64,000 nt of DNA from NCBI RefSeq assembly GCF_003600645.1, contig NZ_CP032482.1:3844001-3908000 (forward strand), in the 5' to 3' direction. Origin of the DNA: Yersinia rochesterensis (lineage in GTDB: Bacteria; Pseudomonadota; Gammaproteobacteria; Enterobacterales; Enterobacteriaceae). The notes under the pieces were generated by a model that did not search any database, was not told where the DNA came from, and saw only the letters and a program-made list of their open reading frames with translations. Numbering within the stretch: the first letter of the stretch is position 1; every line of letters begins with the position of its first letter. Shown here in pieces: positions 1 through 64,000 of this stretch. Position numbers and translations under genes: made by a program.

Positions 1-18
1 AAGAAAGGATCATCTGTT

Positions 19-504
19 ATGAAATCTCACTTACTTTTCATTGCTGGCGGCTTGCTGGCTATTAGCAGCAGCGCATTAGCGATGTCACTTAATTATCAAG
101 AAGTTGGCTACAATATTGAGGCGCGAGGTGCTCGTGCAGTGGTGGCTGAATTAGCAAAAGCGGGGCAATTACCTGCTGTAGAGAATAATATCAAGCTGGG
201 TGATGATAACTGGATTGCCATGGCTCCTAAATTAGCAGATGCCGGCAACGCGAGTTTCACTGCGGGGGTGAAATCTGCCCTATCCTCCGCGCTAATTTAT
301 AACCCAGCCGCGGTACTCAAAGCAGTAAGCAACAGTAAGACTCTCACTTTGTCAGAGATTTGTACTGCGCCAGCCGAGGTTAAAGATAGCGCGGCGAAAG
401 CCAATTTCCAGCAACGCGCTACTCACACCCTGTCAACCATCAGAAATAGTGACATGATGAGCCAACGTGATAGCTGCCTGGCCGAGCTGAAAAAGTTATC
501 TTAA
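19..504 (+). CDS. Exported protein of unknown function
   Basis: A 161-residue protein I cannot assign to a named family. It opens with a clear Sec signal peptide: a lysine at residue 2, a hydrophobic stretch and an Ala-Leu-Ala cleavage context near residue 21. The mature part is about 140 residues, mostly helical in appearance, with two cysteines (about residues 115 and 154) that could form a periplasmic disulfide. An AAAGGA Shine-Dalgarno sequence lies just upstream of the ATG. The gene converges on sspB and a strong hairpin follows it. A periplasmic location is inferred from the signal peptide; no function is proposed. Confidence 0.8.
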   Translation: MKSHLLFIAGGLLAISSSALAMSLNYQEVGYNIEARGARAVVAELAKAGQLPAVENNIKLGDDNWIAMAPKLADAGNASFTAGVKSALSSALIYNPAAVLKAVSNSKTLTLSEICTAPAEVKDSAAKANFQQRATHTLSTIRNSDMMSQRDSCLAELKKLS

Positions 505-534
505 TTTTGGCTATGACCAATATAATTGGCAGAA

Positions 535-566
535 ATAATCAGGGCGGCCAAAGCCGCCCTGATTAT
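535..566. terminator. Hairpin between convergent genes
   Basis: A perfect 14-bp stem with a 4-base CAAA loop; the G+C-rich inner part is CAGGGCGGC paired with GCCGCCCTG. It lies between the exported-protein gene (plus) and sspB (minus). Only weak T-runs follow on either strand, so it is probably a bidirectional terminator but not a textbook one. Confidence 0.7.
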
Positions 567-591
567 ACATTTGCTCGAGAAATAAAAAAGA

Positions 592-1104
592 CTACTTAAC
601 AACCCGCAATGCTGGGCGGCCACCACTGCGTGGCGGTTGCGGCGGCTCATCATCCGGTGAGTTATCCTCGCCGTGAGGCACTTGAGTCTCATCCGTTACC
701 AACATCAAGTTTTCCGTCGGCGCAGCCTCGTTATCTTCTTCCATGCCGACAAAATTGCCATCAGCATCAGAATCGTAAGCTTCTTCAGGTTCAAACATAG
801 TGCCGGAACCATTTTCACGCGCATAGATTGCCATCACCGCCCCCATAGGGACAGTCACTTCGCGGGGAATACCACCAAAACGGGCATTGAAACTCACTTC
901 CTCATTGCCCAATTCCAGATTCCCTACTGCACGCGGTGCCACATTCAATACAATTTGCCCATCACGGGCAAACTCCATTGGCACCGAAACACCCGGCCGG
1001 GTAACATCCACAACCAGATGTGGAGTCAGTTGATTATCAATCAACCACTCATAGAATGCGCGCAACAAGTAAGGACGGCGCGGAGTCATACCAGACGTCG
1101 CCAT
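592..1104 (-). CDS. sspB: ClpXP protease specificity-enhancing factor SspB
   Basis: SspB is a cytoplasmic adaptor that binds ssrA-tagged proteins released from stalled ribosomes and delivers them to ClpXP. The protein matches the E. coli family in order: a substrate-binding domain starting TPRRPYLLRAFYEWL, an acidic flexible linker, and the terminal RPALRVVK motif that docks on the ClpX N-domain. The open frame begins 11 codons earlier, but family alignment supports the ATG at 1104 (MATSGMTPRR). The gene begins 4 bp after the sspA stop, so the two form an operon as in other enterobacteria. Confidence 0.96.
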   Translation of the reverse strand: MATSGMTPRRPYLLRAFYEWLIDNQLTPHLVVDVTRPGVSVPMEFARDGQIVLNVAPRAVGNLELGNEEVSFNARFGGIPREVTVPMGAVMAIYARENGSGTMFEPEEAYDSDADGNFVGMEEDNEAAPTENLMLVTDETQVPHGEDNSPDDEPPQPPRSGGRPALRVVK

Positions 1105-1108
1105 AAAA

Positions 1109-1750
1109 TTAACCCCGGGTTTGCAGGCGCATTTCACGTTCAGCTTCAGTCAAAGAAGCCAGGAATGCATCACGCTCAAACACACGTGTCATATAGCCTT
1201 TCAGCTCTTTAGAACCTGCGCCAGTGAATTCAATACCTAATTCTGGTAAACGCCACAGCAGAGGAGCCAGATAACAATCGACCAGACTGAACTCTTCACT
1301 CATAAAGAAAGGCATTTCATTAAACACTGGTGCAATAGTCAGCAGTTCTTCACGTAATTGTTTACGAGCAGCATCCGCTTCTTGCGCATTGCCTTTCTGA
1401 ATTTTCGCCAGTAGTGAATACCAATCCTGCTCAATGCGGTTCATCATCAAACGGCTGCTACCGCGTGCTACAGGGTAGACCGGCATCAATGGCGGGTGAG
1501 GAAAACGCTCATCCAGATACTCCATGATGATGCGGGATTCATACAGCGTCAGCTCGCGATCAACCAAAGTAGGGACGGTCTGGTAGGGATTGAGGTCAAT
1601 CAGATCCTGCGGCAGATTATCAGCTTCAACCTGCTCAATCTCAACACTGACACCTTTCTCCGCCAGTACGATGCGTACTTGATGGCTAAAAATGTCGGTC
1701 GGGCCGGAAAACAGCGTCATTACCGAACGTTTGTTGGCAGCGACAGCCAT
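1109..1750 (-). CDS. sspA: Stringent starvation protein A
   Basis: SspA is a glutathione-S-transferase-fold protein that binds RNA polymerase and alters transcription in stationary phase and stress. It has a thioredoxin-like half (about residues 10-88) and an all-helical GST C-terminal half. The surface Pro84-His85-Pro86 motif, needed for RNA polymerase contact in E. coli, is present. The start was set at the ATG at 1750 (MAVAANKRS), preceded by a strong GGAGG; the open frame extends 4 codons further. It is the first gene of sspA-sspB. The protein is 213 residues, near the family length. Confidence 0.97.
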   Translation of the reverse strand: MAVAANKRSVMTLFSGPTDIFSHQVRIVLAEKGVSVEIEQVEADNLPQDLIDLNPYQTVPTLVDRELTLYESRIIMEYLDERFPHPPLMPVYPVARGSSRLMMNRIEQDWYSLLAKIQKGNAQEADAARKQLREELLTIAPVFNEMPFFMSEEFSLVDCYLAPLLWRLPELGIEFTGAGSKELKGYMTRVFERDAFLASLTEAEREMRLQTRG

Positions 1751-2084
1751 GAAAACCTCCAAGATTATCTAGAAAAAACAATGCGAATAGCCCACGGTGA
1801 CGTTGCTATCCTGAGTCGTTTTACAGCCGGTTCGCAATCATGGTCGTTGCTGCCGTAAATAAGCCTTGGTCGAGAAAATAATTCAGCCAGGGAGATACAC
1901 GGACGCCAACAGTTCGCCGAACAGGCACAAAAGTGAGTGATAGTTTACCAGATTTTGCATGTTTTGTGGGGATGGTGCTGCGATTTCATGAACAATTGTC
2001 TATCTGACAACGGGTTAGCGGCAAAAATATAATGAATAAAATAGCGGAAGGGTACTTTTAGCGATTGATCTGGCTTAAAACAAA
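1751..2084. other. Gap upstream of sspA
   Basis: About 330 bp between the sspA start and the rpsI terminator. It should hold the sspA promoter on the minus strand. The sspA Shine-Dalgarno lies next to the gene, but I see no convincing minus 35 and minus 10 pair, and no repeat or credible reading frame. Confidence 0.5.
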
Positions 2085-2116
2085 TAAAAAAACCCGGTGA
2101 GACACCGGGTTTTTAC
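2085..2116 (-). terminator. rplM-rpsI terminator
   Basis: A perfect 9-bp stem (AACCCGGTG with CACCGGGTT) and 3-base loop. On the minus strand it is followed by a run of Ts just after the rpsI stop codon, a classical intrinsic terminator. Ts also follow on the plus strand, so it may work in both directions. Confidence 0.9.
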
Positions 2117-2145
2117 CATTAATCTGATGCCGTAAAGGCAAAAAA

Positions 2146-2990
<845 letters not shown>

Positions 2991-3143
2991 TTACCCAATT
3001 AATAAGTTACACGTTGGTGAACACCCAAACGTTCAAAAACAGTTGAGGCTCACACGACCATCAGTCCAGCAAACCTACCCCTTCGAATAGCCAATGCTGG
3101 CACTATACAAAGTTCTGGGAAAAAAACTTTGTTGTAACGTGGG

Positions 3144-3181
3144 GTCGCAAGATTATAGAGAAGTCGACGTCAAAGATCGAA
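3144..3181 (-). promoter_or_regulatory. Probable rplM-rpsI promoter
   Basis: On the minus strand a perfect TATAAT lies at 3157-3152, followed by a G+C-rich stretch typical of stringently controlled ribosomal promoters. The minus 35 element is weak (TTCGAT at 18-bp spacing). A start near 3144 would give a leader of about 160 nt. Confidence 0.45.
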
Positions 3182-3313
3182 CTGTTTTTGGCGAGAAAGG
3201 TATAAATTAAACATGTTAAGTTAGGGCGAAGAATAATCGCCCACCACAGAATAGCATTTTAATGCCTATAAAGTGAATAACTGAGACGCAGATAGCTTTT
3301 ACCACAAATGCGC

Positions 3314-4441
3314 TTACGGCAGGTGCGGTAAAGAGAGATACTCTTCACTTTGCATCTCTTGTAATCGTGATAAACAGCGCTGATATTCAAATTTAAGCCT
3401 TTCACCACAATAGATTTCGAACATTGAAGCCTCTGCTGCAATGATCAATTTCACCCGCCGCTCATAAAACTCATCAACTAATGCCAGAAAACGCCGGGCG
3501 GTGTTTTCATCCCGCGTCGCCATCTTATGGACATTATGCAGTAATACGGTGTGATAGAGTTTAGAGAGCGCGATGTAATCCAGTTGGCTGCGTGCTTCTT
3601 CACACAGTGTATGAAAATCAACTGCCAGAACGCCTTGCGCCGAGCAAATCGCCGGTAAAGGCCGGTGATTAACTTCCAGTATCGGGGATTTTTCGCCCTC
3701 TTTCCCCGCAAGTTTGACGAAAATATCCTCCATCGCCTGTTCAGTCTGCGGGTTAAGCGGTGTCAGGTAGAGATTAGCCTGAGTTAATGTGCGCAGGCGG
3801 TAATCAATACCAGCATCGACATTCATTACATCGCAATATTGCTTAATAAGCTCAATCGCCGGCAAGAAGCGAGCGCGCTGCAAACCGTTACGATACAAAT
3901 CGTCCGGTGGAATATTGGACGTCGCAACCAGTGTGATCCCACGGGCAAACAATGCTTCCAGCAATGTCGCCAGCAGCATGGCATCAGTAATATCCGAAAC
4001 AAAAAATTCATCAAAACACAGCACATCAGTTTGAGCCTTGAAACCATCAGCAATAATTTCTAATGGATTTTCATGACCTTGCAATGTTGTTAGCTCTTGA
4101 TGCACCCGCAACATAAAACGGTGGAAATGCAGGCGGAGCTTACGTTCACCCGGCAAGCTGTGGAAAAACATATCCATCAGCCAAGTTTTACCCCGCCCGA
4201 CACCGCCCCACATATATAAGCCCTGAGCTGGGCGTATTGGCGTTTTTGACGCGCCCCGGCCCAGTAAGCGGCTCAAACGCCCTCGGATACCTACATTGAC
4301 CGCAGGCGTGCTTTGGCGTTGATTCAATTCCTGATAAAGAGTGTCCAGCCGTGCGACAGTACGCCGCTGGACGTCATCAGATTGATAGTCGCCAGCATCA
4401 ATTGCTTGCTGGTAAAGTGCTATAGGTGAACTCGGTTGCAT
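3314..4441 (-). CDS. zapE: Cell division protein ZapE (AFG1-like ATPase)
   Basis: ZapE is an ATPase of the AFG1/LACE1 family that associates with the FtsZ ring during late division and stress. The Walker A motif GGVGRGKTW is near residues 79-87 and the Walker B-like VLCFDEFFVSD is in the middle third. The C-terminal half has the family signature around SRLQEMQSEEYL. The protein is 375 residues, as in E. coli. The longest frame begins with TTG at 4450; ATG 4441 (MQPSSPIALY) is preferred by alignment. A GGGCGA hairpin about 75 bp beyond the stop may terminate it before the rplM promoter. Confidence 0.95.
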   Translation of the reverse strand: MQPSSPIALYQQAIDAGDYQSDDVQRRTVARLDTLYQELNQRQSTPAVNVGIRGRLSRLLGRGASKTPIRPAQGLYMWGGVGRGKTWLMDMFFHSLPGERKLRLHFHRFMLRVHQELTTLQGHENPLEIIADGFKAQTDVLCFDEFFVSDITDAMLLATLLEALFARGITLVATSNIPPDDLYRNGLQRARFLPAIELIKQYCDVMNVDAGIDYRLRTLTQANLYLTPLNPQTEQAMEDIFVKLAGKEGEKSPILEVNHRPLPAICSAQGVLAVDFHTLCEEARSQLDYIALSKLYHTVLLHNVHKMATRDENTARRFLALVDEFYERRVKLIIAAEASMFEIYCGERLKFEYQRCLSRLQEMQSEEYLSLPHLP

Positions 4442-4680
4442 GTTTATCAATAATCCCTGATAAAAATAATCTCTGATAAAATAGTTATCTACTTTTCGCG
4501 GTACTTTCTTGCTGATTTATCGGGTAATCGCAGCATTTACCGACTCTGCTACTGCGGAAAAAGCCTGATAACCATAGGCAATGTTGCATCAGGATTCCAC
4601 TCAGACAAGGTTAACGGTTATAGTGGGTATTATTAAGTGAAAAAGCCCTGCTGAACAATGAAGTCAAAAAAGGAGTCATT

Positions 4681-5085
4681 ATGACCTGGGAGTATGCGCT
4701 TATTGGGTTGGTTGTTGGTATTGTGATTGGCGCGGTGGCTATGCGCTTTGGCAATCGTAAATTGCGTCAGCAGCAAGTGCTGCAAAATGAGCTGGAGAAA
4801 AGTAAATCAGATCTGGAAGAATATCGTCAGGAACTGGTTGGGCATTTTGCCCGCAGTGCCGAGTTGCTCGATAACATGGCTCGCGACTATCGCCAGCTTT
4901 ATCAGCATATGGCGAAAAGCTCCAATAACTTGTTGCCAGACTTGCCAATGCAAGATAATCCGTTCCGCTACCGTCTGACAGAATCTGAAGCAGATAATGA
5001 TCAGGCACCGGTCAAAATGCCACCTCGTGACTACTCCGAAGGGGCATCCGGTTTACTGCGTCCGGAACATCAGACCCGGGACTAA
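4681..5085 (+). CDS. zapG: Z-ring-associated membrane protein ZapG (YhcB, DUF1043)
   Basis: This small inner-membrane protein is linked in E. coli to cell division and envelope synthesis. Residues 3-22 form one transmembrane helix, followed by a charged, predicted coiled coil (about residues 28-90) and a disordered C-terminal tail. The 134-residue length matches YhcB, and the NPFRYRL segment is conserved. An AAGGAG sits just before the ATG. It is divergent from zapE with a gap of about 240 bp, and an ERIC element follows. Confidence 0.93.
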   Translation: MTWEYALIGLVVGIVIGAVAMRFGNRKLRQQQVLQNELEKSKSDLEEYRQELVGHFARSAELLDNMARDYRQLYQHMAKSSNNLLPDLPMQDNPFRYRLTESEADNDQAPVKMPPRDYSEGASGLLRPEHQTRD

Positions 5086-5100
5086 GCTAAACTTCTATCT

Positions 5101-5298
5101 ATGCCCTAAATAATTCGAGTTGCAGGAAGGCGGCAAGCGAGATACAAATCGGTCGGGAAGCGATTTGAACAGCATTTATGCTGCCCGCTGGGTGAGTCTC
5201 AGGGATGAGGCTCATTAACTCCGATAAGCTTACTGTCGTAAGTGATTCGGGTTATTGAGTTTAACCAACGCACATGCAGCTTGAAGTATGACGGGCAT
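5101..5298. repeat. ERIC element, enlarged form
   Basis: It begins with ATGCCCTAAATAATTCGAG and ends with GCAGCTTGAAGTATGACGGGCAT, so the ERIC ends are intact and the terminal ATGCCC/GGGCAT can pair. At about 198 bp it is some 70 bp longer than a standard ERIC of about 127 bp; the extra material is in the left half. The rest of the gap to degQ (5299-5543) shows nothing I can name and should hold the degQ promoter. Confidence 0.85.
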
Positions 5299-5543
5299 AT
5301 CAAGCTGACTGCGGCGCACATCGCCGCGGTCAGCACATTTACACTTCTATACCTACCTCTCCTTGAATTGCTTTACGCTAACCCCTATATCAAGTGACAT
5401 CTTAGGGTGCTTATTTTTAGAACAGCAATAGCCTTTTGAAATAAGTGAATTTTTTAGCTCATTCAGAGTCTGAATTTACACCGGGCCTGTAGTAGCCATC
5501 TACCCTATTCATTCACCGTTAGGTATTGAGAGAGTTTAAATCA

Positions 5544-6917
5544 ATGAAGAAAAAGTCATTATTTCTTAGTGCGCTGGCAATGAGTGTCGGCTTAGGTCTC
5601 GCATCTGTTCCTATGGTAAACGCAGCAGCTCTTCCGGCGGCCGTTGCCGGGCAATCAGTCCCAAGTTTGGCACCTATGCTGGAGAAAGTGTTGCCCGCGG
5701 TCGTCAGCGTCCATGTCTCTGGCACACAGGTACAGCAGCAACGTTTGCCGGAAGAATTCAAATTCTTCTTTGGCCCAAATGCGCCAACCGGCAAAGAGAG
5801 TAACCGCCCATTTGAAGGGCTGGGATCTGGCGTCATCATTAACGCGGAAAAAGGTTATGTGCTGACCAATAACCACGTAATCAATAACGCGGATAAAATT
5901 CGTGTTCAGCTCAATGATGGCCGTGAATATGATGCCAAATTGCTGGGCCGTGATGAACAAACTGATATCGCTTTATTGCAGATAACTGACGCCAAAAATC
6001 TGACGGCGATTAAAATTGCAGATTCCGATAACCTGCGAGTCGGTGATTTTGCCGTCGCTGTGGGCAACCCATTTGGCCTCGGCCAGACCGCGACCTCCGG
6101 TATCATTTCCGCACTTGGCCGCAGTGGTTTGAATCTGGAAGGGTTAGAAAACTTTATCCAGACCGACGCCTCTATCAACCGAGGCAACTCGGGTGGTGCG
6201 CTGGTCAACCTGAATGGCGAATTGATTGGGATTAACACCGCAATTCTGGCACCGGGGGGCGGTAACATCGGTATCGGCTTTGCCATTCCAAGTAATATGG
6301 CGCAAAACCTCAGCCAACAGTTAATTGAATTTGGCGAAGTGAAACGCGGCCTGTTGGGTATTCGTGGCAGCGAAATGACCGCTGATATGGCGAAAGCCTT
6401 TAATATTGATGCGCAGCGCGGTGCTTTTGTCAGTGAAGTGCTGCCAAAATCAGCGGCCTCTAAAGCCGGTATCAAAGCAGGCGACGTGTTAGTTTCCGTG
6501 GATGGCAAACCCATTAGCAGCTTTGCTGAGTTACGCGCCAAAGTAGGCACCACCGGGCCGGGCAAAACCGTTAAAGTCGGTTTATTGCGTGATGGCAAAC
6601 CGCTTGAAGTGGCTGTAACGTTGGAGAACAGCAGCCCAACATCGACCAGTGCAGATACCTTATCACCTTCATTGCAAGGCGCATCACTGAGCAATGGCGA
6701 AATCAAAGGTGGCAGCAAGGGTGTCAAAGTTGAGAACGTAACCAAAGGCTCACCGGCAGCGCAATCGGGCTTGCAGAAAGACGATGTGATTATTGCCGTA
6801 AACCGTGTGCGAGTGAAAGATATCGCCGAGTTACGCAAAGCTATTGAAGCGAAACCTGCTGTAATTGCACTGAATATCGTTCGCGGTGAAGAGAATATTT
6901 ATCTGTTAATCCGCTAA
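5544..6917 (+). CDS. degQ: Periplasmic serine endoprotease DegQ
   Basis: DegQ is an HtrA-family protease and chaperone that handles unfolded periplasmic proteins. A signal peptide is cleaved near residue 27 (VNA-A). The trypsin-like domain carries the triad His111, Asp141 and Ser216 (GNSGGAL), and two PDZ domains follow (about 260-350 and 365-455). The open frame starts with a TTG six codons earlier, but ATG 5544 (MKKKSLF) starts the signal peptide and has a purine-rich GAGAGAG upstream. The linker after the protease lacks the longer segment of DegP, and degS follows directly, both favouring DegQ over DegP. The protein is 457 residues. Confidence 0.94.
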   Translation: MKKKSLFLSALAMSVGLGLASVPMVNAAALPAAVAGQSVPSLAPMLEKVLPAVVSVHVSGTQVQQQRLPEEFKFFFGPNAPTGKESNRPFEGLGSGVIINAEKGYVLTNNHVINNADKIRVQLNDGREYDAKLLGRDEQTDIALLQITDAKNLTAIKIADSDNLRVGDFAVAVGNPFGLGQTATSGIISALGRSGLNLEGLENFIQTDASINRGNSGGALVNLNGELIGINTAILAPGGGNIGIGFAIPSNMAQNLSQQLIEFGEVKRGLLGIRGSEMTADMAKAFNIDAQRGAFVSEVLPKSAASKAGIKAGDVLVSVDGKPISSFAELRAKVGTTGPGKTVKVGLLRDGKPLEVAVTLENSSPTSTSADTLSPSLQGASLSNGEIKGGSKGVKVENVTKGSPAAQSGLQKDDVIIAVNRVRVKDIAELRKAIEAKPAVIALNIVRGEENIYLLIR

Positions 6918-6930
6918 TTTGCTGAAAAAT

Positions 6931-6955
6931 CGGACACAGCACAATGCTGTGTCCG
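6931..6955 (+). other. Perfect hairpin between degQ and degS
   Basis: An 11-bp perfect stem (CGGACACAGCA with TGCTGTGTCCG) and 3-base loop, 13 nt after the degQ stop. No T-run follows, so it is more likely an mRNA-stabilising or attenuating structure than a full terminator. Confidence 0.7.
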
Positions 6956-7005
6956 CCAAACTCATGCTATTCTCCCGTTACCTATTCATTCATGCCTTAA
7001 ACTTC

Positions 7006-8100
7006 ATGTTTCTTAAGCTATTGCGTTCTATTATTTTGGGGCTAATTGTTGCCGGTATCTTGCTGGTCGCAATACCTATGCTCCGCAGCCCCGGCCACTT
7101 TTTTTCGGGCAATGGTGATAGCGTAGATGAAGAGGCCCCGGTCAGTTATAACCAAGCTGTGCGCAGGGCTGCCCCTGCCGTTGTTAATGTTTATAACCGT
7201 AGCCTAAGCCCTAATCAGGAAGGATTAGCCATTCGAACCTTAGGTTCTGGCGTGATCATGAATGATAAGGGTTATATCCTGACGAATAAACACGTCATCA
7301 ATAATGCAGAACAAATCATTGTTGCATTACAAAATGGCCGTATCTCAGAAGCCTTGTTGGTCGGTTCAGATAATCTGACTGATTTAGCCGTGTTGAAAAT
7401 TGATGCCGTCAACCTACAGGTTATTCCGATTAATATTAACCGGACACCACATATTGGTGATGTCGTGCTGGCTATTGGCAATCCCTATAATCTTGGTCAA
7501 ACCGTCACTCAGGGGATTATCAGTGCCACCGGGCGTATAGGTTTGAGTTCTTCTGGCCGACAGAATTTCCTCCAAACAGATGCCTCCATTAATCAGGGTA
7601 ATTCCGGGGGAGCGCTGGTCAATACGCTTGGCGAGTTGGTGGGGATCAACACACTTTCATTTGATAAAAGTAGCAATGGGGAAACCCCGGAAGGCATCGG
7701 TTTTGCTATTCCAACCGCACTTGCCACCAAAGTGATGGAAAAATTGATTCGCGATGGGCGGGTGATCCGTGGCTATATTGGCATTACCGGCGAGGAGTAT
7801 CCGCCATTCAATGCTAGCGGTAATAATGGCGACCGAATACATGGCATTAAGGTGAATAAGATATCGCCAAATGGCCCGGCGGCGAATGCTAACTTGCAAG
7901 TGGGTGATATTATTCTAAGCGTTAATAATAAGCCTGCGACGTCCGTGATAGAAACCATGGATCAGGTGGCAGAAATTCGTCCTGGAACCACAATTCCGGT
8001 CTTATTATTACGCAATGGTCAGCAAATCACGGCACAAATTACTATTACCGAATTGGATCAAAATGAGCTGCTTGAACAGCAGCCAGCGCCGTTGTCATAG
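7006..8100 (+). CDS. degS: Inner-membrane protease DegS
   Basis: DegS senses misfolded outer-membrane porins through its PDZ domain and makes the first cut in anti-sigma factor RseA, which starts the sigma-E response. An N-terminal membrane anchor (about residues 5-24) is followed by a protease domain with His96, Asp126 and Ser200 (GNSGGAL) and one PDZ domain near residues 255-350. The open frame runs 29 codons upstream from a CTG, but MFLKLLRSI at 7006 matches the family start. Shine-Dalgarno matching there is poor, so an ATG at 6964 is a weaker alternative. It lies 88 bp after degQ, as in other enterobacteria. Confidence 0.93.
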   Translation: MFLKLLRSIILGLIVAGILLVAIPMLRSPGHFFSGNGDSVDEEAPVSYNQAVRRAAPAVVNVYNRSLSPNQEGLAIRTLGSGVIMNDKGYILTNKHVINNAEQIIVALQNGRISEALLVGSDNLTDLAVLKIDAVNLQVIPININRTPHIGDVVLAIGNPYNLGQTVTQGIISATGRIGLSSSGRQNFLQTDASINQGNSGGALVNTLGELVGINTLSFDKSSNGETPEGIGFAIPTALATKVMEKLIRDGRVIRGYIGITGEEYPPFNASGNNGDRIHGIKVNKISPNGPAANANLQVGDIILSVNNKPATSVIETMDQVAEIRPGTTIPVLLLRNGQQITAQITITELDQNELLEQQPAPLS

Positions 8101-8148
8101 GGGCTGTATATCCTAATCGGATGTATTAATTGCAAAAAAAATCGCAAA

Positions 8149-8188
8149 AAAATGCCAGCCTGATGTCACTCACCGGCTGGCATTTTTT
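8149..8188. terminator. Bidirectional terminator degS/murA
   Basis: A 10-bp stem (AATGCCAGCC with GGCTGGCATT) with T-runs on the plus strand after it and A-runs before it, so it can end both degS (plus) and murA (minus) transcripts. Confidence 0.9.
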
Positions 8189-8224
8189 ATAGGGCGGTTA
8201 GAAAAAGCGTTTTTTTGAAAAAGT

Positions 8225-9552
<1,328 letters not shown>

Positions 9553-9627
9553 ATCGGCAAATTCGAATTCACTGCCCGCTTAAGAAACTGCCTGACAAAC
9601 CTGTAGGCAATTCAGAAGCCAACAGCA

Positions 9628-9882
9628 TCAAAAACCGTTTAGTTTGCGATCCCGCTGCCACTCTTGCGGCGTATAGGCCTTAATGGATAAGGCATGAATG
9701 CGGTTATCAGCAATATATTCCATCAGCGGCGCATACACTGCCTGCTGCTTTTTCACTCGACTCATATCGGCAAATAACTCACCCACAGCAATCACCTGAA
9801 AGTGGCTACCATCACCGGTAACATGCGCTTCTTGTAATGCCAATGCTTGCATCAGCACGTCTTTAATTTCGTTAGTATCCAT
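9628..9882 (-). CDS. ibaG: BolA-family protein IbaG
   Basis: IbaG is a small BolA-like protein that pairs with monothiol glutaredoxins in iron-sulfur and acid-stress physiology. The 84-residue product has the class II KH-like fold signature, with [15 protein letters not shown] and the SRVKKQQ to [14 protein letters not shown] block. The frame also has an ATG three codons earlier (9891); MDTNEIKD at 9882 aligns best, though neither start has a strong Shine-Dalgarno. It sits between the mla operon and murA, the usual enterobacterial order. Confidence 0.93.
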
Positions 9883-9952
9883 AAGATTCATTCTATTTTA
9901 AGAGGATCGTAATCAGTTGAACATATTAGTGGAATACGGCTTTCTCTGAAAC

Positions 9953-9997
9953 TAAAGAAAAGCCCCTGTTTCGTTATTACGCTCAGGGGCTTAAAAA
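9953..9997 (-). terminator. mla operon terminator
   Basis: The stem AAGCCCCTG/CAGGGGCTT (9960-9968 with 9984-9992) is followed on the minus strand by CTTTTCTTT, about 65 nt beyond the mlaB stop and before ibaG. Confidence 0.8.
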
Positions 9998-10056
9998 CTT
10001 TAGCTTTTTGCTTTAGCAATAGGCGACACAAAAGGCCACTAACATAATTCTAATCG

Positions 10057-10380
10057 CTAGATACTGGCCGTTTTTACCGAGATAACTGTTTCTACCGGGA
10101 TGACTTCCCGCAAATTATACAGTTCAATCAAGGTAGACAAGCGATCGCTGACACCGGTAATCGCTAATGAGACACCCTGCTTGCCGCGCAGTTCACGAAA
10201 GTGAACCAACAGCGCCAGACCGGAGGAATCAACACGCTGTAATTGGCTGACATCAATGCGCGTCTTATCGGCCAACAATGCTTCTCGCTGTTGCCATAGG
10301 GGTAACAGCGTTGCGCGATCCAATTCACCTTGCAGTATCAGTGTTCCCTGTTGTGACTGCCATTTCAGTTCATCCGCCAT
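10057..10380 (-). CDS. mlaB: Phospholipid transport STAS protein MlaB
   Basis: MlaB is the small cytoplasmic STAS-domain subunit of the MlaFEDB complex and binds the MlaF ATPase to stabilise it. The 107-residue protein shows the STAS signature VDSSGLALLVH. The frame starts with a GTG at 10386 that overlaps the mlaC stop; ATG 10380 (MADELKW) is preferred. It is slightly longer at the C-terminus than E. coli MlaB (97 residues). It is the last gene of mlaFEDCB and a terminator follows. Confidence 0.92.
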   Translation of the reverse strand: MADELKWQSQQGTLILQGELDRATLLPLWQQREALLADKTRIDVSQLQRVDSSGLALLVHFRELRGKQGVSLAITGVSDRLSTLIELYNLREVIPVETVISVKTASI

Positions 10381-10385
10381 AATCA

Positions 10386-11009
10386 CTACTTATCTAAGGT
10401 TATTGGCTGTTTCGCTGCAATGAGCAACTGTTGGGTCAGGCCATCAACACCTTTTTGACGCAAAATAGAGGCCCACTCATTTTGCTTGGTGCTGATCATG
10501 CTAACCCCTTCGGCTATCATGTCATACGCCTGCCAATTGCCGGTTTGGCTGTTTTTCCGCCACTGGAAATCTAAACGTACCGGTGGGCGGCCATTAGGGT
10601 CAAGGATGGTCACGCGAATGGCGACGATATTGGCATCACCCAATGGCTGATCTGGTGCGACATCGTAAGTTTGGCCGTGATATAGCGCCAATGCTTGGCC
10701 ATATGCCTGTTCCAGATATTGACTGAATGCATTGAAGTAAGCTTCACGCTGTGCCGGAGTGGCGGCTTTGTAATAGCTGCCCAGCACCAATGCACCTGCA
10801 TATTTAATCTGAACAAATGGCAATAATTCTTCGCGGACAATAGTGCGTAAATATTCGGGATTTTGCTTAATGTTAGCTTGTTCATTTTTCAGGCGCGTAA
10901 AGGTTCTTTGCGCAGCTTCATCCATCAGACGGTATGGGTTAGTTTGATCGACGGCATTAGCCAATGGGGCTACCACCAACAACGCGACCATAAGTAAACG
11001 TTTAAACAT
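10386..11009 (-). CDS. mlaC: Periplasmic phospholipid carrier MlaC
   Basis: MlaC is the soluble shuttle between the outer-membrane MlaA complex and inner-membrane MlaD. A signal peptide ends at LANA near residue 19, followed by the MlaC/Ttg2D domain. The 207-residue length fits the family. The gene lies 11 bp after mlaD and its stop is 5 bp before the mlaB start, so translation of the two may be coupled. Confidence 0.95.
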
Positions 11010-11020
11010 TCGATACCCTC

Positions 11021-11575
11021 TTAAGGATGTTGAGTTGCTGGCAAGCTGCCATTTGCTGCCGCAGGTGCCGCAGCCGGTTCACTGGCTGGTGCATCAGAAT
11101 TACCATCACCGCCACTTTTGTACAAGAACTGACCGATAAGGTCTTCCAGAACCAAAGCAGATTTAGTGTCTTGGATGACGCCGCCATCTTTCAAAATACT
11201 GGTGCCCATATCCGGGTCTTCAAAACCGACGTTAAGCGCCAGGAACTGTTCGCCCAATAAACCGGAAGTGCGCACCGCCAGGGAACTGGTGTCCGGGATA
11301 TGGTTATAGCGCTGCTGGATATCTATCGCCACAAGGGGGCTGTAATTTTTGGTGTCCAGCGTAATATCAGCCACTCGGCCAACCACAACCCCACCAATTT
11401 TGACTGGCGAATTGTTTTTCAGGCCACCAATATTGTCAAAATTAGCATAAATCCGATATGTCGGCTGATTACCCACTGATTTGATATCTGCCACTTTCAA
11501 GCAGAGGAATACGACCGCCAGAATAGCAATCAGTATAAACGCCCCTACCCAGATTTCACTTTTCTTCGTTTGCAT
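11021..11575 (-). CDS. mlaD: Phospholipid transport MCE protein MlaD
   Basis: MlaD is anchored in the inner membrane and forms a hexameric ring that accepts or donates phospholipid in the periplasm. One N-terminal transmembrane helix (about residues 8-27) is followed by an MCE domain (about 38-115) with the conserved FDNIGGLK and [10 protein letters not shown]. The C-terminal tail is rich in Ala, Pro and Ser. Family alignment places the start at ATG 11575 (MQTKKSEIW), five codons inside the frame. Its stop is 11 bp before mlaC. Confidence 0.95.
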
Positions 11576-11579
11576 CGAC

Positions 11580-12362
11580 TCAGTTCCCAAACATCAGTGC
11601 TGTCAGCACAAAATCTAATCCCAATACCGCCAGTGATGAATGCACCACAGTACGGGTCGTTGCCCGGCTAATCCCCTCAGATGTTGGGATCGCATCATAC
11701 CCATTGAACAGCGCAATCCAAGTCACGGTAATGGCAAATACCAGGCTCTTAATCAGGCAATTCAGTAAATCTGTGCGCCATTCGACGGCACTTTGCATTG
11801 CAGACCAGAAGAAACCGCTATCAATCCCCTTCCAGTCAACACCAACCACGGAGCCACCCCAGATGCCCACCGCGACAAAAATAGCCGTCAATAATGGCAT
11901 ACTGATAAGCCCAGCCCAGAACCGAGGAGCAACCACTCGTCTTAGAGGGTCAATCGCCATCATTTCCAAACTAGAAATCTGTTCAGTCGCTTTCATTAGG
12001 CCAATCTCTGCCGTCAGGGCAGAACCGGCACGGCCAGCAAACAGCAGCGCCGTCACTACAGGCCCCAATTCTCGCAGTAATGATAAAGAAACCATCATCC
12101 CGAGGCTGGCTTCTGCGCTGTATGTGGTGAGGATTAAAAAGCCCTGCAAGCCCAAAACCATACCGATAAATAGGCCGGAAACCACGATAATCAGTAAGGA
12201 TTGCACCCCAACGCTATACAGTTGCTTGACCAATAATGGCCACTGTTTTCGCGGTTCAGGCCGCCCAACCAGCGCATTAAACAGCATTAAACCCGCGCGA
12301 CCAAAGGATGCGCAGACATTAATGCCCCGGCGGCCTAAAGACGCCAATGCCTGTACTAACAT
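11580..12362 (-). CDS. mlaE: Phospholipid ABC transporter permease MlaE
   Basis: MlaE is the multi-spanning inner-membrane permease of the Mla system. The 260-residue protein carries the family hallmarks: [14 protein letters not shown] at the N-terminus, [20 protein letters not shown], and [14 protein letters not shown] at the end. ATG 12362 ([10 protein letters not shown]) was chosen because a GGAG lies 6 nt upstream and E. coli MlaE starts here; the frame extends 5 codons. Only 4 bp separate it from mlaD. Confidence 0.96.
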
Positions 12363-12376
12363 GAATACTCCATCCA

Positions 12377-13180
12377 TTAACCTAACAGCTCAGTTTTATA
12401 ATCGCCCGCCGGGAAACGGAAAGGCACCGGCCCGTCGGCAATACCATCGAGGAACTGACGCACCCGCTTATCGTCATTGGCTTGTAGTTGCTCAGGTGTT
12501 CCTTCAGCAATCACATGCTGATCGGCAACAATATAAGCATAATCAGCAATACTCAGCACTTCCGGTACATCGTGGGAAACCACCACGCAGGTGACCCCCA
12601 GTGCATGATTCAGCTCATCAATCAGTTTTACCAGTACGCCCATGGTGATAGGGTCCTGACCAACAAAAGGCTCATCGAACATAATCAATTCGGGATCAAG
12701 GGCGATTGCCCGCGCCAGTGCCGCGCGGCGCGCCATACCGCCAGAAAGCTCAGCGGGCATTAAGTTAGCTGCACCACGCAACCCTACGGCCTCTAACTTC
12801 ATCATCACCGTGCTATGCAGCAGTTCTTCAGGTAAACGGCTATGTTCACGTAATGGGAAAGCCACATTCTCAAATACTGTTAAATCGGTGAATAACGCAC
12901 CCGATTGAAACAACATACTCATTTTCTTGCGCGCATCATACAAACGCTGACGAGAAAGAGCCGGAATATTATCACCATCAAACCAGATTTCACCGGTATC
13001 GGGTGCCAGTTGCCCGCCAATCAAGCGCAACAGAGTGGTTTTACCAATCCCCGAAGGCCCCATAATCGCCGTAACCTTGCCGCGCGGGACTGTCATGTTG
13101 ATATCGGCGAATATCGGGCGCTCACCACGGGTAAAACTCATCCCACGGATCTCTATCAAATTCGACGCCAATTGGTTCAT
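12377..13180 (-). CDS. mlaF: Phospholipid ABC transporter ATPase MlaF
   Basis: MlaF powers the MlaFEDB complex that moves phospholipids between the two membranes and keeps outer-membrane lipid asymmetry. Walker A GPSGIGKT, the signature LSGGM and Walker [11 protein letters not shown] are intact, and the C-terminal tail that contacts MlaB is conserved ([12 protein letters not shown]). The frame extends to 13213; ATG 13180 (MNQLASNL) has AAGGGA 9 nt upstream. It is first in mlaFEDCB and divergent from yrbG across a gap of about 400 bp holding an ERIC. Confidence 0.96.
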
Positions 13181-13214
13181 TATCATTCGTCCCTTAGGCC
13201 TTTTATGACTCATT

Positions 13215-13342
13215 TATACTCTAAATAATTCGAGTTGCAGGAAGGCGGCAACCTGAGTAAATCCCCAGGAGCTTACACAAGTAAGTGACTGGGGTGAACG
13301 AAAGCAGCCAACGCACACGCAGCTTGAAGTCTGACGAGTATA
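13215..13342. repeat. ERIC element, standard form
   Basis: A 128-bp ERIC with the canonical core (ATCCCCAGGAGCTTAC, then AAGTAAGTGACTGGGGTGA) and pairing ends TATACTC/GAGTATA. It lies between divergent mlaF and yrbG. The remaining 13343-13586 should hold the promoters; I see no clear box. Confidence 0.93.
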
Positions 13343-13586
13343 CCGCCAATGTTACAGCAAATGGCGCTAGCGAGCGCAATTGAGAAGTATTCTGGCAACT
13401 TATTGACGTTTTTTCGTAGCCAAAGTTGCCATACGTTTTACTTTTCTGGCACTCACAGTCAAAATTAGGGGGTAAGTAAAAAAAACATAAAAAATGTATT
13501 TTTAGTCATTGTTGCCTATCGACTCACATTTACCGACAGCCAACTTCTGCCAATGGTTCAGGATTATATCGAAAAAAGGACTCTGC

Positions 13587-14561
13587 ATGTTTCTTGCGAT
13601 AACACTATTAATCATTGGCTTGGTTTTATTGGTGTACGGTGCCGATAGATTAGTTTATGGCGCTGCCGTGTTATCCCGCTCTTTCGGTATCCCGCCACTC
13701 ATTATTGGGATGACCATTGTCGGCATTGGCACTTCGCTGCCGGAACTGATTGTATCAGTAACCGCAGCTCTAAATAACCAAACAGATATGGCCGTCGGGA
13801 ACGTGTTGGGCTCCAATATTACCAATTTATTGCTGATAGTGGGCGGTGCCGCCCTAATACGCCCGCTGACCGTGCGCTCAGAGATTGTACGCCGCGAATT
13901 GCCCTTGATGTTAGTCGTAACGATATTATGTGGTTTCCTGCTGGCTGATAATCATCTTAGCCGGGGAGATGGTGTTATTTTGCTATTGGCAGCCGTGGCT
14001 TTTATTATTCTGATACTAAAAATCGCACGCCTGGCCCATTCGCAAGGAAATGATATTCTCACCCGCGAGCAATTGGCTGAGCTACCACAAGACAGCAGTA
14101 ATACTGTCGCATTATTATGGCTGGTGCTGGCATTCATTATTTTGCCACTGTCAGCCAAAATGATTATCGACAATGCCACGGTCATCGCCAGAGTCGCCGG
14201 TGTTAGTGAGTTAGTTATCGGGCTAACCGTCATTGCCATTGGCACCAGCTTACCTGAACTGGCCACCTTTATCGCCGGCGCGTTAAAAGGTGAAAATGAT
14301 ATGGCGGTTGGCAATATCATCGGTTCAAATATCTTTAATATTGTCATTGTGTTAGGCGTTCCCGCATTGCTGTCTCCGGGTGATATCAACCCCGAGGCTT
14401 TTCAGCGAGATTATTGGGTCATGCTCGCTGTTAGTGTGATATTTACTGTGCTTTGTCTGGGGCGTACACATCGAATCGGCCATATGGCGGGCGCTCTGTT
14501 ATTATGCGGGTTTATCGCGTATCTGGCGGTGCTATTTTGGCTGCCCTTGGCTGCGGCCTAA
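13587..14561 (+). CDS. yrbG: Sodium/calcium exchanger-family membrane protein YrbG
   Basis: YrbG belongs to the CaCA cation/calcium exchanger superfamily; its transport role in enterobacteria is not established. About ten hydrophobic segments are arranged as an inverted repeat. The two alpha-repeat motifs are plain: GTSLPEL near residues 50 and 225, each followed by a GN(V/I)(L/I)GSN element. The frame runs 26 codons upstream, but MFLAITLLI at 13587 has AAAGGA at optimal spacing. It heads the kdsD-kdsC-lptCAB cluster, 36 bp before kdsD. Confidence 0.93.
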   Translation: MFLAITLLIIGLVLLVYGADRLVYGAAVLSRSFGIPPLIIGMTIVGIGTSLPELIVSVTAALNNQTDMAVGNVLGSNITNLLLIVGGAALIRPLTVRSEIVRRELPLMLVVTILCGFLLADNHLSRGDGVILLLAAVAFIILILKIARLAHSQGNDILTREQLAELPQDSSNTVALLWLVLAFIILPLSAKMIIDNATVIARVAGVSELVIGLTVIAIGTSLPELATFIAGALKGENDMAVGNIIGSNIFNIVIVLGVPALLSPGDINPEAFQRDYWVMLAVSVIFTVLCLGRTHRIGHMAGALLLCGFIAYLAVLFWLPLAAA

Positions 14562-14597
14562 CCCATATTGCCTACCAACATTGAGCGGGAACCAAGA

Positions 14598-15584
14598 ATG
14601 TCTTTTTCTGATTTGCAGCCAAAAGTTGATTTTCAACAGGCGGGTAAACAAGTATTACAGATTGAGCGCGAAGGATTGGCGCAACTCGATCAATACATTA
14701 ATGACGATTTTTCCCGAGCTTGCGAGGCTATATTTAACTGCCACGGTAAAGTGGTCGTTATGGGGATGGGTAAATCTGGCCATATTGGGTGCAAAATTGC
14801 TGCGACTTTCGCCAGCACCGGCACCCCATCATTTTTTGTCCATCCCGGCGAGGCCAGTCATGGCGATTTGGGGATGATCACGCCGCAAGATATCGTGCTC
14901 GCCATCTCCAACTCAGGGGAGTCCAACGAAATTCTGGCGTTGATCCCCGTCCTCAAACGCCAGAAAATCCAGCTTATTTGCATGAGCAGCAACCCAGAAA
15001 GCACCATGGGCAAAGCGGCTGACATTCACTTGTGTATCAAGGTGCCGCAAGAAGCTTGCCCACTGGGGCTGGCCCCGACCACCAGCACCACCGCCACATT
15101 AGTGATGGGTGATGCCCTCGCGGTGGCTTTGCTGCAGGCGCGGGGCTTCACTCAGGAAGATTTTGCTCTCTCCCATCCGGGCGGCGCACTAGGGCGCAAA
15201 TTATTATTGCGGATCAGCGATATTATGCACACCGGTGCGGAGATTCCTCACGTCAGCCCTGATGCTTCATTACGCGATGCATTACTGGAGATTACTCGGA
15301 AAAATCTGGGTTTAACCGTAATCTGTGACGATTTGATGATGATTAAAGGTATCTTTACCGATGGGGATTTGCGCCGGGTATTCGATATGGGCATTGACTT
15401 AAATAACGCGAAAATCGCGGATGTGATGACCAAAGGCGGTATTCGGGTGCGTCCAAACCTGTTGGCAGTAGATGTGCTCAACCTGATGGAATCACGTCAT
15501 ATTACTGCGGTATTAGTGGCCGATGGTGACCAATTACTGGGTGTGGTGCATATGCATGACATGCTGAGAGCCGGTGTTGTTTAA
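14598..15584 (+). CDS. kdsD: Arabinose-5-phosphate isomerase KdsD
   Basis: KdsD converts ribulose 5-phosphate to arabinose 5-phosphate, the first step toward the LPS core sugar Kdo. It has an SIS domain (about residues 40-175, with GMGKSGHIG and SNSGES) and two C-terminal CBS domains (about 205-328). The invariant HPGEASHGDLGM segment contains active-site residues. The start is ATG 14598 (MSFSDLQP), matching the 328-residue E. coli enzyme; the frame is open 10 codons upstream. It is followed 13 bp later by kdsC, the last step of Kdo synthesis. Confidence 0.97.
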   Translation: MSFSDLQPKVDFQQAGKQVLQIEREGLAQLDQYINDDFSRACEAIFNCHGKVVVMGMGKSGHIGCKIAATFASTGTPSFFVHPGEASHGDLGMITPQDIVLAISNSGESNEILALIPVLKRQKIQLICMSSNPESTMGKAADIHLCIKVPQEACPLGLAPTTSTTATLVMGDALAVALLQARGFTQEDFALSHPGGALGRKLLLRISDIMHTGAEIPHVSPDASLRDALLEITRKNLGLTVICDDLMMIKGIFTDGDLRRVFDMGIDLNNAKIADVMTKGGIRVRPNLLAVDVLNLMESRHITAVLVADGDQLLGVVHMHDMLRAGVV

Positions 15585-15597
15585 TAAAAGGTAAATT

Positions 15598-16161
15598 ATG
15601 GATAGCACAGTATATCTGGACACATGCTATGGCCCAGTCGCTAGCAACGTTATGGAACGTGCAGCCAACATTCGCTTATTGATCTGTGATGTTGATGGTG
15701 TCATGTCCGATGGCCTGATTTACATGGGTAATCAGGGAGAAGAGCTGAAAGCTTTCAATGTGCGGGATGGCTATGGTATCCGCTGCCTGATAACCTCGGG
15801 TATTGAGGTGGCAATTATCACTGGCCGCAATGCTAAATTACTGGAAGACCGTGCCAACACCTTAGGCATTACCCACCTTTATCAAGGGCAATCTGATAAG
15901 CTGGTTGCCTATAATGAGTTATTGGCCGCATTAAAATGTCTGCCTGAGCACGTTGCTTATATTGGTGATGATTTGATTGATTGGCCCGTAATGGCGCAAG
16001 TGGGCTTATCTGTCGCCGTGGCGGATGCCCATCCATTACTCATTCCCAAAGCGGATTATGTCACGCAAATCAAGGGCGGGCGCGGTGCAGTACGCGAGTT
16101 ATGTGATTTGATATTATTAGCCCAAGGTAAACTCGAAGGTGCTAAAGGATTGTCGATATGA
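15598..16161 (+). CDS. kdsC: Kdo-8-phosphate phosphatase KdsC
   Basis: KdsC removes phosphate from Kdo 8-phosphate to give free Kdo. It is a HAD-family enzyme without a cap domain: the catalytic DVDGV carries Asp31 (nucleophile) and Asp33, ITGR is motif 2, and GDDLIDWPVM supplies the metal-binding acids. The 187-residue length is normal. Its end overlaps the lptC start in an ATGA arrangement, indicating coupled translation. Confidence 0.97.
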   Translation: MDSTVYLDTCYGPVASNVMERAANIRLLICDVDGVMSDGLIYMGNQGEELKAFNVRDGYGIRCLITSGIEVAIITGRNAKLLEDRANTLGITHLYQGQSDKLVAYNELLAALKCLPEHVAYIGDDLIDWPVMAQVGLSVAVADAHPLLIPKADYVTQIKGGRGAVRELCDLILLAQGKLEGAKGLSI

Positions 16162-16721
16162 GTAAAACAAGACTATGGATAACAATATCCTTAGCACTGA
16201 TTGCCTTAGCTTTGATTGGCTGGAATTTTTCCGGTTTTAATCAACAAGGTAGACAAAATGTGGCGAATGATCAGGAACCCTCATCGCAAAGCCAACATAC
16301 TGTTACCGTGGTTTTTAATCCAGTTGGGCAGTTGAGTTATAAACTGGTGGCGGAAGAAGTCCAGAATTTCAGCGAACAAGAGCTCACCTGGTTTACCCGG
16401 CCAGTGATGACAATGTTTGATGAGAATGCCGTCGCCACGTGGTCAGTACGTGCGGACCGTGCCAAGCTGACCAATGATAAGATGCTTTATTTGTATGGTC
16501 ATGTTGAGGTTGATAGCCTAACCCCAGACGCACAGTTACAAAAAATTAAAACTGATAACGCCCAAGTTAATTTGATCACTCAGGATGTCTCCTCTGATGA
16601 TGAAGTGACCCTCTTTGGTGTTGGATTTACCTCTAACGGCATGAAAATGCGTGGCAACTTGCGGGATAAAACCGCCGAGCTGATTGAAAAGGTTAAAACC
16701 TCTTATGAAATCCAAAAATAA
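16158..16721 (+). CDS. lptC: LPS export protein LptC
   Basis: LptC is a bitopic inner-membrane protein that takes LPS from LptB2FG and passes it to LptA in the periplasm. A single transmembrane helix (about residues 6-24) precedes a periplasmic beta-jellyroll domain. The 187-residue length is close to the E. coli protein (191). It overlaps kdsC by 4 bp and lptA by 17 bp, so the three are translationally linked. Confidence 0.95.
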   Translation: MSKTRLWITISLALIALALIGWNFSGFNQQGRQNVANDQEPSSQSQHTVTVVFNPVGQLSYKLVAEEVQNFSEQELTWFTRPVMTMFDENAVATWSVRADRAKLTNDKMLYLYGHVEVDSLTPDAQLQKIKTDNAQVNLITQDVSSDDEVTLFGVGFTSNGMKMRGNLRDKTAELIEKVKTSYEIQK

Positions 16722-17250
16722 AATTCGTCATTTTTTGCTTGCCAGCTCACTTTTGGCCGCCAGTCTGCCAGCATTGGCTTTAACGGGTGATACTGAGCAG
16801 CCCGTCAAGGTTGACTCAGCCAAACAAGCGCTAGATATGGCAGCGAATACCATCACATTTACTGATAATGTGATTATCAAGCAAGGCACCATTGAGATTA
16901 AAGCTGATAAAGTGGTGGTTACCCGCCCGGGTGGTGATCAGAGCAAAATGGTCATTGAAGGTTTTGGTAATCCGGTCACTTTCTATCAGATGCAAGACAG
17001 TGGTAAGCCCGTGAAAGGCCATGGACAGAAACTGCGTTACGAAGTCGCTAACGATTTTGTCGTGTTGACCGGTGATGCCTATCTGGAGCAGCTTGATAGC
17101 AATATCAAAGGTGATCGCATCACTTATTTGGTGAAAAAACAGCAGATGGAAGCCTTCAGTGATAAAGGCAAGCGCGTCACCACCGTGCTATTACCGTCCC
17201 AATTACAAGATAAAGGGCCAGCAGCTTCAGGCCAAAAGAAGAGTAACTAA
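16705..17250 (+). CDS. lptA: LPS periplasmic bridge protein LptA
   Basis: LptA forms the beta-jellyroll bridge that carries LPS across the periplasm from LptC to LptD. A signal peptide ends near residue 26 (LPALA-L). The OstA/LptA domain includes VTRPGG and FYQMQDSGKPV, which match the family. The frame starts with a TTG at 16684; ATG 16705 (MKSKNKIRH) is the signal-peptide start. It overlaps lptC, and lptB follows 6 bp later. Confidence 0.96.
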   Translation: MKSKNKIRHFLLASSLLAASLPALALTGDTEQPVKVDSAKQALDMAANTITFTDNVIIKQGTIEIKADKVVVTRPGGDQSKMVIEGFGNPVTFYQMQDSGKPVKGHGQKLRYEVANDFVVLTGDAYLEQLDSNIKGDRITYLVKKQQMEAFSDKGKRVTTVLLPSQLQDKGPAASGQKKSN

Positions 17251-17256
17251 TCATTT

Positions 17257-17982
17257 ATGGCAACATTAATCGCAGAAAAACTGGCTAAGGCATACAAAGG
17301 CCGTAAAGTGGTCGAAGACGTCAGCTTGAAAGTAAAGTCCGGTGAGATTGTCGGTTTACTTGGGCCGAACGGTGCCGGTAAGACCACCACTTTTTATATG
17401 GTCGTCGGCATTGTTCAGCGTGACGCCGGGCGTATTGTGATTGATGACGAAGATATCAGCCTCTTGCCTCTGCATGAACGCGCCCTGCGCGGAATTGGCT
17501 ACTTACCGCAAGAAGCTTCAATCTTCCGCCGCCTGAGTGTCTTTAATAATCTAATGGCGGTGCTGGAAATCCGTAAAGACCTCTCATCTGAGCAACGCCA
17601 GGAGCGGGCTGATGAGTTAATGGAAGAGTTCCATATTACTCATTTACGTGACAGTCTGGGCCAATCACTTTCTGGCGGTGAACGTCGCCGGGTTGAAATC
17701 GCCCGTGCGCTGGCAGCTAATCCTAAATTTATTCTGCTGGATGAGCCGTTTGCTGGGGTTGACCCGATTTCTGTTATTGATATCAAAAAAATAATTGAGC
17801 ACCTGCGCGACAGTGGCCTCGGTGTCCTGATTACCGACCATAACGTGCGCGAGACACTCGACGTTTGTGAGCGGGCTTATATTGTAAGCCAAGGGCGTTT
17901 AATCGCTCACGGAACACCACAGGAAATTTTGGCTGACGAACAAGTGAAACGTGTTTATTTGGGTGAAGAGTTCCGTCTTTAA
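17257..17982 (+). CDS. lptB: LPS export ATPase LptB
   Basis: LptB is the cytoplasmic ATPase of the LptB2FGC exporter that extracts LPS from the inner membrane. Walker [10 protein letters not shown], signature LSGGERRR and Walker [13 protein letters not shown] are intact, with the H-loop His in ITDHNVRE. At 241 residues it has the family length. The permease genes lptF and lptG are not in this window, as is usual. rpoN follows after about 60 bp. Confidence 0.98.
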
Positions 17983-18044
17983 TTTTCTCATTCTGAAACG
18001 CTGTTGATGATTTTGTTAGCCACCAGGAAAATTGATACTGCATT

Positions 18045-19478
18045 ATGAAGCAAGGTTTGCAACTCAAGTTCAGCCAACAACTGGCAATGACTCCGCAGCT
18101 ACAGCAGGCTATTCGCCTGTTGCAGCTTTCTACGCTAGAGCTCCAGCAGGAGATTCAGTTAGCGCTGGAGAGTAACCCCCTGCTTGAGCAAACCGATCTT
18201 CACGAAGAGATAGATGCAAAAGAAACGGTAGACAGTGAAGCGCTTGATACCCGCGAAGCGCTGGAACAAAAAGATATGCCGGAAGAGTTACCACTGGATG
18301 CGACCTGGGATGAAATTTACACCGCAGGCACACCATCCGGTATGGGTAATGATTACAGTGACGACGAGCTACCGGTCTATCAAGGGGAAACCACCCAAAC
18401 GCTACAAGACTATTTAATGTGGCAAGTGGACTTGACCCCCTTTTCTGAAACTGATGCTGCGATTGCGACTTCTATCGTCGATGCGGTTGATGAAACCGGT
18501 TATCTTACTGTGCCACTGGAAGACATTCTGGAAAGTATGGGAGATGAAAACGTCGGGTTGGATGAAGTTGAGGCGGTGCTTAAGCGGATACAACACTTTG
18601 ATCCCATTGGTGTCGCGGCGCGAAACTTGCGGGAATGCCTATTGGTGCAGTTGTCGCAATATGCTAAAGACACGCCTTATCTGGCCGAAGCGCGCTTGGT
18701 TATTAGTGATTATCTGGATTTGCTAGGCAACCATGATTTCCGCACGATGATCCGTTTAAGTCGGCTAAAAGAAGATACACTGAAAGAAGCCATTGCTCTG
18801 ATTCAATCACTGGACCCGCGCCCTGGCCAGTCCATCAATACCGGGGAATCTGAGTATGTCATACCGGACGTTCTGGTGCGTAAAGACAAAGGACACTGGA
18901 CGGTAGAGCTGAATGCCGATAGCATTCCACGCCTGAAAATCAACCAACAGTACGCGGCAATGGGCAACAGCACCCGTAATGACAGTGATGGGCAGTTTAT
19001 CCGTAGCAATCTGCAAGAAGCAAAATGGTTGATAAAAAGCCTTGAAAGCCGCAATGAGACGCTGTTAAAAGTGGCGCGCTGCATCGTAGAGCAGCAAGTG
19101 GCCTTTTTTGAGAATGGGCCTGAATTTATGAAACCCATGGTACTGGCAGACATAGCCCAAGCCGTGGATATGCATGAGTCGACAATTTCCCGTGTGACCA
19201 CGCAGAAATTCCTGCACAGTCCTCGGGGTATTTTCGAGCTGAAGTATTTCTTCTCCAGTCACGTCAATACCGAAAGCGGGGGGGAAGCTTCTTCCACTGC
19301 AATCCGTGCACTGGTGAAAAAATTGGTTGCGGCAGAAAATCCTGCCAAACCACTGAGTGACAGTAAGCTGACCACGCTATTATGCGAACAAGGCATTATG
19401 GTGGCGCGGCGTACTGTCGCGAAGTACCGAGAGTCGTTATCCATCCCGCCGTCAAACCAGCGGAAACAGTTGGTTTGA
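18045..19478 (+). CDS. rpoN: RNA polymerase sigma-54 factor
   Basis: Sigma-54 recognises minus 24/minus 12 promoters and needs an enhancer-binding ATPase to open DNA. The glutamine- and leucine-rich activator-interacting region I ([21 protein letters not shown]) is at the start, cut short here to its beginning. An acidic region II follows (about 60-115), then the core-binding domain, and near the C-terminus the RpoN box [10 protein letters not shown] contacts the minus 24 element. At 477 residues it has normal length. It is followed by hpf, ptsN, rapZ and npr, the classic rpoN cluster. Confidence 0.98.
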
Positions 19479-19501
19479 CCTGAACTGAGAAGGAAGACAC
19501 T

Positions 19502-19789
19502 ATGCAACTCAATATTACCGGACATCATGTCGAAATAACCGAAGCATTACGCGAGTTTGTTACCACTAAATTTGCCAAACTAGAGCAATATTTTGATCGC
19601 ATTAACCAAGTGTATGTGGTTTTAAGTGTCGAAAAAGTAAAACAAATTGCAGAAGCAACGGTGCATGTGAATGGGGGTGAGTTGCACGCAAGCTCAGAGC
19701 AGGAGGATATGTACGCCGCAATTGATATTTTGGTTGATAAACTGGCTCGCCAGTTGAACAAACATAAAGATAAGCTAAAACAACATTAG
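19502..19789 (+). CDS. hpf: Ribosome hibernation promoting factor, short form
   Basis: Hpf binds the 30S subunit in stationary phase and, with Rmf, drives formation of inactive 100S ribosome dimers. This is the short (95-residue) gamma-proteobacterial form with only the sigma-54 modulation/S30AE domain, beginning MQLNITGHHVEIT. A GAAGGAAG sits upstream of the ATG. It lies 23 bp after rpoN; a shortened ERIC separates it from ptsN. Confidence 0.96.
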   Translation: MQLNITGHHVEITEALREFVTTKFAKLEQYFDRINQVYVVLSVEKVKQIAEATVHVNGGELHASSEQEDMYAAIDILVDKLARQLNKHKDKLKQH

Positions 19790-19809
19790 GGGCCCTTGTT
19801 GCTGTTATC

Positions 19810-19864
19810 TACCTTAAATAATTCGAATTGCAGGAAAGCACATGCAGCTTGAAGTATGACGGTA
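19810..19864. repeat. Shortened ERIC element
   Basis: Only 55 bp remain: the left end (TTAAATAATTCGAATTGCAGGA) is fused to the right end (GCACATGCAGCTTGAAGTATGAC), with the whole core missing. The tips TACC and GGTA still pair. It lies between hpf and ptsN. Confidence 0.85.
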
Positions 19865-19962
19865 CACAGCAAAGGTTCTACACTCGCTACACAACCTGAT
19901 GCCAGCAGAGAAGAATATTCCGCTGGCATCAGGCGTAAAACAGCGCTTAAGTGAAAGATGAG

Positions 19963-20445
19963 ATGATCAACGATCCAGCATTGCAATTAAGCTCGGTATT
20001 AAATATCGAGTGCACCAAAAGCTCCGTACATTGCTCAAGTAAAAAACGGGCTTTGGAAATTATCAGCGAGTTAGCTGCCAAACAGCTGAACCTGCCGTCA
20101 CAGATCGTTTTCGATGCTGTGTTAACCCGCGAACGCATGGGCAGTACAGGTATTGGTAGTGGTATCGCGATCCCTCATGGCAAGCTGGAGGAAGATACAC
20201 TGCGCGCTGTAGGTGTATTTATCCGCTTGGACCAACCTATTGCTTTCGATGCTATTGATAATCAACCGGTTGATCTATTATTTGCCTTGTTGGTTCCAGC
20301 AGATCAATGTAAAACTCACTTACACACTTTGTCTTTAGTAGCCAAACGATTAGCTGATAAAACAGTGTGTCGTCGTTTACGGGCGGCGCAAAGTGATGAT
20401 GAGCTTTATCAAATCATGACTGAATTACCGCCAGAAACAGCGTAA
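19963..20445 (+). CDS. ptsN: Nitrogen PTS EIIA protein PtsN
   Basis: PtsN is the terminal phosphoacceptor of the nitrogen-related PTS (PtsP-Npr-PtsN) and regulates potassium uptake and other functions through protein contacts rather than sugar transport. The phosphorylated histidine is in IPHGKLE, preceded by ERMGSTGIGSGIA. ATG 19963 (MINDPALQL) gives 160 residues; a GTG four codons earlier (19951) is an alternative, and neither has a strong Shine-Dalgarno. rapZ follows 82 bp downstream and npr after that. Confidence 0.93.
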   Translation: MINDPALQLSSVLNIECTKSSVHCSSKKRALEIISELAAKQLNLPSQIVFDAVLTRERMGSTGIGSGIAIPHGKLEEDTLRAVGVFIRLDQPIAFDAIDNQPVDLLFALLVPADQCKTHLHTLSLVAKRLADKTVCRRLRAAQSDDELYQIMTELPPETA

Positions 20446-20527
20446 TTCACTGGGAAACATCCGTTTTATTCGCTATGCCCGGCTTGCGTGGCCGGGAATA
20501 TAGGGTTCTATAGAGGGAGTCACTCAC

Positions 20528-21379
20528 ATGGTGCTGATGATTGTCAGCGGCCGTTCCGGTTCAGGGAAGTCTGTTGCTTTGCGCGCATTGGAAGATATGG
20601 GTTTCTACTGCGTCGATAACTTGCCTGTGGTTCTGCTGCCGCAATTGGCGAGTACACTCGCCGATAGGAACATCTCTGCCGCAGTGAGCATAGACGTGCG
20701 CAATATGCCTGAATCTCCTGAGGTATTTGAACATGCCATGACCCAACTGCCGGACAGCTTTTCACCGCAGTTGCTGTTTTTGGATGCTGATCGCAATACC
20801 TTGATTCGTCGCTATAGTGACACCCGTCGGTTACATCCGCTGTCGACCAAAAATCTGTCATTAGAAAGTGCTATTGATGAAGAAAGCGACCTGTTAGAGC
20901 CTTTGCGCTCACGGGCCGACTTGATTATTGATACTTCTGAAATGTCAGTGCATGAGTTGGCTGAGATGCTGCGCACCCGTCTACTGGGTAAACGTGAGCG
21001 TGAGCTGACCATGGTGTTTGAGTCTTTCGGCTTTAAACACGGCCTTCCCATTGATGCAGATTATGTCTTCGACGTACGCTTCCTGCCAAACCCGCACTGG
21101 GACCCGAAATTACGCCCCATGACAGGTTTGGATAAGCCGGTAGCTTCTTTCCTCGATCGCCATACAGAAGTGCACAACTTTATTTATCAGACCCGCAGCT
21201 ATCTGGAACTGTGGTTGCCGATGCTGGAAACCAATAACCGCAGTTATCTGACGGTTGCCATTGGGTGTACTGGCGGTAAGCACCGTTCAGTCTACGTTGC
21301 GGAACAACTGGCCGATTACTTCCGCGCTCGCGGGAAGAATGTCCAATCACGTCATCGTACTCTGGAAAAGCGTAAATAA
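20528..21379 (+). CDS. rapZ: RNase adapter protein RapZ
   Basis: RapZ binds the small RNA GlmZ and presents it to RNase E, controlling glmS and thus amino-sugar synthesis for the envelope. A P-loop (GRSGSGKS, residues 8-15) is at the N-terminus. The C-terminal domain carries the conserved [16 protein letters not shown], and a basic end (RHRTLEKRK) fits RNA binding. The 283-residue length is one less than E. coli. It overlaps the npr start by one base. Confidence 0.97.
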
Positions 21380-21651
21380 TGACCGTCAAACAGACAGTTG
21401 AGATCAAAAACAAGTTGGGGATGCATGCCAGACCCGCAATGAAATTGTTCGAACTGGTCCAAAGTTTTGATGCAGAAGTGATGTTACGCAATGACAGTGG
21501 GACCGAAGCCGAAGCCAGCAGTGTTATTGCACTGCTGATGCTCGATTCCGCCAAAGGCCGCCAAATTGAGGTTGAGGCGACCGGGCCTGATGAGATACAG
21601 GCTTTGGCGGCAGTGATTGAGTTATTTAATTCTGGATTTGATGAAGATTAA
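21379..21651 (+). CDS. npr: Nitrogen PTS phosphocarrier Npr
   Basis: Npr (PtsO) is an HPr-like protein that carries phosphate from PtsP to PtsN. The active-site His16 is in the LGMHARPA motif, and the Ser46-type regulatory region ([10 protein letters not shown]) is present. The 90-residue length is standard. Its ATG overlaps the rapZ stop (TAATG). It closes the rpoN cluster; a G+C-rich repeat element begins about 20 bp after it. Confidence 0.97.
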
Positions 21652-21669
21652 GTTTTTATTTTGCGGTTC

Positions 21670-22020
21670 AGTTGATATTCGATTTGTGATCCGGTTCGGT
21701 TGTTAGAACTTCATTGCCTACTTAATCTCCGATGAACCAACCGCCAAAGGGGGCAGCGGCCCCCTTGTGGAATCCCGCGCTTTTGCACGTATCGCCTGCC
21801 CACTGCGTGGGTTCCCTCACTCATCGTTTCGGCTGACGGACCGCCGTGATTCGCCTCCTGCTCAAGCACGGCTCGCGCTGGCTCGATAAGGCCAGCGGCT
21901 GCCGGAGGAGACTGCGAAAGCAGTAATATTTCGCGCAAGCCGCAGGTGCAGGAGGGCCGGCCTGCCCTCCTGCTCGGTTGAGGCCGCTGAGGTAAGGTAA
22001 TAACTGAACGACTATCAACC
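21670..22020. repeat. G+C-rich hairpin element, copy A
   Basis: This non-coding element is homologous, in reverse orientation, to 32420-32974. It is bounded by imperfect inverted ends beginning GTTGATA and ending TATCAACC. Inside are three hairpins: AAGGGGGC/GCCCCCTT (21747-21766), CCCAC/GTGGG (21799-21811) and the perfect 10-bp GCAGGAGGGC/GCCCTCCTGC (21948-21973). Weak similarity to the other copy continues to about 22076, so the edges are uncertain. A 133-codon open frame crosses it on the minus strand but looks like a shadow of the repeat. Confidence 0.8.
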
Positions 22021-22162
22021 GAAAGATGATCCGCAGCGTCAACAACCAAACCAGTCACTGAACAAATCACATCTAAACAAACATTACCCAACTTAAGATA
22101 TTTGAATATCAAAATGTACTGGGTAATCGTTTGCTAATCATAAAAAATGCGGCTTTTCCCCC

Positions 22163-22203
22163 TTGCAGAGAAATCCCACGCGAGTATAATTCGCCACAAT
22201 TTG
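22163..22203 (+). promoter_or_regulatory. pyrBI promoter and start region
   Basis: TTGCAG (22163-22168) and a perfect TATAAT (22185-22190) lie 16 bp apart. Transcription likely begins in AATTTG (22198-22203), the same initial sequence as E. coli pyrBI. There, UTP-dependent slippage on the T-run gives a second layer of pyrimidine control. Confidence 0.75.
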
Positions 22204-22215
22204 CCGGGAGATATG

Positions 22216-22344
22216 ATGAAAAGCTGCTTGGATTTTGCTAAACATCGTCGTTTTGTTGAAAATGGCCCTATTGATGGCCGACAAAATAGACTGCCAGCAG
22301 GCAGCCAACTGCCGTTCTTTCTCCCGTTGCTAAACCGATCCTGA
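22216..22344 (+). CDS. pyrL: pyrBI operon leader peptide
   Basis: This 42-codon leader peptide couples translation to transcription for UTP-sensed attenuation. GGGAG lies 5 nt before the second of two adjacent ATGs; the first, at 22213, is an alternative. The pyrimidine-rich stretch encoding LPFFLPLL slows polymerase when UTP is low. The stop codon abuts the attenuator stem, so a ribosome following closely would disrupt the hairpin. This layout matches enterobacterial pyrL, although the peptide sequence itself is poorly conserved. Confidence 0.85.
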   Translation: MKSCLDFAKHRRFVENGPIDGRQNRLPAGSQLPFFLPLLNRS

Positions 22345-22372
22345 AAGGCCCCTCATTGAGGGGCTTTTTTTT
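22344..22372 (+). terminator. pyrBI attenuator
   Basis: The stem CCCCTC/GAGGGG, extended by AAAG/CTTT around a bulged G, is followed by eight Ts. It begins at the pyrL stop codon and is the attenuator upstream of pyrB. Confidence 0.92.
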
Positions 22373-22419
22373 GTCTGCCGATCGGCACCAAATTAAGCAT
22401 TATCACCAATTAAAATATA

Positions 22420-22559
22420 TACCCTAAATAATTCGAGTTGCAGGAAGGCGGCAACTGAGCAAATCCCCAAGAGTCTACTGATTTTAAGGTCAACGACCAG
22501 TAAGTAACTGGGATGAGCGAAAGCAGCCAACGCACATGCAGCTTGAAGCATGACGGGTC
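22420..22559. repeat. ERIC element in the pyrB leader
   Basis: A full ERIC of about 140 bp, starting TACCCTAAATAATTCGAG and ending GCAGCTTGAAGCATGACGGGT, in the plus orientation. It lies between the pyrL attenuator and the pyrB Shine-Dalgarno. The core has an extra segment of about 12 bp in the stem loop (around 22480-22495). Confidence 0.9.
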
Positions 22560-22574
22560 ACAGAGGAGAGCGAA

Positions 22575-23510
22575 ATGGTCAACCCATTGTATCACAAGCA
22601 TATAATCTCAATTAACGACTTATGTCGCGAGGAGCTGGAACTGGTATTACGCACTGCCGCCAGTCTAAAAAGCCATCCGCAACCTGAGTTGTTAAAACAC
22701 AAAGTGATCGCCAGTTGCTTTTTCGAAGCCTCAACCCGCACCCGTTTGTCATTTGAAACCTCTATTCACCGCCTTGGCGCATCCGTTGTCGGTTTTTCGG
22801 ATAGCAGCAACACTTCGCTGGGTAAGAAAGGCGAGACGCTGGCTGACACCATGTCAGTCATCAGCACCTATGTCGATGCCATTGTCATGCGCCATCCGCA
22901 AGAAGGGGCTGCGCGCCTTGCCGCCCAATTCTCTGGCCATGTGCCGGTGGTCAATGCCGGTGACGGAGCCAACCAGCACCCAACCCAAACACTGCTCGAT
23001 TTATTCACAATTCAGGAAACCCAAGGTCGGCTGGATAACATCAATATTGCCATGGTCGGCGACCTAAAATATGGCCGTACCGTGCACTCGCTGACGCAAG
23101 CGCTGGCTAAATTCGATGGCAATCGCTTCTTCTTTATCGCCCCGGATGCACTGGCAATGCCAGCTTATCTTCTTGAAATGTTGGAAGAAAAAGGTATTGA
23201 ATATAGCTTGCACGAAAGCATTGAAGAAGTGGTGCCAGAGCTGGATATTCTCTATATGACCCGCGTACAAAAAGAGCGCCTTGACCCGTCAGAATACGCC
23301 AACGTCAAAGCACAGTTTGTCCTACGTGCGGCTGATTTGAATGGTGCGCGAGATAATCTCAAAGTGCTACACCCGCTGCCACGTATTGATGAAATTACCA
23401 CCGATGTTGATAAAACCCCTTACGCCTACTATTTCCAACAAGCAGGTAACGGGATTTTTGCACGTCAGGCGCTGTTGGCGCTGGTACTCAACGCAGATTT
23501 GGCTCTTTAA
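22575..23510 (+). CDS. pyrB: Aspartate carbamoyltransferase, catalytic chain
   Basis: PyrB joins carbamoyl phosphate and aspartate, the committed step of pyrimidine synthesis, and acts as trimers in the 2(c3)3(r2) holoenzyme with PyrI. The phosphate-binding STRTRLSFE motif (residues 53-61) and HPTQTLLD are intact, as is the late HPLPR segment. At 311 residues it matches the E. coli chain. The Shine-Dalgarno GAGGAGAG follows directly after the ERIC. pyrI follows 12 bp later. Control is by attenuation at the upstream pyrL hairpin. Confidence 0.98.
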
Positions 23511-23522
23511 GGGGGATTGAAC

Positions 23523-23987
23523 ATGACTCAGGATTACAAACTACAGGTTGAGGCAATTAAATGCGGCACCGTGATTGACCATATTCCGGCGCAAATCGGG
23601 TTTAAATTGCTGTCGCTGTTCAAACTGACTGCGACTGACCAGCGCATTACCATCGGGTTGAACTTACCTTCTAAGCGTTCAGGTCGTAAGGATTTGATTA
23701 AAATAGAAAATACCTTCCTGACAGAGCAACAAGCCAACCAATTAGCGATGTATGCGCCGGATGCTACCGTCAACCGCATTGATAATTATGAAGTGGTCAA
23801 AAAGCTGACGCTTAGTCTACCGGAGCATATCGACGGTGTACTCACCTGCCCTAATAGCAACTGTATCAGCCACAATGAGCCAGTCGACTCCAGCTTTAAA
23901 GTGAAAGCCAAGCAGGGTGAAATTCACCTTAAATGCAAATATTGCGAGAAAGAGTTTGATCACCAAGTGGTATTACAAGCAGATTAG
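23523..23987 (+). CDS. pyrI: Aspartate carbamoyltransferase, regulatory chain
   Basis: PyrI binds ATP, CTP and UTP and gives the holoenzyme its feedback inhibition. The nucleotide-binding N-terminal domain includes [15 protein letters not shown]. The C-terminal zinc domain has four cysteines in CPNSNC and CKYC, which contact PyrB. ATG 23523 (MTQDYKLQ) has GGGGG upstream; the frame begins two codons earlier with TTG. The protein is 154 residues. It is co-transcribed with pyrB. Confidence 0.98.
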
Positions 23988-23998
23988 CCGCAAGCGGG

Positions 23999-24026
23999 TT
24001 GCTGTAATTCGCCCCATCTTTATAAT
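23999..24026 (+). promoter_or_regulatory. Possible ridA promoter
   Basis: TTGCTG (23999-24004) and TATAAT (24021-24026) are 16 bp apart, about 45 bp upstream of the ridA start codon. The TATAAT lies in the loop of a CCCCATC/GATGGGG hairpin (24012-24033) that may also slow pyrBI transcription. Confidence 0.45.
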
Positions 24027-24069
24027 GATGGGGATAATTAATTATGATATTTGATAACCAGGAGTCACC

Positions 24070-24456
24070 ATGTCACGCATTATCAGCACTGAACTCGCCC
24101 CTGCCGCCATTGGCCCTTATGTTCAAGGTGTCGATCTGGGCAGCATGATCATCACTTCCGGCCAGATCCCAGTTGATCCGAAAACCGGTCTGGTAGCCGA
24201 TGACGTTTCAGCTCAAGCGCGTCAATCACTGGAAAATGTGAAAGCCATTGTTGAAGCTGCTGGCCTAAAAGTCGCCGATATCGTGAAAACCACGGTATTC
24301 GTTAAAGATTTGAATGATTTCAGCACAGTTAACGCCACTTACGAAGCTTTCTTCGCCGAGCACAATGCGCCATTCCCTGCGCGCTCATGTGTCGAAGTGG
24401 CCCGTCTGCCGAAAGATGTGAAAATCGAAATCGAAGCTATCGCGGTACGTCGTTAA
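24070..24456 (+). CDS. ridA: Reactive intermediate deaminase RidA
   Basis: RidA hydrolyses reactive enamine and imine intermediates, such as 2-aminoacrylate from PLP-dependent dehydratases, protecting cellular enzymes. The 128-residue YjgF/YER057c/UK114 fold is clear: IGPYVQGV, SGQIPVDPKTG, and the substrate-binding arginine in PARSCVEVARLP. A CAGGAG precedes the ATG. It sits next to pyrBI, as in many enterobacteria. Confidence 0.97.
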   Translation: MSRIISTELAPAAIGPYVQGVDLGSMIITSGQIPVDPKTGLVADDVSAQARQSLENVKAIVEAAGLKVADIVKTTVFVKDLNDFSTVNATYEAFFAEHNAPFPARSCVEVARLPKDVKIEIEAIAVRR

Positions 24457-24477
24457 TTCTGATGTCATTGCGTCACA

Positions 24478-24498
24478 GCGGGTGAATACCCGCCGTTT
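24478..24498 (+). terminator. Possible ridA terminator
   Basis: The stem GCGGGT/ACCCGC with a 4-base loop is followed by CGTTT, 22 nt after the ridA stop. The T-run is short. Confidence 0.5.
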
Positions 24499-24523
24499 GC
24501 ATGGGTATATACCTACCATTTAC

Positions 24524-24620
24524 ATGGGTATATACCCTAAATAATTTGAGTTTCCGCCAATCAATGACCCGGGGGAGCGAAGGCAGCCAACACATATGCA
24601 GCTTGAAGTATGACGGGTAT
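24524..24620. repeat. Shortened ERIC with duplicated end
   Basis: The ERIC ends (TATACCCTAAATAATTTGAG and GCAGCTTGAAGTATGACGGGTAT) enclose only a reduced core; the body is about 90 bp. ATGGGTATATACC occurs twice, at 24501-24513 and at 24524-24536, where it runs into the element. The last base of the repeat is part of the treC stop codon on the minus strand. Confidence 0.85.
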
Positions 24621-26284
24621 CAATCTTCTCTAACCCAATAAATCCCTTCATAGGCCCGCAATTCCATCTCCTGCGGCTGAAAAGCGCTTTCGCCATAGCT
24701 GCTCATCAACAATTGCCAGTTACCATCCAGCTCGATGCCCTCCGGCTGCCATTGCCGTGATTCACTACTCAGATTCGCGACCACCAGCAATTTCTTACCT
24801 CGCCAATTCCGTAAATAACACCATAAATCAGGGTGTTGTGGGGAAAGATCCTGATAATCACCAAAAGTGAACACATCGTGCTGCTTGCGCAGAGCTATTA
24901 GATATTGATAGGCATAAAATACCGAATCGGCATCTGCCAACGCAGTTTCGACGTTAATATTGGTGTAATTACTGCAAGGCTCGATCCACGGCGTCCCTTG
25001 GCTGAATCCGGCATTAGGGCGACTATCCCATTGCATGGGAGTGCGGCCATTATCGCGGGATTTGGTCGCCAAGATTGCCAATAATTCGTCAGGCTCACGG
25101 CCTTTGGCACTTAATTCAGCAAACATATTCAGGCTTTCAACATCACGATATTGATCAATCGAGCTGAAGTTTGGATTGGTCATCCCAATCTCTTCGCCTT
25201 GATAAATATAGGGCGTGCCCTGCATACCGTGCAGCACCATCGCCAGCATCTTGGCGGCAGGCAAACGCAGCGCACCCTCATCACCAAAACGCGACACAAT
25301 GCGCGGTTGGTCGTGATTACACCAGAACAGCGCATTCCACGCGCGGTTATGCATCCCTTGCTGCCACTGGTTAAAAATCTGTTTAAGTTCGACACGATCC
25401 GGCGACATCAGCGACCATTTCTCACCCTTGAGATAATCCACTTTCAAATGATGGAAATTAAAGGTCATCGACAATTCGTCACCGCCCAATGCGGCATAGC
25501 GCTGGCAATGCTCAAGGCGGGTGGAAGACATCTCCCCTACTGTCATCAGGTCACGTGGCTGAAACACATCGCGGCTCATTTCTTGTAAAAATTCGTGGAT
25601 ACGCGGGCCATCAGTATAGAAACGGCGGCCATCGCCTTCAAAGTCATCGGGGAAGTCTTGCTGTTTGGATACCAAATTAATCACATCCAGACGCAAACCA
25701 TCTACGCCAATATCAGCCCAAAACTCACACACTTTTTTCAGTTCGTCGCGGACTGGTTGGTGTTCCCAGTTGAGATCAGCCTGTTCGGTGGCAAATAAAT
25801 GCAGATAATACTGACCACTGGCCGCGTGCCATTGCCAGGCATTACCGCCAAATTTAGAGCGCCAGTTATTGGGCAAATTGTCGCCCTCTCCATCGCGCCA
25901 AATATAAAACTGGCGGTAAGGGCTGTTGCGGTCTTGCGATGCTTTAAACCAAGCATGTTCAGTGGACGTATGGTTGAATACCATGTCCATCACGATACGA
26001 ATGCCCCGTTGATGGGCTTGTTCCACCAGCGTTTTGAAGTCATCCAAGGTGCCGTAAGCCGGATCAATGGCGCAATAATCCGCAACGTCATAGCCATTAT
26101 CCACTTGTGGCGAGACATAAACTGGCGTCAGCCAGATGGCATCAATCCCCAGCTTTTGCAGATAATCCAGCCGTTGCGTCACCCCTGCCAAGTCGCCGTA
26201 GCCATTACCGGTACTGTCCTGAAAACTCTTCGGGTAAATCTGATAAATGACGCCGTTTTGCCACCAAGGGATAGGATTATTCAT
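24620..26284 (-). CDS. treC: Trehalose-6-phosphate hydrolase TreC
   Basis: TreC splits trehalose 6-phosphate, delivered by TreB, into glucose and glucose 6-phosphate in the cytoplasm. It is a GH13 alpha-amylase-family enzyme of 554 residues. The nucleophile Asp200 is in GLRLDVIN, the acid/base Glu251 in VGEMSST, and His323-Asp324 in NHDQPR; the calcium-site type DGYGDL loop is near residue 27. It lies 115 bp after treB in the treB-treC operon under TreR. A double hairpin in the gap may adjust its level relative to treB. Confidence 0.97.
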   Translation of the reverse strand: MNNPIPWWQNGVIYQIYPKSFQDSTGNGYGDLAGVTQRLDYLQKLGIDAIWLTPVYVSPQVDNGYDVADYCAIDPAYGTLDDFKTLVEQAHQRGIRIVMDMVFNHTSTEHAWFKASQDRNSPYRQFYIWRDGEGDNLPNNWRSKFGGNAWQWHAASGQYYLHLFATEQADLNWEHQPVRDELKKVCEFWADIGVDGLRLDVINLVSKQQDFPDDFEGDGRRFYTDGPRIHEFLQEMSRDVFQPRDLMTVGEMSSTRLEHCQRYAALGGDELSMTFNFHHLKVDYLKGEKWSLMSPDRVELKQIFNQWQQGMHNRAWNALFWCNHDQPRIVSRFGDEGALRLPAAKMLAMVLHGMQGTPYIYQGEEIGMTNPNFSSIDQYRDVESLNMFAELSAKGREPDELLAILATKSRDNGRTPMQWDSRPNAGFSQGTPWIEPCSNYTNINVETALADADSVFYAYQYLIALRKQHDVFTFGDYQDLSPQHPDLWCYLRNWRGKKLLVVANLSSESRQWQPEGIELDGNWQLLMSSYGESAFQPQEMELRAYEGIYWVRED

Positions 26285-26351
26285 AACAGACTCTTATTTG
26301 TAGAAAAAACCGAAAAAATTGAGAAATTAAGTTCACTAGGAAATAGCTTCA

Positions 26352-26397
26352 CCTGAATATAATTCCGCCAGAGAATAATCCCTGGCGGAGGTTCAGG
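26352..26397 (-). other. Intercistronic stem-loop treB/treC
   Basis: Two nested stems, CCTGAA/TTCAGG outside and CCGCCAG/CTGGCGG inside, begin 3 nt after the treB stop. No T-run follows, so mRNA stabilisation or partial termination is more likely than full termination. Confidence 0.7.
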
Positions 26398-26399
26398 AT

Positions 26400-27815
26400 T
26401 CAGACCGGCAATTCGCCGCGACTGTCTTTGCGTTTATAAACCAAAATGGTCAGAATCAACGGCACCACAACCGCCACTAACATTGCCAAACTATAAATCG
26501 CCCAGAACTGTGGTTTGATGGACAAAATACCCGGCAACCCACCGACGCCAATACCATTGGCCGTCACCCCGGTTAGCCCACAAATCAGGCCCGCCAGTCC
26601 AGAACCAATCATGGCGCACAGCATCGGGAAACGGTATTTCAAATTAATACCGTACATGGCGGGTTCAGTCACACCGAGATAGGCGGAAATCGCCGCTGGG
26701 ACAGAAATTTCGCGCTCATTGATCTTACGACTGATGATGATAATGCCCAATACCGCAGAAGCCTGCGCAATATTAGACAAGGCAATCAATGGCCAAACGG
26801 GTGTGCCACCCATACTCTGAATCATCTGCATATCAATGGCTAACGTGGTCTGATGTATACCGGTAATCACCAGTGGCGCATACAGGAAACCAAACAGTGC
26901 GGCACCAATAGGAGCAAAACTGCCGGTCATCACCATTTTCACAATCCATGCCACACCATCACCAATCATGCGGCCAAATGGCCCAATCAAAGTATGAGCA
27001 AGGAACACGGCCAGCAACAAGGACACTACCGGCACGATAACTAAGTAGAGATAAGCGGGAATAATTTTTTTCAGATTGGTTTCAATCCAGCCCAGAGCTA
27101 AACCAGCCAGAATAGAGGGGATAACCTGCGCTTGATAGCCCACTTTTTGGATGGTGAACCAGCCGAAGTCCCAAACTTCAGGAATTTGTTGCCCTAGTTG
27201 ATAGGAATTCATTAACTGCGGAGAAACCAACGTAATCCCCAGTACAATCCCCAAGACTGGTGTACCGCCCATTTTCTTCACAGTTGACCAACAGATAGCC
27301 ACTGGCAGGTAGAAGAAGATGGCTTCGCCCAGCAACCAAAGGAAGTCGTAAATGGTTTGCCACGCTGGGTACATCTGCGCCAGCGTTTTGCCCTCGGACA
27401 TCGGGATGTCGCCGATCACATTACGGAAACCGAGGATCAAGCCGCCGCTGATCAATGCAGGTAACAGGGGGAAGAAAATCTCGGCAAAGTGAGAAATACC
27501 GCGCTCAAACCAGGTCATATTCTGCCGCGCAGCCAGCTTGGTTTGTTCTTTATCTACTTCATTCTGGCCAATTTTAGCAATCAGCGCTTGGTAGTAATCA
27601 TCGACTTCCGGCCCGATAACCACTTGAAATTGCCCGGCATTGGTAAAGCAGCCTTTGACCATAGACAGTTTTTCTATTTCTTTCGGAAAGGCTTTCGCAG
27701 GATCATTTAGCACAAAACGTAACCGGGTAATGCAATGGCTGACGGTGGCAATATTTTCTCTGCCTCCCACCAGTACGATCAATTGATCGATGTCTTGTTG
27801 TTTTACTTTGCTCAT
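26400..27815 (-). CDS. treB: Trehalose PTS EIIBC component TreB
   Basis: TreB imports trehalose and phosphorylates it to trehalose 6-phosphate. The EIIB domain is N-terminal, with the phosphorylated Cys28 in SHCITRLRF. A ten-helix glucose/beta-glucoside-superfamily EIIC domain follows, ending near RKDSRGELPV. It has no EIIA domain, so the shared glucose EIIA (Crr) must supply phosphate. The frame extends 28 codons upstream, but ATG 27815 (MSKVKQQD) has GAAAGG at good spacing. A TreR-type operator lies 180 bp upstream. Confidence 0.97.
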   Translation of the reverse strand: MSKVKQQDIDQLIVLVGGRENIATVSHCITRLRFVLNDPAKAFPKEIEKLSMVKGCFTNAGQFQVVIGPEVDDYYQALIAKIGQNEVDKEQTKLAARQNMTWFERGISHFAEIFFPLLPALISGGLILGFRNVIGDIPMSEGKTLAQMYPAWQTIYDFLWLLGEAIFFYLPVAICWSTVKKMGGTPVLGIVLGITLVSPQLMNSYQLGQQIPEVWDFGWFTIQKVGYQAQVIPSILAGLALGWIETNLKKIIPAYLYLVIVPVVSLLLAVFLAHTLIGPFGRMIGDGVAWIVKMVMTGSFAPIGAALFGFLYAPLVITGIHQTTLAIDMQMIQSMGGTPVWPLIALSNIAQASAVLGIIIISRKINEREISVPAAISAYLGVTEPAMYGINLKYRFPMLCAMIGSGLAGLICGLTGVTANGIGVGGLPGILSIKPQFWAIYSLAMLVAVVVPLILTILVYKRKDSRGELPV

Positions 27816-27994
27816 TTCAACATACCTTTCGTAAAGGTGAGATAGCGTATTGAATTGTAAGTTTTTTTTAAAAAAATCTGTCCATTCTGTCTTGAACAAA
27901 AAAACAAATTAAAAATAAACGTCGGTCACAAAAATAATAGGCTGATTATATATTCAGCTAATTAAAGATTAGCTAGGTATTTATTTTTATGAAA

Positions 27995-28008
27995 TGGGAA
28001 CGTTCCCA
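27995..28008. promoter_or_regulatory. TreR operator
   Basis: A perfect 14-bp palindrome, TGGGAACGTTCCCA, sits between treR and treB. It matches the LacI-family palindrome recognised by E. coli TreR upstream of treB. No second copy was seen nearby. A degenerate CRP-like TGTGA-N6-GTCAA is at 28044-28059. Confidence 0.85.
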
Positions 28009-28128
28009 ACTTGGGTTCAAGATCACAATTTGATAATTTTTTGTGTGATTTTTCGTCAAGAATCTACCCGCGCCAGAAATGCCCCTCAAGATTAAATGGC
28101 AGAGAGCATCACGATGGGAAAAGAAGTA

Positions 28129-29076
28129 TCAAGCTAATTGACCGGGAATGATAATTTGTTGAATGGGTTGATTATTATTAAGTTGATCAAGCAGTTGCGA
28201 TGCCGCTTTCACACCGGCGCTACCGTAACCCAGCTCAACTGACAGGCTATTAGGAAACAAAAAGCTCAACAGCGGGGTATTCCCGATGCCACAAACCTGG
28301 ATATTTTGCTGCCCTTGCTGCTGCAAATACTTACTAACCCCCATGGCTATGGTATCAGAGGCACAAACTAGCGCGGAGGTATCCGGTTTTATGACTTGAG
28401 GCGCGAGCAGAAAGCCACTCTGATAGCTCAATTCACCCAACGCGACAATCGGGGTCAGGCCATATTGCTGGCAGTAATCGAGATAGGATTGGTGACGGCG
28501 CATACCGGTAGTGGCATCCGAGGGCTGCACCCCGATATAACTGATATGGCGATGTCCGGCCTGACGTAGTTTATCCATCAAGAGACGCACCGCACCTTCG
28601 TCGTCATAACAAACCGAAGAAAAACCGGCATATTCTCGCGCCAATACCACCATTTTTTCCTGCCATGGCGCGAGCATTTCTGCGGTTAAGCCGGTGAAAC
28701 CAAAAAGAATGACACCATCGACATAGCGCTGTTGTAAAACATGCAAATGCTCGCTGACCAAATTGGGGTCAAACTGGCTTTCCATCAAGATAGGGTCGTA
28801 ACCTTGCTGGTAGAACAGCGGCAGCATGGTGCGCACCGCCTGATTCTCAGACGGGGAATCCAGACGCGAGACAATAATCCCCACCACTTTATCACTCTGA
28901 CCCCGCATCGCGCGGGCCGATTTCGATGGGGTAAATCCCTGCTGACGAATAACCGCCTCGACCCGCTCGCGAGTCTGTGGGCTGACACTGCTTTCATTAT
29001 TCAAGACCCGCGAAACCGTGGATTTTCCAACTCCACTCATGCGGGCAATGTCCTTAATGGTCAAACGGTTTTGCAT
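28129..29076 (-). CDS. treR: Trehalose operon repressor TreR
   Basis: TreR is a LacI-family repressor that responds to trehalose 6-phosphate and controls treB-treC. The N-terminal helix-turn-helix and hinge (LTIKDIARMSGVGKSTVSRV) occupy residues 5-55, followed by a periplasmic-binding-protein-like effector domain. The 315-residue length is that of E. coli TreR. It lies upstream of treB on the same strand with the operator in between, so it may be transcribed separately. Confidence 0.96.
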   Translation of the reverse strand: MQNRLTIKDIARMSGVGKSTVSRVLNNESSVSPQTRERVEAVIRQQGFTPSKSARAMRGQSDKVVGIIVSRLDSPSENQAVRTMLPLFYQQGYDPILMESQFDPNLVSEHLHVLQQRYVDGVILFGFTGLTAEMLAPWQEKMVVLAREYAGFSSVCYDDEGAVRLLMDKLRQAGHRHISYIGVQPSDATTGMRRHQSYLDYCQQYGLTPIVALGELSYQSGFLLAPQVIKPDTSALVCASDTIAMGVSKYLQQQGQQNIQVCGIGNTPLLSFLFPNSLSVELGYGSAGVKAASQLLDQLNNNQPIQQIIIPGQLA

Positions 29077-29105
29077 GGTTTACCTAATGTTTAGGTTTGA
29101 ATACA

Positions 29106-29261
29106 TATAATAAACTTATTACTGATAGCTGCCGTATTATTTATATTTAGCAGAACAGTGGGAAGCATACCATGCACAGAATCAGACTCAGCGCATGATA
29201 TCTCCATGACTGGCAACATATTATTACCTTAACGGATGAAATTTCCGTCAGGGTAATTTTT
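29106..29261 (+). ncRNA. Candidate small RNA between treR and mgtA
   Basis: A perfect TATAAT (29106-29111, weak minus 35) is followed about 110 nt later by an intrinsic terminator at 29223-29261: a 14-bp stem with one mismatch, then five Ts. No gene on the plus strand lies upstream that would need this terminator. The transcript is inferred, about 140 nt, and no open frame of note is seen. Confidence 0.3.
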
Positions 29262-29268
29262 GTCGTGG

Positions 29269-29300
29269 CAACATTTTGCCATACCAACATTTTTCCATAC
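29269..29300. repeat. Two tandem 16-bp repeats upstream of mgtA
   Basis: CAACATTTTGCCATAC is followed directly by CAACATTTTTCCATAC, differing at one base, and then by CAACA. They lie 15 bp upstream of the PhoP-box candidate. Confidence 0.85.
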
Positions 29301-29315
29301 CAACAAGAGTCATTC

Positions 29316-29332
29316 TGTTTACTGCTTGTATA
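29316..29332 (+). promoter_or_regulatory. PhoP box of mgtA (candidate)
   Basis: TGTTTA and TGTATA are separated by 5 bp, the direct-repeat spacing of PhoP sites, with one mismatch to the (T/G)GTTTA consensus. A possible extended minus 10 (TGCTAAAAC, 29343-29351) lies 13 bp beyond. mgtA is a classical PhoP target under low magnesium. Confidence 0.55.
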
Positions 29333-29393
29333 GCTGTTTGAGTGCTAAAACTTAAGCAAAACGATTCTTCACTCGCCGGAGGTTAATTACCCA

Positions 29394-29438
29394 GTGGACC
29401 CTGCTCCCTCGATCTGCACCCTTTGGGTGTACCGATAA
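29394..29438 (+). CDS. mgtL: Candidate mgtA leader peptide MgtL
   Basis: A 14-codon frame starts with GTG and ends TAA, encoding MDPAPSICTLWVYR. GGAGG lies 11 nt upstream, a longer spacing than ideal. The MDP-P beginning resembles E. coli and Salmonella MgtL, whose acidic and proline-rich first codons destabilise ribosomes when magnesium is low and so permit mgtA transcription. The peptide is short and the assignment rests on position and these first residues only. Confidence 0.5.
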   Translation: MDPAPSICTLWVYR

Positions 29439-29624
29439 GGTCATCCTCCGTCTGACGTGGTTGCCTTATTGGATAATAACAATCCGATAGGCAGTCACTG
29501 CGCATCTCCCCCCTGCGTTGGTTTCTGCTGATGATATTTTGCCCTTTCTACGGCAGATTTGCCGTGGGTACAGCCTGAAGTTCATTCAATAAAAACTTCA
29601 GGGCGTGACAGTAAGGTTTGAACC
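29439..29624 (+). promoter_or_regulatory. Long mgtA 5' leader
   Basis: After the candidate leader peptide, about 185 nt precede mgtA. They include CTACGGCAGATTTGCCGTGG (29549-29568), which can fold into a CGGCAGA/TTTGCCG-type hairpin, and AAGTT and AACTT segments around 29578-29598. A magnesium-responsive leader is expected for mgtA. I cannot define its fold by eye. Confidence 0.4.
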
Positions 29625-32354
29625 ATGCAAGTTAAAAATTTCACTCGGCAATTGCTCAATATATTGAGCCGTAACCTGCCCCGCCGCCTGATCCGCCGGG
29701 AAACCATGCTAGACGGGCTTTCTGCGGGAAGTGCGGCCCATATTCCGGCAGACCTGACTCTACAGCGTTTGCAGTGTGCCAATGAAACGCCCCAGCAACT
29801 TTATCAACGTTTTCAGAGTCACCCCGAGGGGTTGACTGAGCAGGAAGCCGAGGCCATTCGCCTAAACAGTGGCAGTAATCTGATTGAAAATCAGCAAGCT
29901 ACCCCTTGGTGGGTTCATCTATGGCACTGTTATCGCAATCCTTTTAACTTACTATTGACCATTCTGGCTCTGATTTCTTACGCCACGGAAGATCTCACCG
30001 CCGCACTGGTGATTGGTGCCATGGTATTGATTTCTACCCTGATGCATTTTATTCAGGAAGCCCGCTCTAACCGCGCAGCAGATACCCTGAAAGCCATGGT
30101 CAGCAATACCGCCACGGTGCTGCGCAGTGATGCTCATACTGGAAAAAGTGAACATCGCGAGCTACCTATTTCCCAGTTAGTGCCGGGCGATATTATCAAA
30201 CTGTCTGCCGGCGACATGATCCCGGCGGATCTCCGTATTCTGGTGGCAAAAGACCTGTTTATCAGCCAGGCCGCCCTGACGGGAGAATCCCTGCCGGTTG
30301 AGAAAGTCGCGCAATGCCGTGAATGTGATGAGCAGAACCCATTGGAGCGGGATACCCTGTGCTTTATGGGCACCAATGTGGTGAGTGGCTCTGCGCTCGC
30401 CATCGTCATCGGCACCGGTAACCAAACTTATTTTGGCTTACTGGCTGAGCGCGTAACTCATCAGGATGAGCAACCCAATGCTTTCCAAAGCGGCATCAGT
30501 AAAGTCAGTTGGTTGTTGATCCGCTTTATGTTGGTTATGACGCCAATTGTGTTGCTGATCAATGGGTTTACTAAAGGTGACTGGTGGGAGGCCGCGCTGT
30601 TTGCCCTCTCGGTCGCCGTGGGTTTGACCCCAGAAATGCTGCCAATGATCGTCACATCGACATTGGCAAAAGGGGCGGTGAAGCTGTCAAAACAGAAAGT
30701 TATCGTCAAACGGCTGGATGCTATCCAAAACTTTGGTGCAATGGATGTTTTGTGCACTGATAAGACCGGTACTTTGACCCAAGATAAGATTGTGCTGGAG
30801 AGCCACACCGACGTGTTTGGCGCCAATTGTGAGCGGGTACTGCGCTATGTCTGGCTCAATAGTTACTATCAAACCGGGCTAAAAAACCTACTGGATGTAG
30901 CGGTACTTTCATCCATGAGGGATTCCGCCACCGCAGAATCTCAATCTGCCGACACACTGGCGGGTTACCGCAAAATCGATGAAATTCCATTTGATTTTGA
31001 GCGCCGCCGCATGTCCGTGGTGGTCAAGGACAAATCGGATTATCACGAGCTAATCTGCAAAGGCGCATTGGAAGAAATGCTGTCTATTTGCCGCCATGTC
31101 CGCCAAGGGGATGACGTTATCCCATTGACTGACGCACTGCTGGCGCGCATTCGCCGCATCACTGATGAACAGAACCAGCAAGGGCTGCGAGTGGTGGCCG
31201 TCGCGACACGGATTTTGCCAGCATATCAACGAGATTATGCAGTTATCGACGAGTATGACCTGATTCTTGAAGGATATATCGCCTTCCTCGATCCGCCAAA
31301 AGAAAGCACTGCGCCCGCTTTACTGGCGTTGAAAAACAGCGGCGTCAACGTCAAAATTCTGACTGGCGACAACGAGTTAGTGGCGCGTAAAGTGTGTAAA
31401 GACGTCGGGCTGTCTGTCGATCAAGTCTTGCGCGGCAGTGATATCGAGCAGATGAGCGAAGCAGAACTGGCCGAAGCGACCCGCACCACCACCCTGTTCG
31501 CCAAACTGACACCAATGCATAAAGAGCGCATCGTGCAAAACCTACGAAATGCGGGCCATGTGGTGGGATTTATGGGGGATGGAATCAATGATGCCCCGGC
31601 ACTGCGGGCAGCAGATATCGGGATTTCAGTAGATTCTGCGGTGGATATTGCCAAAGAAGCGGCTGATATTATTTTGCTGGAAAAGAGCTTGATGGTGCTG
31701 GAACAGGGGGTGATCGAGGGCCGCCGTACTTTTGCCAACATGCTGAAATACATCAAAATGACGGCCAGCTCCAACTTCGGTAATGTTTTCAGCGTACTGA
31801 TTGCCAGTGCATTCTTACCTTTCTTGCCGATGTTGCCGCTGCATTTGCTGATCCAAAACCTGATGTATGATATTTCCCAGATTGCCATTCCATTCGATAA
31901 TGTCGACGAAGAGCAACTGACCAAACCGCAGCGCTGGAACGCCGGCGATTTAGGGCGATTTATGGTGTTCTTTGGGCCGATAAGTTCAATCTTTGACGTT
32001 TTGACCTTCAGCCTGATGTGGTGGGTATTTAAAGCAAACACCCCTGAAATGCAGACATTGTTCCAGTCCGGCTGGTTCGTCGAGGGGCTGCTGTCCCAGA
32101 CCTTAATTGTGCATATGATTCGCACCCGTAAAATCCCGTTTATTCAGAGCCGCGCCTCATGGCCACTGTGTTTGATGACATTGGCAGTGGTGGTGGTCGG
32201 TATCGGACTGACTTTCTCACCACTGGCCGGATTCCTGCAATTACAGGCGCTGCCACTGTCATACTTCCCATGGCTAATTTTGATTTTGACCGGTTATATG
32301 GTGACGACACAGCTAGTGAAAGGCTGGTTTGTGCGGAGATATGGCTGGCAGTGA
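29625..32354 (+). CDS. mgtA: Magnesium-importing P-type ATPase MgtA
   Basis: MgtA is a P-type ATPase in the inner membrane that brings in magnesium when it is scarce. The phosphorylated aspartate is in CTDKTGTLTQD, the TGES-type loop in ALTGESLPVEK, and the hinge GDGINDAPAL follows; about ten membrane helices are visible. The basic N-terminal tail is retained. At 909 residues it is slightly longer than the E. coli protein. The leader contains a PhoP-box candidate and a candidate mgtL. It is divergent from treR. Confidence 0.97.
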   Translation: MQVKNFTRQLLNILSRNLPRRLIRRETMLDGLSAGSAAHIPADLTLQRLQCANETPQQLYQRFQSHPEGLTEQEAEAIRLNSGSNLIENQQATPWWVHLWHCYRNPFNLLLTILALISYATEDLTAALVIGAMVLISTLMHFIQEARSNRAADTLKAMVSNTATVLRSDAHTGKSEHRELPISQLVPGDIIKLSAGDMIPADLRILVAKDLFISQAALTGESLPVEKVAQCRECDEQNPLERDTLCFMGTNVVSGSALAIVIGTGNQTYFGLLAERVTHQDEQPNAFQSGISKVSWLLIRFMLVMTPIVLLINGFTKGDWWEAALFALSVAVGLTPEMLPMIVTSTLAKGAVKLSKQKVIVKRLDAIQNFGAMDVLCTDKTGTLTQDKIVLESHTDVFGANCERVLRYVWLNSYYQTGLKNLLDVAVLSSMRDSATAESQSADTLAGYRKIDEIPFDFERRRMSVVVKDKSDYHELICKGALEEMLSICRHVRQGDDVIPLTDALLARIRRITDEQNQQGLRVVAVATRILPAYQRDYAVIDEYDLILEGYIAFLDPPKESTAPALLALKNSGVNVKILTGDNELVARKVCKDVGLSVDQVLRGSDIEQMSEAELAEATRTTTLFAKLTPMHKERIVQNLRNAGHVVGFMGDGINDAPALRAADIGISVDSAVDIAKEAADIILLEKSLMVLEQGVIEGRRTFANMLKYIKMTASSNFGNVFSVLIASAFLPFLPMLPLHLLIQNLMYDISQIAIPFDNVDEEQLTKPQRWNAGDLGRFMVFFGPISSIFDVLTFSLMWWVFKANTPEMQTLFQSGWFVEGLLSQTLIVHMIRTRKIPFIQSRASWPLCLMTLAVVVVGIGLTFSPLAGFLQLQALPLSYFPWLILILTGYMVTTQLVKGWFVRRYGWQ

Positions 32355-32419
32355 TTTGATTTTTATTTCAAATTTGGAGGAAGATCCGATTCGGCTGTTA
32401 GGTATCGGAGCATTGTTTC

Positions 32420-32974
32420 GGTTGATAATGGTTTAGTGATCTACTTATCTTCGCCGCCTCAACCGAGAAGGAGGGCAGGCCGCCCCTCCTTCACCTGCGG
32501 CTTGCGCGAAATATTGCCCTGCGGGTAAACCTCCAGCGTCTTCCGGGCTAACGAGCCAGCGCGATTCGCATCCATGCTCAAGCGCGCTTTTCGCGGGCAT
32601 CCATGCCCGCTCACTCTACCCTCCATCCTTGTCGGCAATATCTCTGATTGCGCTTAACATCAAAAACCAATTCAAAACCCTGTTTTTAGGTTTTGATGTT
32701 AAAAGCACATTTGAGCAGCCGAGTGAAAAGTGGAGGTAGGACGCGAGGCATGGACGCCGAGCGAGGGCCGCTTGAACAGGAGTGAATCGGCCCGGTCCGT
32801 CAGCGAAACGATGAGTCGAGGGCCACCCACAAAGTGGGCTAGCGATACGTGCGCAAGCGCGGGGATTCCATAAGGGGTCACGCGCTTGTGACCCCTTTGG
32901 CGGTTGAGGTAGCTGAGGTGAAGCCGCCGCCAATCTTATGTCAACCGAATCAGATCACTGAACAATTATCAACC
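32420..32974. repeat. G+C-rich hairpin element, copy B
   Basis: A 555-bp element with perfect 10-bp inverted ends (GGTTGATAAT at 32420-32429, ATTATCAACC at 32965-32974). Beyond these tips another 13 positions pair with three mismatches. It is homologous in reverse orientation to copy A. It contains GAAGGAGGG/CCCTCCTTC (32467-32492), GCGGGCAT/ATGCCCGC (32593-32610), a long imperfect stem (32654-32702), CCCAC/GTGGG (32826-32838) and AAGGGGTCAC/GTGACCCCTT (32872-32897). Its right end reaches the stop codon of the regulator gene. No credible gene lies inside. Confidence 0.85.
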
Positions 32975-34902
32975 TAAATTCGACTCAAACAATCAATCGC
33001 GATGGCCTTAAAACTATCAAAATGCTGGCTACTCAATAAACGGCTCATGGAGCGCTCGCGCACAAAAGTGACAAACAGGTCATAAATGGCCATCGCTTCT
33101 TCATAATCAGTTTTACTGATAGCCAGCAAGAAAATCACATGAGCAACTTCGCCATCCCCCCAAGAAATCCCCTCAGGAGCCAACAAAGTGACCACCACGG
33201 TTTTCTTGGCTAATAAGCCCAGTGAATGTGGCAGTGCAATCCCCTCACCCAGCATAGTGGAGACTATCGCCTCCCGCTCGACTACTGAGGGGTAAAAATC
33301 CGCATCAACAAATCCTTCTTCTTCCAACTGACCACAGACTTTTTTGAACAACTGCTCCTGGGTCATCGGTTGGTCAATAATCATAAAGTGATTGTTATCA
33401 AAGAATTTTTCCAGCATATAAGGTCGGGTGCGGTCGACTAAGACCAGTTTACCGAGTTGCTCTAATTGATATTCTGTTGGGAACGGCGACATCACCACCA
33501 CCGGCTTGTTTTTCTCTGCTAATCGCGAATTGGAAATAATAAAATCTTCGTCGATATGGTCGAGATTGTCGTAATCACGCAGGGAAATAGTCTGAGTCAT
33601 CACAATCTGCGGGTACTTACGGGAAATTTGCGCCTGAATCATCCGAGTGGTGGAATTCCCAGTGTCACACACCAACATGACCTGCGGATGGCGCTGATAA
33701 CCAATGTTGTAATGGCGCTCCAGCCCCACCCCGATGTGCAAGACCAAATAGCCGATTTCATTCTCACTTAAGCTGTAAGGCGTATATTTCCCCCAACTGG
33801 AAACTGCCGCCAGAGTGACATCATAGGCCATGGGATAATGCTGTTTAATATTGGATAACAGTGGGTTAGGAATAGTAATCTGATATTTCACCCGCGTAAT
33901 CATAGTTTTGATATGGGTAAGCAGGTCACTGCGCAGCTGCTTATCGCCCTGCAAATTGTAGTTATAGTGAGCATTGATATACGAGAGGATATAATCCACC
34001 AGCGTTTCTTCGTCATCGGCATTGATTTCACTGGGGCGGCTAGTGCTGGGCTGGCTGGTCTGTACCCGGCGGGCGGCAATGTTCACCCGCAAATAAGCTT
34101 CTTCCGCCGCTGAAATATCTTTACCGGATAAGAGCTTGAGCTGATTTGCCAAACGGCCAGAAGCCAATTTGACCGCCTCATCAACATCTTCAGCATCAAA
34201 ATCAGATAATGGGTAGCCGTCGGTGATGCGTTTTATCGCCACCGCACAGTAGAAAATCAGGTATTGCTCGCCCTCATCCGTTAACCGCACCGCGTATTGT
34301 GCCAGTAACTCATGCAGCAACCCCGTCAGCTCAGGCAGCGTTTGGATACTGAGATAATCAGTATTTAATAATGGGTTATCAGCATCTTGCAGTTGTAACT
34401 GAAACAATAAATCTGTCAAACAGGTGCGAATAGCCAGCTCCGTTCCGAACAGTTTCATGCCATAGCGAGGTTTAGTTTCAATCGTCAGGTGGTAGCGGTT
34501 TAGCCTTTCTCTCACCTCAGCCATATCATTTTGCAAGGTGCCACGGCTGACAAACCATTCATCGGCTAAATCCTCTAGCTTCAATGAAAAAGCAGAGGTC
34601 AAAAAACGGATTAACAGATAATGCACTCGCTCACTGGCAGTGCGCGGCGTCAAATGCATCTTACGATTTTGCTGCTGTAAAGCACGGAAGCGCTCAGCAT
34701 CATCAATCATCAGCCGATAACCAAAGCCACGGTTATGAATAAAGTGCGCACCATAATGCTCAAGAACCTCATTCAACGCCGTAATATCCGCCCGCACAGT
34801 GCGTGTCGAGACCGCAAAGCGTTTCGCCAACTCCTCTTGAGGCAGCGTTTCCGATTGCAATGCATCGAACATATAGGCCAGACGTTGATAGGGAAATCTC
34901 AC
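32974..34902 (-). CDS. BglG/MtlR-type PTS-regulated transcription regulator
   Basis: A 642-residue regulator of the PRD family, probably controlling the adjacent DUF4310-type operon. Domains in order: DeoR/HTH_11-type helix-turn-helix (about 5-60, STRTVRADI), a second Mga-like HTH (about 85-165), PRD1 (about 175-275), PRD2 (about 295-400, with His330 and His389), an EIIB-Gat-like domain with a P-loop cysteine (Cys412 in CDTGNSTT), and an EIIA domain with His559 in ALPHSLG. Such proteins sense sugar through phosphorylation by HPr and EII proteins. The DNA-binding start favours activation of initiation over RNA antitermination. A lactonase gene lies upstream, 71 bp away. Confidence 0.88.
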   Translation of the reverse strand: MRFPYQRLAYMFDALQSETLPQEELAKRFAVSTRTVRADITALNEVLEHYGAHFIHNRGFGYRLMIDDAERFRALQQQNRKMHLTPRTASERVHYLLIRFLTSAFSLKLEDLADEWFVSRGTLQNDMAEVRERLNRYHLTIETKPRYGMKLFGTELAIRTCLTDLLFQLQLQDADNPLLNTDYLSIQTLPELTGLLHELLAQYAVRLTDEGEQYLIFYCAVAIKRITDGYPLSDFDAEDVDEAVKLASGRLANQLKLLSGKDISAAEEAYLRVNIAARRVQTSQPSTSRPSEINADDEETLVDYILSYINAHYNYNLQGDKQLRSDLLTHIKTMITRVKYQITIPNPLLSNIKQHYPMAYDVTLAAVSSWGKYTPYSLSENEIGYLVLHIGVGLERHYNIGYQRHPQVMLVCDTGNSTTRMIQAQISRKYPQIVMTQTISLRDYDNLDHIDEDFIISNSRLAEKNKPVVVMSPFPTEYQLEQLGKLVLVDRTRPYMLEKFFDNNHFMIIDQPMTQEQLFKKVCGQLEEEGFVDADFYPSVVEREAIVSTMLGEGIALPHSLGLLAKKTVVVTLLAPEGISWGDGEVAHVIFLLAISKTDYEEAMAIYDLFVTFVRERSMSRLLSSQHFDSFKAIAIDCLSRI

Positions 34903-34973
34903 TGCTCCACTCCGTTATTCAGAATATTAGCTGTCCCCCTGACAGCATGGCCGCAGGGGGCGCATACCTCACA

Positions 34974-36215
34974 TTATTTTTTCTCTGCTGGCGGCACAAA
35001 CACCATTTGTGATGGACTGCCGACGGCGGTATAGCCGGGTACAAAGGTCAATTTGCCACTTTGTGGGTCAACTTTAAAGCGGGTTATGTTATCGCTGCGT
35101 TGATTCATGGCGTATAGGTAGTGGCCAGCAGAGTCGAGCACCAGCGTGCGCGGATAATCACCTCGCGTCCAAACCTCTTCCACCGGCTTAAATTCACCGT
35201 CCGCCGTCACAGCAAACTGGCCGATACTGTTATGCAGCCGGTTGGCAACATACAGGAATTTACCGTCTTTCGAGAGCGTCAGACCGGCCGCAAAACTGGT
35301 GCCACGGTAATCCGGCGGTAACGATGAATGCGTATGTAACTGTTTCAAAGTGCCTTTTTCTGTATCCAACTGATAACTGGTCAGCGTCGAGGCTTCTTCA
35401 TTAATTAAGAATAGCGTCTTACCGTTAGGATGGAACACAAAATGACGTGGGCCGGCACCGGTGGATGAGGCGCTGATAAAAGGCGGAGAGTTCGGCATCA
35501 ACTTGCCATTATCCGCATCAAATTGGTATTGATAAATCCTGTCCAATCCCAGATCAGTCGAGAACACAAATTTGCCACTCGGCGAGCTGGCAATCATATG
35601 CGCATGTGGGCCATTGTGGTCACTGATGGCGAAGCTGCCTTCTACCGCCGCTGCCGGTTTCGCCGCGCCTGCCGGGCCTTCATCTTGCTCTACTGAGCTG
35701 GCCTCTGCGAGTTTACCGCCATTTTGCACCGGGAACACCGCCACCGAGCCGCTAATATAATTGGCAACCAATAAATGGCTGCCCGATGGTGTTAATGAGA
35801 GATACACCGGCCCCGCGCCCTGGGAATCAACCTGATTAATCAATGTCAAACTGCCATCAACCGGGTTGATACTGTATGCTGCAATCGCGCCGTGTTTACC
35901 GCCATTGTAATCCGCCACTTCACTGGCAACATATAAGGTTTTGCCCTGTGCATCCACCACCAGTTGCGCCGGATTGGCCAGAGAGCTAACCAAGGTTTTC
36001 TCACTTAATTCACCGGTTTTAGAATCAACCTGTAGCCGGTAAACTCCTTCCCCATTCGGGTGATAGGTTCCGACGTAAGCGAATGATTTATTGGCATTCT
36101 GTTCGGCATGGGCCAGAGGATTAAACAGCGCGACCGTCGCCAAAGCAATGCCCGCCGACAGGCTTTTTAATCCGGTCAGGCCAGTTAAACCAGAATCTGT
36201 TGAGCTGTTATGCAT
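34974..36215 (-). CDS. Exported lactonase-family beta-propeller protein
   Basis: A 413-residue protein of the 6-phosphogluconolactonase-like (Pgl/YbhE) seven-bladed propeller family, but with an N-terminal signal peptide (hydrophobic residues 18-36, cleavage near AHA-E). That predicts action in the periplasm or outside. The blades show repeated segments ending in LYVAS, LLVANY, KFVFSTD and KFLYVANR. A lactone-opening role on an aldonolactone is inferred from the family and from neighbouring sugar-acid genes. It lies between the regulator and the dgaF-like gene, with a 129-bp gap on the operon side. The start codon has AAGGA upstream. Confidence 0.85.
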   Translation of the reverse strand: MHNSSTDSGLTGLTGLKSLSAGIALATVALFNPLAHAEQNANKSFAYVGTYHPNGEGVYRLQVDSKTGELSEKTLVSSLANPAQLVVDAQGKTLYVASEVADYNGGKHGAIAAYSINPVDGSLTLINQVDSQGAGPVYLSLTPSGSHLLVANYISGSVAVFPVQNGGKLAEASSVEQDEGPAGAAKPAAAVEGSFAISDHNGPHAHMIASSPSGKFVFSTDLGLDRIYQYQFDADNGKLMPNSPPFISASSTGAGPRHFVFHPNGKTLFLINEEASTLTSYQLDTEKGTLKQLHTHSSLPPDYRGTSFAAGLTLSKDGKFLYVANRLHNSIGQFAVTADGEFKPVEEVWTRGDYPRTLVLDSAGHYLYAMNQRSDNITRFKVDPQSGKLTFVPGYTAVGSPSQMVFVPPAEKK

Positions 36216-36344
36216 ATGGATCCTTACTCATAGGGAATGGCTATCGAATGGTATGGAGCTATTCAACTTCACAGTCAGGGCACCCGGCTGGCTACCCCGT
36301 AGATACTGATGTTCTATCAAACTTGATGCCAATAAATCAGAAGG

Positions 36345-37085
36345 TTACTGCACGATTTTTTTGACGATATTCAATAAGGTTTTCACATCGTTCGGGCGGG
36401 TATTGCCGGTTTTGCTGTCGATAATCGAGCTATAGATATGCGGAATGACTTTTGTCACGCCAGCATCCAGTGCGATTTGCAGAATTTGTTCGAAATTCTC
36501 CAGGTCAATACCACCGGTTGGCTCCAGCCAGAATCCCGTTGCCGCACAAGCCTCGGCAACAAAACGGTATTCTTCGATGGAATCCAGCCCATTCATCGGG
36601 AAGAATTTTACCGAGCTGCCGCCCATATCTTTCAGCATGGCAATAGCGGTGGTGACCGGAACAATCGCGTCCTTTTGCTGAGAACTCAGCGGGCCGGTGG
36701 AAATCTTCACATAGCCTACTTTGCCGGTCGGGGAAATCAGGCCGTTAACTACAGTATCCTGCTGGCCCAGTAAAGCGCGGCTTGGGCCGACACCAGTAAA
36801 GACTTGATTCACATGCTGCGGCTGCACTTGGTGTGAAATCTGGCTGACCATCGCCGACTGTTTGGGGTCACCCGCACCCAACCCAACCGACAACGCATTG
36901 TCGATAAGTGCCGCGTACTCGCGCATATCTTTGACGGCGCTGTCGACATCCGGATAATTCTTCGATAACACGCCCACCAGCACATGGCCTTCAGCGGCCT
37001 GATAAATATCGCGCGCATTGTCTTTAGAACCGGCCAGCACATTCAAACACACGCGGTCACGGTAATAGTTTGGGGTCAGTTTCAT
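36345..37085 (-). CDS. KDGP aldolase family protein, DgaF-like
   Basis: The 246-residue protein matches DgaF, the aldolase that cleaves 2-keto-3-deoxygluconate 6-phosphate to pyruvate and glyceraldehyde 3-phosphate in Salmonella glucosaminate breakdown. A TIM-barrel fold is expected, with the Schiff-base lysine likely Lys160 in SSVKFFPMNG and a phosphate-binding region around EPTGGIDLENF. It begins 3 bp after the dgaE-like stop codon, so the two enzymes are co-translated. It is the last gene of the main operon. Substrate identity is inferred from the family. Confidence 0.88.
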   Translation of the reverse strand: MKLTPNYYRDRVCLNVLAGSKDNARDIYQAAEGHVLVGVLSKNYPDVDSAVKDMREYAALIDNALSVGLGAGDPKQSAMVSQISHQVQPQHVNQVFTGVGPSRALLGQQDTVVNGLISPTGKVGYVKISTGPLSSQQKDAIVPVTTAIAMLKDMGGSSVKFFPMNGLDSIEEYRFVAEACAATGFWLEPTGGIDLENFEQILQIALDAGVTKVIPHIYSSIIDSKTGNTRPNDVKTLLNIVKKIVQ

Positions 37086-37088
37086 CAG

Positions 37089-38201
37089 TTAGGCTCCCTT
37101 AACCAAGCGGTTAATGCAGGTGTAAATCGTCTCGAGCTGCGATGGCGTCACACTGCGCACATCCACCTCAATCTTGCCTTCGTTGGCTTTGTAAGCGCGG
37201 AAGTAAATGGCAATATCGCCATTTTTGAGTGCCTCGACCAAATCTGGTGTTGAACGGCCAATTTTGGCTTCATCAAAGCTAATTTCAGTGCGGGCAATAT
37301 CACGCCCCGCGGCATCCCAAACCACTTTGGCTGAGACACCATCAATAGTATTTAACTGGCTGATAAATGGCGTCATTTTGTCAATCATCTGCTGGCCAGT
37401 TTCTTTCTCCAGCGTCATGTAGCTTTCAATCGCGCGGGTCAAGCCAAGGATGCCCTCTTTACCCACTTTCATCGCCCGGCCAATGCCGTTTGATTGCAAT
37501 TTCACCCAATCTACATAGGTTTTTTTGCCCAACACTAAGCCGCTGGTCGGCCCTTCAATGGCTTTAGCACCGCTATAAATCACCAAATCAGCGCCCATTT
37601 GGTAGTAACACTGCAAATCTTCTTCTGCGGCGGCATCAACAATTAATGGCAATTGATGCTTGCGCGCGATCACCACCGCCTGCTCAACTGACAAAATGCT
37701 TTTTTGCACACAATGATGGGATTTTATATACAAGATCGCCGCCGTATTCGGCGTGATCGCCGCTTCCAGTTGTTCTGGCAAGCACTCATTGGCATAACCC
37801 GCTTCCACCACTTTGCCGCCGCCCAATGTCACCATGGTATCAACCGGCGCGCCAAAATTAACATTGTGGCCCTTGGGCAAAACAATCTCATGGGGCACAG
37901 TGCGCGGTGCGGCGTGTAAGTTAACCAGTAAATTGGCATTGTCTTTGACAATCACGGCGGCGACCGACTGGGCTATCCCGGCAGAAGCGCAAGACACCAC
38001 CACCGCACTTTCTACATTCAGTAAGCTCGCAATATAAGCGCCCGTCTGATTCACCAAATCTTTCATGACAAAGTAATGATTCAGACCCAGCTCCACGGCC
38101 TCAACCACATCCTGCCGTGGCGTTGAGACACCCAGCATCGTCATGCGGCCAGAAGCATTAATCACATGCTTTAACTGGTATTTTTCATAGACTGAAGACA
38201 T
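37089..38201 (-). CDS. DgaE-like PLP-dependent ammonia-lyase
   Basis: A 370-residue SelA/DgaE-family enzyme. DgaE removes ammonia from 2-amino-2-deoxygluconate 6-phosphate, giving 2-keto-3-deoxygluconate 6-phosphate. The PLP lysine is likely Lys213 in YSGAKAIEGPTSG, with the cofactor-stacking and aspartate region LIVDAAAEEDL just before. The start NASGRMTMLGVS matches the family. It overlaps the amidohydrolase gene by 17 bp and is followed by the aldolase. Whether the true substrate is glucosaminate 6-phosphate or a related acid cannot be read from the sequence. Confidence 0.88.
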   Translation of the reverse strand: MSSVYEKYQLKHVINASGRMTMLGVSTPRQDVVEAVELGLNHYFVMKDLVNQTGAYIASLLNVESAVVVSCASAGIAQSVAAVIVKDNANLLVNLHAAPRTVPHEIVLPKGHNVNFGAPVDTMVTLGGGKVVEAGYANECLPEQLEAAITPNTAAILYIKSHHCVQKSILSVEQAVVIARKHQLPLIVDAAAEEDLQCYYQMGADLVIYSGAKAIEGPTSGLVLGKKTYVDWVKLQSNGIGRAMKVGKEGILGLTRAIESYMTLEKETGQQMIDKMTPFISQLNTIDGVSAKVVWDAAGRDIARTEISFDEAKIGRSTPDLVEALKNGDIAIYFRAYKANEGKIEVDVRSVTPSQLETIYTCINRLVKGA

Positions 38202-39354
38202 CTTTTAACTTCCCTTCATCAGTTAATACTAAGTCACCGGCGACGACCGCAGCCAGTGGCACCAGATACTTCTCACCGGTTACCGATTTACCCTCTGAAT
38301 CACTGAACACCTGAGGCTGTTGTTTCAGCTCAAAAATAGTGAAATCAGCGTCATAGCCAGTATCCAGCACCCCTTTATGGGTTAGGCGCAGGGCCTGTGC
38401 GGCATTTTCTGTCACACAGCGAATCACTTGCTCAAGGCTCAAGCCGATAGTGAAAAATTTGGACATCACGGTCGCCAGACTATGGACTGGCCCGCTCAGG
38501 CGGTTGCGGCAATAAATGTCGGAACTGATGGTGTGCGGGTAAATTCCTTGCTTGATGGCAAGCTCGGCCACATCAAAACTGAAACTGGCGCTACCGTGGC
38601 CCACATCTAATAATACGCCGCGCTTCAGCGCCCGCTGGATGGATTCACGTAAGGCACCGGCAGGGGTCAAAATTCGGTTCGGTTTGCCATTGTAGCAATG
38701 GGTAATAATGTCGCCCTGAGTCAGTAAATCGGCAATTTCATCCAGATCCGGCGGGTTATTGCCAATATGCACCATCAGCGGCAACTGGTTGTTTTCTTGC
38801 TGAATTTCTTTAGCGCGCACCAAGGGTTTGATGCCATTTTTACCGACTACGCTGCTACTCATGCGCGCTTTGATGCCAATAATAAAGCCGGGATTGCGGG
38901 CAATTGCCTGGCTGACACTTTGCTTATCAATCTGCGCCATATCGGCTAATTCGTTTTGCGTGACAATGCCGGTTTTCGCAATATTCAGAAAAGCATAAAC
39001 ATGGGTTTTGGCCGCGCGGGTTAAGCGGTAAAAATCATCTACATTATTGGCGCCGGTGCTGCCTGCATCCACCACCGTGGTGACGCCACTGGCAACGCCG
39101 ACTAAATCGGCTTCATCATGATAAATAGGTGACGCGGGGTAACAGTGGACATGGGAATCAATCCAGCCAGCACTGAGGTAATATTTCCCGGCCAAATCCA
39201 ATACTTTTTTAGCCGGTTTAGCTAAAAGCCCCGTTTGATTATTTGGCACTGCAGAAATAGCCGTATCCACGGCCATTATTTTGCCGTTATTAATCGCGAT
39301 ATCAACCTGACGGCCATCAACTAATACTGCTCCAGTGATAATAAAGTCATACAT
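38185..39354 (-). CDS. Amidohydrolase/deacetylase family metallohydrolase
   Basis: A 389-residue metal-dependent hydrolase of the dihydroorotase/deacetylase branch of the amidohydrolase superfamily. The metal-binding HVH (His68, His70 in DSHVHCYP), a candidate bridging lysine in IGIKARMSS, histidines in LMVHIGN and ITHCYNG, and the final aspartate in SSDIYCRN are all visible. In this operon it most likely removes an N-acyl group before the DgaE step; this is inference. It overlaps the dgaE-like gene and follows the DUF4310 gene by 83 bp. It has no signal peptide, so it acts in the cytoplasm. Confidence 0.88.
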   Translation of the reverse strand: MYDFIITGAVLVDGRQVDIAINNGKIMAVDTAISAVPNNQTGLLAKPAKKVLDLAGKYYLSAGWIDSHVHCYPASPIYHDEADLVGVASGVTTVVDAGSTGANNVDDFYRLTRAAKTHVYAFLNIAKTGIVTQNELADMAQIDKQSVSQAIARNPGFIIGIKARMSSSVVGKNGIKPLVRAKEIQQENNQLPLMVHIGNNPPDLDEIADLLTQGDIITHCYNGKPNRILTPAGALRESIQRALKRGVLLDVGHGSASFSFDVAELAIKQGIYPHTISSDIYCRNRLSGPVHSLATVMSKFFTIGLSLEQVIRCVTENAAQALRLTHKGVLDTGYDADFTIFELKQQPQVFSDSEGKSVTGEKYLVPLAAVVAGDLVLTDEGKLKDVFSL

Positions 39355-39437
39355 TATCTTTATTCTCCATTATAGCCTTCTTAACTTGATGTCGCGGCGG
39401 GGTAAATATCCCGTTATTGGAATATTTACCCTGTGGA

Positions 39438-40088
39438 TTAAGAGATTGCGACTGGGAAAATAGACCCTAAAATCATGGCACCCAAAATTGCGCCACCGGT
39501 AATAGGTTTGTTCCACAGATAAAATAGTAATGCGCCGCCTAAAGAACCGATACCAATTGGAATTGAGGCGGTAATGGCGGATAAAATAATCAATGGCCCT
39601 AAGAAACGGCCAGATGAATTACCTGCGCCCATCATGACATCAGCACCGTAAGTCGAATTACTTTGGTTAATGGTAAATTTACGTGCCAAAATAATCAGAT
39701 AGCCGATAGCTAAACCAATAAGCAAACCCGTCACTAAAGAAGCAGCGAAATTAGCGACTGGGAAGACAAATCCAGCGCCCAGTAATAATGCTGGCACGCC
39801 CAGACCAACGCCCGTTTGAATGGCTCCACCGATATCCAAAATACCGACCAGCGAACCTTCAATAATTCGGGCGAATAAGAAGCTGGCACCAAATGCAGCA
39901 ACCGCACCATAAACACCAGTGTCCATGCCCGCACGTAGCATTGAAACAAAGGCCACTTCGTTAAATGCGCCGATCCCATATAAATAATACATATGGGTAC
40001 CCGCGAATACACCGGAGGATAATAATCCTACAAAGATCGGAAATGACCAGTCGGCATACCAGAAATTATTCTTGGTTTGTTCATCCAT
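39438..40088 (-). CDS. DUF4310 family membrane protein
   Basis: A 216-residue hydrophobic protein with about five or six predicted membrane helices and glycine-rich stretches (GAGFVFPVANF, GGALLFYLWNKPI). The family is known only as DUF4310 and is always, as far as I recall, paired with DUF4311. ATG 40088 (MDEQTKNNF) lies 7 nt from AGGAG; ATG 40091 and TTG 40094 are alternatives. It probably forms a transporter with DUF4311, by analogy with two-component PTS membrane units; I see no EII phosphorylation motif. Its start lies 21 bp after the DUF4311 stop codon. Confidence 0.82.
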   Translation of the reverse strand: MDEQTKNNFWYADWSFPIFVGLLSSGVFAGTHMYYLYGIGAFNEVAFVSMLRAGMDTGVYGAVAAFGASFLFARIIEGSLVGILDIGGAIQTGVGLGVPALLLGAGFVFPVANFAASLVTGLLIGLAIGYLIILARKFTINQSNSTYGADVMMGAGNSSGRFLGPLIILSAITASIPIGIGSLGGALLFYLWNKPITGGAILGAMILGSIFPVAIS

Positions 40089-40109
40089 CATCAAGCTCCT
40101 CTCGCTGTG

Positions 40110-40886
40110 TTATTTTCCGCTTAATGCGTTATGAATAGTGTCGAGCCATACTGGAGCACTCAGACTGAATGATTCCAGGAATTTCAGATCGAATCCGCGG
40201 AAGAAACCACTGAGCACGAATAACAGCACAATAACTGTCATCATGATTTTGGTAACTTTATTCCAGCCGCTTTCCTCAACACCTTTACCAATTAAAATAC
40301 CCAGAACCAGGCCCGGTACTGCGTTGCCCATAATTAACTGCGCCAAACCGCCGAAAATAGTGGCCCAGAAACCAGAGCGACGCCCAGCATCAATTGCCGC
40401 TAACCAGAAAATAACTGGCATCACGGTGTTAACCAGAATATTTGCCGCAGGTACCAGCACTTTAATTGCCGTGACCTGTAATGCCGCAGGAACTGCCGAT
40501 GCCGTGGTATTTAAAAAGCTGACCACAATAACCCCGATAATCCCGCAGGCAATCGCCATTTTTTTCGGGTTATGCATGGTTTCCGCCACATTGCGATTTT
40601 TAATCATCAATGCTGCGGCACCCCAGTTAGGAATAATGCGGTGGTCGACGTCTTGAGTAAAAGCCCCTGCTGCCACTGAAGAAGCCCAGGCGTTGAAGAA
40701 GAACCCTAACCCAAAGGAGAAATGCGAAGCCGGATCACCCTCACACGAGTTCAACTCGCCCAAGGTACGAAACGCCCCCATTCCCTGTATGGTCGGTGCA
40801 TGGAACATGCGGGCGGCCCCCACACCAACCCCCACACCGACCAATCCGCCGATAATAATCGACTTAAAAAGAATGATTAGAAACAT
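40110..40886 (-). CDS. DUF4311 domain membrane protein
   Basis: A 258-residue protein with about six membrane helices and a glycine/valine-rich first helix (GGLVGVGVGVGAARMFHAP). A polar loop holds conserved-looking CEGDPASHF and FTQDVDHRIIPNWGAAAL, which could be a substrate or partner site. It is the presumed partner of DUF4310. No ATP-binding, EIIB or EIIA motif is present, so the energy source cannot be told. It sits 18 bp from DUF4312. Confidence 0.82.
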   Translation of the reverse strand: MFLIILFKSIIIGGLVGVGVGVGAARMFHAPTIQGMGAFRTLGELNSCEGDPASHFSFGLGFFFNAWASSVAAGAFTQDVDHRIIPNWGAAALMIKNRNVAETMHNPKKMAIACGIIGVIVVSFLNTTASAVPAALQVTAIKVLVPAANILVNTVMPVIFWLAAIDAGRRSGFWATIFGGLAQLIMGNAVPGLVLGILIGKGVEESGWNKVTKIMMTVIVLLFVLSGFFRGFDLKFLESFSLSAPVWLDTIHNALSGK

Positions 40887-40904
40887 CAGTTTATCCTTTT
40901 CATC

Positions 40905-41201
40905 TTATTTAGAAACGAAGATAACCTTATCTGTATTAATGATTGTCACACTCACGGTAATATCTAATTCGACACTGTAGGTTTTTCTTTCCCGCGACAG
41001 GAAAAAGAATAAAAACTTTTCATTTTTTACTGATAATTCTGCTTTTAATACTTTTACGTCTTGTGGCTCAATTCGCAGCAAAATATTTTGTGTCGACTTC
41101 AATACCGTATTCTGGACATTACCGAGTGCATTAGCGAAAGCTTTACCTTTAGTATCGCCTTTACCTTTGACTTGCACCTGAGTGGTATATTGCTCTTTCA
41201 T
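40905..41201 (-). CDS. DUF4312 family protein
   Basis: A 98-residue soluble protein, charged and beta-strand-rich in appearance, with no signal peptide and no recognisable catalytic motif (VQVKGKGDTKGKAFANALG at the start). It overlaps the SFCGS gene by one base (TAATG), showing coupled translation. It may be an accessory subunit of the DUF4310/DUF4311 pair; function unknown. The region is more A+T-rich than its neighbours. Confidence 0.82.
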   Translation of the reverse strand: MKEQYTTQVQVKGKGDTKGKAFANALGNVQNTVLKSTQNILLRIEPQDVKVLKAELSVKNEKFLFFFLSRERKTYSVELDITVSVTIINTDKVIFVSK

Positions 41202-41566
41202 TACGGCTGACCATATTTCTTGATATAGGCTTCCACCAGCTTTTGCCCTAATTCTTCTTTATCCATAAATCCGAAGCCTAAAACCTTGCAGCCTTCGTTT
41301 ATTGCCGTCACGCCTTCTTCCACTGAACGCATGCCGTATTTAGCTTTGTAGCCATATTTATTTTGTGCAGTAATAGCGCCTGCACCGCCACTACCACAGA
41401 ATGAAATACCGAAATCTGCTTGTTCGCTATTCATCACATCGCCCAATTTCATATCTGCGGCCACTCCGGGAATAACCACCACGCGGCCACCGGCTAACTC
41501 AACACCTTGCCCAACTTTCTGGCCTTTTCCTAAACGGTCGCCAATCACAACAGTAATTTGACTCAT
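41201..41566 (-). CDS. SFCGS family glycine-rich protein
   Basis: A 121-residue cytoplasmic protein named for its SFCGS motif (residues 55-59, Cys57). The segment ISFCGSGGAGAITAQNKYG resembles the active-site loop of ribose-5-phosphate isomerase B and LacA/LacB isomerases (CGTG, then ANK, then G). The N-terminal VVIGDRLGKGQKVG looks like a nucleotide- or phosphate-handling strand-loop. It may be an isomerase-fold sugar-phosphate enzyme or a phosphocarrier; the sequence does not decide. It is the second gene of the operon. Confidence 0.8.
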   Translation of the reverse strand: MSQITVVIGDRLGKGQKVGQGVELAGGRVVVIPGVAADMKLGDVMNSEQADFGISFCGSGGAGAITAQNKYGYKAKYGMRSVEEGVTAINEGCKVLGFGFMDKEELGQKLVEAYIKKYGQP

Positions 41567-41589
41567 AGTATTTTCTCCAGAACAGGTTT

Positions 41590-41934
41590 TTATGGGTTAT
41601 TATCTTTCGCTACTTCAAAATGCACCGACAACAAATAAGCTTCTTCAATGGGTAAATTAGGAAATTTATCGACCACCTGCTGAGCCATTTGCATCGAATG
41701 TGCTGAAATCTCATCAAATAATGATTTATCTACTTCAGGTAGTGGCTCGCCCGTTATTGAGCGCAAGACCATAGCCCGAATATGTGATGTCAACATTTGC
41801 TGCTGAACAGCATTGGTAAAAATATTTTCGGCATTTAACATCGCGGTAATTTCACCTAATACCCGCTCAGTGATGGTAATGGCCTCTTTCATTCCAGGGT
41901 CTTCGGCTGCATTCAATGCGGCTACATCATTCAC
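41590..41934 (-). CDS. Small PRD domain protein
   Basis: A 114-residue protein that is essentially a single PTS regulation domain: helical throughout, with histidines in MLTSHIRAMVLR and at the end in YLLSVHFEVAK, where PRDs are phosphorylated. It has no DNA- or RNA-binding domain. Translation likely begins at GTG 41934, with AGAGGA 8 nt upstream. As the first gene of the operon it may relay PTS phosphorylation to the large PRD regulator or to the transporter; this is inference. Confidence 0.75.
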   Translation of the reverse strand: MNDVAALNAAEDPGMKEAITITERVLGEITAMLNAENIFTNAVQQQMLTSHIRAMVLRSITGEPLPEVDKSLFDEISAHSMQMAQQVVDKFPNLPIEEAYLLSVHFEVAKDNNP

Positions 41935-42275
41935 GCTGGCAATCCTCTATTCCTTACGGCTACAACTTTCTGACTGCAAAGATAAGTTCAGTTATTTATT
42001 CGTCATCCCTTGCCTCTGCGCTATAACATCACCCTACCTGCAAGCGGAATGGGTGTGTAGCGGCATTTTTTCCAGTTCAAAGTGGAAATGTAATGGACTG
42101 AAGGGATCACTTTCGCAAAATACGCCGTCACATCCCTAACTTAATCATTAACAACAAAATAACTTGCTATATAAATAGAGGGTGGAAGCAGATACTGGAA
42201 AAAAGTTCGTGATCCGGATCTCTTTCTTTTCTCGCCGGAAGCGCCTAATATCAGAGTAATATTAAGCTATTTTCG
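41935..42275. promoter_or_regulatory. Divergent gap between the PRD operon and rnk
   Basis: About 340 bp, A+T-rich, which must contain the promoter of the minus-strand operon. I found no sigma-54 minus 24/minus 12 pair there. On the plus strand TATATAAAT (42168-42176) is a possible minus 10 for a short transcript ending at the hairpin before rnk. Confidence 0.4.
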
Positions 42276-42312
42276 AACACCCCCTCTCCTATGGCGTGGG
42301 GGTGTTGTTTTT
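42276..42312 (+). terminator. Terminator-like hairpin just upstream of rnk
   Basis: The stem AACACCCCC/GGGGGTGTT with a 13-base loop is followed by GTTTTT. It ends 32 bp before the rnk start codon, so it would stop a transcript before rnk: either an attenuator in the rnk leader or the end of a small RNA. Confidence 0.65.
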
Positions 42313-42343
42313 ATGTTTTGTTGAAATTGAATTGGAGAGTGGT

Positions 42344-42754
42344 ATGACCAAGCCAACCATCACGATTAACGAGCTGGATGCTGAACGTTTGGATGCGTTA
42401 CTGGCGCAACCGGCCTTTGCCGGTTCAGTGGTCGCAACAGCGCTCAATGAAGAACTGGATCGGGCAGAAATCCTGCCCCCGAATGCTATCCCGGCAGATG
42501 TCGTGACCATGAACAGTCGCGTGCGTTTTCGCGATCTGAACAGCCAGGAAGAACATATCCGCACATTGGTTTATCCGGCGTCGCTGAAAGACAGCAACGA
42601 GCAGCTCTCTGTCATGGCACCATTAGGTGCGGCATTGCTGGGGTTGCATGTGAATGACGAAATTAGTTGGAAATTGCCGGGTGGGGATGAAGCCCGCATT
42701 ATCGTGCTGGAATTACTTTATCAGCCGGAAGCTGCCGGTGAATATCACCGCTAA
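42344..42754 (+). CDS. rnk: Nucleoside diphosphate kinase regulator Rnk
   Basis: Rnk is a GreA/GreB-like protein that binds RNA polymerase near the secondary channel and affects nucleoside diphosphate kinase levels. It has a short N-terminal coiled coil and a C-terminal FKBP-like domain with the conserved [23 protein letters not shown] segment, split here only for description. The frame extends 16 codons upstream; ATG 42344 (MTKPTITIN) has GGAGAG at good spacing and gives the E. coli length of 136 residues. Confidence 0.95.
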
Positions 42755-42801
42755 TTTATGTAATGGGGTAACGACCTAAGGCCATTACCCTCTTTCCCTG
42801 A

Positions 42802-43188
42802 TCAGCGATACTTTTTGTGGTAAGTATCGCGCGTCGGTTTAAAGTCTTGTGCCGCTTTTTTAGCTTCATCTAACTTGCCTTGACCAGCTAATGCCAGCGC
42901 GCCATCAATCTGCCCGATCAATAAGTCTAAACCGTGGCGGAAATCTTTCACTTCAGGACTATCTTCAGCTTTGTCTTTTAACTTAGTCGGAATCCCTTTC
43001 TGTGCATCAAGTGCTGCGACCCGCATTGCCTGTAAACCTTGATTAATCGCATCGGTAGAGTCGGCTTTCAGCACTTTGCCGTAATTCTCGGCAATCGTAT
43101 CCATGTTATCTGCCACACTGGCAGCCATCGCCAAGCTGCTGGCACACAGCAATGCCGCGGCCATCAAGGCCATTATTTTCTTGCTCAT
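42802..43188 (-). CDS. cybC: Cytochrome b562
   Basis: A soluble periplasmic four-helix haem protein of unknown physiological role. A signal peptide (to about residue 21, AMA-A) precedes a mature domain of about 107 residues. The haem ligands are conserved: a methionine near mature position 7 (ADNMDT) and a histidine close to the C-terminus (TYHKKYR). Family alignment places the start at ATG 43188 (MSKKIMALM), far inside the long frame that opens at 43335. It lies downstream of pmbA on the same strand, with a terminator between. Confidence 0.93.
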   Translation of the reverse strand: MSKKIMALMAAALLCASSLAMAASVADNMDTIAENYGKVLKADSTDAINQGLQAMRVAALDAQKGIPTKLKDKAEDSPEVKDFRHGLDLLIGQIDGALALAGQGKLDEAKKAAQDFKPTRDTYHKKYR

Positions 43189-43317
43189 GCTCACATTCCT
43201 TATAATTATTGTTAAATCACGACACATCATTATTACATTGCTCATACATAACATAGGCAATGCAGGGACAATCTGACAATGACTTTTTGTAATCAAATAA
43301 GGAAAGCTCGAAAAAGA

Positions 43318-43347
43318 GCAAAAAAAAACTGGCAACAGATGCCAGCT
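43318..43347 (-). terminator. pmbA terminator
   Basis: The stem CTGGCA/TGCCAG (43329-43345) is followed on the minus strand by a run of about ten Ts, about 25 nt past the pmbA stop. Confidence 0.88.
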
Positions 43348-43369
43348 TTAGATTCACAGCAACAATATA

Positions 43370-44710
43370 TTATTCGCCCGCAATCTTCATCGCAGGTAAT
43401 AAAATAGAGCCGCACTGAATGTTACTGCGGGTTTCGATGTCGCTGCCCACACTCACGATATTACGCAACATATCTTTCAGATTACCGGCGATGGTTATCT
43501 CGCTGACCGGATACTGAATCTCACCGTTTTCAACCCAAAAACCGGCCGCGCCACGGGAATAATCACCGGTCACGGTGCTAACCCCCTGCCCCATTAACTC
43601 AGTCACCACCAACCCTTTGTCCAGTTGTTTGAGCATCCCGGCGAAGTCCTGCCCCTGGCCGGCAATGCGCCAGTTATGGATACCACCCGCATGGCCGGTA
43701 CTTTGCAGCCCCAACTTACGGGCCGAATAGCTGGTCAACAGATAGGTTTGCAGCACCCCGTCCTTGACGATCTCGCGTTGCAGCGTGCGCACGCCCTCAC
43801 TGTCAAAGGGGGTCGAAGCCAAGCCACGCAGTAAATGTGGATGTTCTTCAATAGTTAGCCACTCCGGCAAAATCTGCTTGCCAAGGTGGTCGAGTAAGAA
43901 AGTGGATTTACGATAAATATTGCCGCCGCTAATAGCCGAAACCAAGTGACCAAACAGGCCGGTAGCGACTTCTGCGGCAAACAACACCGGCGACTGCATA
44001 GTCGGCAGTTTGCGGGGTGATAAGCGGGATAAAGTACGGCGGGCGCACTCTTCACCGACCCATTCCGGGTTGGCTAAATCTTCCATTCGACGGCCAATGG
44101 TATAGGCGTAATCCCGCTCCATATCACCATTGTGCTCTGCAATCACACTGCTGGAGAGTGAATGGCGGCTTGAGCAGTAACTCTGCAACATCCCGTGGCT
44201 ATTACCGAACACCCTGATGCCATAATGGCTATTAAAACTACCACCTTCGGTATTGGTAATCCGCTTGTCAGCCTGCAATGCCGCTTGTTCTGCGCGGGCG
44301 GCCAGCAAGATACCTTGCTCAGCATCTAAATCGCTCGGATGGAACAAATCCAGATCTGGCGCTTCAAAGGCCAGCAGCGATTTTTCCGCCGGGCCAGCAT
44401 AAGGATCCGGTGAGGTATAGCGGGCGATATCCAGTGCAGCCTGCACCGTACGGGCGACCGCATCCGGATTTAAGTCAGTGGTGGAGGCGCTACCCTTACG
44501 CTGTTGATGATAAACAGTGATTCCCAGCGCACCATCGCTGTTGAATTCCACGTTTTCCACTTCACCAAAGCGGGTGCTGACACTGATTCCGGTGGTTTTG
44601 CTTACGGCAACTTCGGCCGCATCAGAACCCGCACGGGCTAACTCTAAAGCCTGTGCAACTGCTTGTTCCAGCGTTTTACGCTGTTCTGCAACTTGAGTGA
44701 CTACTTTCAT
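43370..44710 (-). CDS. pmbA: Metalloprotease subunit PmbA (TldE)
   Basis: PmbA/TldE pairs with TldD to form a protease that processes unfolded peptides such as microcin B17 precursor and degrades CcdA. TldE lacks the zinc site and serves as the structural partner. The 446-residue protein closely matches E. coli PmbA, with [19 protein letters not shown] and [15 protein letters not shown]. The open frame begins 43 codons earlier; ATG 44710 ([10 protein letters not shown]) is taken from alignment. It is divergent from darP. Its partner tldD is also in this window, about 8 kb away. Confidence 0.96.
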
Positions 44711-44878
44711 CAGTCTGCCATAATTAATGAGATAATCGTTCAGGAAAGTGTCGTAATACGACGACTTACACGGATAAAATAGAGAATGTCCTGATTCTGA
44801 GTTTATCAGAGATCTTCGTACAATTTCGCAGAAAGCCAACAGCCTGCTACAATTAGCCTCTTTTTAAGGAATTTGACC

Positions 44879-45424
44879 ATGAACAAGCAGCCCGAAGACT
44901 GGCTAGATGAAGTCCCAGAAGATAAAAATGACGATGATGAAGAAATTATCTGGGTCAGTAAAAGTGAAATTAAACGTGATGCTGAAGCGCTGAAAGACCT
45001 CGGTACTGAACTGGTTGAGCTGGGTAAAAATGCGCTAGAGAAGATCCCATTGGATGAAGATCTGCTGGCAGCCGTTGAATTAGCACAGAAAATCAAGAAA
45101 GAAGGCCGCCGCCGCCAGATCCAGTTAATTGGTAAAATGCTGCGCGCCCGTGATGTAGAGCCGATTCAAACTGCATTGGATAAACTGAAAAACCGCCATA
45201 ATCAGCAAGTCTCGCTGTTCCACAAACTGGAATTACTGCGCGACCGTTTGGTTGAAGAAGGCGATGATGCTATCCCGACCGTGTTGGAATTGTATCCAGA
45301 GGCTGACCGCCAACAGCTGCGTAGCTTGGTGCGTAATGCCCAGAAAGAGAAAGCTGCCAATAAACCGCCGAAATCATTCCGCCAGATTTTCCAGTATCTG
45401 CGTGAATTGGCTGAGAAAAAGTAA
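44879..45424 (+). CDS. darP: Ribosome-associated protein DarP (YjgA)
   Basis: DarP (formerly YjgA) binds late 50S assembly intermediates and helps shape the peptidyl-transferase centre. The 181-residue protein has an acidic start ([21 protein letters not shown]), a helical body and the conserved [15 protein letters not shown] end. AAGGA lies 8 nt before ATG 44879; the frame begins two codons earlier with TTG. It is divergent from pmbA, the same pairing as in E. coli. Confidence 0.95.
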
Positions 45425-45456
45425 TCATCGGGCGGGGCCGGGTCAAAGGGGCCAGT

Positions 45457-45723
45457 TCAAGTTATATTGAAACGCAGGCTCCCGGCCAGCTCCTCTTCCG
45501 CCTCTTCGAACAATAAAACTATTGCCCCAAAACGGCGTTTCCGGCGGTGATTGAAATGAATAAATTCAATCTCTACCGGTAAAGCTATCTCGCCCGTTAC
45601 CACATCCCACAGCGCATCCAGATTGGCACCAAAACCTTCGCCCAGCGCAAACTTTTGGGAGAATGCGTCGTAAAAAGCGGGAAGATCCGGTATATGGTCA
45701 AAATCGAATACCACTTTTACCAT
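45457..45723 (-). CDS. yhcO: Barstar-like ribonuclease inhibitor YhcO
   Basis: An 88-residue barstar-family protein that should bind and block a barnase-type RNase in the cytoplasm. The barstar signature is present: an early FDFDHIPDLPAFYDAF, acidic residues in the inhibitor helix (GANLDALWDVVTG), and a final strand region. It begins 4 bp after the stop of the barnase-like gene, so both should be made together, which would protect the cell before the RNase is exported. Confidence 0.92.
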   Translation of the reverse strand: MVKVVFDFDHIPDLPAFYDAFSQKFALGEGFGANLDALWDVVTGEIALPVEIEFIHFNHRRKRRFGAIVLLFEEAEEELAGSLRFNIT

Positions 45724-45727
45724 CTTT

Positions 45728-46201
45728 TTACTCCATCCGAATGAAATGCTTGTAGTGATCCTGAGTCAGATAAATCAGGCCGTCATTGGAGTAAAGCAAC
45801 CGATCAGTACCACGATGCCCGCAACGATAATTCACATCGGCCTCACGCCAGTTGCGGCCTTTGGCATCGGGCAGTTGGCGTTCACGGTTAGAAAAACGAT
45901 CGCCACCAATGGCCTTACCCGGCAATACCTTACACAAATTGCCGTCTTTTGGATTCCAGCCCTTTTCGCGCGCCTGTTGCTTAGTAATATAAAAATCCGG
46001 CAGGCGGTGATGGGCTTGCAAGTATTTGGCCACCTGCTGGTGCTGAGTTAATTGCTCGATAGGTGCTGGGGCCGATAACTGTGGCCGCTCTAAGTCCGGC
46101 GCTTGGCCGATAGCGCGCACAGTGACACCGTCGATACTCTGCCATGCTGCCACGGCCAACACCAATAACGCCGCCAGAATAGCTATAAGTCGTTTATTCA
46201 T
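45728..46201 (-). CDS. Secreted barnase-like ribonuclease
   Basis: A 157-residue guanyl-specific RNase of the barnase family (N1/T1 class). An N-terminal hydrophobic segment (about residues 4-20) acts as signal peptide or membrane anchor. Residues 55-157 align with barnase throughout: HHRLPDFYITKQQA, then GGDRFSNRE (Asp101, Arg106), WREADVNYRCGHRGTDR (general base Glu120, Arg130, Arg134) and QDHYKHF (general acid His149). Two cysteines (90 and 127) may form a disulfide. All catalytic residues are kept, so it is likely active. It precedes the yhcO inhibitor gene by 4 bp. Confidence 0.9.
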   Translation of the reverse strand: MNKRLIAILAALLVLAVAAWQSIDGVTVRAIGQAPDLERPQLSAPAPIEQLTQHQQVAKYLQAHHRLPDFYITKQQAREKGWNPKDGNLCKVLPGKAIGGDRFSNRERQLPDAKGRNWREADVNYRCGHRGTDRLLYSNDGLIYLTQDHYKHFIRME

Positions 46202-46295
46202 GGTTCTCCTTAACCTTTTGTGTTCCTCTCATTGTGCTGCTCATGGTGATTGCCCATGCCCCACTCTATTAATCAAAATACGATATGAATCTGCA

Positions 46296-47789
46296 TCATA
46301 GATTGCCCAGATGAAGGGTTTTGACTTCCATAAACTCATCCAGCCCCAGCACCGAACCTTCACGACCCAGACCAGACTCTTTAACGCCACCGAAAGGCGC
46401 TAACTCGGTTGAAACCGAGCTTTCGTTCACACCAATCATACCGCTTTCCAGCGCATCTGAAACCCGGAATACTCGCTGTAAGTTCTGAGTATAAAAATAA
46501 GCCGCTAACCCGAATGGCGTGTTATTCGCCCGCTGAATGACTTCCTCTTCCGTTTTAAAACGGAAACACGCCGCCAGTGGGCCAAAGGTCTCTTCAGAGG
46601 CCACTTTCATCTGCTCTGTAGCATCTGCAATCACCGTCGGCTGGAAGAAATTACCGCCCAGTTTATGGCGGCTACCACCGGCCAATAATCGCCCGCCTTT
46701 CTCTAGCGCATCTTTGACGTGATCTTCCATTTTTTCCAACCCTGCGAGGTTAATCAGCGGCCCCATATTGACGTCTTTATCCATGCCGTTGCCCACTTTC
46801 AGTTTCTTGACTTCAGCGGCCAGCCGATTAACAAACTCGTCATAGACGCCATCCTGAATATAGAAGCGGTTGACACAAACACAGACTTGCCCGGCATTGC
46901 GGAATTTACAGGCCATAGCGCCCGCGATGGCAGCATCCAAATCGGCATCATCAAACACGATATACGGCGCATTCCCCCCCAGTTCCATGGAGATTTTCTT
47001 CATGGTGGCGGCGGCATTGCGCATCAAGGTTTTGCCGACTTCAGTCGAGCCGGTAAAGGAGATTTTGCGCACTTCAGGGCTGGCCATGATGGCATCACTG
47101 ATAGCATGGGTATCACCGGCAACACCATTAAGCACCCCGGCGGGCACCCCCGCCTGCTCGGCCAATGCCAGCAAAGCAAAGGCGGAAAGCGGCGTATTGT
47201 TAGCCGGTTTAATCAGCCCGGTACAACCGGCTGCCAGTGCAGGCCCCAGTTTGCGGGTGAGCATCGCCAATGGGAAATTCCACGGCGTGATAGCCGCCAC
47301 CACACCGACCGGTTCGCGGGTCGCCAGTATGCGGGCACCTTCTTTAGCGGGCGGGATGATTTCGCCATTGGCACGTTTAGCCTGCTCACTAAACCATTGA
47401 ATAAAGCTGGCGGCATAAGCAACCTCGCCCAGTGCTTCTTTCAATGGTTTACCTTGCTCAGAAACCATTATTTCAGCCAATGATTGCTGGTGTTCCATAA
47501 TCAGAAGATACCAACGCTGTAAAATTTCTGCGCGCTGTTTTGCGGGAGTTTTGCGCCAGGCAGGGAAAGCTTCGCTAGCGGCTTTAATGGCAGCTTCCGT
47601 TTCCTGTTTACCGGATTTAGCGACTTTTGCGACCAGCTCGCCGGTCGCAGGATTATGAACCGCAAAAGTATCCTGCGCCTGATGCCAAGAACCGCCGACA
47701 AAATAGCCAATATGATAAACACCGTCGCTATGTCGTTGCGCTTGTAAGGGATTGCTTAATGAGTTGCTCGATGGATTTTGTGCTGACAT
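46296..47789 (-). CDS. Aldehyde dehydrogenase, succinate-semialdehyde type (GabD-like)
   Basis: A 497-residue NAD(P)-dependent aldehyde dehydrogenase most similar to GabD, which oxidises succinate semialdehyde to succinate. The catalytic cysteine is Cys303 in GQVCVCVNR, the general base Glu269 in MELGGNAP, and the nucleotide-binding ITPWNFPLAM and FTGSTEVGK segments are present. The N-terminal 20 residues look disordered. There is no gabT or gabP beside it, so the physiological substrate is uncertain. An ERIC-like repeat follows on the upstream side. Confidence 0.85.
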   Translation of the reverse strand: MSAQNPSSNSLSNPLQAQRHSDGVYHIGYFVGGSWHQAQDTFAVHNPATGELVAKVAKSGKQETEAAIKAASEAFPAWRKTPAKQRAEILQRWYLLIMEHQQSLAEIMVSEQGKPLKEALGEVAYAASFIQWFSEQAKRANGEIIPPAKEGARILATREPVGVVAAITPWNFPLAMLTRKLGPALAAGCTGLIKPANNTPLSAFALLALAEQAGVPAGVLNGVAGDTHAISDAIMASPEVRKISFTGSTEVGKTLMRNAAATMKKISMELGGNAPYIVFDDADLDAAIAGAMACKFRNAGQVCVCVNRFYIQDGVYDEFVNRLAAEVKKLKVGNGMDKDVNMGPLINLAGLEKMEDHVKDALEKGGRLLAGGSRHKLGGNFFQPTVIADATEQMKVASEETFGPLAACFRFKTEEEVIQRANNTPFGLAAYFYTQNLQRVFRVSDALESGMIGVNESSVSTELAPFGGVKESGLGREGSVLGLDEFMEVKTLHLGNL

Positions 47790-47859
47790 CTTGTCGACCT
47801 CCTGAGGGAAATAATGCCCTCCATCAGTGGAGGGCGAGGAAGGATGGTTCCATTAAGTA

Positions 47860-47985
47860 TATACCCAAAGTCATTGGAATTACCGGTAGGCAGCCAGCGA
47901 GCGCACCCCGATGAGCTGACCCATGTCAGTGATTCGGGTAAGTGAACGCCGCTAACAACCCGGTGGTTTCAAGGACGAAGGGTAT
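47860..47985. repeat. ERIC-like repeat, divergent form
   Basis: This 126-bp element has pairing ends TATACCC and GGGTAT and an ERIC-type core (CGATGAGCTGACCCATGTCAG, then TGATTCGGGTAAGTGAACG, shown in two parts). It differs from the other copies in both arms. It separates the dehydrogenase gene from aaeB and ends 2 bp before the aaeB stop codon. Confidence 0.75.
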
Positions 47986-47987
47986 GG

Positions 47988-49943
47988 TTAGATAAGTGCA
48001 CTCTGATACTTGTGCAGCATATCAGCCAGCCGTTTTACTGGGCGGGTAACAGAATCAGGCGATTGATAATCCACTAATTTCTGCTGATATTGGTCTAATT
48101 CTTGTAATAACCGAGCAAAATAATAGCGCCGTTTTTGCGAATTTTTGGCATTAATAACGCGATCCGCGGTATAGCGGATTTGCTTATGAAAAGCACTCAA
48201 TTCGGCATTAACCGGGACTTCCGTTTTATTGAGCCGCTGATGAGCAATTATCAGAGTCAAAGCCAGCCGATATTTGTCGAGATCACCGGGGAACATCATC
48301 AAAAGCTGATTCAATTGCTGATATAGCGCCGGTAAATGGTTTTCATTGCGGCGCGCTTTATTGGTGGTCAGGGCAGATACTGCGCTGTAAACAAAGCGGT
48401 TTAATAAGGTTCTGCCGGTTCTGTCCTTGGCATTATCGCGGATCAGCAACAACACAATCAGGGAAACGAAACAGCCGACAATTTGGCCTAATGCGCTGTC
48501 GAGAAACAAACTGACATTAAATTGCATCGGATTACTCAGCACGATAATGTTGATGGTGCTGGCTAGCGTCCCCAATGAACCCAAGCGCCGCTTTTGCACT
48601 TCGATCCCAATAATAAATGCCAGCAGCCCTAGGCTGATGCATAACAGCAACATACTTTGCTGAGTCGCGGGAATGATAAACATAAAGTAAAGCGCCCCGA
48701 TGGGCAGCGCCATAATCACCCCCAGCAGAAAATCGAGCGCCACCATGCGCGGATTAGGAGTTCGCATCGCCAGCGAAGTGACCACTGCAATCATCACCAT
48801 ACAGCCCGCCCCCGATGTCCAGCCCGTCCATAGCCAGAATAACCCACCAATCGCCGTCGCGACACCGGTACGCAAACCGTTAATCATTGCATGGTGCCCC
48901 TCGGCGGAGACATGTTTCACCGGCACAACACCGGCCAAAATCTCCTCCTCTACCCGGCTAATGCTGCTGTTGGTATGAATCCCTTTTGACAATAATAAAT
49001 AGCGGGTTGCCGCACCGACCCAACTGCTAATGGTATGTGGGATTGCGTCACTGTGGCTGGCACCCATAAATTGGCGCAGTTTTTTCATTTTTTGATGAAT
49101 TTCAGCCGACGTTTGCGCCGGTTCGCTTAACATAGTTTTCAGTTCAGCGGTCAAGATATCGGGGTGATTGGCGAGCACTAGATAGGTTTCACACGCCTGA
49201 GTGATTAACGTTAATGATTCAGTATGCAATACCTGTAAACGGCAATCACAGCGCTGCCAACGGGAAGATTCCATCATCAGATAGCTGCGCATCCCATTGA
49301 GTGCCGTAGTATTTTTGACTAAATCACTCCAGGCGCGGTCGATATCCGTTTTTTCTGCCGGGCGAATACACAGTTGCAACAGCCGATATTGATCGACTAA
49401 AACTTTATCGACCAGCCGATCAATATCTTGCTTAATTGATCGCGGGGAAAACAGTAGATCCGCCATCACGGCGCAGACGATCCCCAACACAATCTCGCTA
49501 CAGCGTTCAACCGCAAATTGCGGTGTTAATAAAGGACTCTCGCCGGTCGTCACAATGATGATAAGCGCGGTATAACCTGCTAAACCAAAGGCATAGGAGT
49601 TTTCAACGCGAACCAATGATGAAATCCAGGTGCATACCCCAGCCCACAGACAGCAAAGCATTAAAGTCAATACTGGCGCTCTGATGGTCAGAACAATAAT
49701 AATCAAGCCACCAATACAGCCAATGAATGTCCCGATAATACGCAGCCAGCCACGATGGCGAATTGCACCGGAAAAAGGTTCGCCACCGGCCGCAAAAGCT
49801 GGGCCAGCGGCGACAATCGCCGCAGTCAATACTGACCAGCGCGGTGTTTCCAATTGCAGATGAAAACCGAGGAACAGCGCCGCCAAAATGGCAAAACTGA
49901 GCTTGAAAGCAAAGCGTAGGCGGATAAAAGCCGGGCTGCTCAT
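47988..49943 (-). CDS. aaeB: p-Hydroxybenzoic acid efflux pump subunit AaeB
   Basis: AaeB is the inner-membrane FUSC-family (PET) transporter that, with AaeA, exports aromatic carboxylic acids and relieves metabolic stress. About ten membrane helices lie in two halves, with the conserved [20 protein letters not shown] early and [12 protein letters not shown] later. ATG 49943 (MSSPAFIRL) follows the aaeA stop by one base; TTG 49952 is the longest alternative and would overlap aaeA. The protein is 651 residues. It is the last gene of aaeXAB. Confidence 0.94.
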
Positions 49944-49944
49944 C

Positions 49945-50880
49945 TTAGCCAAACTCGCGCAGGCGATGCATCAATTTCACTATCGGCGATGATTGATTAG
50001 GGTCGCGATCATTCGTTCCCGTGATGACCACAGTCGCAGTGGTCCCCGCCGGGTAAGGATGCTGCTGAACGTCACTATCCAGGCGGATCTTCACTGGCAC
50101 GCGCTGCGCCAGCCGTACCCATTCGAGATTATTATCAATGGTCGCCAGCCCTTTGCTATCCGCACTGCTGCTACTGTTGGTCACCCCCGCAGAGATACTG
50201 TCGACGGTGCCGTGCAGAATGCGGTTGCTGCCGAGCGGCGTGATTTCTGCCCGATACCCCGGTTTAACCCCTTCCAATTTGGTCTCTTCCAAATAAGCCA
50301 AGATATAGAAAGTGTCTTTCTTCACTAATGCAACGGCGGTGGCTCCGCGATTAATAAATTCTCCGGCATGGACATTCAGGTTGGTTACCCAGCCTTCAGC
50401 GGGCGGGCGCACTGTAGTTCGCTCCAGATCAAGCTGCGCTAAATCACGCACCGCAATAGCTTTCGCCAATTGATGACGGACGGTTTGTAGCACATTGCTG
50501 GATTGATCAATTTCTTCTTGTGACAGCGCCTGAACCCCTAAACGTTGGCGTCTGCCGGATTCCCGTTGTTTCTCAGCAGCCAGTGTTTGGTAATAAGCAA
50601 CATCGGCCTCGGCTTCAGCCAGCGCTTGCTGATAGCGCGGCTGATCAATGACAAACAGGATTTGGCCTTTCTGCACCAATTGGTTGTCTTTTACCGGCAC
50701 ATCAGTAATTAAGCCACTGACATCTGGCGCAATCGCGACCACATCTGCGGTAAATTTTGCATCACGAGTCCACGGCGATTCGGTATAAAAAGCCCATACC
50801 TTAAAAACAGCGATAACAGCCAGTAAAACCACCAATAAGGTGATGCCGATGCGGATTATTTTTAATGCAAAAGTACTCAC
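49945..50880 (-). CDS. aaeA: p-Hydroxybenzoic acid efflux membrane-fusion protein AaeA
   Basis: AaeA is the periplasmic adaptor of the AaeAB pump. It has an N-terminal membrane helix (about residues 8-28), a biotinyl-lipoyl-like domain split by a helical hairpin, and a beta-barrel domain: the HlyD/EmrA arrangement. Motifs include [19 protein letters not shown] and [13 protein letters not shown]. At 311 residues it matches the family. It lies 7 bp downstream of aaeX. Confidence 0.95.
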
Positions 50881-50887
50881 GGCGACC

Positions 50888-51091
50888 TCAGGAAGAAAGA
50901 TGAGAAATTAAGTAAAAAAGGCAGCAATACAACGCGGTATTAAACAGTGCCGGATGCCAGACAAACTCATAAATACCAGTGGGTTGTAGTAATCTGCGCA
51001 CCACAAAAAAAAGTGCCAGGGAAAGAAGCAGTTCAAGAAATATCGGCGGGAAAGACAGACCGAAAATCACCATCACCGGAAGCAAACTCAT
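50888..51091 (-). CDS. aaeX: Small membrane protein AaeX (DUF1656)
   Basis: A 67-residue protein with two hydrophobic helices separated by a short polar loop; function unknown, but it is always the first gene of the aae operon. It starts [11 protein letters not shown] and has the family [10 protein letters not shown] segment. Confidence 0.93.
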
Positions 51092-51405
51092 TCTTTAAAT
51101 CCTTTTTGTTATTGGGTACCGGTGCCTCCACCTGAGTGAATAATCAGGCCGGTAACGAAACTCATCCAATCATTACAACCACAGCTAAAAGCAAGAACCA
51201 TAAACCCATTCTATGAATTAAACTTAAATAACGAGTATAACTGTTGTTTGAATAAGACTCGGGCTACGTGGTTTTCAACCTTGAGGCGGTTCTCCCGACA
51301 GCAGTATATTAGCCTGCTTATTATCAGCTTATCTACAATGTGTGATCTAAATCACTTTTAAGCCAGAGTTAACAATCACTGTGAAAAAATCTATCTGGAG
51401 GGACT
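51092..51405. promoter_or_regulatory. Divergent aaeX/aaeR regulatory gap
   Basis: A 314-bp A+T-rich gap between aaeX (minus) and aaeR (plus). It should hold both promoters and the AaeR site. I see LysR-like T-N11-A candidates in the TTAACAATCACTGTGAAAA region near 51367-51385, but no site clear enough to call. Confidence 0.4.
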
Positions 51406-52317
51406 ATGGAAAGATTAAAACGGATGTCAGTATTTGCCAAAGTGGTTGAGTGCGGATCTTTTACCGGTGCTGCACGGCAGTTGGAAATGAGTGTTTCTTC
51501 AATCAGCCAGACCGTATCAAAACTGGAAACAGAGCTAAATGTTAAGCTGCTTAACCGCAGCACCCGTCGTATTGGCCTGACAGAAGCAGGGCGGATTTAT
51601 TATCAGGGCTGCCGACGCATGTTGCAGGAAGTACAAGAAGTTCATGAGCAACTGTATGCTTTTAACAACACGCCGACCGGCACACTGCGCATCGGTTGTT
51701 CATCAACAATGGCACAAAATGTGCTGGCAACCATGACAGCTGAGATGCTGAAAGAGTACCCCGGCCTGTCAGTTAATCTGGTCACCGGTATTCCGGCTCC
51801 GGACTTGATTGCCGATGGTTTGGATGTAGTGATCCGCGTGGGTGCCTTACAGGATTCTGGGCTATTTTCCCGCCGCCTCGGTTCGATGCCGATGGTCGTA
51901 TGTGCCGCCAAAAGCTATTTGTTGCAGCATGGCACCCCTGAAAAACCCAGTGACATGACCAACTTCTCTTGGCTGGAATACAGTGTGCGGCCAGACAGTA
52001 ATTTTGAATTGATTGCACCAGAAGGTATTACCACGCAAATATCGCCACAGGGGCGCTTTGTCACCAATGACTCACAGACCATGATTCGCTGGTTAAAGGC
52101 GGGTGCCGGAATCGCCTATGCACCCCTCATGTGGGTAATAGAAGAAATCAAGCGTGGTGAAGTTGAAGTTCTGTTTAAAAAATACCATTCAGATCCCCGG
52201 CCGGTATATGCGTTATATACCGAGAAAGATAAAATGCCCCTCAAAGTTCAAGTCTGCATTGATTATTTAACCGAGTATTTTAAGCGTGTCGCTGAGATAT
52301 ATCACAGTTATCGCTAG
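51406..52317 (+). CDS. aaeR: LysR-family regulator AaeR
   Basis: AaeR activates aaeXAB in response to aromatic carboxylic acids. The winged HTH (residues 5-60, with SFTGAARQLEMSVSSISQTV) and the type-2 periplasmic-binding effector domain are both present in 303 residues. It is divergent from aaeX, the standard LysR layout. GGAGGG is close to the ATG. Confidence 0.92.
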   Translation: MERLKRMSVFAKVVECGSFTGAARQLEMSVSSISQTVSKLETELNVKLLNRSTRRIGLTEAGRIYYQGCRRMLQEVQEVHEQLYAFNNTPTGTLRIGCSSTMAQNVLATMTAEMLKEYPGLSVNLVTGIPAPDLIADGLDVVIRVGALQDSGLFSRRLGSMPMVVCAAKSYLLQHGTPEKPSDMTNFSWLEYSVRPDSNFELIAPEGITTQISPQGRFVTNDSQTMIRWLKAGAGIAYAPLMWVIEEIKRGEVEVLFKKYHSDPRPVYALYTEKDKMPLKVQVCIDYLTEYFKRVAEIYHSYR

Positions 52318-52615
52318 ATAATTAGCTGGTATATATCTATAAATAACGCGATTTAGCGAGGAAACTCTCAATTTAATTGAGAATAATCCGATCTACTCAA
52401 GTTGACTGAGTTCGCCCAAGCGCTTCCAATATCTGAATATAGACTAAAAACTCTATATAGCGTTGTATACATAGCACATTTAAAACTATTTACCCGAGTG
52501 ACTGGGGAATAAAATCAATGGATAAAAGAAGTTTAAATCAATAAATGTCTATTTTACATACGACATCACGAGCACTATATTAAAACGATCGCTCCGGCGG
52601 TCATAATATGTCAGC
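52318..52615. other. Gap between aaeR and tldD
   Basis: About 300 bp of A+T-rich sequence between convergent aaeR and tldD. A CTCAATTTAATTGAG palindrome (52366-52380) may end aaeR. No gene or known repeat is visible. Confidence 0.5.
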
Positions 52616-52654
52616 CACTAATACTTTCCCCAACAATATGGGAAAGTATTAGTG
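52616..52654. terminator. Long perfect hairpin after tldD
   Basis: A 15-bp perfect stem (CACTAATACTTTCCC with GGGAAAGTATTAGTG) and 9-base loop, 14 nt past the tldD stop. Neither side has a proper T-run, so it may block exonuclease decay as much as terminate. Confidence 0.65.
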
Positions 52655-52667
52655 ATAAATAAAAACT

Positions 52668-54113
52668 CTACGCCGTGCCACCCACGGTTAAATTATCCAG
52701 TTTCAGAGTCGGTTGACCGACCCCCACTGGTAGGCTTTGCCCCTCTTTGCCACACACTCCGACGCCTTTATCCAGCGCCAGATCGTTACCGACCATGGAA
52801 ATCTGCTGCATAGCTTCAATGCCGGAGCCAATCAAGGTTGCACCTTTCACCGCGTGGGTGATTTTGCCTTTCTCAATTAAGTAAGCTTCGGAAGTTGAGA
52901 ACACAAATTTGCCGGAGGTGATATCCACCTGACCACCACCAAAGTTAGGTGCATACAGGCCATATTCCACACTGGAGATGATCTCTTCCGGTGTCGATTT
53001 GCCCGCCAGCATATAAGTATTGGTCATGCGCGGCATCGGCAAATGGGCATAGGATTCACGGCGGCCATTACCGGTCGGCGCAACGCCCATCAGACGGGCA
53101 TTCAGTTTATCCTGCATGTAACCTTTCAGAATACCGTTTTCAATCAGTACGTTGTACTGGCCCGGCACCCCTTCATCGTCGATGGCCAGTGAGCCACGGC
53201 GACCTTGCATCGTGCCATCGTCCACCACGGTACAGAGTTCTGAAGCCACCAATTTACCCATTTGGCCGCTGAATACGGAGCTGCCACGGCGGTTAAAATC
53301 GCCTTCCAACCCGTGACCAACCGCCTCATGCAGCAGCACGCCCGGCCAGCCTGCGCCTAATACTACCGGCATAGCACCGGCCGGAGCGGCAACGGCGGAC
53401 AAATTAACCAATGCCATTCTGACCGCTTCATTAGCAAAATTATCAGCCCGCACTTCGCCATCGACGGTTTCCAGGAAGTAGTCATAGCCGAAACGGCCAC
53501 CGCCACCGCTGGCACCGCGTTCGCGTTTGCCATTATCTTCCACCAATACACTGACCGACAGCCGCACCAGTGGGCGCACATCCGCCGCTAATGTGCCGTC
53601 GGTGGCAGCCACCAGAATTTGTTCATACACACCGGTCAGACTGGCGCTCACTTCTTGCACGCGTTTATCTGCAGCACGCGCCACTTTATCGACGCGATGT
53701 AGCAAGGCGATTTTGTCTTCCCGTGACAAGCTTTGTAGCGGGTCGAGCAGCGGATAAAGTGCTTGATGGCGAATCTCGCCTAAGGTATGCACTTTGCCGT
53801 TGCCGGTATCGCGCACGATACTGCGCGCCGCATGGGCACTTTGCTGTAAAGCATTCAGGGTGATTTGATCGGCATAGGCAAAACCGGTTTTTTCACCGCT
53901 GACCGCTCGCACGCCGACACCCTGATCAATATTGTAAGAGCCATCTTTGATGATGCTGTCTTCCAACACCCAGGCCTCGTGGTAGCTGGACTGGAAATAC
54001 AGGTCAGCATAATCGAGGCGGCGTTCAGCCAACTGCCCCAATACTGAGAACAAGTCCTGATGGTTCAGCTTGTTAGCAGCGAGTAACTGCTCACTGACAA
54101 ACGAGAGGCTCAT
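52668..54113 (-). CDS. tldD: Metalloprotease TldD
   Basis: TldD is the zinc-bearing subunit of the TldD-TldE protease. The metal site [11 protein letters not shown] (HExxxH, with a third ligand expected downstream) is present, as are [19 protein letters not shown] and [16 protein letters not shown]. It is 481 residues from ATG 54113 ([10 protein letters not shown]), which has AAAGAG 8 nt upstream; a GTG three codons earlier is possible. It follows the nitrilase gene by 27 bp and so probably lies in an operon with yhdP. Confidence 0.97.
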
Positions 54114-54140
54114 AGTTTTCACTCTTTATTTAGATGATTA

Positions 54141-54998
54141 TCATGAATTAGATGATAGTTTATGCGACTGCGGCACCAGCGGCGGTAGGAAGCGATTATG
54201 CTGCAATACCGGCATCTGATTACGAATAGTTTCTAAGCCCTTAGTGTCAATTTTGACTTTTAAGGCAGCCACCGCATCTGGGTTTTGGGCTAATATTTTC
54301 CCCCAAGCATCGACTGCCATGGTGTGGCCCCAAGTACGGCGGGTCGCGCCATGACGCCCGACCTGTGCAGCGGCCAGTATCACACACTGGTTTTCAATCG
54401 CCCGTGCGCGCAATAAAATTTCCCAGTGGGCCTCACCGGTCATTTTGGTAAAGGCCGATGGGACTGAAATAATCTCAGCCCCCTGCGCCCGTAGAGCTTG
54501 GAACAAGCCGGGGAAGCGCAAATCATAGCAAACCGTCATACCCAAGCGGCCTACCGGCGTATCCACCACGGTCAGTTGTTGCCCCGGCTGATAGGTATCC
54601 GATTCACGATAGCGGCCATGGGCGTCGTTTATATCCACATCAAACATATGGATTTTGTCATAGCGGGCTTTCAGCTCGCCCTGATTATCAAACAGTAAGC
54701 TACTGGTGGTAATAAGCTCCGGTGACTCCCGGCTTATCATTGGCATTGAACCCACTTGAATCCAGACATTATATTTGCGCGCCATCTCACGGACTTCTTG
54801 CTGCAATGGCCCGTCATTATGCTGTTCAGCATGGTGTCGGTATGAGGCGGCATTGGCAAATAGCAATGCATTCTCCGGCGTCATAACCAGTTGAATACCT
54901 GAGTTTAACTGTTTGATCTGCTGCTCAATTTGAGCCAGATTGTCACGGGTATTTTCACCGCTGCATAACTGTAATAATGCAACATTGGCATTTTTCAT
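54141..54998 (-). CDS. Carbon-nitrogen hydrolase, NIT1-like amidase
   Basis: A 285-residue nitrilase-superfamily enzyme whose nearest characterised group is NIT1/YbeM, amidases that repair deaminated glutathione. The catalytic triad is visible: Glu in MTPENALLF, Lys in YDKIHMFDVD and Cys in TVCYDLRFPG. It has no signal peptide. Its start overlaps the yhdP stop by 4 bp and tldD follows it, so the three are co-transcribed. Substrate is inferred from the family. Confidence 0.9.
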   Translation of the reverse strand: MKNANVALLQLCSGENTRDNLAQIEQQIKQLNSGIQLVMTPENALLFANAASYRHHAEQHNDGPLQQEVREMARKYNVWIQVGSMPMISRESPELITTSSLLFDNQGELKARYDKIHMFDVDINDAHGRYRESDTYQPGQQLTVVDTPVGRLGMTVCYDLRFPGLFQALRAQGAEIISVPSAFTKMTGEAHWEILLRARAIENQCVILAAAQVGRHGATRRTWGHTMAVDAWGKILAQNPDAVAALKVKIDTKGLETIRNQMPVLQHNRFLPPLVPQSHKLSSNS

Positions 54999-57900
54999 GG
55001 CGCCTTACTCTCCTTTAGTTGGCGTAATACTTCATGGATGGTTGGTTGATCCAAACTACCGGTAATCTGGTAGCGAATCAGCGAAACCTTGCTCCATAAC
55101 GGCCCTAAAATCTTCGAGGCCGCAAATACTGCTGCCCCGACCACCGGATTAATTGCAAAAGCAGTTGCAACACCGACAGTGGCGGAAATCTCTGGTGTAA
55201 TAACGGCTTCCATGGCTATCTGGCGTTTTGCCAAATCGACATTACCACTCATGGCAATATCAGCCGCTAGCCCATCAATGACTAAGTCATTGGTATGCAT
55301 AACGCCATTTTTGATATTGGCGGTGCCGCGAATAGAATCAAACGCGAAGTCACGACTAAACGTATCACTAAAATCGAGCTGGAGCTTACGCAATAGTGCG
55401 TCAAAACTGACCAGCCGCAATAGTTGACCCGCACGCCCGCCACCAAGATCAGTCAGTAGCCCTCTACCCAATTTACCCTTTAATGTGCCATTGAGGGTAT
55501 TTATCTGCGGTTGCCACGGAACCCCCTGCCAATTGACATCAGCATTGATATCAAACGAAGCATCTTTCATTGGCGTCATCAGGCCAAAGAACGAGATGGT
55601 TTCGTCGATTTTGGCCCCAGTCAGTGCCACATTGAGCTTGGTTTTATCACTGTCACCCTCTTGTTGCCATTGCCCGGTAACTTTAGCCCGCCCATTGCCC
55701 GCCTCAATAAGGCCATTGGTCAGCGCCAGAATATTGCCTTTGGGGGTCAAATCCGCATTAACCCGCCCAACATTCTGCCCCAAAATCCAACAAGATTTAC
55801 AACGTAACTGTAGGGCTGGCCAGTCATGGAACGAAATTTTACTGGGGCTTTGTGGCTCCTGCAATGCCGCTTGTGCCAGTGGGGTTTTCTCTGCACCTGC
55901 CGCCCATTGTGGGTTGTAATAAAGATAATCGAAGTTAGCATGCCATGGCCCAAATTCAGCCATGAGCAAACTTCCGTCCACTTCCTGACCTTTCGCCGTG
56001 ACTTTGGTCCCGGCGGGCAACGGCTCTACCATTAAAGCCAGCTCGTGCCAGGTTTGCCCACCGATCAATAGCTGCGGGGTCTGCAATATCAGTCGCTTAG
56101 GGAGAATGATATTGGATTCGCCGCCTTTTAGGGTCGGTCGAGCGGATGAGGCAAGAGGCGCACTGACTGCCGCAAATTCAGACCCGAGCAAGGCCAGCCA
56201 GCCCTCACCATCAAGGCCAGGTAACTTGAGCACTAAACCTTTATCCTCCGGCAATGGCGGTATTTTTTTGCTATCTGTTTTCAAAATAGCGGCGGTCTGC
56301 CAGATTGCGCGAGCTAGCTCTACCTGCTGCTTTTCTATCAGCCATTGGCTATTAAAAACATTATTACCGCCCGCACTGCCAGACAAGGTAAAACTCTCCA
56401 GCCCACCAACCGCCTGTATTTGTAGTGGCAAAGATTGACCACTTGATTTATCTAGCGGTGACGGTAAGTGACTGCTCACTTTCTTGAGGTCAGCGGTGAC
56501 ATCAATCTTATAATCTGGTTTACCCTGTTTGGGTAATTGCACCGCAACTTTACCTTGCCAGTTGACGCTGCCACTCAGCAATTTCGCTACATCGGCGGGT
56601 ATACCTGGTAATTTAGCCGGTAACCAATCGCCGTGTAGCCCAACATTGACCAAAAAGTTTTTAGGCTGCTCTTTGGTAGTAAAATCAACAGTTAGTGGTT
56701 GCCCAAACCAGTTGGCTGATAAAATATCACTCTCAAGATTGCCATCATTGAAGCGGAATTTACCGCTGATATTCTCCAATTGGCTTTGCAGCGGCTTCAC
56801 CAACAGGCTGTTATTTTTCAGTGTCACTTCACCGCTAGCATGTGTAATTCGGTTTTCTTCCAAGGGGATATCGAGATGTAAGCGCCCACTTACATTGCCC
56901 CCCACCTGCAATTCTTGCAGTGTTTCCGCCACTGAATCCTTCAAGGGCGTATCAATAAAGTAGTCATGGACGGCGTGCCCAGCACCTGCAACTTCAGCAT
57001 CGACATACAGTTTTTCTTTCAGATAATCTGGAATTATTGCGCTGATATTACTGCCGGTAACCTTGCCCAGCATGGCGTGAGGCGCGTTCATCCACAGACC
57101 TTCATTGAGGAAATTGAGGTCAATAGCCAAATTGTCTAACGCCGGCCAATCGGGTTGGAACTGGAAAGTGGCGTTACGCAGCGGGACATAAACCTGGAAC
57201 TGGCCTTCTTTATGTTTATAAGGGAAATCATGAGGATTACCGTTATAAATCAGTGTGGCATTATCCACTTGCCCACCCTGTAACGCCTCAGTCAGATAAT
57301 CGGCCAGTTTCTCGCCCATTAACGTCACCGGGAAGTAGCGCCAAGCATCAGTAGCATCATACAGGCGGATACCACTCAGAATCTTGAGCCACGGCTGGCC
57401 AGTATTTGGCTGCATATAGTGGAAACTGCCATTGCCCCACAGTGATTTAGCCCGGACATCCAGCTTATCACTCCACAATTCCCAGCCTTTATCATCAACT
57501 TGCCAGTTCACTGCACCGCTAGCTTGACTCACCTCCAGTGGGGCGCGGAACATATTACCATAAGGTAATAGGCTGTTTTTTAAGTTGATATCCAGCCGCC
57601 CTTGCTCGGCAGAGCCACTGAGCGCACCGGCAAAATTATTCACCCCCGGCAACAGATCCCAATGCTGCCAACTGATATCGTGCCACTTGGCCTGAAAACG
57701 GGTCTTTGGCAGTTGGTTGATGGGAATATCCAATGCCAGCACATCGACGATCCCTTGGGGCTGTAAATCTGCTAAATGATTCATTAACTCAGGAGTAAAA
57801 AGTGACAAAGTGGGCAATATCGGCCCCACTCGCTCTAGCTGAATATTAGTGGCACGAATTCGTAACTCTTGAGATTGGTCTGGCCCAATAAACTGAGTAT

Positions 57901-58870
57901 TTTCCGGCAACCACAGCGCAGATAGGTGCCCTTTTGGCCAAGGTTGGCCGTCAGTTTTGAGGCTCAATTCCGGCGCATCAATTTGCCAGCCATTACCATG
58001 GCGGCGGCCTTCCAGCACAAAATTATCCACCGCGAGTTGATGGGATTCGCCCCCCACTGTCCAATTGGCCTGCCCCTGATTGAGCAGCACATTGCCACTG
58101 TAGATTTCGCCACTTTTGATACTCAACCAGGCCGCCAGACTGAACTCGGCACTGTCTAACCCCGTATTATTATGCAGCCAACGGCTAATCCAAGGTTTCA
58201 AATCAATATTATCGGCCTGCATATAAACAGTGCCGTTGCTCAAAATCCCCTGATTATCATGCAGATCCATCCGCACCATCAGCACACCGTGCTGACCATT
58301 GATAGTCGACAGACTAATTTGCCCCTCAGCGCGATGCCGGCTTGGAGAGTTAAGCCAAGTCAGTTGTGGGATTTCTAATTCGGCGCGGGGGCCTGATGGG
58401 GTTAGGAATGAAATACGGCTGTTGCGCAGATCAAAATGATCTAGCTGGCGTAAGAAGATATCAGTGAGGGTGCTGGCTTCAAAGCTGCTGCCATTGTTTT
58501 GTTGCCGATCCAACGTGGTGTTGAGATCCAACTGCAACTGATAGAAAGTCATATCGCGGAATTGCCAGCGCCAATGCAGCAATGACTGCCATATATCAAG
58601 CGCCAGGGTCACCCGCTGCACCTGCCAATTGGCTTGCGGTAATTGAGCGCGAATATCACGCAATTCCAATGTCGGGCCAAAAGTTTCCCACGTCCCTTGC
58701 ATGAACCCCACCTCCAGTGGAATTCCGCTAATAGACTGAACCTTGGTCACGATTTGCGCGCGATAGTCGTTGATAAGAGGCAGCATCATGCGTAGCCCAC
58801 TGACCAACAGCGCCACCACCACAATTATTGTGGCGCCTGTCACAAACATTATCCGGGGCAGTCGCCTCAC
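54995..58870 (-). CDS. yhdP: AsmA-like envelope protein YhdP
   Basis: YhdP is a very large inner-membrane-anchored protein of the AsmA/TamB superfamily, thought to form a lipid-transfer bridge to the outer membrane along with TamB and YdbH. One N-terminal helix (about residues 7-29) is followed by about 1,250 residues of repeated beta-rich segments with a DUF3971 region early, and an AsmA_2-type C-terminal domain ending near QITGSLDQPTIHEVL. The 1,291-residue length is typical. It lies 76 bp from rng. Confidence 0.95.
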   Translation of the reverse strand: MRRLPRIMFVTGATIIVVVALLVSGLRMMLPLINDYRAQIVTKVQSISGIPLEVGFMQGTWETFGPTLELRDIRAQLPQANWQVQRVTLALDIWQSLLHWRWQFRDMTFYQLQLDLNTTLDRQQNNGSSFEASTLTDIFLRQLDHFDLRNSRISFLTPSGPRAELEIPQLTWLNSPSRHRAEGQISLSTINGQHGVLMVRMDLHDNQGILSNGTVYMQADNIDLKPWISRWLHNNTGLDSAEFSLAAWLSIKSGEIYSGNVLLNQGQANWTVGGESHQLAVDNFVLEGRRHGNGWQIDAPELSLKTDGQPWPKGHLSALWLPENTQFIGPDQSQELRIRATNIQLERVGPILPTLSLFTPELMNHLADLQPQGIVDVLALDIPINQLPKTRFQAKWHDISWQHWDLLPGVNNFAGALSGSAEQGRLDINLKNSLLPYGNMFRAPLEVSQASGAVNWQVDDKGWELWSDKLDVRAKSLWGNGSFHYMQPNTGQPWLKILSGIRLYDATDAWRYFPVTLMGEKLADYLTEALQGGQVDNATLIYNGNPHDFPYKHKEGQFQVYVPLRNATFQFQPDWPALDNLAIDLNFLNEGLWMNAPHAMLGKVTGSNISAIIPDYLKEKLYVDAEVAGAGHAVHDYFIDTPLKDSVAETLQELQVGGNVSGRLHLDIPLEENRITHASGEVTLKNNSLLVKPLQSQLENISGKFRFNDGNLESDILSANWFGQPLTVDFTTKEQPKNFLVNVGLHGDWLPAKLPGIPADVAKLLSGSVNWQGKVAVQLPKQGKPDYKIDVTADLKKVSSHLPSPLDKSSGQSLPLQIQAVGGLESFTLSGSAGGNNVFNSQWLIEKQQVELARAIWQTAAILKTDSKKIPPLPEDKGLVLKLPGLDGEGWLALLGSEFAAVSAPLASSARPTLKGGESNIILPKRLILQTPQLLIGGQTWHELALMVEPLPAGTKVTAKGQEVDGSLLMAEFGPWHANFDYLYYNPQWAAGAEKTPLAQAALQEPQSPSKISFHDWPALQLRCKSCWILGQNVGRVNADLTPKGNILALTNGLIEAGNGRAKVTGQWQQEGDSDKTKLNVALTGAKIDETISFFGLMTPMKDASFDINADVNWQGVPWQPQINTLNGTLKGKLGRGLLTDLGGGRAGQLLRLVSFDALLRKLQLDFSDTFSRDFAFDSIRGTANIKNGVMHTNDLVIDGLAADIAMSGNVDLAKRQIAMEAVITPEISATVGVATAFAINPVVGAAVFAASKILGPLWSKVSLIRYQITGSLDQPTIHEVLRQLKESKAP

Positions 58871-58946
58871 ACTTCTCTCCTTGCCATCCGCTGCATGTGT
58901 GCAGCGGCTCCCGATAGAACCTATATATACAAAGGCCGGGAGGTGC

Positions 58947-60416
58947 TTACATCATCACCACATCAAATTGTTCTTGATTATACAGTGGCTCAATCTGGAC
59001 TTTCACTTGCTTACCGACGAAGATTTCCACTTCAGCCAGCGCATGAGACTCTTCGCCTTTCAGCGCTTCGCCCACTGCCGGAGAAGCATAAACCAGGAAG
59101 CGGTCAGAATCATAAGCATGGTGAACACGGACAATCTCGCGCAAGATTTCATAGCACACGGTTTCCACTGATTTGACCGTGCCACGGCCACGGCAGGTCG
59201 GGCACTCATTGCACAGCACATGCTCGATGCTCTCCCGCGTGCGCTTGCGGGTCATTTCTACTAAGCCTAGCTGAGAGAAACCGTTAATACTGGTTTTTAC
59301 CCGATCTTTACTCAGCGCTTGTTCCAGTGAATGCAAAACGCGCCGACGGTGTTCTTCATTACTCATGTCAATGAAATCAATAATGATAATCCCGCCCAGA
59401 TTTCGCATCCGCAACTGGCGGGCGATAGCTTGAGTGGCCTCAATATTGGTATTGAAGATAGTTTCGTCAAGATTACGATGGCCGACAAATGCACCGGTGT
59501 TGATATCCACGGTGGTCATGGCTTCTGTCTGGTCAATAATCAGGTAACCGCCTGATTTTAATTCAACTTTGCGTTCTAAAGAGCGCTGTATTTCATTTTC
59601 GACATCAAAGAGATCAAAAATGGGTTGTTTACCCGCATACAGCTCCAGTTTCTCAGTCATTTCTGGAATATATTCACTGGTAAACTCCACCAGCAAATCA
59701 TAAGTTAATTTGGAGTCGACACGGATTTTATCCAACGCAGCCCCGGCAAAGTCACGGAGCACCCGCTGCGCCAGTGCCATTTCACCATATAGCTTATATT
59801 TGGTGATATTGCGTTTTTTACGTTCCTGAACTTTCGTCCATAAGCGCTTAAGGAAGGCGGCATCAGCGGCCAGCTCTTCTTCACCAATCCCCTCCGCGGC
59901 GGTACGGATAATAAAACCGCCTTGCTCATCACAATACTCTGCCACGGTTTTTTTCAGGCGTTCGCGTTCAGCTTCACTTTCAATACGCTGGGAAACACCG
60001 ACATGAGCAGCCCCTGGCATTAAGACCAGATAGCGGGAAGGTAGAGTGATATCGGTGGTCAAACGTGCGCCTTTGGTGCCCAGCGGGTCTTTCACCACCT
60101 GCACCATTAAATCCTGCCCCTGACGAACCAGTTCAGCGATATCGCGCACATTGAAATTTTTCTGCTCATCCCCAGCCACGCATTCGGTGTGGGGCATGAT
60201 ATCGGAAGCATGAAGAAAAGCGGCTTTATCCAGCCCGATATCGACAAAAGCCGCCTGCATGCCCGGTAACACCCGGCTAACACGGCCTTTGTAGATATTG
60301 CCGACGATGCCTCTTTTCGCTTCGCGCTCAATGTGAATTTCTTGCAGGATGCCACCATCAATGTAGGCAACCCGCGTTTCAGACGGTGTGATATTGACCA
60401 GTAATTCAGCTGTCAT
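58947..60416 (-). CDS. rng: Ribonuclease G
   Basis: RNase G (CafA) matures the 5' end of 16S rRNA and degrades selected mRNAs. The 489-residue protein has an S1 domain (about 37-120), an RNase E/G catalytic core with aspartates in [12 protein letters not shown] and IIIIDFIDM, and the zinc-link CPTCRGRG. It lacks the long RNase E scaffold. It overlaps the end of yhdE by 11 bp. Confidence 0.97.
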
Positions 60417-60999
60417 GACTTCCTCTCACATTACGCAGCGCAATGAAATGACTTAGTAATTCATGGGTTTCAACTAACGGCAGACCCACCACAGCATGGT
60501 AACTGCCGCTAATGGTTCTGACGAAACAACCACCTTTCCCCTGAATACCGTAAGCGCCCGCTTTGTCCATGGGTTCACCGGTAGCAATATAGTCACTGAT
60601 TTCCAACTGAGATAACACGCGGAATGTCACATCTGTCACCACCATGGTAGATAACACCTCTTGTTTATCCGCCAGTGACACCGCTGTGATCACTTGATGT
60701 TGCTGCCCGGACAGCGCACTGAGTATTTCCTGCGCATGGGCTTTATCCCGTGGTTTTTCTAATACTTGCCCATTTAACACCACAATGGTATCGGCTCCAA
60801 GTACTGGCAGATCCTGTGGAGCGACCATCACCCCTGCTCGTGCTTTGTCCTGTGCCAAACGCTGGACATATTCTTGCGCACTTTCCTCTGGTCTCCGCAG
60901 CTCTTCAACTTCTGTTTTCAGCACCTCAAAAGGGACATCAAGCAGGGTTAATAATTCACGGCGGCGTGGAGAACCAGAAGCGAGATACAGGGCGGTCAT
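60406..60999 (-). CDS. yhdE: Maf-family nucleoside triphosphate pyrophosphatase YhdE
   Basis: YhdE hydrolyses dTTP and UTP to monophosphates and helps limit modified nucleotides. The 197-residue Maf protein begins [14 protein letters not shown], with the conserved [16 protein letters not shown] and the later [15 protein letters not shown]. It lies between mreD (13 bp) and rng (overlap), in the mreBCD-yhdE-rng order common to enterobacteria. Confidence 0.96.
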
Positions 61000-61012
61000 G
61001 AGTCTTAAATCC

Positions 61013-61501
61013 TTATTGCACCGTAAATCGACGGCGAATTTTACGCATTAACAAAAATAGCCACGGCCATAGAATACCGTTGACCACACTACTCCAGAAG
61101 ACTTCGGGGCGGAATGAGACATTACTGACTAAAAACTCAGACCAAAACACCACGACATCCATTGTCAGTGACAGCAACATCACAATGAGCGCCTGTTGCC
61201 ACAGCGCCATATTGCGAAATAGCTGAAACTTAAACGCGACCAAATAAGCAATAATACTGAGCGCCAGCGCCCGCACCCCGAGAGTGGACCCCATAATAAG
61301 GTCCATAATCAGCCCGAGAATGAAACCCGTTCCCACATTCACCCGGTGCGGTAAGGCCATCACCCAATAAATTAAGACTAATGCTAGCCACGAAGGCCGG
61401 AACATATAAATTTGTTCAGGCCACGGCATAATTTGCAACACCATGGCAATCAGGAAAGATAACCAGATAACCCAACGGCCATTGCTGCTGTAGCGGTTCA
61501 T
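61013..61501 (-). CDS. mreD: Rod-shape protein MreD
   Basis: MreD is an integral membrane partner of MreC and MreB in the elongasome. It is 162 residues with about five hydrophobic helices and the conserved [15 protein letters not shown]. It overlaps the mreC stop by 4 bp. Confidence 0.96.
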
Positions 61502-62484
61502 GGTGATACTCCCGGAGCAGTCACTGCTGTTGGTGCCGTGTTTGCGGATGGTGCCGGAGGGCCCATCTCATCAGCAGCAGGTAATACTTGCGACATCATG
61601 GGAGCCAAACGTTCATTTGCGACCCGGCGAACTTCAGCGGGGGGGAGTGGAATATCGCCATTGCGATCGGCGCCCCACAATAACAGCAGATAACGTAAAC
61701 GTTGCAAATCGGCGGTCGGACGCGCCTGAATCACTGTATAAGCGCGTTGGTTATCCACTTTGACCGAAGAAACCACGGCGACCGGATAACCCTCGGGGAA
61801 GCGCCCGCCCAAACCGGAGGTCACTAATACATCACCAACACGAATATCTGTATTGCTAGGTAAGTGCTCTAATAATAAGTCATCGGTGCAACCGCTACCG
61901 GCGGCAATCACCCGAATATCATTTCGCAAGACCTGGATAGGAAGCGCGTGGGAGGTATCACAAATCAATAAGACGCGGCTGGTTAATTTACTGACCGCAA
62001 CAACCTGGCCCACGACACCCCGGTCACTGATAACTGGCTGGCCTTCATACACGCCATTGTTAGAGCCTTTATCGATAACTACTTGGTCACTATAAGGGTC
62101 TGTCCCGCTGGACATCACCTGAGTCACCATTTTTTGTTCATCCTGACGCAGCGGAGAACCGAGTAATTCACGTAACCGGTTGTTTTCCTGCTTAAACTGT
62201 CCAAGCAACTGTAGGTCAGTATTTTTCAGCAATAGCTCTTGGCGTAACGCACGGTTTTCCAGCTCTAACTGCTTATGGGTAGCCAGAGTTTCAGAAACGT
62301 TGTCGAGAACTTTACGTGGCCCATTGGCCAGAAAATAGAAAGGGCTAACGGCGGTGTCCATGTAGGTACGGATTTTAACAAATGTACCCAATCGGCTATC
62401 CGCAATAACCAAAACAATGGCTGCAAGAACGGCAAAAAACAACCGCAGTTGCAGGGATGGACCCCGGCTAAAAATCGGCTTCAT
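61498..62484 (-). CDS. mreC: Rod-shape protein MreC
   Basis: MreC links MreB to periplasmic cell-wall enzymes. It has a cytoplasmic tip, one membrane helix (about 13-31), a coiled coil (about 65-110) and a double beta-barrel periplasmic domain. The Pro/Ala/Thr-rich C-terminal tail is normal for enterobacteria. The 328-residue protein overlaps mreD, and mreB lies 215 bp upstream; that gap shows no clear feature beyond a possible mRNA processing region. Confidence 0.95.
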
Positions 62485-62699
62485 AAATTATGCGTATTCC
62501 TTGGCGGCATGAAAGAAGAAGCGCCAAATCTGAATCATCCCTTCTCGTACTTGACGTTACAGCACTCTGCACGGCTTTCACTCACACGAATAACTGACCT
62601 GTGTCAGCGCATCCGAATTCGTTCCTTTGCCTGGCTGCAACGCCAATGACTTTACCTTGGGTATAGATTTATCCGACCGGCCCTTCTCCCTTTGGCTAA

Positions 62700-64000
<1,301 letters not shown>

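Follow-up and report, generated by a model that had tools for sequence, protein, structure and literature searches.

Ten genes on the minus strand of the window (the whole 64,000-nucleotide stretch of Yersinia rochesterensis DNA that was analysed), running from 41934 down to 32974, may together make up a self-contained operon for the catabolism of a 2-amino-2-deoxy sugar acid that is N-acylated and 6-phosphorylated; this acid would enter by a DUF4311/DUF4310 carrier, be deacylated and then be broken down by DgaE- and DgaF-type enzymes. We give this reading an even chance of being correct. As substrate, N-acetylglucosaminate or one of its stereoisomers would be the simplest choice. DUF4311 and DUF4310 would build the membrane carrier, with DUF4312 and SFCGS as its cytoplasmic partners; the EF_0837-type amidohydrolase would strip the acyl group, the DgaE-type lyase would then eliminate ammonia, and the DgaF aldolase would yield pyruvate and triose phosphate. 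A PRD/EIIA regulator, probably acting at a near-palindrome upstream of the first gene (Table 1), would couple expression to PTS phosphorylation. We infer the substrate and its acyl group, the order of the steps, the transport role, the origin of the 6-phosphate and the pairing of regulator and operator. If true, the pathway would give a function to seven families that are labelled hypothetical in NCBIfam and are found from Enterococcus to Salmonella, Serratia, Yersinia and Aeromonas.

Gene content, order and distribution

All ten open reading frames are present at the positions and in the order that an earlier note on this DNA had given: PRD protein, SFCGS, DUF4312, DUF4311, DUF4310, amidohydrolase, DgaE-like lyase, DgaF-like aldolase, lactonase and PTS-domain regulator. 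Gene content and order, like the conserved residues and the conserved near-palindrome with its location described below, are directly demonstrated. The tight linkage described in that note holds at most junctions: the gaps from PRD to DgaF are +23, -1, +18, +15, +83, -17 and +3 nt, but they widen to +129 nt ahead of the lactonase and +71 nt ahead of the regulator. The sequence makes an ATG one or two codons downstream of the listed TTG the probable start of DUF4310.

Table 1. Features of the gene cluster, in window coordinates.
Feature	Coordinates	Strand	Evidence
Near-palindrome TTTCCACTTTGAACTGGAAA, candidate operator	42069..42088	.	upstream of PRD gene
Small stand-alone PRD protein, 114 aa	41590..41934	-	TIGR03582, 131.6 bits (cut-off 69.35)
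SFCGS protein, glycine-rich, 121 aa, conserved Cys57	41201..41566	-	TIGR03577, 224.5 bits
DUF4312 protein, 98 aa	40905..41201	-	TIGR03578, 128.2 bits
DUF4311 membrane protein, 258 aa, candidate carrier subunit	40110..40886	-	TIGR03580, 503.3 bits
DUF4310 membrane protein, 218 aa, candidate carrier subunit	39438..40094	-	TIGR03579, 391 bits
EF_0837-type amidohydrolase/deacetylase	38185..39354	-	TIGR03583, 546.2 bits (above cut-off, 432.15)
DgaE-family PLP ammonia lyase	37089..38201	-	TIGR01437, 592.6 bits (above cut-off, 385.3)
DgaF-type KDGP aldolase	36345..37085	-	NF047796, 400.2 bits (above cut-off, 300)
7-bladed lactonase, accessory	34974..36215	-	PF10282, E 1.9e-104, above cut-off
HTH-Mga-PRD-EIIA2 transcription regulator	32974..34902	-	PF08279, PF05043, PF00874, PF00359, above cut-off

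All eight genes between PRD and DgaF, both included, exceed a curated NCBIfam cut-off (in gene order TIGR03582, 03577, 03578, 03580, 03579, 03583, 01437 and 03581). Seven of the eight fit models named for a single neighbourhood, EF_0829-0839/AHA_3910-3917 (TIGR03577-03583), of which the operon is thus a member; the set is therefore already known to curators, with its function unassigned. The open-licence PMC literature on DUF4310, DUF4311, DUF4312, SFCGS and EF0837, as far as its accessible parts go, showed no functional study; there, these genes are mentioned in in-vivo-expression, Tn-seq, genome-comparison and transcriptome studies.

There are at least 542 relatives; in the 80 nearest, all Enterobacterales loci, the nine core genes are complete in 78, the other two loci being cut by contig ends, and strict gene order is kept in 77. 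DUF genes and dgaE/dgaF occur together in 78 of 78 complete loci, the reverse of the frequent separation that had been named as grounds for abandoning the proposal, and another 19 genomes, all of those checked, have the DgaE gene beginning beside the DUF genes. The lactonase is present in just 29 of the 78 complete loci. The ten genes are therefore real, but the system is a core of nine with one optional member, which makes the proposed lactonase step optional. The lactonase itself is probably exported, its N-terminus being signal-like by eye, as in ten relatives. All nine core genes also occur in Salmonella, Klebsiella and a Bartonella plasmid, and the set recurs in E. faecalis. One Aeromonas copy has lost the central genes. 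E. coli genomes gave no DNA match, and viral contigs no relative.

Catabolic enzymes and candidate substrates

The catalytic motifs described earlier as intact are so in both the amidohydrolase and the DgaE-like lyase. H68, H70, K162, H196, H219 and D279 of the amidohydrolase, which correspond to the metal ligands of the superfamily, are identical in 66 of 66 de-replicated rows, completing the metal-site motif set; relatives in the PDB are 8wzy, 2ics, 2ogj and 8je0. The DgaE-like protein has H163, K213, R304, R335 and R349 in 38 of 38 de-replicated rows and H162 in 37. Lined up with 7lc0, its active site, including three phosphate arginines, keeps the catalytic His and the PLP lysine. For DGL, the available part of the published account gives roles for the catalytic His and Arg, and docks the phosphate near three arginines (PMC9529869). 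The aldolase matches PDB 3lm7 with 513 bits.

That DgaE and DgaF degrade glucosaminate 6-phosphate is upheld in part: DgaF exceeds its equivalog cut-off and the DgaE-like active site is kept, but the DgaE-like protein scores 362.3 bits against the D-glucosaminate-6-P lyase equivalog NF047797, where 600 are needed, so the exact substrate is not fixed by the family match. This large shortfall counts against the best explanation, as does the carboxylate arginine 226 of DGL, which is Lys in 25 of 38 DgaE-like rows and Arg in 13, with the charge kept. Both observations would suit a substrate that does not derive from a hexose, either another (R)-2-acyl acid or a beta-hydroxy amino acid carrying a phosphate, with DgaE and DgaF having shifted to a phosphorylated skeleton of related kind; amidohydrolases related to this one reportedly cleave acetyl-(R)-mandelate. 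We consider such a substrate somewhat unlikely, given that DgaF exceeds a KDPG-type equivalog cut-off and that the three phosphate arginines are present in all 38 rows.

The dga operon of Salmonella, which serves D-glucosaminate, comprises the mannose-family PTS DgaABCD, DgaE and DgaF, and its regulator is of a different type from the HTH-Mga-PRD-EIIA2 protein found here. The two operons are alike in their DgaE-family lyases, which share catalytic and phosphate residues, and in a DgaF above the cut-off. They differ in that here the mannose-family PTS is absent, with DUF4311, DUF4310, DUF4312 and SFCGS in its place, a deacylase is added, and the DgaE equivalog score is not reached.

An established pathway without phosphorylated intermediates at these steps deacetylates N-acetylglucosaminate and then deaminates it to KDG, according to the accessible part of a study of Pseudoalteromonas, where the compound is the oxidised chitin monomer GlcNAc1A (PMC9537276). 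This ong pathway (OngB, OngC, KdgK) resembles the proposed one in that a 2-amino-aldonate is deacetylated, then deaminated and sent into the KDPG route; as far as the available text describes it, the ong pathway differs in that OngB is like subtype V D-aminoacylases, KdgK phosphorylates after deamination, and uptake is by a sodium symporter. The operon might then be its phosphorylating counterpart, handling GlcNAc1A made by the cell's own LPMO. Two Aeromonas strains have an LPMO and lack close OngB/OngC, their authors, in the part of the paper available, allowing for other deacetylases and deaminases (PMC11653859), and Aeromonas carries this set of gene families (AHA names; locus L024). Against this, LPMO_10 occurs in 15 of the 42 genomes that have DUF4310, one of the 42 through a fragment match, and in 63 of the 253 that lack it (P 0.18 by Fisher's test, with no kinship correction), and the source genome of the window has no LPMO_10. 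A chitin LPMO was accordingly rejected as the source of the substrate, and we regard this version as unlikely. If the preferred reading is right, it would offer a phosphorylating route for N-acyl amino-sugar acids; for Aeromonas, those authors had not settled which other deacetylases and deaminases might act on such acids.

The membrane pair and its putative partners

In a PEP:sugar phosphotransferase permease, an EIIC-type membrane protein is partnered by EIIA and EIIB, and no such set exists among the ten proteins: EIIB and EIIC gave no Pfam match at E up to 1, and EIIA2 occurs in the regulator only. The profile search of these proteins bears out the earlier remark that no kinase is present. 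Because the operon contains neither a PTS permease nor a kinase, DUF4311, DUF4310, DUF4312 and SFCGS are taken as its candidate carrier; searches with all four matched no transporter family. DUF4311 has several hydrophobic segments by hydropathy and is 68% identical to its E. faecalis counterpart, while hydropathy indicates no transmembrane segment in DUF4312. Neither a comparison of DUF4311 with DUF4310 nor one of internal halves gave a similarity signal. Weak DUF4311 matches in two genomes (G112 and G140) were discarded as a different gene, a membrane protein that by eye has a J-domain-like C-terminus. If the carrier role is true, DUF4311/4310 would be a new carrier type.

The neighbours in other genomes bear on this role. 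On the Bartonella plasmid an EI-HPr fusion lies directly downstream of the cluster, which fits PTS dependence; PRD/EIIA control alone could also account for it, a point against the preferred reading. Compared with the NCBIfam-named set, the operon here adds the optional lactonase. E. faecalis, for its part, adds a PTS EIIC and a MupG-type hydrolase within the cluster and a pfkB kinase behind it, so that uptake there may depend on a different carrier. An 8-kb contig that most resembles E. faecalis keeps the gene order seen here, uninterrupted by other genes; it ends 337 nt past DgaF, which weakens the carrier argument a little.

It is most improbable that the pair works instead as a membrane enzyme coupled to ions, in the manner of MtrCDE, the Mtr sodium pump of methanogens. 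A deposited note on a Salmonella DUF4310 gene does give an MtrC-type KEGG match at 3e-4, and MtrC, MtrD and MtrE are six-helix proteins of a rare fold, according to the accessible parts of two papers (PMC10998594, PMC12774963). The homology was rejected, since in this genome the Pfam models PF04211 (MtrC), PF04207 (MtrD) and PF04206 (MtrE) miss DUF4310 and DUF4311 even with E as high as 10, and no Mtr chain came up in either of two PDB profile searches.

A marginal link, new in this analysis, joins DUF4310 (residues 8-65) to YhfT (226-306; hhalign E 0.0022, a score reached by 0 of 40 shuffles), hinting at a module common to E. coli yhfYUT. DUF4310 does not reach the gathering score of the YhfT model PF10797 (26.1 bits), which in this genome matched the true YhfT gene only, at E up to 10; DUF4311 against YhfT alone was dismissed, 15 of 40 shuffles reaching the score. 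Also new is a weak resemblance of SFCGS to RpiB and YhfU around the conserved Cys, where the block scored 29.6, against 14.9 for the best of 4402 control blocks. SFCGS shares with RpiB/LacAB sugar-phosphate isomerases a Cys-Gly-[Ser/Thr]-Gly loop and a later N-K stretch (hhalign E 0.0012 against the RpiB profile), but is shorter and stays below the PF02502 (LacAB_rpiB) gathering score, with 16.5 bits against 24.7; 11 of 13 SFCGS members give matches below that cut-off, the best at E 0.0038. A PDB profile search with SFCGS returned only a chance nitrogenase match and not RpiB, which counts against the RpiB reading.

The E. coli yhfS-yhfZ operon likewise has a PRD protein (YhfY), a Cys-loop protein (YhfU/DUF2620), the multi-TM YhfT, the putative hydrolase Php, presumably of the amidohydrolase superfamily, and the PLP-type YhfS, which aligns with the DgaE-like lyase (hhalign E 2.4e-5). 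It differs in that YhfT is one 434-aa chain, marginally similar to DUF4310 and not to DUF4311, the other enzymes differ, and no DUF4312 match is found. DUF4311 and DUF4310 (fused as YhfT), an RpiB-like Cys protein (SFCGS/YhfU) and a stand-alone PRD protein could represent a class of transporter not recognised before, one that E. coli K-12 would have as well and that adds phosphate to its substrate on uptake; we think this distinctly unlikely. Phosphate would have to pass, at every step conjecturally, from HPr to the PRD histidines, the conserved SFCGS Cys and the sugar acid; such a relay would explain a phosphate-demanding lyase without a kinase in the operon, and the EI-HPr neighbour in Bartonella. 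The YhfT and RpiB links are weak. Kinship with YhfT, YhfU and YhfY, if confirmed, would offer a handle on an unexplained operon of E. coli K-12.

Candidate operator and regulators

H51 and H105 of the PRD protein, presumably corresponding to the phosphorylated His of other PRDs, are kept in more than 95% of 68 de-replicated rows. The regulator passes the Pfam cut-offs for HTH_11, Mga, PRD and PTS_EIIA_2, and H559 of its EIIA domain is kept in more than 95% of 42 de-replicated rows; it is the likely reader of the near-palindrome. This candidate operator is new in this analysis. With both strands counted, it is the sole place in the window within 3 mismatches, 0.03 matches being expected. In 67 of 85 loci a site with at most 3 mismatches lies upstream of the PRD gene, and 1.72 Mb hold 71 such sites; the consensus was built from nine upstream regions, which are not independent tests. 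Fourteen of 16 Yersinia genomes each have one single zero-mismatch place, and all 14 of these are upstream of the PRD gene. The operator is therefore likely to have this operon as its single target, a check in other Yersinia genomes that strengthens the argument for a single operon, and it could serve as a simple reporter for finding the inducer.

Gene set and its distribution

Ten open reading frames run on the minus strand in the order proposed in the earlier note: PRD protein, SFCGS, DUF4312, DUF4311, DUF4310, amidohydrolase, DgaE-like protein, DgaF, lactonase and regulator. The tight linkage also claimed there holds at most junctions, but gaps of 83, 129 and 71 nt lie ahead of the amidohydrolase, lactonase and regulator genes, respectively. 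All eight genes from PRD to DgaF score above curated NCBIfam cut-offs. One of the eight models is TIGR01437 (DgaE family); the other seven, all of type hypothetical, share a neighbourhood name (EF_0829-0833, 0837, 0839, paired in most with AHA_3910-3917). Since seven models are named after one neighbourhood, NCBI curators had already treated it as a functionally unassigned set. A stretch of ~560 bp with terminal inverted repeats of 27 nt (89% complementary) reaches the regulator's stop codon and looks like a miniature mobile element.

Coordinates of features in the window and in fetched loci
Feature	Sequence	Position
Ten-gene operon (minus strand)	window	41934-32974
Stretch resembling a miniature mobile element	window	32416-32978
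Candidate operator	window	42069-42088
Second conserved block	window	42104-42120
yhfY-X-W-U-T-like genes	own genome, L168	4006-8834
Full core cluster with EI-HPr fusion gene	Bartonella plasmid, L022	7560-17350
DgaF similarity	E. faecalis IDRL-9065, L021	15780-16516
Interrupted similarity	Aeromonas caviae KAM479, L024	6001-6555

A genome scan gave at least 542 relatives, of which the best 80 loci, all Enterobacterales by title, were studied. The expected co-occurrence of all ten families stands for the nine core genes (78 of 80 loci, contig ends interrupting the set in the other two) but not for the lactonase, found in 29 of 78 and absent even from 4 of 11 Yersinia. Core-gene order is strict in 77 of the 78 complete loci, the exception being a Providencia locus with the regulator upstream. 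The DUF genes do accompany DgaE, the start of whose gene adjoins the set in 19 of 19 additional genomes. DUF4310 occurs in 42 of 295 order-level genomes and 16 of 99 genera (one match is a 31-residue fragment), and DUF4311 in 12 of 398 genomes sampled across the phylum. Among the fetched loci, three Yersinia species have exactly the DUF4311 of the window, and the window is accordingly assigned to that genus. In Salmonella, the set runs from STM4440 to at least STM4447, flanked by cybC and a relBE-like pair. A 56-kb Bartonella plasmid has the complete core set with an EI-HPr fusion gene directly 3' of the regulator, and type VI secretion genes adjoin this cluster. In Aeromonas caviae KAM479, similarity breaks off at residue 43 of DUF4310 and resumes, in the same short stretch, at residue 98 of DgaF, the middle of the cluster being lost.

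The Bacillota sample consists of one named record and contigs from phage preparations. In E. faecalis the set is interrupted by genes for a PTS EIIC, a MupG-family hydrolase and a small protein that gave no Pfam match, and a pfkB kinase gene follows it; its DgaF similarity extends across two reading frames where no gene is listed. A contig of 8 kb whose deposited title is 'Listeria phage LM 4-14-1 clone' reads regulator-PRD-SFCGS-DUF4312-DUF4311-DUF4310-amidohydrolase-DgaE-DgaF, without intervening genes, and stops 337 nt past DgaF. Despite its name it is, by content, bacterial DNA near E. faecalis. DUF4311 also had matches among entries labelled Enterococcus, Salmonella and Escherichia phage.

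Candidate operator upstream of the PRD gene

The near-palindrome TTTCCASTTYGAASTGGAAA is shared by nine upstream regions: that of the window, six from Yersinia species and two from Serratia. It is the sole place in the window with ≤3 mismatches (0.03 matches expected; 1 of 100 shuffles reached two). Among 85 loci (86 less the Listeria phage clone, which gave no PRD match by tblastn), it lies 5' of the PRD gene with ≤3 mismatches in 67 and ≤5 in 83; it was not seen there, at ≤5 mismatches, in the E. faecalis locus L021 or the Erwinia locus L084. The 1.72 Mb of loci hold 71 sites with ≤3 mismatches. Exactly one zero-mismatch site is present in 14 of 16 Yersinia genomes, counted irrespective of operon presence, always upstream of the operon's PRD gene (14/14); the other two are without a site, and further operator-like places in Yersinia carry two or three mismatches. 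The reader, presumably the operon's own regulator, is therefore likely to have one main target. Immediately upstream of the near-palindrome is a second conserved block, TTTTGCGAA..GATCC-like, which may be a CRP site because STM4441-2 appear as crp-regulated in a listing in PMC11000858.

Enzymes, probable substrate and candidate carrier

The DgaE-like protein aligned with 7lc0 (DGL) over query residues 3-364. In the docking described for DGL (PMC9529869), Arg301, 332 and 346 lie close to the phosphate and Arg226 lies close to the carboxylate. The phosphate arginines are conserved in 38 of 38 de-replicated rows, whereas the position of Arg226 is occupied by Lys in 25 rows and by Arg in the other 13. 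The name 'D-glucosaminate-6-phosphate lyase' is not claimed, as the equivalog cut-off was missed; DgaF is above its own. The amidohydrolase, related to the solved structures 8wzy, 2ics, 2ogj and 8je0, has a complete metal motif in 66 of 66 rows, in agreement with the intact catalytic motifs noted earlier. Both the substrate of the operon and its acyl group are matters that we infer. A non-phosphorylated route of GlcNAc1A deacetylation and deamination is established in Pseudoalteromonas, as outlined in PMC9537276; for two Aeromonas strains, PMC11653859 has OngB/OngC not found, its authors leaving room for other enzymes. LPMO_10 did not track the cluster (15/42 vs 63/253 genomes, P 0.18, kinship ignored).

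As the earlier note had it, no kinase is present: the operon is without its own PTS permease or kinase here, in Salmonella and in Klebsiella. It is mainly for this reason, an operon-level comparison, that the DUF module (DUF4311/4310/4312/SFCGS) is treated as the candidate carrier.

Possible likeness to RpiB and the yhf operon

Of 13 SFCGS members, 11 gave a sub-threshold match to LacAB_rpiB (best E 0.0038) and 5 gave a match to DUF2620. Profile-profile E-values are 0.0012 for SFCGS-RpiB, 0.0004 for YhfU-RpiB and 0.0057 for SFCGS-YhfU, with nine unrelated pairs at 0.07-0.59. Scored against RpiB, a 24-column SFCGS block that spans the Cys reaches 29.6; among 4402 blocks taken from 15 other families the maximum is 14.9, given by YhfU in the same register. 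The SFCGS profile did not return RpiB from the PDB, which counts against the likeness.

DUF4310 matches residues 226-306 of the membrane protein YhfT (E 0.0022, a score reached by 0 of 40 block shuffles), while the YhfT Pfam model by itself misses DUF4310. DUF4311 has no match to YhfT, 15 of 40 shuffles reaching its score. YhfU adjoins YhfT in 17 of 18 loci. Together with the SFCGS matches to RpiB and YhfU, the DUF4310-YhfT match and this adjacency suggest, at weak sequence scores, that a PRD protein, a Cys-loop protein and a membrane carrier may form a module shared with yhf. In the own genome, yhfS and php were unmatched in the 11-kb stretch around the yhf-like set, in which yhfY-X-W-U-T-like genes are consecutive.
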